Of a stretch of DNA of 36,442 bases, positions 1 to 36,442 are shown piece after piece. Both the position numbers and the translations under genes were made by a program. The number at the start of each line of letters is the position of its first letter. Positions within the stretch are counted from its first letter, which is position 1. A model generated the notes under the pieces. That model had not been told where the DNA came from, searched no databases, and saw nothing but the letters and a program-made list of their open reading frames with translations. The DNA comes from Thermoplasmatales archaeon (GTDB lineage Archaea > Thermoplasmatota > Thermoplasmata > Methanomassiliicoccales > Methanomethylophilaceae), in NCBI GenBank assembly GCA_012515075.1, contig JAAYZC010000059.1, positions 1-36,442 on the forward strand, given 5' to 3'.

Positions 1-1
1 A

Positions 2-78
2 TGGCGGGCCTGAAGGGATTCGAACCCTTGGCCGATCGATTAAGAGTCGATCGCTCTACCTAGCTGAGCTACAGGCCC
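2..78 (-). tRNA. tRNA-Lys (anticodon CUU)
   Basis: Read on the minus strand this folds as a complete cloverleaf. The acceptor stem GGGCCTG pairs with CAGGCCC, the D arm is GCTCAGCTAGGTAGAGC, and the T arm contains GGGTTCGAATCCC. The anticodon stem ATCGA/TCGAT closes the loop CTCTTAA, giving anticodon CTT, which reads the lysine codon AAG. The discriminator base is G at position 5, and CCA is encoded in the DNA at 4-2, so the 3' end need not be added entirely by nucleotidyltransferase. No intron is present. A TATA-like box lies about 27 bases upstream of the mature 5' end. Confidence 0.96.
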
Positions 79-100
79 CAACCACCGAAACATCTTATGG

Positions 101-108
101 TTAATAAA
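101..108 (-). promoter_or_regulatory. TATA box of tRNA-Lys
   Basis: TTTATTAA on the minus strand, centred about 26 bases upstream of the first tRNA base at 78. That is the normal archaeal distance to the transcription start, so the transcript should begin at or next to the mature 5' end. Confidence 0.7.
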
Positions 109-185
109 TGTACCTGCTGGTATAGCTGCCGCGGATCCTGTGGCGACCATCGGATACGCGCTCTCTGTCTTGTCAGGTAGCAACC

Positions 186-193
186 AATATAAT
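186..193 (+). promoter_or_regulatory. TATA box of the CBS-domain gene
   Basis: AATATAAT centred about 29 bases before the ATG at 219. The earlier in-frame ATG at 192 lies inside this box and so cannot be the start of a transcript made from it. A leaderless mRNA starting near 219 is inferred. Confidence 0.65.
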
Positions 194-218
194 GCAGGGA
201 AGCTATTCGACCTCCATC

Positions 219-701
219 ATGACCCAGCTCAGAGTGAGGGATCTCATGACCACCCAGGTGGTCACACTGAAGGCGACCAGCACGGTCAGGCAGGCCACTA
301 TAAAGTTCGCTGTGAACAACATCTCTGGCGCGCCCGTGGTGGACGGCAAGAACCACCTGATAGGCATCCTCAGCGAGAACGACATCCTGAACCTGATAGT
401 GAAGTATCAGGACCAGCTAGGGATGGAGAACCCCGCGCTGTACATGCTGGCCTGTCCCATGGACGAGGAGATCGAGGATGAGAGGGTCAGAAAGATATCC
501 AAGGAGATCTCCGAGATGACAATCGACGAGATAATGACTACGGATGTCACCACAACCACTCCCGACACGACGGTCATGGAAGTACTGAAGATGATGGTGG
601 AGAAAGGTCTCAACCGGGTGCCCGTCCTCGAAAGGGGAGTTCTGGTAGGCATAGTCTCCCGGGGGGACATAATCTTCTCGATATACAGAAGGAAGGTTTG
701 A
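219..701 (+). CDS. Two-CBS-domain protein
   Basis: A 160-residue stand-alone CBS pair. The first CBS repeat spans about residues 5-60 (VRDLMTTQVVTL... GILSENDIL) and the second about residues 100-157 (IDEIMTTDVTT... GIVSRGDII), joined by a charged helical stretch. CBS pairs form a Bateman module that usually binds adenine nucleotides such as AMP, ATP or SAM and acts as an energy or ligand sensor. No catalytic or DNA-binding domain is attached, so the partner is unknown. I place the start at 219 rather than the in-frame ATG at 192, because the TATA box covers 192. The next gene follows after 13 bases, suggesting co-transcription, but the two functions have no obvious link. Confidence 0.85.
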   Translation: MTQLRVRDLMTTQVVTLKATSTVRQATIKFAVNNISGAPVVDGKNHLIGILSENDILNLIVKYQDQLGMENPALYMLACPMDEEIEDERVRKISKEISEMTIDEIMTTDVTTTTPDTTVMEVLKMMVEKGLNRVPVLERGVLVGIVSRGDIIFSIYRRKV

Positions 702-714
702 GAGGGGCGGTCGC

Positions 715-1476
715 TTGCTCGAGGTCCATGTTCTTGCAAGCGGAAGCGACGGCAACTGCACGGTCATACAGTGTGACGACCATGCGGTGATGATCGATGC
801 CGGGATAAGCTGCAGGCGCATAACCTCCCTGATGGACACCGCCGGCATAGACGGCTCGGTGATCGGGGCCCTTCTTCTGACCCACGAGCACACCGACCAT
901 GTATCCGGTGCCGGCGCCACCGCCAGGAAGCTGGGCATACCTGTAATGTGCAACGAGTGCACGTTCTGCCAATGCGGTCTGGGGCCCGTGGAGTACATCC
1001 CCATAAGGACCCTGGGCTCCTTCGATGTGGGTCCGATGAGGATAACCCCTCTGCCGATCTCCCACAACGCAGTGGAGCCGAACGCCTTCGTGGTGGAGGC
1101 GGATGGCAGGACCGCGCTGCTGGCGACAGATACCGGGAAGGTCACGTTCCAGGTTGAGCACGCCCTTTCTCGGGCGGACATAGCTGTCATAGAGGCCAAT
1201 TACGACATGAACATGCTCATGGAAGGCCCCTACCCCCCGAGCCTGAAGAGGCTGATAGGAAGCGAGGTCGGGCATCTGTCCAACGTGGAGTGCGGTGCCG
1301 CCATTAAGCGTACGGACCACGAAGGCAGGCAGATCTTCCTGGCTCACATGAGCAAGAAGAACAACACCACCGACATAGCCAAGGACACGGTGTCGGAGAT
1401 TACAGGAATCAAGAGGTTCAGACTGGACTGCCTGGAGCCCGGCGTCAGGAACGACACCCGCACCCTCAGGGCGTAG
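715..1476 (+). CDS. WalJ/YycJ-type metallo-beta-lactamase-fold hydrolase
   Basis: A 253-residue single-domain metallo-beta-lactamase protein. It opens with the LASGSDGNCT segment typical of the WalJ/YycJ group and carries the metal-binding motif THEHTDH (His57, His59, Asp61, His62), a further His near 117 and Asp near 139 (ATDTG). Bacterial WalJ relatives are reported to act on DNA as exonucleases; the archaeal substrate is not known, so nuclease activity is inference. The start is TTG at 715, preceded by GAGGGGCGG, 13 bases after the CBS gene. It is the only complete gene here that ends in TAG, and an in-frame TGA follows one codon later (TAG GCC TGA). Its 3' end overlaps the convergent GINS gene by 11 bases. 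Confidence 0.85.
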   Translation: MLEVHVLASGSDGNCTVIQCDDHAVMIDAGISCRRITSLMDTAGIDGSVIGALLLTHEHTDHVSGAGATARKLGIPVMCNECTFCQCGLGPVEYIPIRTLGSFDVGPMRITPLPISHNAVEPNAFVVEADGRTALLATDTGKVTFQVEHALSRADIAVIEANYDMNMLMEGPYPPSLKRLIGSEVGHLSNVECGAAIKRTDHEGRQIFLAHMSKKNNTTDIAKDTVSEITGIKRFRLDCLEPGVRNDTRTLRA

Positions 1477-2302
1477 GCCTGACGATAACGGCCTTCTCTC
1501 TGCTCACCAGGGCCATCGCCATCGCCAGCGGCATCATGACTATGTCCTCCTTCCTTAGATCGTAGTCCCTCTCGGGGCCGGAGAACCTCGGCAGGTCCTC
1601 CAGAATCCTTATCACGGCCGCATGGTCCTCGGATGCCTCCTCCGAAGGTCCGGCATCATCTGCGACCGTCATCCCAGGCTCGGGAGCCACCGGCACAACG
1701 TCCCCCGTGATCCTGTCAGGGAATTCCTCGAGGAAATCCTCTGGTTCATCATCAGGTTCCTCAAGCTCGGGCATGTCCGCGGGGCCGGGCGCCTCGGACA
1801 GAGTGGCCGGGGCCGTCGGTGCGGGGGTCTCCCGCATCTTGGGAGGCGCCGCAGGAGATGCCTTCTCCTCCGAAGGCCGCGAATCTATATCGGGGCTGGA
1901 GTACCTGGTCCCCTTCCTGAGGCTGTCCAGGATGCATGCCTGTTTCCTCGATGCCGCCAGGACCTCGGAGTAGTACTCCTTCTCCTCGGGAGTAAGGACA
2001 TCGATGCTGTTGTCGGCTCCCCTCGCGCCCCTCAGGGCCAGGGAGGCCACCTTCTGCATGCGCAGTTCCACGATCTCCATCGAGAGGAGCTTGATCTTCT
2101 TCCTGCGCTGGTTGACCCCCTCGCAGATAATGGAATCCGGATCGCGCGCCAGCTGCCTCTCATACTCCTTGCTGACGGTCGCGAGGAGATTCGACATGGA
2201 ACGATAAAGGTCCTTCCGGACGTTCGACAGCGCGGGAGCCTTCTTCTCGAGCCTGTAGACCGAGGTGAGGTCCTCGAACGTCATGGGTTCCGGCGGAGTC
2301 AT
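1466..2302 (-). CDS. DNA replication factor GINS (Gins51/Gins15 type)
   Basis: A 278-residue protein with the domain order of archaeal Gins51 (Psf1/Sld5 relatives). An alpha-helical A domain occupies about residues 1-115 (YRLEKKAPALSNVRKDLYRS at the start), followed by a small B domain at about residues 226-278 that reads LEDLPRFSGPERDYDLRKED and then leucine- and alanine-rich strands. GINS joins MCM and Cdc45/RecJ in the replicative CMG helicase. The two domains are separated by an unusually long linker of about 110 residues rich in Pro, Glu, Asp and Ala, which makes the protein longer than most archaeal GINS. AGGAGGT sits about 10 bases before the ATG at 2302; a second in-frame ATG at 2284 is possible. 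The ends of the protein support the call; the linker carries no recognisable domain. Confidence 0.8.
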   Translation of the reverse strand: MTPPEPMTFEDLTSVYRLEKKAPALSNVRKDLYRSMSNLLATVSKEYERQLARDPDSIICEGVNQRRKKIKLLSMEIVELRMQKVASLALRGARGADNSIDVLTPEEKEYYSEVLAASRKQACILDSLRKGTRYSSPDIDSRPSEEKASPAAPPKMRETPAPTAPATLSEAPGPADMPELEEPDDEPEDFLEEFPDRITGDVVPVAPEPGMTVADDAGPSEEASEDHAAVIRILEDLPRFSGPERDYDLRKEDIVMMPLAMAMALVSREKAVIVRPTP

Positions 2303-2374
2303 CCCGACTGCAACCTCCTGTCGATATTTGATGGTTTGTCGCTCGGCCTCGGCGTACCGCGGCCCCGATAAACG

Positions 2375-2382
2375 ATAATATC
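2375..2382 (+). promoter_or_regulatory. TATA box of the DUF167 operon
   Basis: ATAATATC centred about 25 bases before the ATG at 2403, in the 100-base gap shared with the divergent GINS gene. It predicts a leaderless transcript starting at 2403. Confidence 0.55.
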
Positions 2383-2402
2383 CCTACCGCTTATACATTC
2401 CC

Positions 2403-2699
2403 ATGAATGTTTCCGATGTCTCGAGGACCGTGCCCGAAGGCATCGCGGTGGAGCTCCTGGTGTCCCCCCGTTCAGACAGGTCGGGCCCCGAAGGTTTCGA
2501 CGTGTGGAGGAAGAGGATGATAGTGCGCGTGAAGGCCCCGCCCCTGGACGGACGCGCCAACAGGGAGGTCGAATCCCTCTTCAAGGAAATCACCGGATGC
2601 AGGTCAGAGGTGGTGAAAGGACAGATGGAACGTCAGAAAACCGTCCTGATACACGGGGACCCCTCCTCCATACTGCGTTCCCTGGAGGTCCTGTATTGA
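2403..2699 (+). CDS. DUF167/YggU family protein
   Basis: A 98-residue protein with the hallmarks of the DUF167 (YggU) family: a short beta strand (IAVELLVSPRSDR), the strongly conserved segment VRVKAPPLDGRANREVESLF at about residues 41-60, and the following helix and VVKG strand. The family is widespread in bacteria, archaea and eukaryotes and has no established biochemical role. It is the first gene of a tightly packed operon. Its stop codon overlaps the TTG start of the Toprim gene, and thymidylate kinase, CoaBC and pantoate kinase follow. Length matches the family. Confidence 0.87.
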   Translation: MNVSDVSRTVPEGIAVELLVSPRSDRSGPEGFDVWRKRMIVRVKAPPLDGRANREVESLFKEITGCRSEVVKGQMERQKTVLIHGDPSSILRSLEVLY

Positions 2700-3100
2700 A
2701 CGACGAGGAGAGGCTGGAGAGGCTTAACGAGGCCCTGGAGGAGCTGGAGGAGCTGGCCAAGGACCACGTGATCCTGCTGGAGGGCAGGAAGGACCTCCGG
2801 GCCATCAGAAGGCTAGGTATCGGCGGCGACACCATAGCCGTTCAGGCGGCGGGCGGGCCCGTGAGGGCTGCGGAGTCGGTTGCCGCCATGAGGGGCAAGG
2901 CCGTGATACTTACGGACTGGGACGACCGGGGCCGCAGGCTGGCCGACCAGCTGGCCGACCAGCTTTCCGCGCTGTGCCTGGAGTACGACAGCACCATAAG
3001 GTCGAAATTGGAGTTCCTGTGCAGAAAGGATGTGAAGGACGTGGAAGGTATACCCTCCCTTCATCGGCGGCTAGTCGAGGCCTGCGAGTGCGAAAGGTAA
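2696..3100 (+). CDS. Small Toprim-domain protein (UPF0292-like)
   Basis: A 134-residue single Toprim domain. The catalytic glutamate is in LLEGRKD (Glu29) and the DxD acidic pair is in TDWDDRGR (Asp74, Asp76). Stand-alone Toprim proteins of this size in archaea resemble RNase M5 and primase-like phosphotransfer domains; the natural substrate is not established. The open frame extends upstream, but the start is best placed at TTG 2696, which overlaps the preceding stop and has GGAGGT seven bases before it. Cysteines cluster in the C-terminal part (near residues 94, 109, 130 and 132). A perfect 12-base tandem duplication at 2939-2962 encodes ADQL-ADQL. Confidence 0.8.
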   Translation: MNDEERLERLNEALEELEELAKDHVILLEGRKDLRAIRRLGIGGDTIAVQAAGGPVRAAESVAAMRGKAVILTDWDDRGRRLADQLADQLSALCLEYDSTIRSKLEFLCRKDVKDVEGIPSLHRRLVEACECER

Positions 3101-3129
3101 TCCGTATCGATAGCGATGGGGGTCTCATC

Positions 3130-3729
3130 ATGTCCGGCATGTTCATAGTGGTCGAGGGTATAGACGGTGCAGGCAAGTCAACCCTGTGCCAAAACCTGCG
3201 CTCATTCTTCGAGTCCGAGGGGTTACCGGTGGTCTGCACAGAGGAACCCACTCACGATGAGATCGGTATGTTCATACGAAGGGGCGAGGCCGGGCCGGTA
3301 TCGCCGACCGCGGAGTCCCTGCTTTTCGCGGCGGACCGTGCGGTCCACACAGAGAAGATAAGGGAATGGACCTCCAGCGGCAAGGTCGTGATATGCGACA
3401 GGTACTACGCTTCCACCCTGGCGTACCAGGCCGTTCCCCTGGGCGGCCCCGCCCCGGACCGGGACTGGCTCGAGGCCGTCAACGGGCCCATTGTGACGGA
3501 GCCCGACATAACCTTCCTGCTGGATGCGGATCCGCAGGAGAGCATGCTCCGTGTGGGCAGGAGGGGCGGGCGTTCAAAGTTCGAGGACGAGGAGTACCTG
3601 GGCAAGGTCAGGGAGAACTACCTCCGCATAGCCCATGAGAGGGGGTTCATCGTATTGGACGGCAACAGCCCCCCGTCCGAGGTGACGTCCGAGGCCAAAC
3701 GGGCGATAGAGAGAAAGAAGGTGGTATGA
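3130..3729 (+). CDS. tmk: Thymidylate kinase (dTMP kinase)
   Basis: A 199-residue enzyme that phosphorylates dTMP to dTDP with ATP. It has the P-loop GIDGAGKST at residues 10-18, the DRY motif at residues 90-92 (VICDRYYAS), a lid region with several arginines (VGRRGGRSKFED, about residues 140-152) and normal family length. The start at ATG 3130 is chosen over the longer open frame because GGGGGT lies just upstream and the protein then begins with the usual MFIVVEG strand. Its TGA overlaps the ATG of coaBC (ATGA at 3726), so the two are translationally coupled. Confidence 0.92.
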   Translation: MSGMFIVVEGIDGAGKSTLCQNLRSFFESEGLPVVCTEEPTHDEIGMFIRRGEAGPVSPTAESLLFAADRAVHTEKIREWTSSGKVVICDRYYASTLAYQAVPLGGPAPDRDWLEAVNGPIVTEPDITFLLDADPQESMLRVGRRGGRSKFEDEEYLGKVRENYLRIAHERGFIVLDGNSPPSEVTSEAKRAIERKKVV

Positions 3730-4916
3730 TGCATCCGTCAGAGGAGATTTACTGCGAGAAGAGCAACAAGCTCAGAGGCAAGACGATAGTGATAGGCATA
3801 ACCGGGAGCATCGCGGCAACGGAATGCTTCTCGACGATAAGAGAGCTTTTGCGTCACGGGGCGAAGGTGGTGCCGGTTATGTCGGAGGCCGCAAGGGATC
3901 TGGTTACGCCGCAGTCGATGGAGTTCGCCTGCGGAATGCCCCCGATAACGGAGCTCACGGGGCAGACCGAGCACATAAAATGGTTCAGCTCGAACACCGC
4001 TGACATGTTCCTGGTGTATCCGGCGACCGCCAACACCGTTTCCAAGATAGCCAACGGCATCGACGACACCGCGGTCACATCCATGGCCACGGTGGCCCTG
4101 GGCTCGAACATACCGGTGGCGGTGGCCCCGGCAATGCACGAGTCCATGTACAGAAATCCGGCCGTGAAGAGGAACCTGGAGACCCTCGGGTCCTGGGGGG
4201 TCAACATCATCGGCCCCAGGACGGACGGGGTGAGAGCGAAGGTGGCCTCCAAGGAGGAGGTGGTGGCATGGGTGTTCAGGGCCATGTCCCGGGACGACCT
4301 GGCGGGCAAGCGTATACTCGTGATAGGAGGACGCAGCGAGGAGCCCATCGATTCCATGAGGATGATAACCAACCGCTCCACCGGACTGATGGCCGTGTCC
4401 ATGGCCACACGGGCCTTCGAGCGCGGTGCGGAGGTTGAGATGTGGATGGGAGGGTGCAACGTGAACCTCCCCGACTACATACCTACGAAGAGGTTCGAGA
4501 CGGTCTCCGATCTGGTGAAGATGGTGGAGACCATAGACCACGATGCGGTCATCGTACCGGCCGCACTGGCGGACTTCGCACCATTGGGTCCGTCCAACGG
4601 GAAGATACCCAGCGACCGGGCCTTCGACATGATGCTTAGCCCTGTTCCAAAGGTTCTCCCCCTGATACGCGGCAGGTGCGACAGGGTCATAGGATTCAAG
4701 GCGGAGTCGGGGATAGACCACGAACAGCTGGTATCCAAGGCCAGATCCCGTCTGGAGGAGTACGGCCTGACGGCCGTCATAGCCAACGACGTGGACGTTA
4801 GCGGGAAGTTCTCGACCTCGGCCATACTGGTCACCAAGACCGCCAGCAAGGTTCTGGAAGGCTCCAAGATGAACGTCTCCAACTACATACTCGATTTCTG
4901 CGCTGAGATCCTATGA
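3726..4916 (+). CDS. coaBC: Bifunctional phosphopantothenoylcysteine decarboxylase / phosphopantothenate-cysteine ligase
   Basis: A 396-residue CoA-biosynthesis enzyme that couples 4'-phosphopantothenate to cysteine and decarboxylates the product to 4'-phosphopantetheine. The N-terminal flavodoxin-like CoaC half (about residues 18-185) has the FMN-binding TGSIAA segment, the catalytic histidine in TEHIKWF (His83), YPATANT, and APAMH at 134-138 where many bacterial enzymes read PAMN. The C-terminal CoaB half (about 195-396) has RILVIGG, IDSMRMITNRSTG and a lysine at GKIPS (Lys293). It overlaps tmk by ATGA at its start and the pantoate kinase gene by ATGA at its end; AAGGTGGT provides a ribosome site. 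A second ATG at 3729 could also serve. Confidence 0.92.
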   Translation: MMHPSEEIYCEKSNKLRGKTIVIGITGSIAATECFSTIRELLRHGAKVVPVMSEAARDLVTPQSMEFACGMPPITELTGQTEHIKWFSSNTADMFLVYPATANTVSKIANGIDDTAVTSMATVALGSNIPVAVAPAMHESMYRNPAVKRNLETLGSWGVNIIGPRTDGVRAKVASKEEVVAWVFRAMSRDDLAGKRILVIGGRSEEPIDSMRMITNRSTGLMAVSMATRAFERGAEVEMWMGGCNVNLPDYIPTKRFETVSDLVKMVETIDHDAVIVPAALADFAPLGPSNGKIPSDRAFDMMLSPVPKVLPLIRGRCDRVIGFKAESGIDHEQLVSKARSRLEEYGLTAVIANDVDVSGKFSTSAILVTKTASKVLEGSKMNVSNYILDFCAEIL

Positions 4917-5767
4917 TCCGAGCCTACAGCCCGGGGCACCTGACCTGTTTCTTCCAGCCCGTGAGGGTGGACTCCCTCGCAGCATCCGGCTCCAGAGGGG
5001 CCGGCGTTAGGCTGTCCCTGGGATCGGAGGTCTCGGTCGAAGAGACCCGCTCGGGTGTCAGGGTCTTCCTAGATGGGGAGCCTTCGGAAGCCCGTGTCTC
5101 CAGGAGAGTGGCGGACCTGCTGGCCCCCGGCAGGGGTCTGGAGGTGCATGTCCTCAACTCCCTCCCCATGGGACAGGGCATGGGCATGAGCGCTTCCGGA
5201 GCCGTGGCGCTCGGACTTTGCCTATGCGGGATGCTGGGTCTCCACGAGGAGGAGGCATACGCCGCCGCCCACGTGGCCGAGGTGGAATGCGGAGGCGGGC
5301 TGGGGGACGTTGCCGGCATCTCCTGCCGGGGGCATCAGCCGGTCCGCGTCTCTCCGGGCCTTCCGCCCGCAGGAAGGGTGGAGGACACCGGCATATCTCT
5401 CCATCTGAGTCTTGCGGTGCTCGGAGGGCCGCTCAGCACAGGTTCGGTGCTCGGAGACCCGGAGAGGTCATCACGCATATCCCGCAGCGGAGGGTTCGCT
5501 CTGGAAGAGTACCTTGCCGCGCCGTCGGCTGACAGCCTGTTCCGTCTTTCCAACAGATTCTCCGCGGACTCCCGGCTTGAGACCGGGGAGGTCTCTCGGG
5601 CCATAGGCCTTCTGAAAGGGGCGGGATTCAGAGCTGGCATGTGCATGCTGGGACACAGTGTGTTCACGGACGCTCCCGCCAGCGAGACAGCTGAGCTGCT
5701 GCCGCAGGCCCGGGTTTTCCGGTGTCCTTCCACCGCAGAACCCGCGAGGATCATTCGTAAAGCGTGA
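4913..5767 (+). CDS. Pantoate kinase (archaeal GHMP kinase)
   Basis: A 284-residue GHMP-superfamily kinase. It begins with the archaeal pantoate kinase signature YSPGHLTCFF and carries the glycine/serine-rich ATP loop LPMGQGMGMSASGAVA at residues 85-99. In archaea this enzyme phosphorylates pantoate to 4-phosphopantoate, which phosphopantothenate synthetase then condenses with beta-alanine; that second enzyme is not in this window. The gene starts by ATGA overlap with coaBC, the next user of the pathway product, and this context strongly supports pantoate as substrate rather than a sugar or mevalonate. Its 3' end overlaps the convergent DUF357 gene by 17 bases. Confidence 0.88.
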   Translation: MIRAYSPGHLTCFFQPVRVDSLAASGSRGAGVRLSLGSEVSVEETRSGVRVFLDGEPSEARVSRRVADLLAPGRGLEVHVLNSLPMGQGMGMSASGAVALGLCLCGMLGLHEEEAYAAAHVAEVECGGGLGDVAGISCRGHQPVRVSPGLPPAGRVEDTGISLHLSLAVLGGPLSTGSVLGDPERSSRISRSGGFALEEYLAAPSADSLFRLSNRFSADSRLETGEVSRAIGLLKGAGFRAGMCMLGHSVFTDAPASETAELLPQARVFRCPSTAEPARIIRKA

Positions 5768-6044
5768 AGAGCTGGTCGTCCCCTCCGCAGTCGAAGAGTC
5801 CGATGCGGGCGCCGCAGTCTATCCAGCCGTGAGCGTAGTTTACAGCGGCGAAGGCCGTTACGAGGTCGCCGTTCTCCCGGAAGTGCCTGGCGTCGCTGTA
5901 ATAAGAAGCGGCCATCTCCAGGAAGCTGTCCGCCAGCCTGCGGTTGAAGGAGCGTTCGGGCGCCGCAATGGTCAGTTTGTCGAGAGCCCTGGCGGTCACT
6001 GAGAGATATCTGTCCATCTTCTCCTCGGTTATGACGTTCTGCAT
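5751..6044 (-). CDS. DUF357 family protein
   Basis: A 97-residue helical archaeal protein of the DUF357 family. The family signature is visible in the C-terminal half: ASYYSDARHFRENGDLVTAF, then AAVNYAHGWIDCGARIGLF. No biochemical role is established; the fold is expected to be a helical bundle. The open frame extends to 6224, but that would run over the divergent prs promoter. A TATA box at 6068-6075 sits 27 bases before ATG 6044, so I use 6044 and infer a leaderless mRNA. Confidence 0.8.
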   Translation of the reverse strand: MQNVITEEKMDRYLSVTARALDKLTIAAPERSFNRRLADSFLEMAASYYSDARHFRENGDLVTAFAAVNYAHGWIDCGARIGLFDCGGDDQLFTLYE

Positions 6045-6067
6045 CTGTACGGGAATCGCGCAGGCGG

Positions 6068-6075
6068 GATAAAAC
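6068..6075 (-). promoter_or_regulatory. TATA box of DUF357 gene
   Basis: GTTTTATC on the minus strand, centred about 27 bases upstream of ATG 6044. This fixes the start of the DUF357 gene and predicts a leaderless transcript. Confidence 0.6.
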
Positions 6076-6094
6076 ACTCTCCACGGACGGCCTC

Positions 6095-6120
6095 TTCCCG
6101 TTAGATATAATACGGGGGAA
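6095..6120 (+). promoter_or_regulatory. prs promoter with CCCGT/ACGGG arms
   Basis: A TATA box GATATAAT (6104-6111) lies about 28 bases before ATG 6136 but only 13 before ATG 6121, which favours the internal start. The box is bracketed by CCCGT (6097-6101) and ACGGG (6112-6116) in inverted orientation. The purS promoter shows the same arms around its TATA box. Confidence 0.6.
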
Positions 6121-6135
6121 ATGTTACGCCGAAGC

Positions 6136-6996
6136 ATGATAGTAGTCGGAGGTTCGTCCTCAAGGTATCTCGCCAAGGAATTGGCCTCGATCCTGGGATG
6201 CACGTACGTACAGGCGGCATCCACCAGGTTCCCGGACGGGGAGTGTTACACCAGGATCGACATCGATTCTCTGAACGATGATGTGGTCATAGTCCAGAAT
6301 ACCTATCCGGATGAGAACCTCGTCGAGATGTTCCTGATTCAGGATGCCGTGAGGAGGATGGGGGCGAGGACGATAACCCTCATCATACCGTACTTCGGGT
6401 ACGCAAGGCAGGACAGGATATTCAAGCCTGGGGAGCCCGAGTCCGCGAAAGTCATGGCCAGGCATCTCAGCATGGTATGCGACCGCGTGATGACCGTCGA
6501 CATACACAAGGAGGCCGTGCTCAACCACTTCGACTGTCCGCACAGGGACCTGAAGGCCGCCCCGGCCATAGCCGGATACTTCAAAGGGAAGAACATCGAC
6601 CTGGTCCTGGCCCCCGATGCGGGCGCCTCCGCCCGCGCCGCTGACGTGGGCGAACACATGGGGATCCCCCACGACCATCTGGAGAAGATAAGGCTGTCCG
6701 GCGTGGACGTGCGCATAGCCCCTGCGAAGATGGACTGCCGCGGTAAGAACATCCTGATAGTCGATGACATAATAGCCACCGGCGGGACAATAATCGCCGC
6801 CACGGAGCAGCTGAAGGAGGCCGGCGCCAAGAGCGTCACGGTGGCCTGTACTCACGGCGTATTCGTAGGAAATGCGGTGGAGAGGCTCACCGGCAGCAAT
6901 CTGGACGGCATATTCTGCTGCAACACCCTTGAGAACAAGGTCTCCAGCATCTCCGTGGCTCCTCTCATAGCCGCCGCGCTGATGGAAAAGGAGTGA
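6136..6996 (+). CDS. prs: Ribose-phosphate pyrophosphokinase (PRPP synthetase)
   Basis: A 286-residue enzyme that makes PRPP from ribose 5-phosphate and ATP, feeding purine, pyrimidine and histidine synthesis. Visible motifs are the flexible-loop segment YFGYARQDR, the HKEAVLNHFD region, APDAGA, and the PRPP-binding loop VDDIIATGGTI at residues 209-219. It is slightly shorter than bacterial Prs, as archaeal forms usually are. The start at ATG 6136 (MIVVGGSSS) matches the usual beginning of archaeal homologues and lies at the leaderless distance from the TATA box; ATG 6121 would add five residues. proS follows four bases after the stop. Confidence 0.93.
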   Translation: MIVVGGSSSRYLAKELASILGCTYVQAASTRFPDGECYTRIDIDSLNDDVVIVQNTYPDENLVEMFLIQDAVRRMGARTITLIIPYFGYARQDRIFKPGEPESAKVMARHLSMVCDRVMTVDIHKEAVLNHFDCPHRDLKAAPAIAGYFKGKNIDLVLAPDAGASARAADVGEHMGIPHDHLEKIRLSGVDVRIAPAKMDCRGKNILIVDDIIATGGTIIAATEQLKEAGAKSVTVACTHGVFVGNAVERLTGSNLDGIFCCNTLENKVSSISVAPLIAAALMEKE

Positions 6997-7000
6997 TGGC

Positions 7001-8398
7001 ATGCTCAAGGACGAGAACTTCGCCGATTGGTATGCCGACATAGTGGAGAAGGCCAACCTTTCGGACAAGAGGTACCCGATCAAGGGCATGAACGTTTGGA
7101 CGCCCTACGGGTGGAAGATAATGAGGCAGGTCGACACCTATATCCGCAGGGAGCTGGACAACACCGGCCACGATGAGGTGTGCTTCCCGCTTCTGATTCC
7201 AGAGACCGAGTTCAAGAAGGAGAAGGACCACATAAAAGGTTTCGATTCGGAGGTGTATTGGGTCACCCACGCCGGTCTGAACGAATTGGATGTCCGTCTG
7301 GTGGTTAGGCCGACATCGGAGACCGCCATGTACCCGATGTTCGCCCTTTGGATCAGATCCCATCAGGATCTTCCTCTGAAGGTCTATCAGATAGTCAACA
7401 CCTTCCGCTACGAGACCAAGCAGACCCGGTCGTTCATAAGGGTACGCGAGATTCATTTCTTCGAGTCGCACACCTGCCATGCCACCGAGGAGGAGGCCCA
7501 GGAGCAGGTGGAGGAGGACATACGGGTGCTCGCTAATATAATGAGCAAGCTCTGTCTGCCGTATTCGCTACTGAGACGCACAGAATGGGACAAGTTCCCG
7601 GGGGCCCACTACACCGTGGGTATAGACACGGCCATGCCCAACGGAAGGGCCCTGCAGATTGGGTCTATACACCACTACAGGACCAACTTCTCGGTGCCCT
7701 ACGGGATCACCTACGAGGACGGGGACGGAGAGCACAGGCACGTCCATCAGACCACATACGGGATGAGCGAACGCCTTCTGGGTGCGATGATAGGCGTCCA
7801 CGGTGACGACAAGGGCCTGGTTATACCTCCTGCGGTGGCGCCGTTCCAGGCGGTTGTGATACCCATACTGTCCAAGAAGAACGCGGAGGAGGTTTCCGAA
7901 GCGGCCAGGGGAATCGCCGACGCCCTTTCCAAAGCCGGCATCCGTGTGAAGCTCGATGACAGGGACGACCGCCCCGGCAGCAAGTACTACGACTGGGAGA
8001 TAAGGGGGGTGCCCCTGCGCCTCGAACTGGGCGCCCGCGACATCGAGAACGGAGTGGTCACCTTCGCGAGAAGAGACAACGGAGAGAAGGGCACGATAGC
8101 GCTGGACTCCCTGACGGAAGGGACGAGGCTGGTCCTCCGGGACATAGCCTTTTCCATGTACGAGAAGGCCTGGGAGGCCCAGAGGGCCTCGGTGCAGGAC
8201 ATAGGGTCCCTGGACGCCATACCCGAGAAAACCCTGAGGTTCGGATGGTGCGGATGCGAGGAGTGCGGGCACGCAATCGAGGACAGGTTCGAACTGAAGC
8301 TCCTGGGAACGCCGTATCCCGCGGAAGAGTACCAGGGGAGCTGCATAGTCTGCGGGAAACCCGCCAGCACCGTGGCCTACGCAGCCCGCTCAATGTGA
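7001..8398 (+). CDS. proS: Prolyl-tRNA synthetase (archaeal/eukaryotic type)
   Basis: A 465-residue class II aminoacyl-tRNA synthetase that charges tRNA-Pro. The catalytic core carries motif 2 (FRYETKQTRSFIRVREI) with the VRPTSET proline site, and motif 3 around YGMSERLLGA. An anticodon-binding domain follows (about residues 275-385), then the C-terminal zinc domain typical of the archaeal/eukaryotic type, with cysteines in WCGCEECG and CIVCGKP. It lacks the editing insertion of bacterial ProRS. AAGGAGTGA overlapping the prs stop is a strong ribosome site for ATG 7001. The 3' end overlaps the convergent DUF1638 gene by 9 bases. Confidence 0.94.
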   Translation: MLKDENFADWYADIVEKANLSDKRYPIKGMNVWTPYGWKIMRQVDTYIRRELDNTGHDEVCFPLLIPETEFKKEKDHIKGFDSEVYWVTHAGLNELDVRLVVRPTSETAMYPMFALWIRSHQDLPLKVYQIVNTFRYETKQTRSFIRVREIHFFESHTCHATEEEAQEQVEEDIRVLANIMSKLCLPYSLLRRTEWDKFPGAHYTVGIDTAMPNGRALQIGSIHHYRTNFSVPYGITYEDGDGEHRHVHQTTYGMSERLLGAMIGVHGDDKGLVIPPAVAPFQAVVIPILSKKNAEEVSEAARGIADALSKAGIRVKLDDRDDRPGSKYYDWEIRGVPLRLELGARDIENGVVTFARRDNGEKGTIALDSLTEGTRLVLRDIAFSMYEKAWEAQRASVQDIGSLDAIPEKTLRFGWCGCEECGHAIEDRFELKLLGTPYPAEEYQGSCIVCGKPASTVAYAARSM

Positions 8399-9214
8399 GC
8401 GCCCGCGGCCCCGGTCCAGCATGGCCTTGGAGGAGGCATACATGAGATCGGTGGGCTCCAGGGTGAGGTACTCCGGGTCCAGGCGCCTGATGCGGAATCC
8501 GAACTCGTCGGCGAACTCCCTGAGGGCCGCCCTGGACTCCTCCCCGTCTCCAAGTCCCGTGGGTATTTCCATCACGTCATGGTAGTCGCACATGTCGAAT
8601 ATCTGCTTCATGCGGGTGTAGTCCCCGCCCTCCACCCCTCTGAATATCTCGTTGGTGGAGAAGAAATCCCTCCATTTGGTGGCCATGGCGGGGGTGTAGT
8701 ACATCACACCCACGTTCTTCTTCTGCATCTCGTAGTACCTCTCGGTCCCGCCCAGGGCAACGCATATGCAATCATCGCAGATGCCGCCGCGGGAGTCCTT
8801 GAAGATGCAGACGGGCACGTCCAGGTGCTGGGAGCCCCAGGACTCCACATCCCGGTTGGCGTTGCCGCAGAGCCCGTAGTAAAGGGCTATGGCATCCACC
8901 TTCGACTGCATGAACAGCATGGTCTCCCTGAGCTCGTCTCTGAGGGTCTCGGGTTCGGCGTGAAGGCCCAGGTCCTTGGCCAGTACGACTATGTTGAAGC
9001 CATCCCGGGGCAAGGCCTCCATGCCGCTGGAGAATCCCCATTCGTCAACTGGCAGGAACTCCGTCCCGTTCCTCTCGAGCTTCCTCCTGAAATCCTCGGA
9101 AGAGCGGTTCTCCACGACGAAGAGCCTTCTGGGCTCGGCATCATTGGAAAGACTGTAGATGAGTTCGTCCTCAAGAATAGGGCAGAGGATCACGCCCAGG
9201 GTCCCTCGGGTCAT
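8390..9214 (-). CDS. DUF1638 family protein
   Basis: A 274-residue protein with the two conserved blocks of DUF1638: ALYYGLCGN (about residues 111-119) and CDDCICVALGGTERYYE (about residues 145-161), separated by the VPVCIFKD strand. The cysteine- and glycine-rich blocks suggest a metal or cofactor site. The family has no assigned activity; in methylotrophic methanogens its genes are often near corrinoid methyltransferases, but none is seen here. The open frame starts at 9295, but a TATA box at 9236-9243 lies 25 bases before ATG 9214 (MTRGTLG), which I take as the start. Confidence 0.78.
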   Translation of the reverse strand: MTRGTLGVILCPILEDELIYSLSNDAEPRRLFVVENRSSEDFRRKLERNGTEFLPVDEWGFSSGMEALPRDGFNIVVLAKDLGLHAEPETLRDELRETMLFMQSKVDAIALYYGLCGNANRDVESWGSQHLDVPVCIFKDSRGGICDDCICVALGGTERYYEMQKKNVGVMYYTPAMATKWRDFFSTNEIFRGVEGGDYTRMKQIFDMCDYHDVMEIPTGLGDGEESRAALREFADEFGFRIRRLDPEYLTLEPTDLMYASSKAMLDRGRGRSH

Positions 9215-9235
9215 GTTCTTCAATCTCCGAGGCAG

Positions 9236-9243
9236 GATATAAT
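9236..9243 (-). promoter_or_regulatory. TATA box of DUF1638 gene
   Basis: ATTATATC on the minus strand, centred about 25 bases upstream of ATG 9214. It rules out the longer reading frame as the translated product and predicts a leaderless mRNA. Confidence 0.6.
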
Positions 9244-9292
9244 GGGTTTCTGCCTTTGCCCAGGCTGCCCGGTGATGTTCGGACGGACGGAA

Positions 9293-9300
9293 CATTTTAA
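9293..9300 (+). promoter_or_regulatory. TATA box of trmI
   Basis: CATTTTAA centred about 28 bases before ATG 9325, predicting a leaderless or nearly leaderless transcript. Confidence 0.5.
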
Positions 9301-9324
9301 CAGGTCCAAGGCATCAGCAGGAAC

Positions 9325-10092
9325 ATGTCCTTCCAAGAGAACGAGACCATCTATCTTCTGGATCAGTCGGGAAAGAGACACTGGCTCAGATTGGCCCACG
9401 GTATGCTGAAGATCCCCTCCATGGGTATACTCGACGGATCGCGTCTGATGGACCTGGACGACGGCTCCCGTATCGATCTGGCCGGGAGGGCCTACACCAT
9501 CTTCCGTCCCGGGACGGCCGAACTCATGGAGTCCCTGGACAGAGGCGCCCAGATAATCACATCCAAGGACGCCGCGACGATAATCATGAACTGCGACATA
9601 CGCTGCGGGAAAACCGTGCTGGAGGTCGGGGCGGGGTCGGGCGGTCTCACCACGGCGCTGCTTTCCGCTGTGGCACCGAGCGGGCATGTGCACACGGTGG
9701 AGATGAGGGAGGACAACGTCCAGCGGGCCCTGAAGAACATAAAGCGCACGGGACTCGACAGATGCTGGAGCCATACGATAGGGGACGCGAAGGAGGTGTC
9801 CCCCGACATCACGGCCGATGTGCTTACGATGGACATGCCCGACCCCTGGCTGGCCATGGACAACCTGCTTCCCCGTCTCCGTGCCGGCGGAAGGATATGC
9901 GTCTACGTTCCCAACACGAACCAGGCCGAGTCCGCGGTTATCGCGCTGAGGGAGAGGGGGGCCGCGGAGGTCCATGCCCTGGAGAACATACAGCGCGGGC
10001 TGGAGGTGCACCCCGGAGGGGTGAGGCCGTCCTTCGATACGCTGGGTCACACCGGGTACCTAATCTTCGCCAGGAAGAGATCTCAGGATTGA
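9325..10092 (+). CDS. trmI: tRNA (adenine-N1)-methyltransferase, TrmI family
   Basis: A 255-residue SAM-dependent methyltransferase of the TrmI/Trm61 family, which makes m1A at position 57/58 of the tRNA T loop and works as a homotetramer. An N-terminal beta domain (residues 1-75) precedes the family segment RGAQIITSKDAATIIM, the SAM-binding motif VLEVGAGSGGL at 98-108, and the DMPDPW catalytic-pocket motif at about residue 170. Length fits the archaeal family. It stands alone, 50 bases upstream of purS, which has its own TATA box. Confidence 0.9.
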   Translation: MSFQENETIYLLDQSGKRHWLRLAHGMLKIPSMGILDGSRLMDLDDGSRIDLAGRAYTIFRPGTAELMESLDRGAQIITSKDAATIIMNCDIRCGKTVLEVGAGSGGLTTALLSAVAPSGHVHTVEMREDNVQRALKNIKRTGLDRCWSHTIGDAKEVSPDITADVLTMDMPDPWLAMDNLLPRLRAGGRICVYVPNTNQAESAVIALRERGAAEVHALENIQRGLEVHPGGVRPSFDTLGHTGYLIFARKRSQD

Positions 10093-10095
10093 CGT

Positions 10096-10125
10096 CCCCG
10101 TACATTGGAACCTTTAATTACGGGG
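10096..10125 (+). promoter_or_regulatory. purS promoter with inverted arms around the TATA box
   Basis: The TATA-like TTTAATTA (10113-10120) lies 26 bases before the purS ATG. A perfect 7-base inverted repeat, CCCCGTA (10096-10102) and TACGGGG (10119-10125), brackets it. The downstream arm directly abuts the TATA box, as the related ACGGGG does at prs. It could be a repressor operator or, as RNA, a weak hairpin ending trmI. Confidence 0.55.
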
Positions 10126-10142
10126 TAGCGATACTTCCATCA

Positions 10143-10382
10143 ATGGCAGCTGTGGAGATAAGAATAGAACTCAAGAAAGGCGTGGCCGATCCTGAGGGCG
10201 GCAACACGAAGAAGACCCTGGAGTCCCTGGGCTTCCTCGGAGTCAAGAGCGTAAGGTCTGTGAAGGTCTTCGAGATGGAGCTGGAGATGGATCCGGAGGC
10301 GGCCAGGGTGGCCGCCGATGACATGTGCAGGAAGCTCCTGGCGAATCCGGTCATACAGAACTACTCCATCACGGTGAGATGA
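10143..10382 (+). CDS. purS: Phosphoribosylformylglycinamidine synthase subunit PurS
   Basis: A 79-residue small subunit of FGAM synthase. It shows the family pattern: an N-terminal strand (VEIRIELKKGVADPEG), the helix KKTLESLGF, the LGVKSVRSVKVFE strand, and a C-terminal LLANPVIQNYSI. PurS bridges the synthetase (PurL) and glutaminase (PurQ) subunits, whose genes follow immediately. The open frame runs far upstream through trmI, but TATA spacing and family length fix ATG 10143. It begins the purS-purL-purQ operon. Confidence 0.93.
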   Translation: MAAVEIRIELKKGVADPEGGNTKKTLESLGFLGVKSVRSVKVFEMELEMDPEAARVAADDMCRKLLANPVIQNYSITVR

Positions 10383-10386
10383 GAAA

Positions 10387-12723
10387 ATGGCCGCCCACAG
10401 GCTGATGAAGGCCCGCGATGTTCCGTTCCCTCTTGTCGACATCGACATACTGGACGCCGCGGACGAAGAGCTGATGCAGATATCATCCGACATGGGTCTT
10501 AACCTGTCCCTGGACGAGATGAAGACGGTGAGGGAGTACTTCAAAGCGGAGGGCAGGACGTCCACCGATGTGGAGCTGCAGGCGATAGGTCAGGCATGGA
10601 GCGAGCACTGCTGCTATAAGAGCTCGAAACCAATACTCAAGGAGTTCGTATTCTCCATCGCCCGCTCGGACATCCTGTCGAAGGGTGACGCCGGCGTCAT
10701 GGTTTTCGATGACGAATACGGCTACGCGCTGAGGATAGAGAGTCACAATCATCCCTCCGCGATAGAGCCTTACGGCGGAGCGGCCACGGGGATAGGGGGA
10801 ATATTAAGGGATGTCATATGCATGGGGGCCCAGCCCATAGGGCTCGCGGATCCCCTGTGCTTCGGCCCCCTGGACTACGACGGGGAGCTGCCCCCGGGCA
10901 CAAAGCACCCCCGTTACCTCGCCAACGGCGTGGTGTCCGGCATCAGGGATTACGGTAACCGCGTGGGCATACCGACGATAACCGGCGGCTTCTTCTTCGA
11001 CGAGAGATACGTGGGCAACTGCCTGGTCAACGTGGCGTGTCTGGGCATCGTGAAGAGGGAGGACCTGGCGGTCAACCACGCAGGCGGACCCGGAGAGGTG
11101 ATGATACTCCTGGGAGGTCGCACCGGGAGGGACGGCATACACGGGGTGAACTTTGCATCTGCGGACCTGACATCCACATCCGAAGAGGATTCCAGGGGAG
11201 CGGTGCAGCTCGGCGATCCGATAACCAAGGAGCCGCTGATGCATGCATGCCTCGAGGTCAACTCCCAGCATCTTATAACGGGGATGAAGGACCTCGGCGG
11301 AGGAGGGCTGAGCTGCGTAGTCGACGAGATGGCCCTGGATGGCGGATGCGGGGCAGACATAGAGCTGGAGAAGGTCCCTTTGAAGGAGGAGGGGCTGGCA
11401 CCCTGGGAGATATGGGTCTCCGAGTCCCAGGAACGCATGATGGTGACCGCCAAACCCGAGAACGTTACGAAGATACTGGAGATATTCGACTCCTGGGACG
11501 TTCTTGCGACCCCGATAGGGACCACAACGGAAGTCCCTCGCACCCGTCTCTTCTGGGGAGGGGAGGTCATATTCGACATGGACCTGAAGTTCCTGACCGT
11601 CGGCCCGGTTTACAACCGGCCCTATGTGCTGCCTGAGGTCTCATCCAAGGAGAAGGAGGTCTTCCCGGACCTCCCTTCCGACAACGAGGTGATACTCACG
11701 CTGCTCTCCGATCTGAACGTGGCCTCCAAGGAGTGGGCCATAAGACAGTACGATCACGAGGTCAGGGCCTCCACCATCGTACGTCCGATGGTGGGCAGGC
11801 TCAACAGGACCGGGCCCGGCGACGCCTCCGTCCTCATGCCCGTTCCCGGAAGGTACAAGGGTCTGGCGGCCGCCATCGGCTGCAACCCGTGGTTCACGGC
11901 GGCGGACCCGTACAAGGGCGGGAAGGCCGCGATAGACGAGGCCTGCCGCAACCTGGTCGCCGTTGGAGCAAGGCCCAACGCCCTTACGGACTGTCTTAAC
12001 TTCGGCAATCCGGAGAAGCCCGAAAGGCTGGGTGAATTCAGGGAGGCCGTGAGGGGGATCGGGGAGCTCGCCTCGGCCTTGAGGATACCCATTCCCTCGG
12101 GCAATGTCAGCCTTTACAACGAGGCCCCCGGCGGGGTGTTCATCCTGCCAACCCCCATGGTGATGGGATGCGGGCTCATAGACGATTTCAGGAAATCCGT
12201 AACAGCGGATATCAAGGAGGAGGGGAACCTCCTCTTCCTCATCGGAGAGACGAAGGACGAGATGGGGGCATCCCTCCTGTTCCGGAAGTACGGAGGCCGT
12301 GAGGGGGCAGTGCCCGATGTGGACGCCAAGGCCCTTAGGACGCTATCGGAAAGATTGCTGGACGCAATGAACGGAAGGCTGGTACGCTCCTGCCACGACT
12401 GCTCCGACGGAGGACTGGCCGTGGCGACAGCCGAGATGTGCATCTCGGGAGGCATAGGCGCGAGGTTGGACCTCTCCGGGATGGGGGACATCGGCATACT
12501 CAGGAAGCTCTACTCCGAGAGCAACACCCGCTGGATAGCGGAGGTCAGGGAGTCTGACGCTGAGCAGTTCAGCAGTCTTCTGGGCAACGGGGCCGTTTGC
12601 ATAGGAAGGACAGGAGGGGACAGCCTCCTAATCCCGGAGGCCTCGGTGGACCTCAGCGTAGGTGACCTCAGGAAGGCCTGGAGCGACCCCATATGGAAGA
12701 TAATGGGAGGTGTCAAGGAATGA
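10387..12723 (+). CDS. purL: Phosphoribosylformylglycinamidine synthase subunit PurL
   Basis: A 778-residue synthetase subunit that converts FGAR, ATP and ammonia to FGAM in purine synthesis. It is a small-type PurL that needs PurS and PurQ. Signatures include WSEHCCYKSSKP at about residues 71-82, SHNHPSAIEPYGGAATGIGG at about 118-137, DLGGGGLSC in the first half, and NVSLYNE and HDCSDGGLAV in the second half. GGTGA inside the end of purS lies 9 bases before ATG 10387. A later ATG at 10405 is possible. Its stop overlaps the purQ start (ATGA). Confidence 0.95.
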   Translation: MAAHRLMKARDVPFPLVDIDILDAADEELMQISSDMGLNLSLDEMKTVREYFKAEGRTSTDVELQAIGQAWSEHCCYKSSKPILKEFVFSIARSDILSKGDAGVMVFDDEYGYALRIESHNHPSAIEPYGGAATGIGGILRDVICMGAQPIGLADPLCFGPLDYDGELPPGTKHPRYLANGVVSGIRDYGNRVGIPTITGGFFFDERYVGNCLVNVACLGIVKREDLAVNHAGGPGEVMILLGGRTGRDGIHGVNFASADLTSTSEEDSRGAVQLGDPITKEPLMHACLEVNSQHLITGMKDLGGGGLSCVVDEMALDGGCGADIELEKVPLKEEGLAPWEIWVSESQERMMVTAKPENVTKILEIFDSWDVLATPIGTTTEVPRTRLFWGGEVIFDMDLKFLTVGPVYNRPYVLPEVSSKEKEVFPDLPSDNEVILTLLSDLNVASKEWAIRQYDHEVRASTIVRPMVGRLNRTGPGDASVLMPVPGRYKGLAAAIGCNPWFTAADPYKGGKAAIDEACRNLVAVGARPNALTDCLNFGNPEKPERLGEFREAVRGIGELASALRIPIPSGNVSLYNEAPGGVFILPTPMVMGCGLIDDFRKSVTADIKEEGNLLFLIGETKDEMGASLLFRKYGGREGAVPDVDAKALRTLSERLLDAMNGRLVRSCHDCSDGGLAVATAEMCISGGIGARLDLSGMGDIGILRKLYSESNTRWIAEVRESDAEQFSSLLGNGAVCIGRTGGDSLLIPEASVDLSVGDLRKAWSDPIWKIMGGVKE

Positions 12724-13535
12724 AGCCGGAGGACATCAAGGTCTGCGTTCTCAGGATAGAGGGGACCAACTGCGAGGATGAGATGGCGGAGGCATTCCGC
12801 ATGGTAGGTGCGACACCCGAGAAGGTGCATCTCAAACAGCTGGCGAAACTCTCCCCTTCGGACACCAGACGTAATCTGGAAGACTACGACATACTGGCGC
12901 TGCCGGGCGGCTTCTCCGCCGGAGACTACGTCCGTGCGGGAGCGATATTCGCCGCCCGCATAAAGGCCGCCGTGGGCCACGAGATAAAGGCTTTCGACGA
13001 GTCCGACAAACCCATGCTGGGAGTGTGCAACGGATTCCAGGTTCTGGTGGAGCTCGGGCTGCTGCCCGCGATCGAAACCACCATGACGTCGGTTCCTACC
13101 GCGGCCCTTTACAACAACGACTCTGGGAGATTTGAATGCCGGCCCACCCTGCTCAGGAACGACAACCGCAGGAACTGCACATTCACCTCCGACATACCTA
13201 GGAAGAAGGTGCTGATGTTCCCCTCCGCCCACGGAGAGGGGAAGCTCATGAGCATGGATGCGGATTTCGTGTGGAAGCTCGAGGACAATGACCAGATAGT
13301 GTTCAGATACACGGGGGAGGACGGGGAGGAACCCGAATACCCCTGGAACCCTAACGGATCGGTTTCGGACATAGCCGGGATATGCAACAGTTCGGGCAAC
13401 GTGCTGGGGCTGATGCCCCACCCGGAGCGTGCGATGACCAGGTTCACCCACCCCGACTGGACCCGGGGGTACGATACCGAGGAAGGGGACGGAAGGGCCG
13501 TGTTCACCTCGGTGATCAATAACCTGCTGGGATGA
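12720..13535 (+). CDS. purQ: Phosphoribosylformylglycinamidine synthase subunit PurQ
   Basis: A 271-residue class I glutamine amidotransferase that releases ammonia from glutamine for PurL. It has LPGGFSAGDYVRAGAI (about residues 61-76), the catalytic cysteine in GVCNGFQ (Cys103), and a His-Glu pair in MPHPERAM (about residue 240). GGAGGTG lies seven bases before ATG 12720, and the start overlaps the purL stop. An in-frame ATG 27 bases earlier lies inside purL and is less likely. The gene ends directly against the convergent riboflavin kinase gene with no gap. Confidence 0.95.
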   Translation: MKPEDIKVCVLRIEGTNCEDEMAEAFRMVGATPEKVHLKQLAKLSPSDTRRNLEDYDILALPGGFSAGDYVRAGAIFAARIKAAVGHEIKAFDESDKPMLGVCNGFQVLVELGLLPAIETTMTSVPTAALYNNDSGRFECRPTLLRNDNRRNCTFTSDIPRKKVLMFPSAHGEGKLMSMDADFVWKLEDNDQIVFRYTGEDGEEPEYPWNPNGSVSDIAGICNSSGNVLGLMPHPERAMTRFTHPDWTRGYDTEEGDGRAVFTSVINNLLG

Positions 13536-14192
13536 TCAGACCTCGACCCTTACTTCGACGCGGTCGCCGTCGCCGATGCTGAGAGTGCGTCTCAGATGGT
13601 ACTGGCAGACGATCTCGATTATGTCCTGGTAGTGGGACCTCTCGGGTATGACTATCGCGCAGTCTATGTTCCGGATCTTCGCCTTGTAGGCGATGACGTC
13701 CCCGAAGCTCCTGCCATCGCTGGTGAAGCCGCTGACCGTATGTCCGGAAGTGCCCTTGATGACCTCGAGCTTCCCGATATCCTCCTTGTCCACCTTTATG
13801 TTCAACGTCCCTTCGAACGGCGAGAATCCCAGTTTGTCTTTGAACTGGTCCATGTAGGGCCTCTGGCAGATGTAGTATCCGCCTTCCCCCATGCCAGTTA
13901 CTATGGTCCCGTGAATCGTCACGTGGTCCGTGAGCTCGAATATGCGACGGTATTCGGTATAGACCTTCTTGAGTTCCTCCACTCCTTTCTGCGTCAGCTT
14001 TATGCGCTGTCTCCTGGCGCCGAGATCCCGCACTATGTACTTCTCTTCGAGAAGCTCCAATATCCTCTTCGATGCGGATTGCTGACTCATGTCAAGGGCC
14101 TCTCCCAGCTCACGGGATGAGACCGCTATGTAATCATCCATTCCTCCCAAGAGGGCTATCTTCCTCAGCGCGAAGGCGTATTTCTCGTCCAT
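13536..14192 (-). CDS. ribK: CTP-dependent riboflavin kinase with N-terminal winged helix
   Basis: A 218-residue archaeal riboflavin kinase (DUF120 family), which makes FMN using CTP instead of ATP. The C-terminal kinase domain (about residues 90-218) shows GMGEGGYYICQRPYMDQF, LGFSPFEGTLNIKVD and a C-terminal VEVRVEV strand. The N-terminal 90 residues form a winged-helix domain (SSRELGEALDMSQQSASKRI), so the protein may also regulate transcription in response to flavin, as proposed for RbkR-type fusions. The start is set at ATG 14192 because a TATA box lies 24 bases upstream; the longer frame begins inside unrelated sequence. Confidence 0.9.
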   Translation of the reverse strand: MDEKYAFALRKIALLGGMDDYIAVSSRELGEALDMSQQSASKRILELLEEKYIVRDLGARRQRIKLTQKGVEELKKVYTEYRRIFELTDHVTIHGTIVTGMGEGGYYICQRPYMDQFKDKLGFSPFEGTLNIKVDKEDIGKLEVIKGTSGHTVSGFTSDGRSFGDVIAYKAKIRNIDCAIVIPERSHYQDIIEIVCQYHLRRTLSIGDGDRVEVRVEV

Positions 14193-14212
14193 CAACCCAT
14201 GATGTTGTTGCT

Positions 14213-14220
14213 GAATAAAA
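14213..14220 (-). promoter_or_regulatory. TATA box of ribK
   Basis: TTTTATTC on the minus strand, centred about 24 bases upstream of ATG 14192 and predicting a leaderless mRNA. Confidence 0.6.
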
Positions 14221-14269
14221 AAGCTTATCGTTTCTTGGTATCGTCCAGGAAAATGGTTAAACAGGAATG

Positions 14270-14298
14270 CTTCCGGACGGGACTGGCCCGTCCGGAAG
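14270..14298 (-). terminator. 12-bp stem-loop ending the membrane-protein operon
   Basis: A perfect 12-base inverted repeat, CTTCCGGACGGG and CCCGTCCGGAAG, with loop ACTGG. On the minus strand it begins 14 bases after the stop of the small membrane protein gene and is followed by GCATTCCTGTTT. The position and the following T-rich stretch suggest a transcription end or an mRNA-stabilising 3' hairpin. The same GCATTCCT follows the hairpin at 34248-34264. Confidence 0.6.
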
Positions 14299-14311
14299 GG
14301 AAAAGATCGAT

Positions 14312-14677
14312 TCAGTTCCTGTCGGCCGTTATCCAGCGCTTCGTGTTGGGGCACGCGGCAACCAGTATCAGGATGACGGATATCAGGACCAGCAGGGCTC
14401 CGAGATAGAGTTCGAAGGAACCCAGTACGGTCACTGCAACGGTCACGCCCGCGCACAGAAACGTCATCAGCATAAGGGTGTCCCAGGTCCAGGGCCCTCC
14501 GGACCTGAACGCGCCTGCGACGGCGAAGAACAAAACTGCCGCCAGCATGCACAGACCCATATTAACGACCGCTTCGGTCTCGGGTGCGAAACCCAGCACC
14601 ATCCCCACGATGCATATCACACCGCCCAGCATGCCCAGCATGCCCGCGGTTTTAACTTTGCCCGGTATATCTCTCAT
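14312..14677 (-). CDS. Small four-helix membrane protein, function unknown
   Basis: A 121-residue protein with four predicted membrane segments: about residues 10-30 (MLGMLGGVICIVGMVLGF), 37-55 (MGLCMLAAVLFFAVAGAF), 64-84 (MLMTFLCAGVTVAVTVLGSF) and 87-108 (YLGALLVLISVILILVAAC). The tail is short and basic (NTKRWITADRN). I do not recognise a family. It starts 19 bases after the stop of the preceding membrane protein gene, with GGAAGG before ATG 14677, so the two are co-expressed and may form one complex. The open frame extends further upstream into the preceding gene, but the SD supports 14677. Confidence 0.7.
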   Translation of the reverse strand: MRDIPGKVKTAGMLGMLGGVICIVGMVLGFAPETEAVVNMGLCMLAAVLFFAVAGAFRSGGPWTWDTLMLMTFLCAGVTVAVTVLGSFELYLGALLVLISVILILVAACPNTKRWITADRN

Positions 14678-14696
14678 TTCAAAACCTTCCAATACA

Positions 14697-15266
14697 TCAG
14701 TCCAGCGCCATCTTGGCGGACTGGACAATTATCCAAAGACATCCTATAAGGAACGCCGCGGCCGACCAAGAGGCGGAGGGCGTGGTCGCGACGAATGTCG
14801 CTGCGGCTATTATGCATATCACGGAGAAACCGGCGGGCAGGACCTTGCCGTCCTTCCAATCACCGAAGGCCATGGCGACCAGGGCCGCCAGGACCAGGAA
14901 CCCGAGCATCACGACGCAGAACATGTGGAGGCTGTCGTTTCCAGGCTCCTTGACGAATATTCCTGTCAGAAGCAGGAAGACGCCTGCGATCGCCAGCAGG
15001 AGGCCGGAAGTCATTACCCCGGGGTTCTTCCTAGCGAGCGCGTGTCCCAGCCCGAAAGCCGCCATCAGAACGCCGCATATCATGCAGGCGTAGTTGAAGT
15101 AGAACCTGGCATCCGTGGAGGACACTCCCAGTTCATAGAGGGAGTCCTTCCCGAAGACCCAGGATGTATCGGTGGAGGCCGCGATTATCCACGCGGCTAC
15201 GAACAACACAACGCCGACAATCCCCAGCAGGGCGAACGAGGCGTTATGTTTATTGGTCTCAATCAT
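14697..15266 (-). CDS. Six-helix membrane protein, DUF998-like
   Basis: A 189-residue protein with about six membrane segments: FALLGIVGVVLFVAAWIIAA near the N-terminus, YACMICGVLMAAFGLGHAL, VMTSGLLLAIAGVFLLLTGI, HMFCVVMLGFLVLAALVAMA, VLPAGFSVICIIAAATFVA, and WSAAAFLIGCLWIIVQSA. An extracytoplasmic loop carries WVFGKDSLYELGVSS. The layout resembles DUF998-type membrane proteins, which have no firm function; the assignment is tentative. A TATA box at 15291-15298 lies 28 bases before ATG 15266, favouring it over the ATG at 15281. It is the first gene of a two-gene operon. Confidence 0.68.
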   Translation of the reverse strand: MIETNKHNASFALLGIVGVVLFVAAWIIAASTDTSWVFGKDSLYELGVSSTDARFYFNYACMICGVLMAAFGLGHALARKNPGVMTSGLLLAIAGVFLLLTGIFVKEPGNDSLHMFCVVMLGFLVLAALVAMAFGDWKDGKVLPAGFSVICIIAAATFVATTPSASWSAAAFLIGCLWIIVQSAKMALD

Positions 15267-15282
15267 GCGGGGTAAACCCACG

Positions 15283-15299
15283 TTTTATTAGTTTATACT
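15283..15299. promoter_or_regulatory. Divergent promoter region, DUF998-like gene / GPN GTPase
   Basis: An AT-rich stretch (TTTTATTAGTTTATACTT). On the minus strand GTATAAAC is centred about 28 bases before ATG 15266. On the plus strand TTTATACT could drive the GPN GTPase gene with a leader of about 45 bases that includes its GGGAGAG ribosome site. Confidence 0.5.
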
Positions 15300-15366
15300 T
15301 TCGTCCAGCGCGTGGGTGCAAAGCAAAGAAGTTTAGGTCTGGAGAGGATATGGTCGGGAGAGCACA

Positions 15367-16146
15367 ATGAGGAACATCTACTTCGTCGGGACGGCGGGAA
15401 GCGGTAAGAGCACTCTGGTACAGGCCTACAAGGAGTGGTTGGATTACAGCGGCGTGGATGCCATAACCGTCAATCTGGACCCCGGTGTGGATTCACTGCC
15501 TTACGAGGCGGACATAGACATCAGGGAATGGCTGTCCATATCGGAGGTAATGGAGGAGTACGGTCTGGGACCCAATGGGGCTCAGGTGGTGGCGGCGGAC
15601 CTAATAGCGGTCAACATAGGGAAGGTCAAAGAGGTTTTGGACACCTACAAGACCTCCTACGTCCTCTTGGACACTCCAGGGCAGTTGGAGCTTTTCACGT
15701 TCAGGGAATCTTCCGGCGTCATAATCGACTCATTCGGTAAGGACAGGAGCATGATCGCATACCTGTCGGATCCGATGTTATGCAGGACTCCCAACGGATT
15801 CGTGTCTTCCATGACCCTTTCCGCGCTGGTGCAGTTCAGGCTACAGCTGCCGACGGTCAACCTCCTCTCGAAGTCCGATGTCCTGCAGGATGAGGAGATG
15901 GAGACCATACTGGGATGGCACATGGACGGCTATTCGCTGTACGGGAGCCTCCTGGACGATGACGCGAACTCGCAGACAGTGGTCGGTATGGAGCTATTCA
16001 AGGCCTTGGAGAACATAGGCACATTCGGTATCATGAGGGCGGTATCCGCCCAGGAGGCCATAGGTCTTGAAGAGATATACGCCGCGTCGCAGCTCTGTTT
16101 CTTCGGAGGGGAGGATCCGGAGAACTACGATACCGGAAAGGATTGA
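15367..16146 (+). CDS. GPN-loop GTPase
   Basis: A 259-residue GTPase of the GPN family (PAB0955/XAB1 group). The P-loop is GTAGSGKST at about residues 8-16, the defining Gly-Pro-Asn insert is in LGPNGAQV at about residues 67-74, and G3 is LDTPGQLE at about 101-108. Eukaryotic relatives assemble RNA polymerase II; archaeal ones dimerise and are essential in some species, but their client is not established. GGGAGAG precedes ATG 15367. It is convergent with the PAN gene, with a GC hairpin between them. Confidence 0.92.
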   Translation: MRNIYFVGTAGSGKSTLVQAYKEWLDYSGVDAITVNLDPGVDSLPYEADIDIREWLSISEVMEEYGLGPNGAQVVAADLIAVNIGKVKEVLDTYKTSYVLLDTPGQLELFTFRESSGVIIDSFGKDRSMIAYLSDPMLCRTPNGFVSSMTLSALVQFRLQLPTVNLLSKSDVLQDEEMETILGWHMDGYSLYGSLLDDDANSQTVVGMELFKALENIGTFGIMRAVSAQEAIGLEEIYAASQLCFFGGEDPENYDTGKD

Positions 16147-16153
16147 AAGAAAG

Positions 16154-16172
16154 GAGGGGGCCTCGCCCCCTC
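16154..16172. terminator. GC-rich hairpin between convergent GPN and PAN genes
   Basis: GAGGGGGC and GCCCCCTC form an 8-base stem around loop CTC in the 31-base gap. The symmetrical hairpin could serve both genes. No long T-tract follows on either strand, so it may stabilise mRNA ends rather than terminate. Confidence 0.5.
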
Positions 16173-16177
16173 AATGA

Positions 16178-17389
16178 TCAGCCGAACATGTAGGCCGGCG
16201 CCTGCTTGACCTTGTTCCTTCCGGCCTCCAGGACCTTCGTCTTCGCTCTGAAGAAATCGTCCATCGTGACCGTGTCGCGGTTGTCCCGTATCGCCAGCAT
16301 GCCCGCTTCCGTGCAGATGCTCTTTATCTCCGCGCCGGAGGACCCCTCGGTTATGTCGGCGAGAGTCCTTACGATGACATCGTCGTCGGTGTTCATGCCT
16401 GATACGTGGATCCTGAAGATCTCCTCCCTGCCCTCCATGTCCGGGAGCCCTATCTCTATTATCCTGTCGAACCTCCCGGGCCTGAGGAGAGCATCGTCAA
16501 GTATGTCTGGCCGGTTCGTCGCGCCGATTATCTTTATGTTGCTGGTCGGCGTGAATCCGTCGAGCTCGGCCAGCAGCTGCATCAGGGTCCTCTGGACCTC
16601 GCGGTCTCCGGAGGTAGCCACGTCGAGCCTCTTGGCCCCGACGGAGTCCAGCTCGTCTATGAATATTATGCTGGGGGCCTTCTCCTTGGCAAGGTCGAAC
16701 AGCTCCCTGACCAGTCTTGCGCCTTCTCCGATGTACTTCTGCACGAGCTCGGATCCGACCAGCCTTATGAATGTCGCCTCGGTCGCGTTGGCCACGGCCT
16801 TGGCCATCAGGGTCTTGCCTGTGCCGGGGGGTCCGACCAGCAGTACGCCCTTCGGAGGGTCTATGCCCACCTTGGCGTAGAGATCGGGTCTGAGCAGGGG
16901 ATCCTCCACGGCCTCCCTCAGCTCCATCATCTGCTGTTTGAGCCCTCCGATGTCGTCGTAGGTCAGATCGGGCTTGTCTATTATCTCGGCTCCCGTGACC
17001 ACAGGGTCTAGCGGCGCAGGCAGCACGTTCATGACCGCAAGCGTCTGCTTGTTCAGGGAGACCCTCGATCCCGGTATTAGATCCTCTTCGGGCACGTATT
17101 CCGAGACGGAGACTATGAAATCGGGACCCGTGGAGCTCTTCACGACCACCCGGTTGTCCGGGAGGACGTCTCTGAGGGTGCCGACAATGAGCGGAGGGCT
17201 CTTGAGCCTCTCCATCTCCGTCCTGAGCCTGGTTAGGTCCTTCTGGAGCCTGAACAGTTCGCTCTCCGAGTAACGCTTCTCGTTCTCTGCGTTCTGCAGG
17301 TCCTCGATAAGTCTGACGTTCCTCTCCTCCAGCGAGATTATCTTCGCCTTCAGCTCCGTTGTCAGTTCATCATTCTGTTCTTTATCCAT
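16178..17389 (-). CDS. Proteasome-activating nucleotidase (PAN)
   Basis: A 403-residue AAA+ ATPase that unfolds substrates and feeds them into the 20S proteasome. An N-terminal coiled coil (about residues 8-63) leads to the conserved Pro pair at 65-66 and an OB domain (about 67-125). The AAA+ domain has Walker A GPPGTGKT at 186-193, Walker B IIFIDE at 241-246, sensor residues in GATNRPD, and arginine fingers in RPGRFDR. The C-terminus reads AYMFG, so the last three residues are Met-Phe-Gly rather than the canonical hydrophobic-Tyr-X gate-opening motif. A TATA box 24 bases upstream of ATG 17389 implies a leaderless mRNA. Confidence 0.93.
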   Translation of the reverse strand: MDKEQNDELTTELKAKIISLEERNVRLIEDLQNAENEKRYSESELFRLQKDLTRLRTEMERLKSPPLIVGTLRDVLPDNRVVVKSSTGPDFIVSVSEYVPEEDLIPGSRVSLNKQTLAVMNVLPAPLDPVVTGAEIIDKPDLTYDDIGGLKQQMMELREAVEDPLLRPDLYAKVGIDPPKGVLLVGPPGTGKTLMAKAVANATEATFIRLVGSELVQKYIGEGARLVRELFDLAKEKAPSIIFIDELDSVGAKRLDVATSGDREVQRTLMQLLAELDGFTPTSNIKIIGATNRPDILDDALLRPGRFDRIIEIGLPDMEGREEIFRIHVSGMNTDDDVIVRTLADITEGSSGAEIKSICTEAGMLAIRDNRDTVTMDDFFRAKTKVLEAGRNKVKQAPAYMFG

Positions 17390-17409
17390 TCCCAGGCCTC
17401 TGCTAGGGG

Positions 17410-17417
17410 CTATATGC
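17410..17417 (-). promoter_or_regulatory. TATA box of the PAN gene
   Basis: GCATATAG on the minus strand, centred about 24 bases upstream of ATG 17389. Confidence 0.55.
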
Positions 17418-17460
17418 GCACCGTTTTATTACTTTTCGCCGCTAACTCACGGAACAGCAA

Positions 17461-17469
17461 TTTTAATTA
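17461..17469 (+). promoter_or_regulatory. TATA box of the MBF1 gene
   Basis: TTTTAATTA lies 21 bases before ATG 17486 (centre to start) and 27 before ATG 17492. The spacing cannot decide between the two starts but excludes the upstream end of the open frame. Confidence 0.55.
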
Positions 17470-17485
17470 CGACCATGCAGTTAGG

Positions 17486-17983
17486 ATGTCGATGCTCTGC
17501 GAAATGTGCGGAAAGGAAGTCCCCTTCACCAAAGCCGTGATAGTTGAAGGTACGAAACTCAACGTTTGTCAGAACTGTGCCAGATTCGGGGATGATTTCA
17601 GATCAGGCAGCGGAACCGGGGCACCCATGGGAGCCTCTGTGGTAGAGGAACGTCTTCAGAGGCGCGAAAGGCGCATGCAGACCAAGGACGTCTACGCCGG
17701 AACGGCATCGGTCGAGATGGTCGAGGATTACGGGCGCATCGTGAGGGAGGCCAGGGAGAGGAAGGGACTGGAACAGGAGGAGTTCGCCAACTCCATAAGC
17801 GAGAAGAAGGGTATAATCGCCAAGGTAGAGACCAACAGCCTGATACCCGACGACAAGCTCGTCAGAAAACTCGAGAAGGCGCTGGACGTCAAGCTCAGGG
17901 AGACTGTTCAGGCAGGGGCCGTAACCGGATCCTCAGGGTCAGGGGCCGGGATGACCCTCAGTCACTTCATCAAGAAGGAGTGA
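17486..17983 (+). CDS. MBF1-type transcription factor (zinc ribbon plus HTH)
   Basis: A 165-residue archaeal multiprotein bridging factor 1. The N-terminal zinc ribbon uses Cys5, Cys8, Cys28 and Cys31 (CEMCGK and CQNCA). A flexible basic linker leads to a Cro/C1-type helix-turn-helix at about residues 90-145 (DYGRIVREARERKGLEQEEF ... IIAKVETNSLIPDD), then a Gly/Ser-rich tail. Archaeal MBF1 has been linked to the ribosome, and eukaryotic MBF1 to collided ribosomes and coactivation. ATG 17492, two codons later, is an equally good leaderless start. It abuts the convergent DUF2240 gene with no gap. Confidence 0.9.
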   Translation: MSMLCEMCGKEVPFTKAVIVEGTKLNVCQNCARFGDDFRSGSGTGAPMGASVVEERLQRRERRMQTKDVYAGTASVEMVEDYGRIVREARERKGLEQEEFANSISEKKGIIAKVETNSLIPDDKLVRKLEKALDVKLRETVQAGAVTGSSGSGAGMTLSHFIKKE

Positions 17984-18475
17984 TCAACGGACGGAGAGGC
18001 GCTTGTACGCCTCTCCGACATACCCCGAAACATCGGCACCGTGATCCCTGAGGACGATTATACCCGCCACGGTTATGTCCACGTTCATCTTCTTCTGTAT
18101 CCCGTTGCTGGATGCGAGGAACGTCTTCTTCGGGATCCCCATCCCCTCGGCGGTCCCCATGAGCTTTTGGAAAAGATCCTCGGGTTCCGCGGAGGTCCCC
18201 CGGGCCGCTTTAGCGGCCGCGGCCGAAAGTTCCGAAGGGGGGCGGTAGGCGACGGGGAGGTCCATCGCAGACTCGTCGAACAGGGGGCGGAGATACTCGC
18301 CGTCCTTCTCCAACACCCCGTGCTTCACCATGGCAGACAGCAGGGTCTGCGCATCCCGGTAGGGCATCCACCTGAGGTCCATCGAGACTCCCATGAGGAA
18401 CTCCTTCTCGGTGACGACGTTCTTTCCCTTGTTTCGGAGGAACGCGGCTGCGCATCTGACCAACTCGTCCTGCAT
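17984..18475 (-). CDS. DUF2240 family protein
   Basis: A 163-residue archaeal protein resembling DUF2240. The conserved N-terminal part reads DELVRCAAAFLRNKGKNVV, then EKEFLMGVSMDLRWMPYRDA, a GVLEKDGEYLRPLFD segment, and a proline-containing LPVAYRPP. The pattern suggests a winged-helix-like module, but no function is assigned. The C-terminal half (about residues 95-163) is less conserved and helical. The TATA-like CTTTTTTAC at 18497-18505 is 26 bases before ATG 18475 and only 20 before ATG 18481, so I use 18475. The last codons contain a 10-base hairpin. Confidence 0.72.
   Translation of the reverse strand: MQDELVRCAAAFLRNKGKNVVTEKEFLMGVSMDLRWMPYRDAQTLLSAMVKHGVLEKDGEYLRPLFDESAMDLPVAYRPPSELSAAAAKAARGTSAEPEDLFQKLMGTAEGMGIPKKTFLASSNGIQKKMNVDITVAGIIVLRDHGADVSGYVGEAYKRLSVR
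17992..18017 (+). terminator. 10-bp hairpin after MBF1, inside the DUF2240 coding end
   Basis: CGGAGAGGCG and CGCCTCTCCG form a perfect 10-base stem with loop CTTGTA, beginning 9 bases after the MBF1 stop. It lies within the last dozen codons of the convergent DUF2240 gene, so it is both protein-coding and a plausible 3' hairpin for MBF1 mRNA. Confidence 0.5.
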
Positions 18476-18496
18476 GGGCATGCCAATCCTTTACGC

Positions 18497-18505
18497 GTAA
18501 AAAAG
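18497..18505 (-). promoter_or_regulatory. TATA-like box of the DUF2240 gene
   Basis: CTTTTTTAC on the minus strand, centred about 26 bases before ATG 18475. It is a weaker match than the other boxes. Confidence 0.45.
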
Positions 18506-18588
18506 GGTTACTGTTCCCTCGCGCGCGGGCGTTGTTTGTGCATCAACTAACAGTAAAAATAAAGGAACGGTCTTCCCCCGCGCAAAGG

Positions 18589-18596
18589 TTTATAAT
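18589..18596 (+). promoter_or_regulatory. TATA box of the rpoK-rpsB operon
   Basis: TTTATAAT centred about 44 bases before the rpoK ATG. The expected start near 18618 gives a leader of about 18 bases that includes AGGTGA at 18624-18629. This transcript has a leader, unlike most others in the window. Confidence 0.65.
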
Positions 18597-18635
18597 CGAG
18601 ACCTTGCTATAAGGCTCAATCCTAGGTGAACCCAC

Positions 18636-18806
18636 ATGAAGTACACTAGATTCGAGAAAGCAAGGATCATCGGCTCCAGGGCTCTCCAGATATCCTACGG
18701 CGCGCCCGTACTGGTGGATTATCCGGGGGACATGCTGGACCCGATCGACATTGCCATGCTGGAGTTCGAGAAGGACATGGTCCCTATAACCGTTATAAGG
18801 GATTGA
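18636..18806 (+). CDS. rpoK: DNA-directed RNA polymerase subunit K (Rpb6/omega homologue)
   Basis: A 56-residue protein matching the compact archaeal RpoK: it opens [18 protein letters not shown], followed by YGAPVLVD, and ends [14 protein letters not shown]. RpoK clamps the largest polymerase subunit and aids assembly, like eukaryotic Rpb6 and bacterial omega. It is short but complete. AGGTGA lies six bases before ATG 18636. rpsB follows 15 bases after the stop, a pairing common in euryarchaeal genomes. Confidence 0.93.
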
Positions 18807-18821
18807 CAAAGAGGTTTTTAC

Positions 18822-19433
18822 ATGAGTGAAGCGGAAAACACTGACTTGCTGGTCGCCGAGGACATCTACCTCACTTCCGGTGTGCACATCGGGACCCAGC
18901 AGAAAAGCGCGGACATGAAGGATTTCATCTACAAGGTGAGGCAGGACGGCTTATACGTCCTTGATGTCAAGAAGACGGATGAGAGGATAAGGGCCACCGC
19001 CAGTTTCCTGGCCCGCGTGGATCCCAAGAGGGTCCTGGTGGTCTCCGCCAGACAGTACGGCCAGAGGCCTGCCAGGGAGTTCTCCAAGGCCATAGGTGCC
19101 CCCGCATTCGCGGGCCGCTTCGTACCTGGTACCCTTACGAACCCCGCCAACCCCGGCTTCATAGAGCCCGATGTCCTCGTGGTCACCGACCCCGCCGCGG
19201 ACAAGCAGGCCCTCAACGAAGCCCTCAACCTGGGGATACCCATAGTCGCGATGTGCGATGCCAACAACGAGACCAGGAACGTCGATCTCGTCATCCCCAC
19301 AAACAACAAGGGGAGGCGTGCCCTCGCGTGCATATACTGGCTCCTCACCAGGGAGGTCCTCCTTGCAAAGGGCAAGCTCAAGGACCCCTCGGACTTCCAG
19401 ATGGAGATCGAGGACTTCGAAGCGAAGCTCTGA
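18822..19433 (+). CDS. rpsB: 30S ribosomal protein S2 (uS2)
   Basis: A 203-residue small-subunit ribosomal protein of archaeal type. It shows [20 protein letters not shown] near the N-terminus, the [18 protein letters not shown] strand-helix, a [10 protein letters not shown] motif at about residues 99-108, and the C-terminal [26 protein letters not shown] six bases before ATG 18822 is its ribosome site. Placement after rpoK and before a MEMO1 gene follows the conserved euryarchaeal cluster. Confidence 0.96.
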
Positions 19434-19478
19434 TATCCCAGGCGAAAAACTACTTACTCCAAACACCATTATTCCGCT

Positions 19479-20294
19479 ATGCGCTATCCCGCAGTGGCAG
19501 GCAGGTTCTATCCGGCCGACAGGGTTGCACTCCTGAGGGAGCTTGACTTCTGTTTCGGCCACCGTCTCGGCCCAGGTCCTCTCAAGAACACAGGTTCCGA
19601 GCGCAGCATCGTCGCCGCGCTCTCTCCACATGCAGGCTACCGTGCTTCCGGGATGTGCGCTGCGCACACTTTCTCCAGGATAAGGGAGGACGGGCTCCCG
19701 GAGGCCTACGTGATAGTCGGTCCCGACCATCACGGCGTGCCCTTCGATGCGGTCATGTGCGGGGAGGAGTACGTCACACCCCTGGGCGCCTGCGGAATAC
19801 ACCGGGGCATAGCCGAGAGGCTCAGGGAGATGATACCCGACAGCCCCGCCGCCCACAGCCTCGAACACTCAGTGGAGGTCCAGGTCCCGTTCATACAGTA
19901 CATAGACCCCGATCCGAAGATAGTCCCCGTCATAATGAGGCGTCAGGACATCGGCTCCGCCCAAAGGCTGGCAACAGCCCTGGCCCATGCCTGCAGAGGC
20001 ACGGACGCAGTCCTGATAGCCTCCAGCGACCTCTCTCACTACATAAGCAGGGAGAGGGCACGGACGCTTGACGGCATGGTGATGGACAGCGTTTCGCGCC
20101 TGGATGTTCACGGCATGTACACCGCGGTGATGAGCCGCGGCATATCCATGTGCGGTTACGGGCCGACGGCCGCGGTCATGATGGCATCCTCTCCATCCCG
20201 CGCCGAGATTCTGAAGTACATGGACTCCTGGGACTCTTTGGGTTGTGACAGGGGAAGCGTCGTCGGGTACGGTTCTGCCGTGATGTACAGATGA
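19479..20294 (+). CDS. MEMO1 family protein (AmmeMemoRadiSam system protein B)
   Basis: A 271-residue homologue of human MEMO1, related in fold to extradiol dioxygenases. Metal-site residues are recognisable: SPHAGYRASG, VGPDHHG, SSDLSHY and CGYGPTA. It begins with the invariant RYPAVAGRFYPAD. In many prokaryotes the gene goes with an AMMECR1 gene and a radical SAM gene, but neither is nearby; in euryarchaea it usually follows rpsB, as here. Its archaeal role is unproven. The 45-base gap to rpsB has only a weak TATA-like AAAAACTACTTAC, so read-through from rpsB is plausible. Confidence 0.92.
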   Translation: MRYPAVAGRFYPADRVALLRELDFCFGHRLGPGPLKNTGSERSIVAALSPHAGYRASGMCAAHTFSRIREDGLPEAYVIVGPDHHGVPFDAVMCGEEYVTPLGACGIHRGIAERLREMIPDSPAAHSLEHSVEVQVPFIQYIDPDPKIVPVIMRRQDIGSAQRLATALAHACRGTDAVLIASSDLSHYISRERARTLDGMVMDSVSRLDVHGMYTAVMSRGISMCGYGPTAAVMMASSPSRAEILKYMDSWDSLGCDRGSVVGYGSAVMYR

Positions 20295-20321
20295 GCGCCC
20301 CGAAAGCGAAAGGGGTAAGGC

Positions 20322-20337
20322 GGGGGCCGGAGCCCCC
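20322..20337. terminator. GC-rich hairpin between MEMO1 and RPA-associated genes
   Basis: GGGGGC and GCCCCC pair around loop CGGA in a 51-base convergent gap. On the plus strand it is preceded by AAGG and followed by TTCG. A second weak pairing, CCCC with GGGG, lies just upstream. Confidence 0.45.
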
Positions 20338-20345
20338 TTCGTTCG

Positions 20346-21236
20346 TCAGATGCGTTTCAGGTATCTCAGGTTCGGTTCGTAGACAAGCCCCTTGTCCATG
20401 AGGGCGTTGGAGATCTCCTCCAGTTCCGTGCCCGATATACCCTCGGCCTCGGCCCTTCTCTCGAGCTCGTCCCTGGGCGCACCCTTCCCGTCGGTATCCA
20501 GCTCCTCGAGCAGACCCATTATGACATCCTCTCTGTCCGCGGAGGATTCCCCGTCTCCGATATCCATCTCGTCCGGGTAGTCCGAGAGGTCCTCGGGCAG
20601 GCCCAGGTCCACGTTGCGGTCGGGTAGTAGCATCCTCATGGCCCCCTGTATGCTCTTCAGATAGGAAACGGAATCCGGGAATCCGTACGTGTCAAGCGCC
20701 AGAACGATGCCCTCCGCCTCCTGGGGGGAGAACCCCTTGGCCACGAGGTCCTCCGCGGAAGCGTCCTGAACAGCCAGGGCCCTCTTCATGTCGTTGATCC
20801 TCTTCCACATCGACTGGGCGGCTTCCAGCACCCAGCGCTTGCGGGTCTCCTCGGTTATGGTGACTATCCTCTCGGGGCGGACGGAAACGAATACCCTCTG
20901 GTCGTCGGTGGTGTATGTCCTGACCTTGCCCACCACGGCGACGAAGGACGGGACCTCCAGGTCGGCCATGGCGGCCGCGGCCTCGGGTTGGAACCTGCCG
21001 ACGTTGACGAAGAAGCTTCCGGAGACGTCCTCTATCCTGGCTTTCCACATGGGCTCGTCCTCCGAGCCAACGTTCTCCTTCTCAGTCAGCACGCCGGCCA
21101 CCAGTACGCGGTTGACCATGGCCCCCAGGCGCGTCACGAGATACGACGGGGATTTCTCCTCCGTCCCCTTCTTCTCAAGGGAGGAGCTGTTCATCTCGGT
21201 CGAGAACAGCCTCCACGCAGTCTCCCTGATCTTCAA
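20346..21236 (-). CDS. RPA-associated protein (COG3390-like)
   Basis: A 296-residue partner of euryarchaeal RPA. The N-terminal half carries an OB-fold-like region (VNRVLVAGVLTEKENVG ... FFVNVGRFQPEA ... FVAVVGKVRTYT), as in RPA-associated proteins co-encoded with RPA. The C-terminal half is acidic and ends in a winged-helix-like segment (MGLLEELDTDGKGAPRDELE ... ALMDKGLVYEP). It is probably part of a single-stranded DNA-binding complex. The start is TTG 21236, overlapping the RPA stop and preceded by GGAGGGAG, so its translation is coupled to RPA. Confidence 0.85.
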   Translation of the reverse strand: MKIRETAWRLFSTEMNSSSLEKKGTEEKSPSYLVTRLGAMVNRVLVAGVLTEKENVGSEDEPMWKARIEDVSGSFFVNVGRFQPEAAAAMADLEVPSFVAVVGKVRTYTTDDQRVFVSVRPERIVTITEETRKRWVLEAAQSMWKRINDMKRALAVQDASAEDLVAKGFSPQEAEGIVLALDTYGFPDSVSYLKSIQGAMRMLLPDRNVDLGLPEDLSDYPDEMDIGDGESSADREDVIMGLLEELDTDGKGAPRDELERRAEAEGISGTELEEISNALMDKGLVYEPNLRYLKRI

Positions 21237-22552
21237 AGCGCTCCCTCCACGGCGTCGAGAAGCTTTCCTGCCTCGGCCTCGATGTCCACCCTCTCCTCGC
21301 GGGCCCTGCGGACGATCATCATGGGGCCGTACTCATCGCTCATCACGTTGCCGGTGATGCTCACCCTCTTCATCATCATCACCTCGGCCATGGACCTGGC
21401 GACCATCTCGCCGTCCCCGCGGGCCTTGGCAAGGCCAAGCGCGGCATCCAATGTTATCCCTGTGAGCCTCTCCGTGCAGTCCCGGTTGACGATGGCGCTT
21501 ATGGCTCCGGTGCCGTCGTCGACGGTCAGCTTCATCCTCAGGTCCGGCACCGGCACGACCTTGCCGTGTGCGGCGCATTCCTCGTTCAGAACCGAGCGGT
21601 TGCATTCCGGGCACCTCTTTATGAGCCCGCTGCCCTGCCTGAGGTCCACCACGGTTCCGGTTATCTCCACATCAAGACCTCCGCCTATGCTAACGATCTC
21701 ACCAATGGTCTTCCTGGTGGTCCCGTCCTCTATGTTCTCGAAGGTGTCATCGACCCGGCTGACCTCGCATCTGTCCCCGAGGTTGAGCTGAGGTATACCC
21801 TTCCAGGAGCGGATGTACGCGTTCTTGATACAGACCGTCTCCCCCTGCCTGAGGGAGAAGTCGTTCCATGCGGAGTACTGTACCTTCCCGCTGTCATCGG
21901 CCATCATTCCGGAATAGACGGTTTTGGGCTCCCCTTTGACGTTGATGTTCCTGGTCTCCACGGACAGTATGCGCCCAGTTACGGTTACGTTGCCCATGCC
22001 CTCCTTCAGGTCCCCTATCTTGGCCTCCGAGGTGTCCATGGAGTAGGTCCTCTCGGGTAGATCGATCCTCATGTCGGAGGGTTCCACCCTGCCGCGGTTC
22101 CCGATGTTTATCTGGATGCGCTCGTTCCAAAGCTTCGTGTAGGCGCTGCGGAAAGCGTACGCGGCCCCCTTTTGAACATCCAGGCCCGTATCCTCCCATA
22201 TCGTGAAAGAGGCGGTTCCGGTCTCGTCCCCGAGTATCCCGGACACTATGCTCTTCTTGGCTCCGCGGGCGGTTATCTCCCTGTTCTCCACGTAGATAAC
22301 CTTGGCTATTATGTCCACGTTCTGCTCGGTACCCTTCAGGTCCCCGATCTTCTTGATGATCGACTCGGCTGTCACGAATCCCGTCTCGCCGTCGCCGTAC
22401 TTCCTGATTATGCCTCTCTTCGCGGCCTCCGCCGAGACCTTGTAGGAGTTCAGATAGACATCCAGCTCCCTGAGCAGCGTTTCTTCGTCGACCTTTCCTT
22501 CAAGCACCCTTTTCAGTTCTTCGAGGTGGGGTGTTAGTTCTTCATCTTTCAT
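21233..22552 (-). CDS. Replication protein A (single-stranded DNA-binding protein)
   Basis: A 439-residue euryarchaeal RPA. Successive OB folds are visible as repeated blocks (IGDLKGTEQNVDIIAKVIYV, IGDLKEGMGNVTVTGRILSV, IGEIVSIGGGLDVEITGTVV). After the third comes a zinc finger, CPECNRSVLNEECAAHGK (about residue 318 on), and a last OB-like region with VDDGTGAISAIVNRD. It coats single-stranded DNA in replication and repair. I start at ATG 22552, with GAGGT nearby, rather than 22588, which would overlap the TATA-like region. A palindrome sits between the TATA box and the start. Confidence 0.92.
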   Translation of the reverse strand: MKDEELTPHLEELKRVLEGKVDEETLLRELDVYLNSYKVSAEAAKRGIIRKYGDGETGFVTAESIIKKIGDLKGTEQNVDIIAKVIYVENREITARGAKKSIVSGILGDETGTASFTIWEDTGLDVQKGAAYAFRSAYTKLWNERIQINIGNRGRVEPSDMRIDLPERTYSMDTSEAKIGDLKEGMGNVTVTGRILSVETRNINVKGEPKTVYSGMMADDSGKVQYSAWNDFSLRQGETVCIKNAYIRSWKGIPQLNLGDRCEVSRVDDTFENIEDGTTRKTIGEIVSIGGGLDVEITGTVVDLRQGSGLIKRCPECNRSVLNEECAAHGKVVPVPDLRMKLTVDDGTGAISAIVNRDCTERLTGITLDAALGLAKARGDGEMVARSMAEVMMMKRVSITGNVMSDEYGPMMIVRRAREERVDIEAEAGKLLDAVEGAL

Positions 22553-22563
22553 TCTATCGACCT

Positions 22564-22588
22564 CTGTGCCGCGCACAGGTTTTATCAA
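22564..22588 (-). promoter_or_regulatory. RPA operon promoter with palindromic candidate operator
   Basis: On the minus strand TTGATAAA (22588-22581) is the likely TATA box. Immediately downstream is CTGTGC-GCG-GCACAG (22578-22564), a perfect 6-base inverted repeat with a 3-base spacer, lying between the box and the expected transcription start near 22558. A bound repressor there would block polymerase loading. Confidence 0.55.
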
Positions 22589-22660
22589 TCCTCCCGGTGG
22601 TTAATAATATGTCGCAGGGGGTGGCCGAAAGAACCCACAGCATCATAGTTGCGACCCAAT

Positions 22661-22668
22661 GTTTAAAT
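22661..22668 (+). promoter_or_regulatory. TATA box of purP
   Basis: GTTTAAAT centred about 25 bases before ATG 22690, implying a leaderless mRNA. Confidence 0.6.
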
Positions 22669-22689
22669 CCATAAGACCTATCCAATGAT

Positions 22690-23763
22690 ATGGTTCCCAA
22701 GAAGAAGATCGACGAGATCCTGGAGGGGTATGACACAGATGATCTTACGATCGCCACCCTTTGCTCCCATTCATCTTTGCAGATCTTCCACGGCGCCCGC
22801 AAACTGGGCTTCAAGACGCTGGGCCTCACGATCTCGCACAGCACGAAGCATTACGACGCCTTCCCTCTGGCGAAGCCTGACGAGATAATAAGGTACAGCG
22901 ATTTCGACGATATGGAGTCCCGCGTGGGCGAGCTGCACGACAGGAACGTCGTCGTGATACCTCACGGGTCCTTCGTGGAGTACATGGGATACAAGAAGTT
23001 CGAGGAATACCAGATCCCTTCCTACGGCAACCGCTCCGTCCTCCAATGGGAATCCGACAGGGACAGCCAGAGGCAGTGGATAACCTCCGCCGGCGTTGCG
23101 ATGCCCCGCATATTCACAGACGCCAGGGAGATCAGCGAGCCGGTCATGGTCAAGTACCACGGCGCCAAGGGGGGCAGGGGGTTCTTCATAGCCAAGGACT
23201 ACCCCGATTTCAAGATGTCCATCGACAACACCCAGCCCTACACCATACAGGAATACTGCCTGGGGACCAGATACTATCTGCACTTCTTCTACGACGCTAA
23301 CAAGAAGGACGGCTACAGATGCGCCGCGGGCGGTTCCGTGGAGCTCCTGTCCATAGACCGCAGGGACGAGAGCAACATAGATGAGATGTACAAGCTGGGT
23401 TCCATCGAGGATGCCAAGAGGCACGGACTGTACCCTTCGTTCGTCGTCACCGGTAACACGCCGGTTGTCATAAGGGAGTCCCTTCTTCCGAAGGCCTTCG
23501 AAATGGCGGAGAAGGTCGTCAACCGCTCCTATGAGCTCTTCGGCGGCATGTGGGGCCCGTTCTGTCTCGAGACAGTAGTCACCGACAAACTGGAGTTCAA
23601 GGTCTTCGAGATATCCACGCGGATAGTCGCCGGAACCAACCCGTTCGTATCGGGATCCCCGTATGCGGACCTGATCTACCCCGGGCTCAGCACCGGTGGC
23701 AGGATAGCAATGGACATACGCGGAGCCGCTTCCGAGGGGAGGCTAAAGGACCTCGTAACCTGA
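22690..23763 (+). CDS. purP: FAICAR synthetase PurP (formate-dependent)
   Basis: A 357-residue ATP-grasp enzyme that formylates AICAR to FAICAR with formate and ATP, the archaeal alternative to the folate-dependent step. Recognisable parts are TIATLCSHSSLQIFHGARKL at the N-terminus, VMVKYHGAKGGRGFFIAKD (ATP-grasp lysine and glycine loop), YTIQEYCLGTRYYLHFFYD, and the metal-binding GPFCLETVV with VFEISTRIVAGTNPF near the C-terminus. Length is normal. A TATA box 25 bases upstream supports ATG 22690. A full-length purH is also present 11 kb away, so the AICAR formylation step has two candidate enzymes. Confidence 0.94.
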   Translation: MVPKKKIDEILEGYDTDDLTIATLCSHSSLQIFHGARKLGFKTLGLTISHSTKHYDAFPLAKPDEIIRYSDFDDMESRVGELHDRNVVVIPHGSFVEYMGYKKFEEYQIPSYGNRSVLQWESDRDSQRQWITSAGVAMPRIFTDAREISEPVMVKYHGAKGGRGFFIAKDYPDFKMSIDNTQPYTIQEYCLGTRYYLHFFYDANKKDGYRCAAGGSVELLSIDRRDESNIDEMYKLGSIEDAKRHGLYPSFVVTGNTPVVIRESLLPKAFEMAEKVVNRSYELFGGMWGPFCLETVVTDKLEFKVFEISTRIVAGTNPFVSGSPYADLIYPGLSTGGRIAMDIRGAASEGRLKDLVT

Positions 23764-23790
23764 GGGCCCGCAGAGGTTCTGTAGCAAAGA

Positions 23791-23798
23791 ATATTTAG
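23791..23798 (+). promoter_or_regulatory. TATA box of the class I aminotransferase gene
   Basis: ATATTTAG centred about 27 bases before ATG 23822. Confidence 0.55.
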
Positions 23799-23821
23799 AT
23801 GCAAGAGTTAGGGTCGTTGCC

Positions 23822-24988
23822 ATGGTATCCAAGAGGCTTCAGGAAATACCTGTATCGGGGACGGTTAACATTTCCAATATGGTCAGTCAGCTCAAGGTTG
23901 AGGGCGTCGACATAATATCCTTCTCCATGGGCGAGCCGGATTTCTCCACTCCGGAGAACATAGTCGACGCATGCGTGGAATCCCTCCGGGGAGGGTTCAC
24001 CCACTACACGCCGTCCGCCGGGATACCGGAGCTCAGGTGCGCCATAGCCGATCGCGCGTCCTCCGAATCCGGGATACCCTGCAGCCCCAACAACGTCCTG
24101 GTCACCCCCACCAAGCAAGCCATCTTCATGATCGCCCTGGCCTACCTCGATCCCGGCGACGAGGTCATACTCTCCGATCCCTCCTGGGTATCCTACGAGG
24201 CATGCATCCGCCTAGCCGGGGCGGTCCCCAAGTACGTGCCCACGAGGTTCGAGGACGATTTCATAATGGACCCCGCCAATCTGGCCAAGGCCATCACCAA
24301 GCGGACCAAGATGATAATCCTGAACACTCCCTCCAACCCGACGGGCACCGTCCTCCCCGAGTCGACCATCAAGGCCATAGCCGAGCTGGCCATTGAGAAC
24401 GACATCTACGTCATGTCCGACGAGATCTACGAGAGCATAGTCTACGACGGGGCGAAGAACACATCAATCGCCTCCCTTCCCGGCATGTTCTCCCGCACCC
24501 TCACGGTGTCCGGACTGTCCAAGACGTATGCCATGACAGGATGGAGGGTCGGCTGGATGATCGCCCCGGAGGCCGACATACTCGCGGTCAACAAGCTTCA
24601 GACCCATTCCATAACCTGTTGCACCTCTTTCACACAGCCCGCGGCGGTGGAGGCCCTGAGGGGCCCCCAGGACCGCCGTGACGAGATGGTAGCCGAGTTC
24701 AAGAAGCGCCGGAATCTGGCGTTAGACCTCATAGCCGAGATAAAAGGGCTCGAGTGCAACGTGCCCCAGGGGGCGTTCTATCTCTTCCCCAGGTACGATG
24801 TGCACATGAGGTCCGTGGAACTGGCCGCGTATCTTCTCAAGGAGGGCCATGTGGCCGTTACCCCAGGCGCCGCGTTCGGACCAAGCGGGGAGGGGTTCTT
24901 CAGGATATCCTACGCCACCAGCGAGGATCAGATAATCGAAGGCTTCTCACGCATAAAGAAATGCATCAACGCGCTCAAAGGGCACTGA
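23822..24988 (+). CDS. Class I/II pyridoxal-phosphate aminotransferase (aspartate aminotransferase-like)
   Basis: A 388-residue fold-type I aminotransferase. It has the substrate strand IISFSMGEPDFSTPENI, the NTPSNPTG motif with the PLP-contacting Asn, MSDEIYES, the PLP lysine in SGLSKTYAMTGWRVGW, and the carboxylate-binding Arg in GFFRISYA. The closest functional group is the broad aspartate/aromatic/alanine aminotransferases, so the exact amino donor cannot be read from the sequence. It has its own TATA box and is a single-gene unit. The downstream serine operon also starts with an aminotransferase, but of the unrelated class V. Confidence 0.9.
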   Translation: MVSKRLQEIPVSGTVNISNMVSQLKVEGVDIISFSMGEPDFSTPENIVDACVESLRGGFTHYTPSAGIPELRCAIADRASSESGIPCSPNNVLVTPTKQAIFMIALAYLDPGDEVILSDPSWVSYEACIRLAGAVPKYVPTRFEDDFIMDPANLAKAITKRTKMIILNTPSNPTGTVLPESTIKAIAELAIENDIYVMSDEIYESIVYDGAKNTSIASLPGMFSRTLTVSGLSKTYAMTGWRVGWMIAPEADILAVNKLQTHSITCCTSFTQPAAVEALRGPQDRRDEMVAEFKKRRNLALDLIAEIKGLECNVPQGAFYLFPRYDVHMRSVELAAYLLKEGHVAVTPGAAFGPSGEGFFRISYATSEDQIIEGFSRIKKCINALKGH

Positions 24989-25022
24989 ACGCGTCGCGCA
25001 CACAACCTCCCGCACGCATTTC

Positions 25023-25056
25023 TTTATATGGGTTCGATTATTGCGAACCATAATCG
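25023..25056 (+). promoter_or_regulatory. Serine operon promoter with two interleaved dyads
   Basis: TTTATATG (25023-25030) is the TATA box. It abuts GGTTCG (25031-25036), which pairs with CGAACC (25044-25049). Interleaved with this is CGATTAT (25035-25041), which pairs with ATAATCG (25050-25056). The dyads cover roughly positions -22 to +4 relative to the expected start near 25053, the usual place for an archaeal repressor. Confidence 0.6.
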
Positions 25057-25107
25057 TTCCAGTCCCGCCGAGGGACGGGGGCGCGCACTATGCCTTGAGG
25101 GAGAAAC

Positions 25108-26175
25108 TTGAGTAGGAAACTGTTCACAGTGGGACCGGTAAACGTAGAGCCTGAGGTCCTGCAGGCGATGACTAGGCCCATGATCACGCACCGTTCCAAG
25201 GAGTACAAGAAGCTCCACGGGGACATCATGGAGAAGATTAGAAAGGCCCTGGACACGGACATGGAGATACTTCTGGTCGGAGGGTCCGCATCAATCTTCC
25301 TGGAAGGCGCTGTCAGGAACGGCGTGAAGGAGAGGTCCCTCGGCCTGACCAACGGTTCCTTCGGCGACAGGTTCATAGAGATAGCGAAGCTCAACGGCAA
25401 GACCGTCGACGAGGTTCGGGTTCCCTGGGGCAAGGCCGTAAGGCCCGGCGACATCGAGGGCAAGGTGTCCGAAGGGACGGAAGCCGTCCACTGGGTCAGC
25501 AACGAGTCCTCCACCGGGGTGTTCGGCGACTCCACGGCCCTGGCCGAGGAGGTCAGGAGGCAGAACCCAGACTCGCTTGTATTCGTCGACGCGGTGACCT
25601 CGGCCTTCGCCATGGATCTGGAGATGAAGAGGCTGTGCCCCGACGCTCTCGTCTTCGGGACCCAGAAGGCCTTGGCACTGCCGCCGGGCCTGGCCTTCAT
25701 GGCGGTGAGCGATAGGCTGTTCGAGAGGTCGGCATCGGTCAGGAACAGAGGGTTCTACACCGACCTGGCGAAGCTCCGCAAGAATAGCGCCGAGAACTAC
25801 GCCCTGACGACCCCTCCCGTCTCCCTCATGTACGCCCTTGACTTCCAGATGGACCGCATACTCTCCGAGGGGATGGCCGCCAGATACAGGAGGCACCGCG
25901 AGATGGGGGACGCGGTCCGGAGCTGGGCGGCGAAGCACTGCGGCATATTCCCCGAGGAGGGGTACAGGTCGAACACCATAGGCGTCATCAACCGCGGTGA
26001 CATGGACTTCGACAGATTCCATTCAGCGCTGAAGGCCAAAGGGTACGAGATATCCAACGGCTACGGCGATGTCAAACAGACAACGTTCAGGATCGGACAC
26101 ATGGGAGACATAACCCTAGCAAGGCTTAAGGAGCTGCTGTCGGTGATGGACGAAACGTTGGAGGAGATTCAATGA
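25108..26175 (+). CDS. Class V aminotransferase, probable phosphoserine aminotransferase
   Basis: A 355-residue class V PLP enzyme of the alanine-glyoxylate/serine-pyruvate aminotransferase group. It has the N-terminal FTVGPVNVEPEVLQAMTRP, VGGSASIFLEGAVRN, the Asp-containing VFVDAVTSAFAMD, and the PLP lysine in FGTQKALALPPGLA. It is followed by serA in an ATGA overlap, so the likely reaction is 3-phosphohydroxypyruvate plus glutamate to phosphoserine, as proposed for archaeal homologues paired with serA; this is inference from context. The start is TTG 25108 with GAGGGAG upstream. A two-codon reading frame, ATG CCT TGA at 25090-25098, precedes the ribosome site. Confidence 0.85.
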   Translation: MSRKLFTVGPVNVEPEVLQAMTRPMITHRSKEYKKLHGDIMEKIRKALDTDMEILLVGGSASIFLEGAVRNGVKERSLGLTNGSFGDRFIEIAKLNGKTVDEVRVPWGKAVRPGDIEGKVSEGTEAVHWVSNESSTGVFGDSTALAEEVRRQNPDSLVFVDAVTSAFAMDLEMKRLCPDALVFGTQKALALPPGLAFMAVSDRLFERSASVRNRGFYTDLAKLRKNSAENYALTTPPVSLMYALDFQMDRILSEGMAARYRRHREMGDAVRSWAAKHCGIFPEEGYRSNTIGVINRGDMDFDRFHSALKAKGYEISNGYGDVKQTTFRIGHMGDITLARLKELLSVMDETLEEIQ

Positions 26176-27755
26176 AGATACTCGTATCCGACCCTCTGTC
26201 CGAAGAGGGCCTAAAGATCCTCAGAGATTCCGGCATCCCGGTGGATGTTAAGACGGGACTCAGCGAGGATGAGCTGTGTGAGATAATCGGTGAGTACGAC
26301 GGGCTCATAATAAGGTCCGGCACCACGGTGACAAAGAAGATCCTGGATGCGGCCCGCGGACTCCGTGTGGTCGGACGTGCCGGCGTGGGCGTCGACAACG
26401 TGGACGTCCCCGCCGCCACCGAGAAGGGCATATTGGTAATGAACACCCCCGCCGCCAACATAATCTCAGCCGCCGAGCACTCCTGCGCGATGATACTCTC
26501 GCTCTGCAGGAACATACCCTTCGCCCACGAGTCCCTGCACAGGGGCGAGTGGAAGAGGTCCAAGTTCACCGGCGTGGAGCTCAACGGGAAGACCCTAGGC
26601 ATCATAGGGGTCGGTCGCGTGGGAGGGGAGGTCGCGAAGCGCCTCAGGGCCTTCAACATGACCATGGTCGGCTACGATCCGTTCCTGCCGAAGGAGGTCG
26701 CGGACAGCATAGGCGTCAGGCTCACGGACCTGGAGGAGGTCCTGAGGATATCCGACGTGATGACCATCCACACCCCGCTGCTCCCCGAGACCAGGAACAT
26801 GATAAGCATTCCCCAGTTCAAGATGATGAAGCCCGGGGCCCTTCTGGTGAACGTGGCGCGCGGAGGCATCGTAAACGAGGACGACCTCTACACGGCACTG
26901 AAGGAGAAGGTCATCGCGGGCGCGGCTTTCGATGTCTGGTGCAGCGAGCCCCTCTGCGAGGCCGAGAAGAAGCTTCTGGAGCTGGACAACCTGGTGACCA
27001 CCCCCCACCTGGGGGCCAGCACCGTGGAGGCCCAGGAGAGGGTGGCCGTGGAGATAGCCGAGCAGGTGATCAGATACCTGAAAGAGGGCAGCATCGCGGG
27101 CGCGATCAACGCCCCCCGCGGCAAGCTGGATCCGGACACCGCGCCCTTCGCGCCCCTGGCCGAGAACCTAGGAGTGTTCGCCCACCAGATCAACGGCAAC
27201 AGGCCGATAAACAGCATGGAGATCACCTACTGCGGCGAACTGGCGGATAAGAACACCAAGATGCTCACGATATCCGCCCTCACGGGGATACTGAGGAACG
27301 TGGTGGGCTCCGAGAACGTCAACGCGATCAACGCCCAGTCAATCGCCAAGGGCAAGGGCATCGCGGTGACCGAATCGAAGAGGGAAGACTCCCCCGTCTA
27401 CTCCAGCACCATCGAGCTCAAGATAGCTTCCGGCAAGGACTCATACGTCCTGCGTGGAACGGTTTTCGCCAACATACCCCGCCTGGTGGGTCTTGACGAG
27501 TACTCCTTCGAGATACCCATGGAGCAGGACATGCTCTATGTCCGCTACAAGGACGCCCCGGGCGTCATCGGGGCCGTCGGCAAGATACTCGGCGACAGCG
27601 GCATCAACATAGGTCAGATGACCGTCGGCAGGGACGGGCCCGCAGGCACGGCCATTATGGTCATGGGTATTGATCAGGCGATAACGCCCGAGCTGCTCGA
27701 GAGGGTCCGGGCCGCGTCCGGCTCCCCGGACGCGAAGTTCGTGGACCTGGTGTGA
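26172..27755 (+). CDS. serA: D-3-phosphoglycerate dehydrogenase
   Basis: A 527-residue long-form SerA, the first enzyme of serine synthesis. The NAD-binding fold has LGIIGVGRVGGEVAKRL, catalytic Arg in NVARGGIVNEDDL, and the His of TPHLGASTVEAQE. An allosteric substrate-binding domain follows (about residues 320-450), then a C-terminal ACT domain (about 455-527; VRYKDAPGVIGAVGKILGDS) that normally binds serine for feedback inhibition. GGAGGAGAT precedes ATG 26172, which overlaps the aminotransferase stop. Length and domain order match the archaeal long form. Confidence 0.95.
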   Translation: MKILVSDPLSEEGLKILRDSGIPVDVKTGLSEDELCEIIGEYDGLIIRSGTTVTKKILDAARGLRVVGRAGVGVDNVDVPAATEKGILVMNTPAANIISAAEHSCAMILSLCRNIPFAHESLHRGEWKRSKFTGVELNGKTLGIIGVGRVGGEVAKRLRAFNMTMVGYDPFLPKEVADSIGVRLTDLEEVLRISDVMTIHTPLLPETRNMISIPQFKMMKPGALLVNVARGGIVNEDDLYTALKEKVIAGAAFDVWCSEPLCEAEKKLLELDNLVTTPHLGASTVEAQERVAVEIAEQVIRYLKEGSIAGAINAPRGKLDPDTAPFAPLAENLGVFAHQINGNRPINSMEITYCGELADKNTKMLTISALTGILRNVVGSENVNAINAQSIAKGKGIAVTESKREDSPVYSSTIELKIASGKDSYVLRGTVFANIPRLVGLDEYSFEIPMEQDMLYVRYKDAPGVIGAVGKILGDSGINIGQMTVGRDGPAGTAIMVMGIDQAITPELLERVRAASGSPDAKFVDLV

Positions 27756-27763
27756 AGCCTAAA

Positions 27764-27786
27764 AACCCTTCTCCTCGGGAAGGGTT
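27764..27786 (+). terminator. Hairpin after serA
   Basis: AACCCTTC and GAAGGGTT form an 8-base stem with loop TCCTCGG, starting 9 bases after the serA stop. Its 3' arm runs into the TATA-like TTATTAAA (27785-27792) of the next gene, so termination and initiation signals overlap. Confidence 0.5.
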
Positions 27787-27792
27787 ATTAAA
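27785..27792 (+). promoter_or_regulatory. TATA box of the DUF6015-like gene
   Basis: TTATTAAA centred about 37 bases before ATG 27826. The expected start near 27815 leaves a leader of about 11 bases; GGAGAG at 27814-27819 may be the ribosome site. Confidence 0.45.
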
Positions 27793-27825
27793 CCTTTCAG
27801 CGCTTCGGCACTTGGAGAGACGTCA

Positions 27826-28200
27826 ATGATCACGGTAGAGGAGCTGACCACGGCTATAAAGAACAGCATCGACAACAAGGGTATGCTGGAGGAGCAGGCC
27901 AACGACCTTGCTCAGCGCGTTCTGAACTTCTTCGGCTATTCCGACAGGATCATAGACAACGTCCTTGAGCCCGAGGACCGCGACGCCTTCTACATGCTCG
28001 AGGACGCGGGCATCCTGACCACTGAAAGGGAGGAGACGACCCTCTACGACGGCAGGGAATGGAGGATACACTACTGGATCTTCAGGCGCGAGAGGATAGG
28101 GGAGCTCATGGAGGGCTCTGAAGACTCGGTCTCCTCGCAGGGAGGGTCCCAGTCGCTCTACGACGACCTCCCCGATGACATCTGGCGTAGGGGAGAGTAA
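27826..28200 (+). CDS. DUF6015-like small archaeal protein
   Basis: A 124-residue protein with an N-terminal helical part (VEELTTAIKNSIDNKGMLEE), a strongly ordered centre (NFFGYSDRIIDNVLEPEDRD, then FYMLEDAGILTTEREETTLY) and a DGREWRIHYWIF strand, ending in a polar tail. It resembles the family I know as DUF6015 from Thermoplasmata; the centre looks like a winged-helix fold in which an aromatic-rich hairpin follows a helical bundle. No function is assigned. The stop is TAA, one of three in the window. It stands alone between serA and the XPD-like helicase. Confidence 0.65.
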   Translation: MITVEELTTAIKNSIDNKGMLEEQANDLAQRVLNFFGYSDRIIDNVLEPEDRDAFYMLEDAGILTTEREETTLYDGREWRIHYWIFRRERIGELMEGSEDSVSSQGGSQSLYDDLPDDIWRRGE

Positions 28201-28224
28201 TTTCGGTCATCCCCCCGGACCCGG

Positions 28225-28232
28225 TTTATAAC
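28225..28232 (+). promoter_or_regulatory. TATA box of the XPD-like helicase gene
   Basis: TTTATAAC centred about 25 bases before ATG 28254. It sits in a short dyad, CGGTT-TAT-AACCG. Confidence 0.6.
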
Positions 28233-28253
28233 CGCCGACGTCGTACAGGGGGC

Positions 28254-30131
28254 ATGGACCTGTTCCCCTATGTCCATATCGGTGACCAGGGCCCCCTGGT
28301 GGCATTCATTTCCGATTCTGTTACCAAAGGATGTTCCGCCGTCCTCGAGTCGGGCACCGGCACGGGCAAGACCGTGTGCTCCATCGTGGGGGCACTGGAG
28401 GCGTCGCTGGGCTCCGGCCGTAAGACGGTCTTCCTCACCCGTACCAAATCCCAGCAGAGACAGGTCCTCAGGGAGCTGCGTGCCATATCCTCCAAGGAGA
28501 GGGTCTTCGGCATGGCGGTGCAGGGCCGCAGCGCCTCCAACTGCCCCATGATGGCGGAGGATCCGGAGCTGGCTATAGGGACATCCGAGGAGCTGTCCCG
28601 TCTGTGCTCGGAGTATAAGAAGGAGAAGGACGGAGTCTGCGGCTGCAGCCACTACGGCAACATGGCCTCCGCGGATCTCGGGGCCCTTCTGGAATACTGC
28701 AGGGATTTCATGCCCGACCCCGAAGCGTTCTCCTCTCACTGTATGGATCTCGGGATATGCCCTTACGAGGCGGCCAAGCTCATGCTGCCCCAGGCTGACT
28801 TGGTTACCGCTCCGTACTCGTTCGTCCTCATGCCCCGGATACTAAGGCATTTCCTGGATTGGCTGGGTGCGCCTCTGGGGGAGATCGTGATAATAGCCGA
28901 CGAGGCCCATAATCTGCCCGAGTACCTGAGGGAGGTCATGACCCATGAATACACAATGGGGGCTCTGGATTTATGCGAACGCGAGGCCGGAGAATGGGAT
29001 GACCCCGAGCTACGGGATGGCCTCTCGGTGTCCGATCTGACGTCCGCCATGGGCGAGTGCATGGCCGAGGCGGCCAGGGAGTATGTCATAGAGGACGACG
29101 GGATCCTCCCGCCGAACTTCCTCGAGGACGAGATGATGTACCGTCTCGGGGCGTCATCCTTGGCATTGGGGTCAATGTACAGGAAGCTGACGGAGCTGGG
29201 AGCGATGGTCTCCGATCACAAGAGGTCCCTCAGGAAGCTTCCGCGCTCTTACATGGGGTCCCTGGGCAGATTCCTTCTTGAATGGACTTCCGCAGAGGAT
29301 GACATCTACGTGAAACTGGTGACCGGAGGCAAGAACCCGGGTTTCCTGTCGTACTGTCTGGATCCCGCCCCCGCCGCGGAACCGTTCAGGAGCTGTCACT
29401 CTTCGATACACATGTCCGGGACCCTGGAACCGCTAAGTGAGTACGCGGAGGAGCTGGGCCTCGATGACGCTGTCTGCAGACGTTTCGAGTCACCTTACCC
29501 AAAGGAGAATCTCCTGGTGCTGCGTACGGACGACGTGTCCACCAGGTTCTCGGACATGCACGCGGATCCGGATAACGTGCGGAGGATACAGGAGTACCTG
29601 GTCGGGGTGGTGGGCAGCGTCCACAGGAGCACTGCGGTGTTCTTCCCGTCCTACGGGATGATGGACAGGTTCCTAGAGGACGGCATCCCGGAAAGACTGG
29701 GAAGGGACATCGTCTTCGAGAGGAGGGGGATGCCTCATTCAGACCTGATGGACTGCGTGGAAAGATTCCGTTCATCCCCCGGGAGCGTGATATTCGCGGT
29801 GGCAGGGGGCAGGGTCAGTGAAGGGCTGGACTTCCCGGGGAAGGACCTGGAGCTGGCGGTGCTGGTCGGCATGCCCTATCCACGCCCGACGGCCAGGCAG
29901 GAGGCTCTTGTGAGGTACTATGATTACAGGTTCGGGAGAGGATGGGACCGTGCGGTGGCCACCCCCACGGAGAGGAGGATGAGGCAGGCGATCGGCCGCC
30001 TGATCAGGTCAGGGACGGACCGCGGAGCCGCCGTGATACTGGACGGCAGAGTCGCATCCGCGAAGGGTATAGCGTCCGTTCCCACGTCCGATCCGTCCGG
30101 CGAAGTCGAGAGGTTCTTCTCCCGGGGTTGA
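28254..30131 (+). CDS. XPD/Rad3-family iron-sulfur DNA helicase
   Basis: A 625-residue superfamily 2 helicase of the DinG/XPD group. Walker A is ESGTGTGKT (residues 32-40), motif Ia TRTKSQQRQ, and Walker B the DEAH box (216-219). Candidate iron-sulfur ligands are Cys97, Cys118, Cys129, Cys131, Cys163 and Cys169 (ICPYE), filling the position of the XPD cluster domain. Motif V (FAVAGGRVSEGLDFPG) and motif VI (RQAIGRLIRSGTDRG) are in the C-terminal half. It should unwind DNA 5' to 3' and act in repair. A leaderless start is supported by the TATA spacing. Confidence 0.92.
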   Translation: MDLFPYVHIGDQGPLVAFISDSVTKGCSAVLESGTGTGKTVCSIVGALEASLGSGRKTVFLTRTKSQQRQVLRELRAISSKERVFGMAVQGRSASNCPMMAEDPELAIGTSEELSRLCSEYKKEKDGVCGCSHYGNMASADLGALLEYCRDFMPDPEAFSSHCMDLGICPYEAAKLMLPQADLVTAPYSFVLMPRILRHFLDWLGAPLGEIVIIADEAHNLPEYLREVMTHEYTMGALDLCEREAGEWDDPELRDGLSVSDLTSAMGECMAEAAREYVIEDDGILPPNFLEDEMMYRLGASSLALGSMYRKLTELGAMVSDHKRSLRKLPRSYMGSLGRFLLEWTSAEDDIYVKLVTGGKNPGFLSYCLDPAPAAEPFRSCHSSIHMSGTLEPLSEYAEELGLDDAVCRRFESPYPKENLLVLRTDDVSTRFSDMHADPDNVRRIQEYLVGVVGSVHRSTAVFFPSYGMMDRFLEDGIPERLGRDIVFERRGMPHSDLMDCVERFRSSPGSVIFAVAGGRVSEGLDFPGKDLELAVLVGMPYPRPTARQEALVRYYDYRFGRGWDRAVATPTERRMRQAIGRLIRSGTDRGAAVILDGRVASAKGIASVPTSDPSGEVERFFSRG

Positions 30132-30141
30132 TGCAATAAGG

Positions 30142-30149
30142 TTTTATGA
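30142..30149 (+). promoter_or_regulatory. TATA box of the 87-residue gene
   Basis: TTTTATGA centred about 25 bases before ATG 30171. Confidence 0.5.
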
Positions 30150-30170
30150 GAGCATACTTTCACCCCTCCC

Positions 30171-30434
30171 ATGGTAATAACGGTAGATGATGATGTAAGG
30201 GATCTCATCATATCCAGCGGTCAGGATTACCGCGTGTGCACGGCGTGCATGGGTCCCGCCCTGGTCCCCGTGTCGGTCAAACATCCCAAGGAATCAGATA
30301 TAAGGATACCCGTGGGGGACCACACGCTCTACGTCTCCAGGGTGCAGTCCATGTACGTCAGCAGGGTCACCATCGACATGGTCTACGAGGACGAGGACAT
30401 AGATTCCTGTCCAGCATTCTACGTCTACCACTGA
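30171..30434 (+). CDS. 87-residue protein of unknown function with CxxC
   Basis: I do not recognise this family. The protein is rich in beta-strand patterns (VITVDDDVRDLII, LVPVSVKHP, TLYVSRVQSMYVSRVTIDMV) and has a CTACMGP motif at about residues 23-29 and a third cysteine near the C-terminus. The N-terminal strand plus CxxC might bind a metal, but no second CxxC is present. A TATA box at the leaderless distance and normal codon use support a real gene. It lies between the XPD-like helicase and the 3' end of the convergent ThiI-like gene, with only 6 bases separating the stops. Confidence 0.7.
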   Translation: MVITVDDDVRDLIISSGQDYRVCTACMGPALVPVSVKHPKESDIRIPVGDHTLYVSRVQSMYVSRVTIDMVYEDEDIDSCPAFYVYH

Positions 30435-30440
30435 AAACTC

Positions 30441-31064
30441 TCAGATGATCGCGGCCGCGGCCGCGGAGGACTCGGCCAGCGCATCCAGGTCCAGGCTCTC
30501 CTCGAAGGCGGATATCCTCTCGGGCCGGGCCTCGGTGACCGGCCTCGCGGGCAGGGCCGTACATCCTACCGAGGGCGTTATGGATATCTCATAGGTGCCG
30601 ATCATCTTTGCCGTACGCTCTATGTCCTGTTTGTCCCATCCGATAAGGGGCCTCAGGACAGGGAATCTCAGCCCCGTGTTCTCGGCCCGTATGTTCCTGA
30701 GGGTCTGGGATGCAACCTGTCCCAGGGAATCCCCCATGACCACAGCGGAACACCCAGATCTGATGGCCAGCTGCCGGGCCGTCCGCTGCATCAGTCTCTT
30801 GCACATCACGCACTGGTATCCCGGGTCGCAGACCTCGCCCACCGCCCTCTGATTCCCGCCGTGGGGGGCGGAGTACAGAGGCATCTCCTGTCCGGTGACC
30901 TCCCTCAGCCTGACGGCCAGGGACTTCACCTTCTCCAGGGAGAGGTCGTCGGAGTAGGGGCGGTTGTCCATGTGCAGAAGCACGATCTCGGCACCCCTCT
31001 CGGCCATAACGTATGACGCCACGGGGGAGTCTATCCCTCCCGAGATCAGGGACAGAAGCCTCAT
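30441..31064 (-). CDS. ThiI-like sulfurtransferase lacking the THUMP domain
   Basis: A 207-residue protein equivalent to the adenylating PP-loop domain of ThiI, which makes 4-thiouridine in tRNA. The PP-loop is SGGIDSP at residues 8-14, the ThiI-specific GDSLGQVASQTLRN is at 111-124, and Cys85-x2-Cys88 (CVMCKR) matches the pair found in archaeal ThiI. A conserved C-terminal region, ISITPSVGCTA, follows with Cys168. The N-terminal ferredoxin-like and THUMP domains (about 170 residues in full-length ThiI), which bind tRNA, are absent, so RNA recognition must come from elsewhere. The tail is alanine-rich. The start overlaps the preceding small gene by ATGA. Confidence 0.82.
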   Translation of the reverse strand: MRLLSLISGGIDSPVASYVMAERGAEIVLLHMDNRPYSDDLSLEKVKSLAVRLREVTGQEMPLYSAPHGGNQRAVGEVCDPGYQCVMCKRLMQRTARQLAIRSGCSAVVMGDSLGQVASQTLRNIRAENTGLRFPVLRPLIGWDKQDIERTAKMIGTYEISITPSVGCTALPARPVTEARPERISAFEESLDLDALAESSAAAAAII

Positions 31065-31240
31065 GTGTTGAACCTTCCGACCTCTATCCCGCCTGAGAAA
31101 CCGGAGGGGGCGTACTCCTCTTCCTCATCCTCCATGACAAGGCTGTAGAGGACCTTTATGAACTCCCTCAGCTCCCTTACCTCTGATTTGAGGACCTTTA
31201 TCTCCGTCTGGAGGTCGCCGATGTCCTTTGTCTCATTCAT
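31061..31240 (-). CDS. 59-residue coiled-coil protein between csl4 and the ThiI-like gene
   Basis: A 59-residue protein (MNETKDIGDLQTEIKVLKSE at the start). The first 35 residues form a heptad-like amphipathic helix with hydrophobic residues at I7, L10, I14, L17, V21, L24, F27, I28, V30, L31 and L34. An acidic run, EDEEEE, and a glycine-rich end, SGFSGGIEVGRFNT, follow. I do not recognise a family. It is joined by ATGA overlaps to csl4 at its start and to the ThiI-like gene at its end, which argues that it is translated. It may be a small subunit or adaptor for a neighbour. Confidence 0.78.
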   Translation of the reverse strand: MNETKDIGDLQTEIKVLKSEVRELREFIKVLYSLVMEDEEEEYAPSGFSGGIEVGRFNT

Positions 31241-31800
31241 ATCTCTACATTTCCGTAGTCATCGGCCAGCTTCCTGGGCATGGTGCGCTCGCACTCGGGG
31301 CAGTAGAGCTGTCCCTTTCCCTTCCTGACCAGCTCAGTCTTGCATTTGCCGCACAGGGAGCGTATCACACCGAGGTGCTCGTCCTTGGTGGTAAGCTGGA
31401 GCGAGGGTTTGATGCCGATGACCCTGGCACGTATGTAGTCTCCCTTCCTGAGCTCCTTCGCAACGTCATCCGTGTAACCGGGGGATATCTTCGAGACGTG
31501 TATGGTGGCATAGGTCTCGCCGCCCAGCCCCCTCTCGGTCCCTTCCTTCACGACGACGTCGGCCGTCGCCATGGTGTTCCTTATGTCGCCCACTATGGCA
31601 TAGACCGTGTCGCCCTCCTTCAGTATGTTGGGGGGATTGGGGGTTGTGACCCTGGCGACGCATTCCGCATCGTCGAGGTCGAGCACGCCTATCTGCGAGG
31701 CGTAGATTATGCCGTTGCTGGCGAACGTCCCGTCGGAGGCAAGATACTCTTCCTCAACCGCTACCTCATCTCCGGGAAAAACCTCTTTTTTGCTTGTCAT
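31237..31800 (-). CDS. csl4: Exosome complex RNA-binding protein Csl4
   Basis: A 187-residue cap subunit of the archaeal RNA exosome, which binds RNA and recruits DnaG to the complex. The N-terminal domain opens FPGDEVAVEEEYLASDGTF. The S1 RNA-binding domain spans about residues 55-140 (EGDTVYAIVGDI ... HVSKISPGYTDDV ... KGDYIRARVIGI). A C-terminal zinc ribbon has CGKC and CPEC (about residues 150-172). AGGTGA lies before ATG 31800. It sits behind an RNA methyltransferase gene with a gap of six bases. The usual archaeal neighbour rpoL is absent. Confidence 0.92.
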   Translation of the reverse strand: MTSKKEVFPGDEVAVEEEYLASDGTFASNGIIYASQIGVLDLDDAECVARVTTPNPPNILKEGDTVYAIVGDIRNTMATADVVVKEGTERGLGGETYATIHVSKISPGYTDDVAKELRKGDYIRARVIGIKPSLQLTTKDEHLGVIRSLCGKCKTELVRKGKGQLYCPECERTMPRKLADDYGNVEI

Positions 31801-31806
31801 ATGTGT

Positions 31807-32400
31807 TCACCTTATGTTGACCGCCAAGATGTCAACGCTCTGTTTCATCTTCTTATGGAACGGGAATGTATTGGGGATGTCGTACTTATAGGTTTTACGA
31901 TAGACTATCCTGCGCCCGCGCGACTCCGCGTACTCCTCTATGAACGGTTCGGTGCGGGCCATGTGTATCGAGTACACGCATTCCGAAAGCTCCATGGCCT
32001 TGTCGAGGAAGGCCCGGTCGGCCCGGCGGTTCTGGCACCCGAAAGGGGGGTTCATGATGACAGTGTCGGCCGGTTCGGAGACATCCCTGACATCAGAGAG
32101 CACGAACTCCACGTCGGCTCCCGCCGAGGAAGCGTTCTCCCGGGCCGTCTCCAGGGCTCCCCCGGACACATCGAATCCGATGACCCTGCCGGCGCCCAGC
32201 AGCCTTGCGCCGATTGAGAAGACCCCTGTTCCGCACCCCAGGTCCACGACCTTCATGCCCGCTATGTCTCCGTTGGAGTAGGCTGAGAACAGGACATCGG
32301 CGGCCACCGGCGCCGGGGTGGGGTACTGCTCCAGGGATGGATCGGGATTCCGGAACGGCGCCACGGACTCCAGGGCGATCTCCAGGTCCCTCTTCTTCAT
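31807..32400 (-). CDS. METTL5-like RNA N6-adenine methyltransferase
   Basis: A 197-residue class I SAM methyltransferase of the COG2263/METTL5 group. EQYPTP is at residues 24-29, the SAM-binding VDLGCGTGVFSIGA at 52-65, the acidic loop at IGFDVSG, and the N6-adenine signature NPPFG at 117-121. Human METTL5 modifies 18S rRNA A1832; the archaeal target is inferred to be rRNA. It is the first gene of the methylase, csl4, coiled-coil, ThiI-like operon, all of whose recognisable products act on RNA. The start at ATG 32400 has only a weak GGTG upstream. Confidence 0.87.
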   Translation of the reverse strand: MKKRDLEIALESVAPFRNPDPSLEQYPTPAPVAADVLFSAYSNGDIAGMKVVDLGCGTGVFSIGARLLGAGRVIGFDVSGGALETARENASSAGADVEFVLSDVRDVSEPADTVIMNPPFGCQNRRADRAFLDKAMELSECVYSIHMARTEPFIEEYAESRGRRIVYRKTYKYDIPNTFPFHKKMKQSVDILAVNIR

Positions 32401-32410
32401 GACACCGCAT

Positions 32411-32628
32411 GACGGATCACTCTAATCTAATTATCGAACCTCTCCAGTACCGAGTAGATAACAACGTTAAGATAATATACAATCAAATAGCATAATGATT
32501 AAACATTAGACATTCATCCATTTCATTCTTTTCATGAAAATATACATGGATTAGGTTTATATCTTGAAAATGTTCATACGTCCGCAAGTGAGAAGTCGGA
32601 TATCCGCACATCTCCATGGTGATATACA
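32411..32628 (+). promoter_or_regulatory. AT-rich regulatory region of the glutamate-synthase-like gene
   Basis: This 218-base gap is AT-rich over 32415-32570, unlike the rest of the window, and holds no gene. It contains a perfect 12-base palindrome TTTTCATGAAAA (32529-32540), then the TATA box TTTATATC (32556-32563), and in the leader a second palindrome CGGATATCCG (32597-32606). GGTGAT before ATG 32629 is the ribosome site. The expected transcription start is near 32586, giving a leader of about 43 bases. Confidence 0.6.
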
Positions 32629-34233
32629 ATGTACACGATCGAGAATTCTAAATCGACGACAGGAACCAAGTCTCGCGTCCCCGACGTCTGTCCGGTGAGC
32701 GGAATGTGCCCCATATGCACCGAGGACTGCAACGTCCTCTGCGAGGTGGCGAAGGGAGCCTTCAGGGGCAGGGAGACCCTGTATCCTGCGCCAGAGCACT
32801 TCGGGAAGAGCACTGCGGCATCCAACAAGGATTACTTCCTGGACTGGTCGCATTTCCAGCTGATGGCGGAGCTGCTTGGCGCCAAAGGGATCGAGCCCGA
32901 TTCCGACATAGCATTCTTCGAGAACGCCGACATAACGACCAAGGTCGGATCCCGTGGCAAGAACCCCATCGACATGGCCGTTCCGGTCCACATAGCCGGA
33001 CTGGGGTCGACCGCAGTGGCCAAGAGGTTCTGGAAGGAGCTGGCCGTGGGTTCGGCGCTTACGGGAATATGCGAGGTCATCGGGGAGAACGTGTGCGGAA
33101 TGGATTCCGACGCGGTGTACTCCAACGGCAAGGTCCAGAGCTCACCCGACATGGACTTCCGCGTCAAATCCTATCTAGATCAGTGGGACGGGAAGAACGG
33201 CCGCATCGTCATGCAGACCAACATCGAGGATATACGCGGAGGGGCCGACGACTACTGCCTGTCCAAGCTCAACGTGGAAGTGATCGAGAGGAAGTGGGGG
33301 CAGGGAGCGAAGGCGATCGGAGGAGAGGTCAGGCTGAGCACCCTCGAGAGGGCCCTTGAACTCAAGGCCCGCGGCTACATAGTGATGCCCGATCCGGAGG
33401 ACCCTCGCGTCCAGGAGGCCTTCAGAGCAGGCGCGTTCAGGACATTCGAGAGGCACAGCAGGGTCGGATTCCCAGACGAGGAATCCTTCCTTGAGGACAT
33501 AGACAGTCTCAGGAGCAAGGGGGCCAAGAACGTCTTCCTCAAGACCGGCGCATACAAGCCCGAGGTCGTGGCCTTCACCATGAGGTGCGCTTCCGAGGCG
33601 AAGATCGACCTCCTAACATTCGACGCGGCGGGCGGAGGAACCGGGATGTCCCCCAACATGCACATGGCCGAGCTCAGCTCCCCCGGGATCTGGCTGTTCA
33701 GCCAGGTGATGGCATGCGCCAAGGAGCTCAAGGCAAGGGGCAGATTCGTTCCCGACCTGTCATTCGCGGGAGGATTCGTGAACGAGTCCCAGATGTACAA
33801 GGCCTTCGCTCTGTCAGACATAGGGGAGGGGCCCCTGGTCAAGTCCATAGCCATGGCCAGATCCCCCATAACCGCCGCGATGAAGGGCAGGCACTTCGCA
33901 GAACTGGCGGCCGATGGCAAGCTGCCCTCGGGATTCGCCAACCAGTACGGCGACACTCCCGAGAAGTTCTTCATCTCCAACTCCGAGGTCCGCAAGATCC
34001 GCCCAGATGCGAATCTCGGAACCGATATACCCTGGGGTGCGGTTGGCGTATACACCTACCTGCACGACAGGATAGGAGAGGGTCTGAAACAGCTGATGGC
34101 AGGCACCCGCAAGTTCAAGCTCGGTTGCATAGAGAACGAGGATATCGTCTGTCTCTCCGAGTACGCGAGCAAGGTGTCCGGCGTCGAGACCCTGGACGCC
34201 AGGGCCGCCAGGGTGATGAAGGCCCTGCTCTGA
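32629..34233 (+). CDS. Glutamate synthase-like FMN oxidoreductase with N-terminal cysteine cluster
   Basis: A 534-residue protein related to the FMN-binding central domain of glutamate synthase (GltB). The TIM-barrel FMN site is visible in DAAGGGTGMSPNMHMAEL and FAGGFVNESQ. The C-terminal part (about residues 445-534) aligns in layout with the GltB barrel end but lacks the cysteine loop (CxxNxCPVG) that binds the 3Fe-4S cluster. Instead five cysteines lie at the N-terminus (Cys21, 27, 30, 34, 38), suggesting a relocated iron-sulfur site. There is no glutaminase domain, so it may use ammonia, another amine or an external partner. Many methanogens carry such short GltB forms. It has the most elaborate promoter in the window. 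Confidence 0.75.
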   Translation: MYTIENSKSTTGTKSRVPDVCPVSGMCPICTEDCNVLCEVAKGAFRGRETLYPAPEHFGKSTAASNKDYFLDWSHFQLMAELLGAKGIEPDSDIAFFENADITTKVGSRGKNPIDMAVPVHIAGLGSTAVAKRFWKELAVGSALTGICEVIGENVCGMDSDAVYSNGKVQSSPDMDFRVKSYLDQWDGKNGRIVMQTNIEDIRGGADDYCLSKLNVEVIERKWGQGAKAIGGEVRLSTLERALELKARGYIVMPDPEDPRVQEAFRAGAFRTFERHSRVGFPDEESFLEDIDSLRSKGAKNVFLKTGAYKPEVVAFTMRCASEAKIDLLTFDAAGGGTGMSPNMHMAELSSPGIWLFSQVMACAKELKARGRFVPDLSFAGGFVNESQMYKAFALSDIGEGPLVKSIAMARSPITAAMKGRHFAELAADGKLPSGFANQYGDTPEKFFISNSEVRKIRPDANLGTDIPWGAVGVYTYLHDRIGEGLKQLMAGTRKFKLGCIENEDIVCLSEYASKVSGVETLDARAARVMKALL

Positions 34234-34247
34234 TCCGGAGCCAAAAA

Positions 34248-34278
34248 GCGGGGCACTGCCCCGCTGCATTCCTTTTTT
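34248..34278 (+). terminator. Intrinsic-type terminator after the glutamate-synthase-like gene
   Basis: GCGGGGC and GCCCCGC pair as a 7-base stem around loop ACT (34248-34264). The sequence continues TGCATTCC and ends in a run of six T (34273-34278). It is the clearest hairpin-plus-T-tract in the window. Confidence 0.65.
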
Positions 34279-34284
34279 ACACCA

Positions 34285-34306
34285 CCCCGTTCGCAACAGT
34301 TATTAC
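34285..34306 (+). promoter_or_regulatory. purH promoter
   Basis: TATA-like GTTATTAC (34299-34306) with CCCCGT (34285-34290) nine bases upstream, the same word that precedes the purS box. The expected start near 34328 gives a leader of about 46 bases. A short ACCCT/AGGGT repeat (34312-34329) overlaps the start. Confidence 0.45.
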
Positions 34307-34373
34307 CATCGACCCTCTACACAAAGGGTAGATGCCCGGATCAGTCCGCGGAATCGCAATCGGGGGAACCTAA

Positions 34374-35921
34374 TTGGTTGCAGTCAAAAGAGCATTGATA
34401 AGTGTTTCAGACAAGGACGGAATCGTTGATTTTGCCAAGGAGCTCTCTTCTCTGGGTGTTGAACTGATATCCACCGGCGGAACTTACAGGCTCCTCAAGG
34501 ACAACGGCCTCCCTGTCAGGGAGGTCGCGGAGGTAACAGGGTTCCCGGAGATGCTGGACGGCCGCGTAAAGACCCTGCATCCCAGGATACATGCGGGGAT
34601 ACTGGCGCGCAGGGACGTGCCCGAGCACATGGCGTCTATTCGGGAGAAGGGCATAGACACCATAGACATGGTCGTGGTGAACCTCTATCCGTTCAAACGC
34701 ACGGTCCTCTCCGGAGCCCCCCTGGAAGACGTGGTGGAGAACATAGACATAGGGGGCCCCAGCGTGATACGCGCAGCCGCCAAGAACTACCTTTCAGTGG
34801 CTGTTGTGACGGACCCGGACCAGTACCCGGAGGTGCTGGAACAGCTCAAGACGAACGGAGGTCTCGAAACCGCTCTGCTCTCCAAACTCATGGCCGAGGC
34901 ATTCGTGATCACGGCGAACTACGATGCCATGATAGCCTCCAGGATGTATCCCGAGTTCTGCGGCGGGTTCCCCAGGTCCTTTCCCGTACCGTCCGAGAAG
35001 GCGGAGGATCTTAGGTACGGGGAGAACCCTAACCAGAAGGCGGCGTTCTACAGGGACCCGTTCACTCCCGGGACCACCGTGGCCAAAGCAAAGCAGCTCC
35101 ACGGCAAGCAACTGTCCTACAACAACATACTCGATCTGGACAAGGCGCTGGATATATGCATGGACTTTGAAAGGCCCACGGCGGCCATAATGAAGCACAC
35201 GAACCCTTGCGGACTGGCATCGGAAGACGACATCCACTCGGCGTTCGTCACCGCCTACGATGTGGACCCTCTTTCCGCCTACGGATGCGTGATATGCCTC
35301 AACAGGGACTGCGATATCCGCACGGCCGAGGAGATTTCCAAGCATTTCGTGGAGGCGGTCGTATGCCCGGACTTCCACGAGGACGCCCTGGAACTCCTCA
35401 GGAAGAAGAAGAACATACGCCTTCTCAGTACCGGCATGCCCATATCCCCCGAACACAGGCACAGGGAGTTCAAGATGAAGAAGGTTCAGGGAGGGATCCT
35501 GGTTCAGACCGACGAGGACGTGCCCATAGACCCTAAGAACCTGACCGTGATGACAGAGCGCGCACCGACTTCGGAGGAGATCCACTCCCTGCTGTTCGCA
35601 TGGAAGCTCGCCAAGCACGTGACCTCGAATTCGGTTGTATACGTGAAGGGGGAGCGGGCTGTCGGAATAGGGGCCGGGCAGATGAGCCGTGTGGATTCCG
35701 CGAGGATAGCGACCATGAAGGCGAACGAACCCACCCAGGGATGCGTGATGGCCTCTGACGCGTTCTTCCCGTTCAGGGACGGTGTCGACGAGGCAGCCAA
35801 GGCGGGAGTGACCGCGATAATACAGCCGGGGGGGAGCATAAGGGACCAAGAGGTCATCGATGCCGCCAACGAGCACGGCATGGCCATGGTATTCACGGGC
35901 TGCCGTGTCTTCAGGCACTGA
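34374..35921 (+). CDS. purH: Bifunctional AICAR formyltransferase / IMP cyclohydrolase
   Basis: A 515-residue full-length PurH performing the last two purine steps. The N-terminal IMP cyclohydrolase domain (residues 1-150) has LISVSDKDGIVDFAKEL, STGGTYRLL, and VKTLHPRIHAGIL. The C-terminal formyltransferase domain has the catalytic Lys-His pair in MKHTNPCG (Lys274, His275), YGENPNQKA, and DAFFPFRDGVDEAAKAG. It normally uses 10-formyl-tetrahydrofolate. The start is TTG 34374 with GGGGGA upstream. The window also carries purP, which formylates the same substrate with formate, so the two enzymes overlap in function. Confidence 0.94.
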   Translation: MVAVKRALISVSDKDGIVDFAKELSSLGVELISTGGTYRLLKDNGLPVREVAEVTGFPEMLDGRVKTLHPRIHAGILARRDVPEHMASIREKGIDTIDMVVVNLYPFKRTVLSGAPLEDVVENIDIGGPSVIRAAAKNYLSVAVVTDPDQYPEVLEQLKTNGGLETALLSKLMAEAFVITANYDAMIASRMYPEFCGGFPRSFPVPSEKAEDLRYGENPNQKAAFYRDPFTPGTTVAKAKQLHGKQLSYNNILDLDKALDICMDFERPTAAIMKHTNPCGLASEDDIHSAFVTAYDVDPLSAYGCVICLNRDCDIRTAEEISKHFVEAVVCPDFHEDALELLRKKKNIRLLSTGMPISPEHRHREFKMKKVQGGILVQTDEDVPIDPKNLTVMTERAPTSEEIHSLLFAWKLAKHVTSNSVVYVKGERAVGIGAGQMSRVDSARIATMKANEPTQGCVMASDAFFPFRDGVDEAAKAGVTAIIQPGGSIRDQEVIDAANEHGMAMVFTGCRVFRH

Positions 35922-35923
35922 AC

Positions 35924-35944
35924 GTCGGGGGTCCTGCCCCCGAC
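35924..35944. terminator. GC-rich hairpin between purH and the zinc protein gene
   Basis: GTCGGGGG and CCCCCGAC form an 8-base stem around loop TCCTG in a 28-base convergent gap. It is symmetric and could serve both genes. Confidence 0.5.
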
Positions 35945-35949
35945 AGTGC

Positions 35950-36153
35950 TTATTTCCTAGATTCCCCGAGCATATCATCGGGCAGGATGGGTTTCCCCTC
36001 GGCTTTTCTCTTCATATGCCCGCCGGGTCCGCCCCTTTCAACCCTGGCTTTCTCTATGCAGGTCTCGTCGTCGCAGACGAAGGCGGCGAACACGAAGTTC
36101 TTTGAGGGCTTTCCGCAGAACTGACAGGGGTAATCCTCGAAATTGATGACCAT
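35950..36153 (-). CDS. 67-residue zinc-binding protein, function unknown
   Basis: A small protein with four cysteines in zinc-ribbon spacing: Cys10, Cys13 (CQFCGKP), Cys27 and Cys32 (CDDETC). The C-terminal part is basic and glycine-rich (ARVERGGPGGHMKRKAEGKP), which could contact nucleic acid. I do not recognise a named family. The open frame extends to 36216, but a TATA box at 36176-36183 places a leaderless start at ATG 36153. It ends in TAA. Confidence 0.7.
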   Translation of the reverse strand: MVINFEDYPCQFCGKPSKNFVFAAFVCDDETCIEKARVERGGPGGHMKRKAEGKPILPDDMLGESRK

Positions 36154-36175
36154 GATGGCGGCGATGTCGTTGCGA

Positions 36176-36183
36176 TGATTAAT
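36176..36183 (-). promoter_or_regulatory. TATA box of the 67-residue zinc protein gene
   Basis: ATTAATCA on the minus strand, centred about 26 bases before ATG 36153. Confidence 0.5.
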
Positions 36184-36226
36184 CGTTTGTGCATGCGGGA
36201 TGCCCAATCTAAGCAAGTCCCGCAGG

Positions 36227-36234
36227 TATTATTA
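36227..36234 (+). promoter_or_regulatory. TATA box of the HdrC-like gene
   Basis: TATTATTA centred about 27 bases before ATG 36258, predicting a leaderless mRNA. Confidence 0.6.
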
Positions 36235-36257
36235 ACGCAATCCGCGTCATCGTCGGC

Positions 36258-36442
36258 ATGACCAAAGGCTCCGATACGGCCGAAAGGTTCGGTCTATCCT
36301 CTTGCACCGGATGCGGTGCCTGCTCATCCGCCTGTCCCAGCTCCAGGAATGGAGGCGTATCCCCGGATTCCGTGGTTTCCGCCGTGCTGGAAGGCGAACG
36401 GGCAGAGGGCGTATGGAAGTGCCTGCTATGCCACCGCTGCTC
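36258..36442 (+). CDS. Heterodisulfide reductase subunit C-like protein (5' end only)
   Basis: Partial gene cut by the window end; 61 codons are visible. The first cysteine set reads SSCTGCGACSSACPS (CxxCxxCxxxCP), a 4Fe-4S site, and the second set begins at WKCLLCHRC, matching the two ferredoxin-like motifs of HdrC. HdrC with HdrB reduces the CoM-S-S-CoB heterodisulfide in methanogenesis, fed by electrons from HdrA. The rest is outside the window, so an HdrC-like subunit of another complex cannot be excluded. The TATA box fixes ATG 36258. Confidence 0.8.
   Translation, partial: MTKGSDTAERFGLSSCTGCGACSSACPSSRNGGVSPDSVVSAVLEGERAEGVWKCLLCHRC

Follow-up and report, generated by a model that had tools for sequence, protein, structure and literature searches.

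The metallo-beta-lactamase-fold (MBL-fold) hydrolase gene near the start of contig JAAYZC010000059.1 of a Thermoplasmatales archaeon (assembly GCA_012515075.1) ends with CTC AGG GCG TAG GCC TGA and thus raises the question whether TAG is its stop codon or a sense codon two places before the stop. The window, i.e. the whole stretch of DNA that was analysed, comprises 36,442 nucleotides, and the features of interest are the following:

192 to 701, forward strand: CBS-domain protein (Pfam CBS, 104.8 bits), a neighbour with a TGA stop
715 to 1482, forward strand: MBL-fold hydrolase gene, an open reading frame with a TTG start (Pfam Lactamase_B_2, 60.6 bits; cut-off 27)
1474 to 1476, forward strand: TAG, probably a pyrrolysine codon, in a column occupied by Lys or Arg in most sister lineages (sequence; 13 species)
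1477 to 1479, forward strand: GCC, last residue Ala (alignment; GCC or GCG in all 13 species)
1480 to 1482, forward strand: TGA, the ancestral and probably the real terminator (same column and same 11-nt distance to GINS in g4, g5 and the g6 species with Lys/Arg; in-frame conservation ends here)
1466 to 2302, reverse strand: GINS replication gene, Sld5-like and convergent with the MBL-fold gene (weak hit to Pfam Sld5: 20.3 bits, cut-off 22.3; codon alignment of ten species)

The MBL-fold product has 253 amino acids up to TAG and 255 residues if TAG encodes pyrrolysine (...RTLRA-Pyl-Ala). An earlier note, made from the sequence alone, was right that the gene closes with TAG GCC TGA, located at 1474-1482, and that reading TAG would add just two residues. 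The protein is 63-68% identical to its homologs in Candidatus Methanoplasma (scan of named genomes, 5 loci found), and its predicted fold matches MBL structures of the YhfI/ELAC type. The structure model (6-sequence alignment, mean pLDDT 80) has residues 249-253 as its last strand and places residue 254, the one specified by TAG, in a short tail just past it. The last codons of GINS (VRPTP and TGA) overlap TAG-GCC-TGA, with the GINS stop at position 1466.

Stop codon use and the pyrrolysine genes

An independent gene call reproduced exactly the window counts of the earlier note (42 complete genes, of which 38 end in TGA, 3 in TAA and 1 in TAG). It was made with a purpose-written simple gene finder (an inhomogeneous fifth-order model with dynamic programming), which for the complete set of 61 contigs (988 kb, 15 small contigs masked; assembly 78.6% complete) gave 820 TGA, 135 TAA and 13 TAG ends. 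TAG therefore ends 13 of 968 genes (1.3%), outside the range of 15-25% that the earlier note had set against its own reading. In two of these 13 calls the TAG is the usual in-frame pyrrolysine codon of an mtmB gene, and at most nine genes in the genome apparently terminate at TAG; non-coding sequence lies behind most of the nine, and the next stop follows 1-304 codons on (at least 10 codons away in six). TAG accounts for 22-23% of the three stop triplets between genes, in the other frames within genes and in frame downstream of stops, as against about 1% at gene ends (log10 P about -84), and the depletion is therefore strong, real and genome-wide. The single TAG among the 42 window genes fits a rate of 1.1% (P of 0 or 1 = 0.92) and would be improbable at a rate of 15% (P 0.009) or 20% (P 0.001).

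The avoidance of TAG, which is thereby confirmed, is a trait already published for a gut relative of the same order: TAG stops amount to 1.6% in 'Ca. Methanomethylophilus alvus', which resembles the present genome in having a full pyl cassette, and to 11.3% in M. luminyensis (Borrel et al. 2014, PMC4153887). Within f1, the family to which this genome belongs, TAG ends 38 of 264 sampled genes (14.4%) in pyl-negative genomes and 18 of 665 (2.7%) in pyl-positive ones (P 3e-10), a contrast that is sharpened by a rough removal of the MBL gene from the pyl-positive count. The link between pyl genes and TAG is looser outside the family. In a pyl-positive genome of another family (G010, L191) TAG ends 5 of 17 sampled genes, so that pyl genes by themselves do not mean TAG avoidance. 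Of the close sister species G105 (L189:675-1430) and G104 (L144:1227-1982), one has pylS and the other lacks it; the MBL gene stops at TGA in the pyl-positive species and at TAG in the pyl-negative one.

The pyl genes that the earlier note had proposed to look for are all present. On contig C53, pylS, pylB, pylC and pylD form a consecutive cluster, and the four proteins score above the curated cut-offs (PylS 266 bits against 178, PylB 431 against 348, PylC 342 against 248, PylD 198 against 150). PylS lacks the N-terminal domain, as is typical of the short type, and its best match is the solved PylRS of that type. Directly upstream of pylS lies a tRNA-Pyl gene of 71 nt with the anticodon CUA (L001:1280-1350); it has an acceptor stem of 7 bp, a D stem of 4 bp, a T stem of 5 bp, the 7-nt loop CUCUAAA that holds the anticodon, and an imperfect, interrupted anticodon stem, a feature described for Methanomassiliicoccales (PMC3941956). 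It was missed by ARAGORN and, at the thresholds used, by Rfam, and would therefore escape notice when such genomes are annotated automatically. Both mtmB genes of the assembly carry an in-frame TAG, which in the one checked against structure sequences aligns with the TAG-encoded pyrrolysine position of M. barkeri MtmB. The release factor aRF1 is encoded by one ordinary copy. A second PylC-like gene, judged by eye, is found just upstream of mtmB (C53:59050-60186), besides the pylC of the cassette. The pyl cassette, the two amber mtmB genes and the rarity of TAG bear out the pyrrolysine-decoding lineage that the earlier note had suspected. The genome is that of a methanogen that decodes pyrrolysine and belongs to the Methanomassiliicoccales, in the neighbourhood of Candidatus Methanoplasma and Methanomethylophilus. 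With a Pyl-tRNA(CUA) always present to read UAG, TAG would have been purged as a terminator.

The earlier note had described TAG as both avoided and backed up by a second stop, and only the avoidance proved general. Another in-frame TGA or TAA follows within one codon in 7% and within four codons in 15% of the genes that end in TGA or TAA; behind the nine apparently terminal TAGs the figures are one and three (the MBL-fold gene included), no enrichment over chance (3/9 within four codons, P 0.15). Because nearby stops are this frequent, the backing of the single TAG in the window is by itself unremarkable, and it becomes significant only through its conservation across species. This frequency also lends something to the simplest view of the locus, that TAG is rare through sampling or GC content and the nearby TGA a coincidence. 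We give that view practically no credence, given the difference between gene ends and unconstrained sequence, the 14% TAG in pyl-negative relatives of similar GC, and a motif that is common to 13 species (see below).

Two other TAGs of the assembly were considered. At C3:67021-68676 the TAG of a short gene is followed 11 codons on, with no stop between, by the in-frame start of a TiaS-like gene; read-through would fuse two proteins here, and a plain stop between neighbours is more likely. At C46:3235-3865 (L051) a gene for a HAD-type phosphatase has TAG at a position that is often Lys in its relatives (GDSPNDAAAA-TAG-NAGM). We do not claim it as a second pyrrolysine site outside the methyltransferases, because a frameshift lies upstream near a G run and the stop is absent from all relatives; the gene may be a pseudogene, the product of an assembly error or a pyrrolysine site.

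The end of the MBL-fold gene in other species

Homologs of the MBL gene were gathered across the order. The gene ends with GCG/GTG-TAG-GCC/GCG-TGA in ten sequenced species (the genome of the window and nine of genus g6), and a motif search recovered TAG-GC(C/G)-TGA at the end of the homolog in 13 of 102 genomes of the family, three of the 13 (G139, G140 and G141) being known by the motif match only. All 13 species possess pylS, which is split into two pieces in G083. At the equivalent place g4, g5 and other species of g6 have Lys or Arg, then Gly or Ala, then TGA; the 25 sequences without TAG that reach the column show 15 Arg, 5 Lys, 3 Ser, 1 Asp and 1 Trp. In g4, g5, several of the g6 species with Lys/Arg and the TAG species alike, exactly 11 nt separate the TGA of the MBL gene from the stop of GINS. 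This constant distance leaves no room for an indel and therefore identifies TGA as the same terminator throughout and TAG as a codon of the older frame.

The reading frame also appears to be maintained beyond TAG. Among the ten TAG species, TAG and TGA do not vary and the codon between them invariably specifies Ala; in-frame conservation runs through TAG and halts right after TGA. Silent sites, by contrast, have reached saturation (of 54 conserved fourfold sites in the MBL gene, 2 are invariant). Protein homology past TAG spans just two codons, and consists of homologous columns and the same TGA in the sister lineages; in other genera the MBL protein ends before the TAG column. In seven other g6 species the TGA has been lost and the frame runs on. 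In the pyl-positive g6 species G048 and G056 (L123, L124, L185) the MBL gene lacks the usual TGA, and its extension runs into a TAG with a TGA three codons behind.

We therefore had to abandon the suggestion of the earlier note that TGA serves as a safety stop behind TAG, since TGA is the ancestral stop, upstream of which TAG arose in a Lys/Arg codon. The comparison makes it probable that the TAG of the MBL-fold gene arose in place of a Lys/Arg codon and is now read as pyrrolysine, ahead of the original stop. The Lys/Arg codon two places before TGA would have changed to TAG probably in the ancestor of genera g1 and g6, and the ribosome would now mostly insert pyrrolysine at TAG, add Ala and stop at TGA. 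The retained TGA implies that ribosomes reach it past TAG; read-through, its efficiency and the identity of the residue we infer from comparative evidence. On the other side weigh the shortness of the tail, the continued use of TAG as a stop in some pyl-positive genomes such as G010, the ordinary aRF1 copy, the loss of the TGA in seven g6 species, the added constraint from GINS and a tree in which the TAG species are scattered.

The TAG might instead be a terminator at which the release factor competes with Pyl-tRNA, TGA being retained to catch the ribosomes that pass. The retention of TGA in all TAG species would agree with this, as would the up to nine genes of the genome that appear to end at TAG and the fact that the tail is dispensable in other genera, for a protein released at TAG should then work as well. 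However, the other TAG ends show no enrichment of backup stops, TGA predates TAG and was therefore not added as a backup, and TAG has been kept although a change to a sense codon, silent in GINS, would just restore the ancestral ending. We consider this alternative unlikely and prefer decoding as pyrrolysine.

The overlapping GINS frame and the history of the TAG column

The convergent GINS gene offers another explanation, in which TAG simply terminates the MBL gene and the needs of GINS are the sole cause for the conservation of TAG-GCN-TGA. The GINS C-terminus, (V/I)RPTP, indeed coincides with the motif and varies little among the TAG species. Yet the A of TAG falls on the wobble position of a GINS Pro codon, which is CCT in all ten TAG species although CCT accounts for 10.3% of Pro codons, and the G of TGA, at the wobble position of GINS Val/Ile, is invariant nonetheless. 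Opposite the T of TAG, GINS has Thr in the TAG species and Ser, Gly, Ala or other residues elsewhere, so that Thr is not required. In G100 the GINS Arg has changed to Thr while the MBL frame retains GCG TGA, and GINS does not force the TGA because seven g6 species have lost it. The overlapping frame adds constraint on these bases but leaves the conservation of TAG and TGA unexplained, and as a sufficient cause it is very improbable.

In a maximum-likelihood tree of 77 MBL proteins TAG species branch both basally and internally in the g1+g6 group, with the Lys/Arg species nested. They do not form one clade, and 2-4 changes are needed (support is moderate). The column might thus have seen about three changes, either a single gain of TAG that was twice reversed to Lys/Arg or several separate gains; under both histories TAG and Lys/Arg codons would exchange at this position.

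A candidate pyrrolysine site outside the methyltransferases

The MBL-fold gene thus offers a candidate site for pyrrolysine that is conserved and does not belong to a methylamine methyltransferase. In the same cell TAG is read as pyrrolysine in the in-frame amber genes of the MtmB, MtbB and MttB type (here two copies of mtmB). The pyrrolysine of these methyltransferases is internal and located at the active site; the TAG of the MBL gene, in contrast, is next to last, follows the final strand of the predicted structure and alternates with Lys/Arg. From 'Ca. M. alvus', too, TAG codons absent from relatives are known in genes other than those of methyltransferases; 16 pyrrolysine candidates were listed there, this MBL protein not being among them by name (Borrel et al. 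2014, PMC4153887). The method of that study needed similarity past TAG, so that a two-codon tail would escape it, and half of its candidates had homologs without the amber codon in the other two genomes, unlike the TAG described here, which is common to 13 species (PMC4153887). Among the accessible published pyrrolysine predictions the MBL-fold protein was not found.

A neutral appearance of pyrrolysine in tRNA-His guanylyltransferase was reportedly described by Heinemann et al. in 2009. The present case is similar in that TAG would have arisen in a gene without need for pyrrolysine and been tolerated because it is suppressed; it differs in that TAG persists across two genera, which is not expected of recent neutral cases. 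In 2025, archaea are said to have been reported that read all TAG codons as pyrrolysine. Judging from the two-residue tail, which is absent in other genera, pyrrolysine in the MBL-fold protein may be merely tolerated. That a C-terminal Pyl-Ala is useful in itself and kept by selection across two genera, tying the MBL-fold enzyme to the pyl cassette, is a possibility that we put forward only tentatively.

What is new is a non-methyltransferase TAG that can be traced through 13 species, with a readable history from a Lys/Arg codon to TAG and with the original TGA retained. A TAG so near the end of a gene belongs to a class of sites missed by searches that require similarity past TAG. The accessible published cases outside the methyltransferases are mostly confined to single species and may be neutral, whereas a conserved case allows a test of whether pyrrolysine in ordinary proteins is tolerated or selected. 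The pyl-positive and pyl-negative genera of this family represent a natural experiment on the loss and regain of a stop codon.
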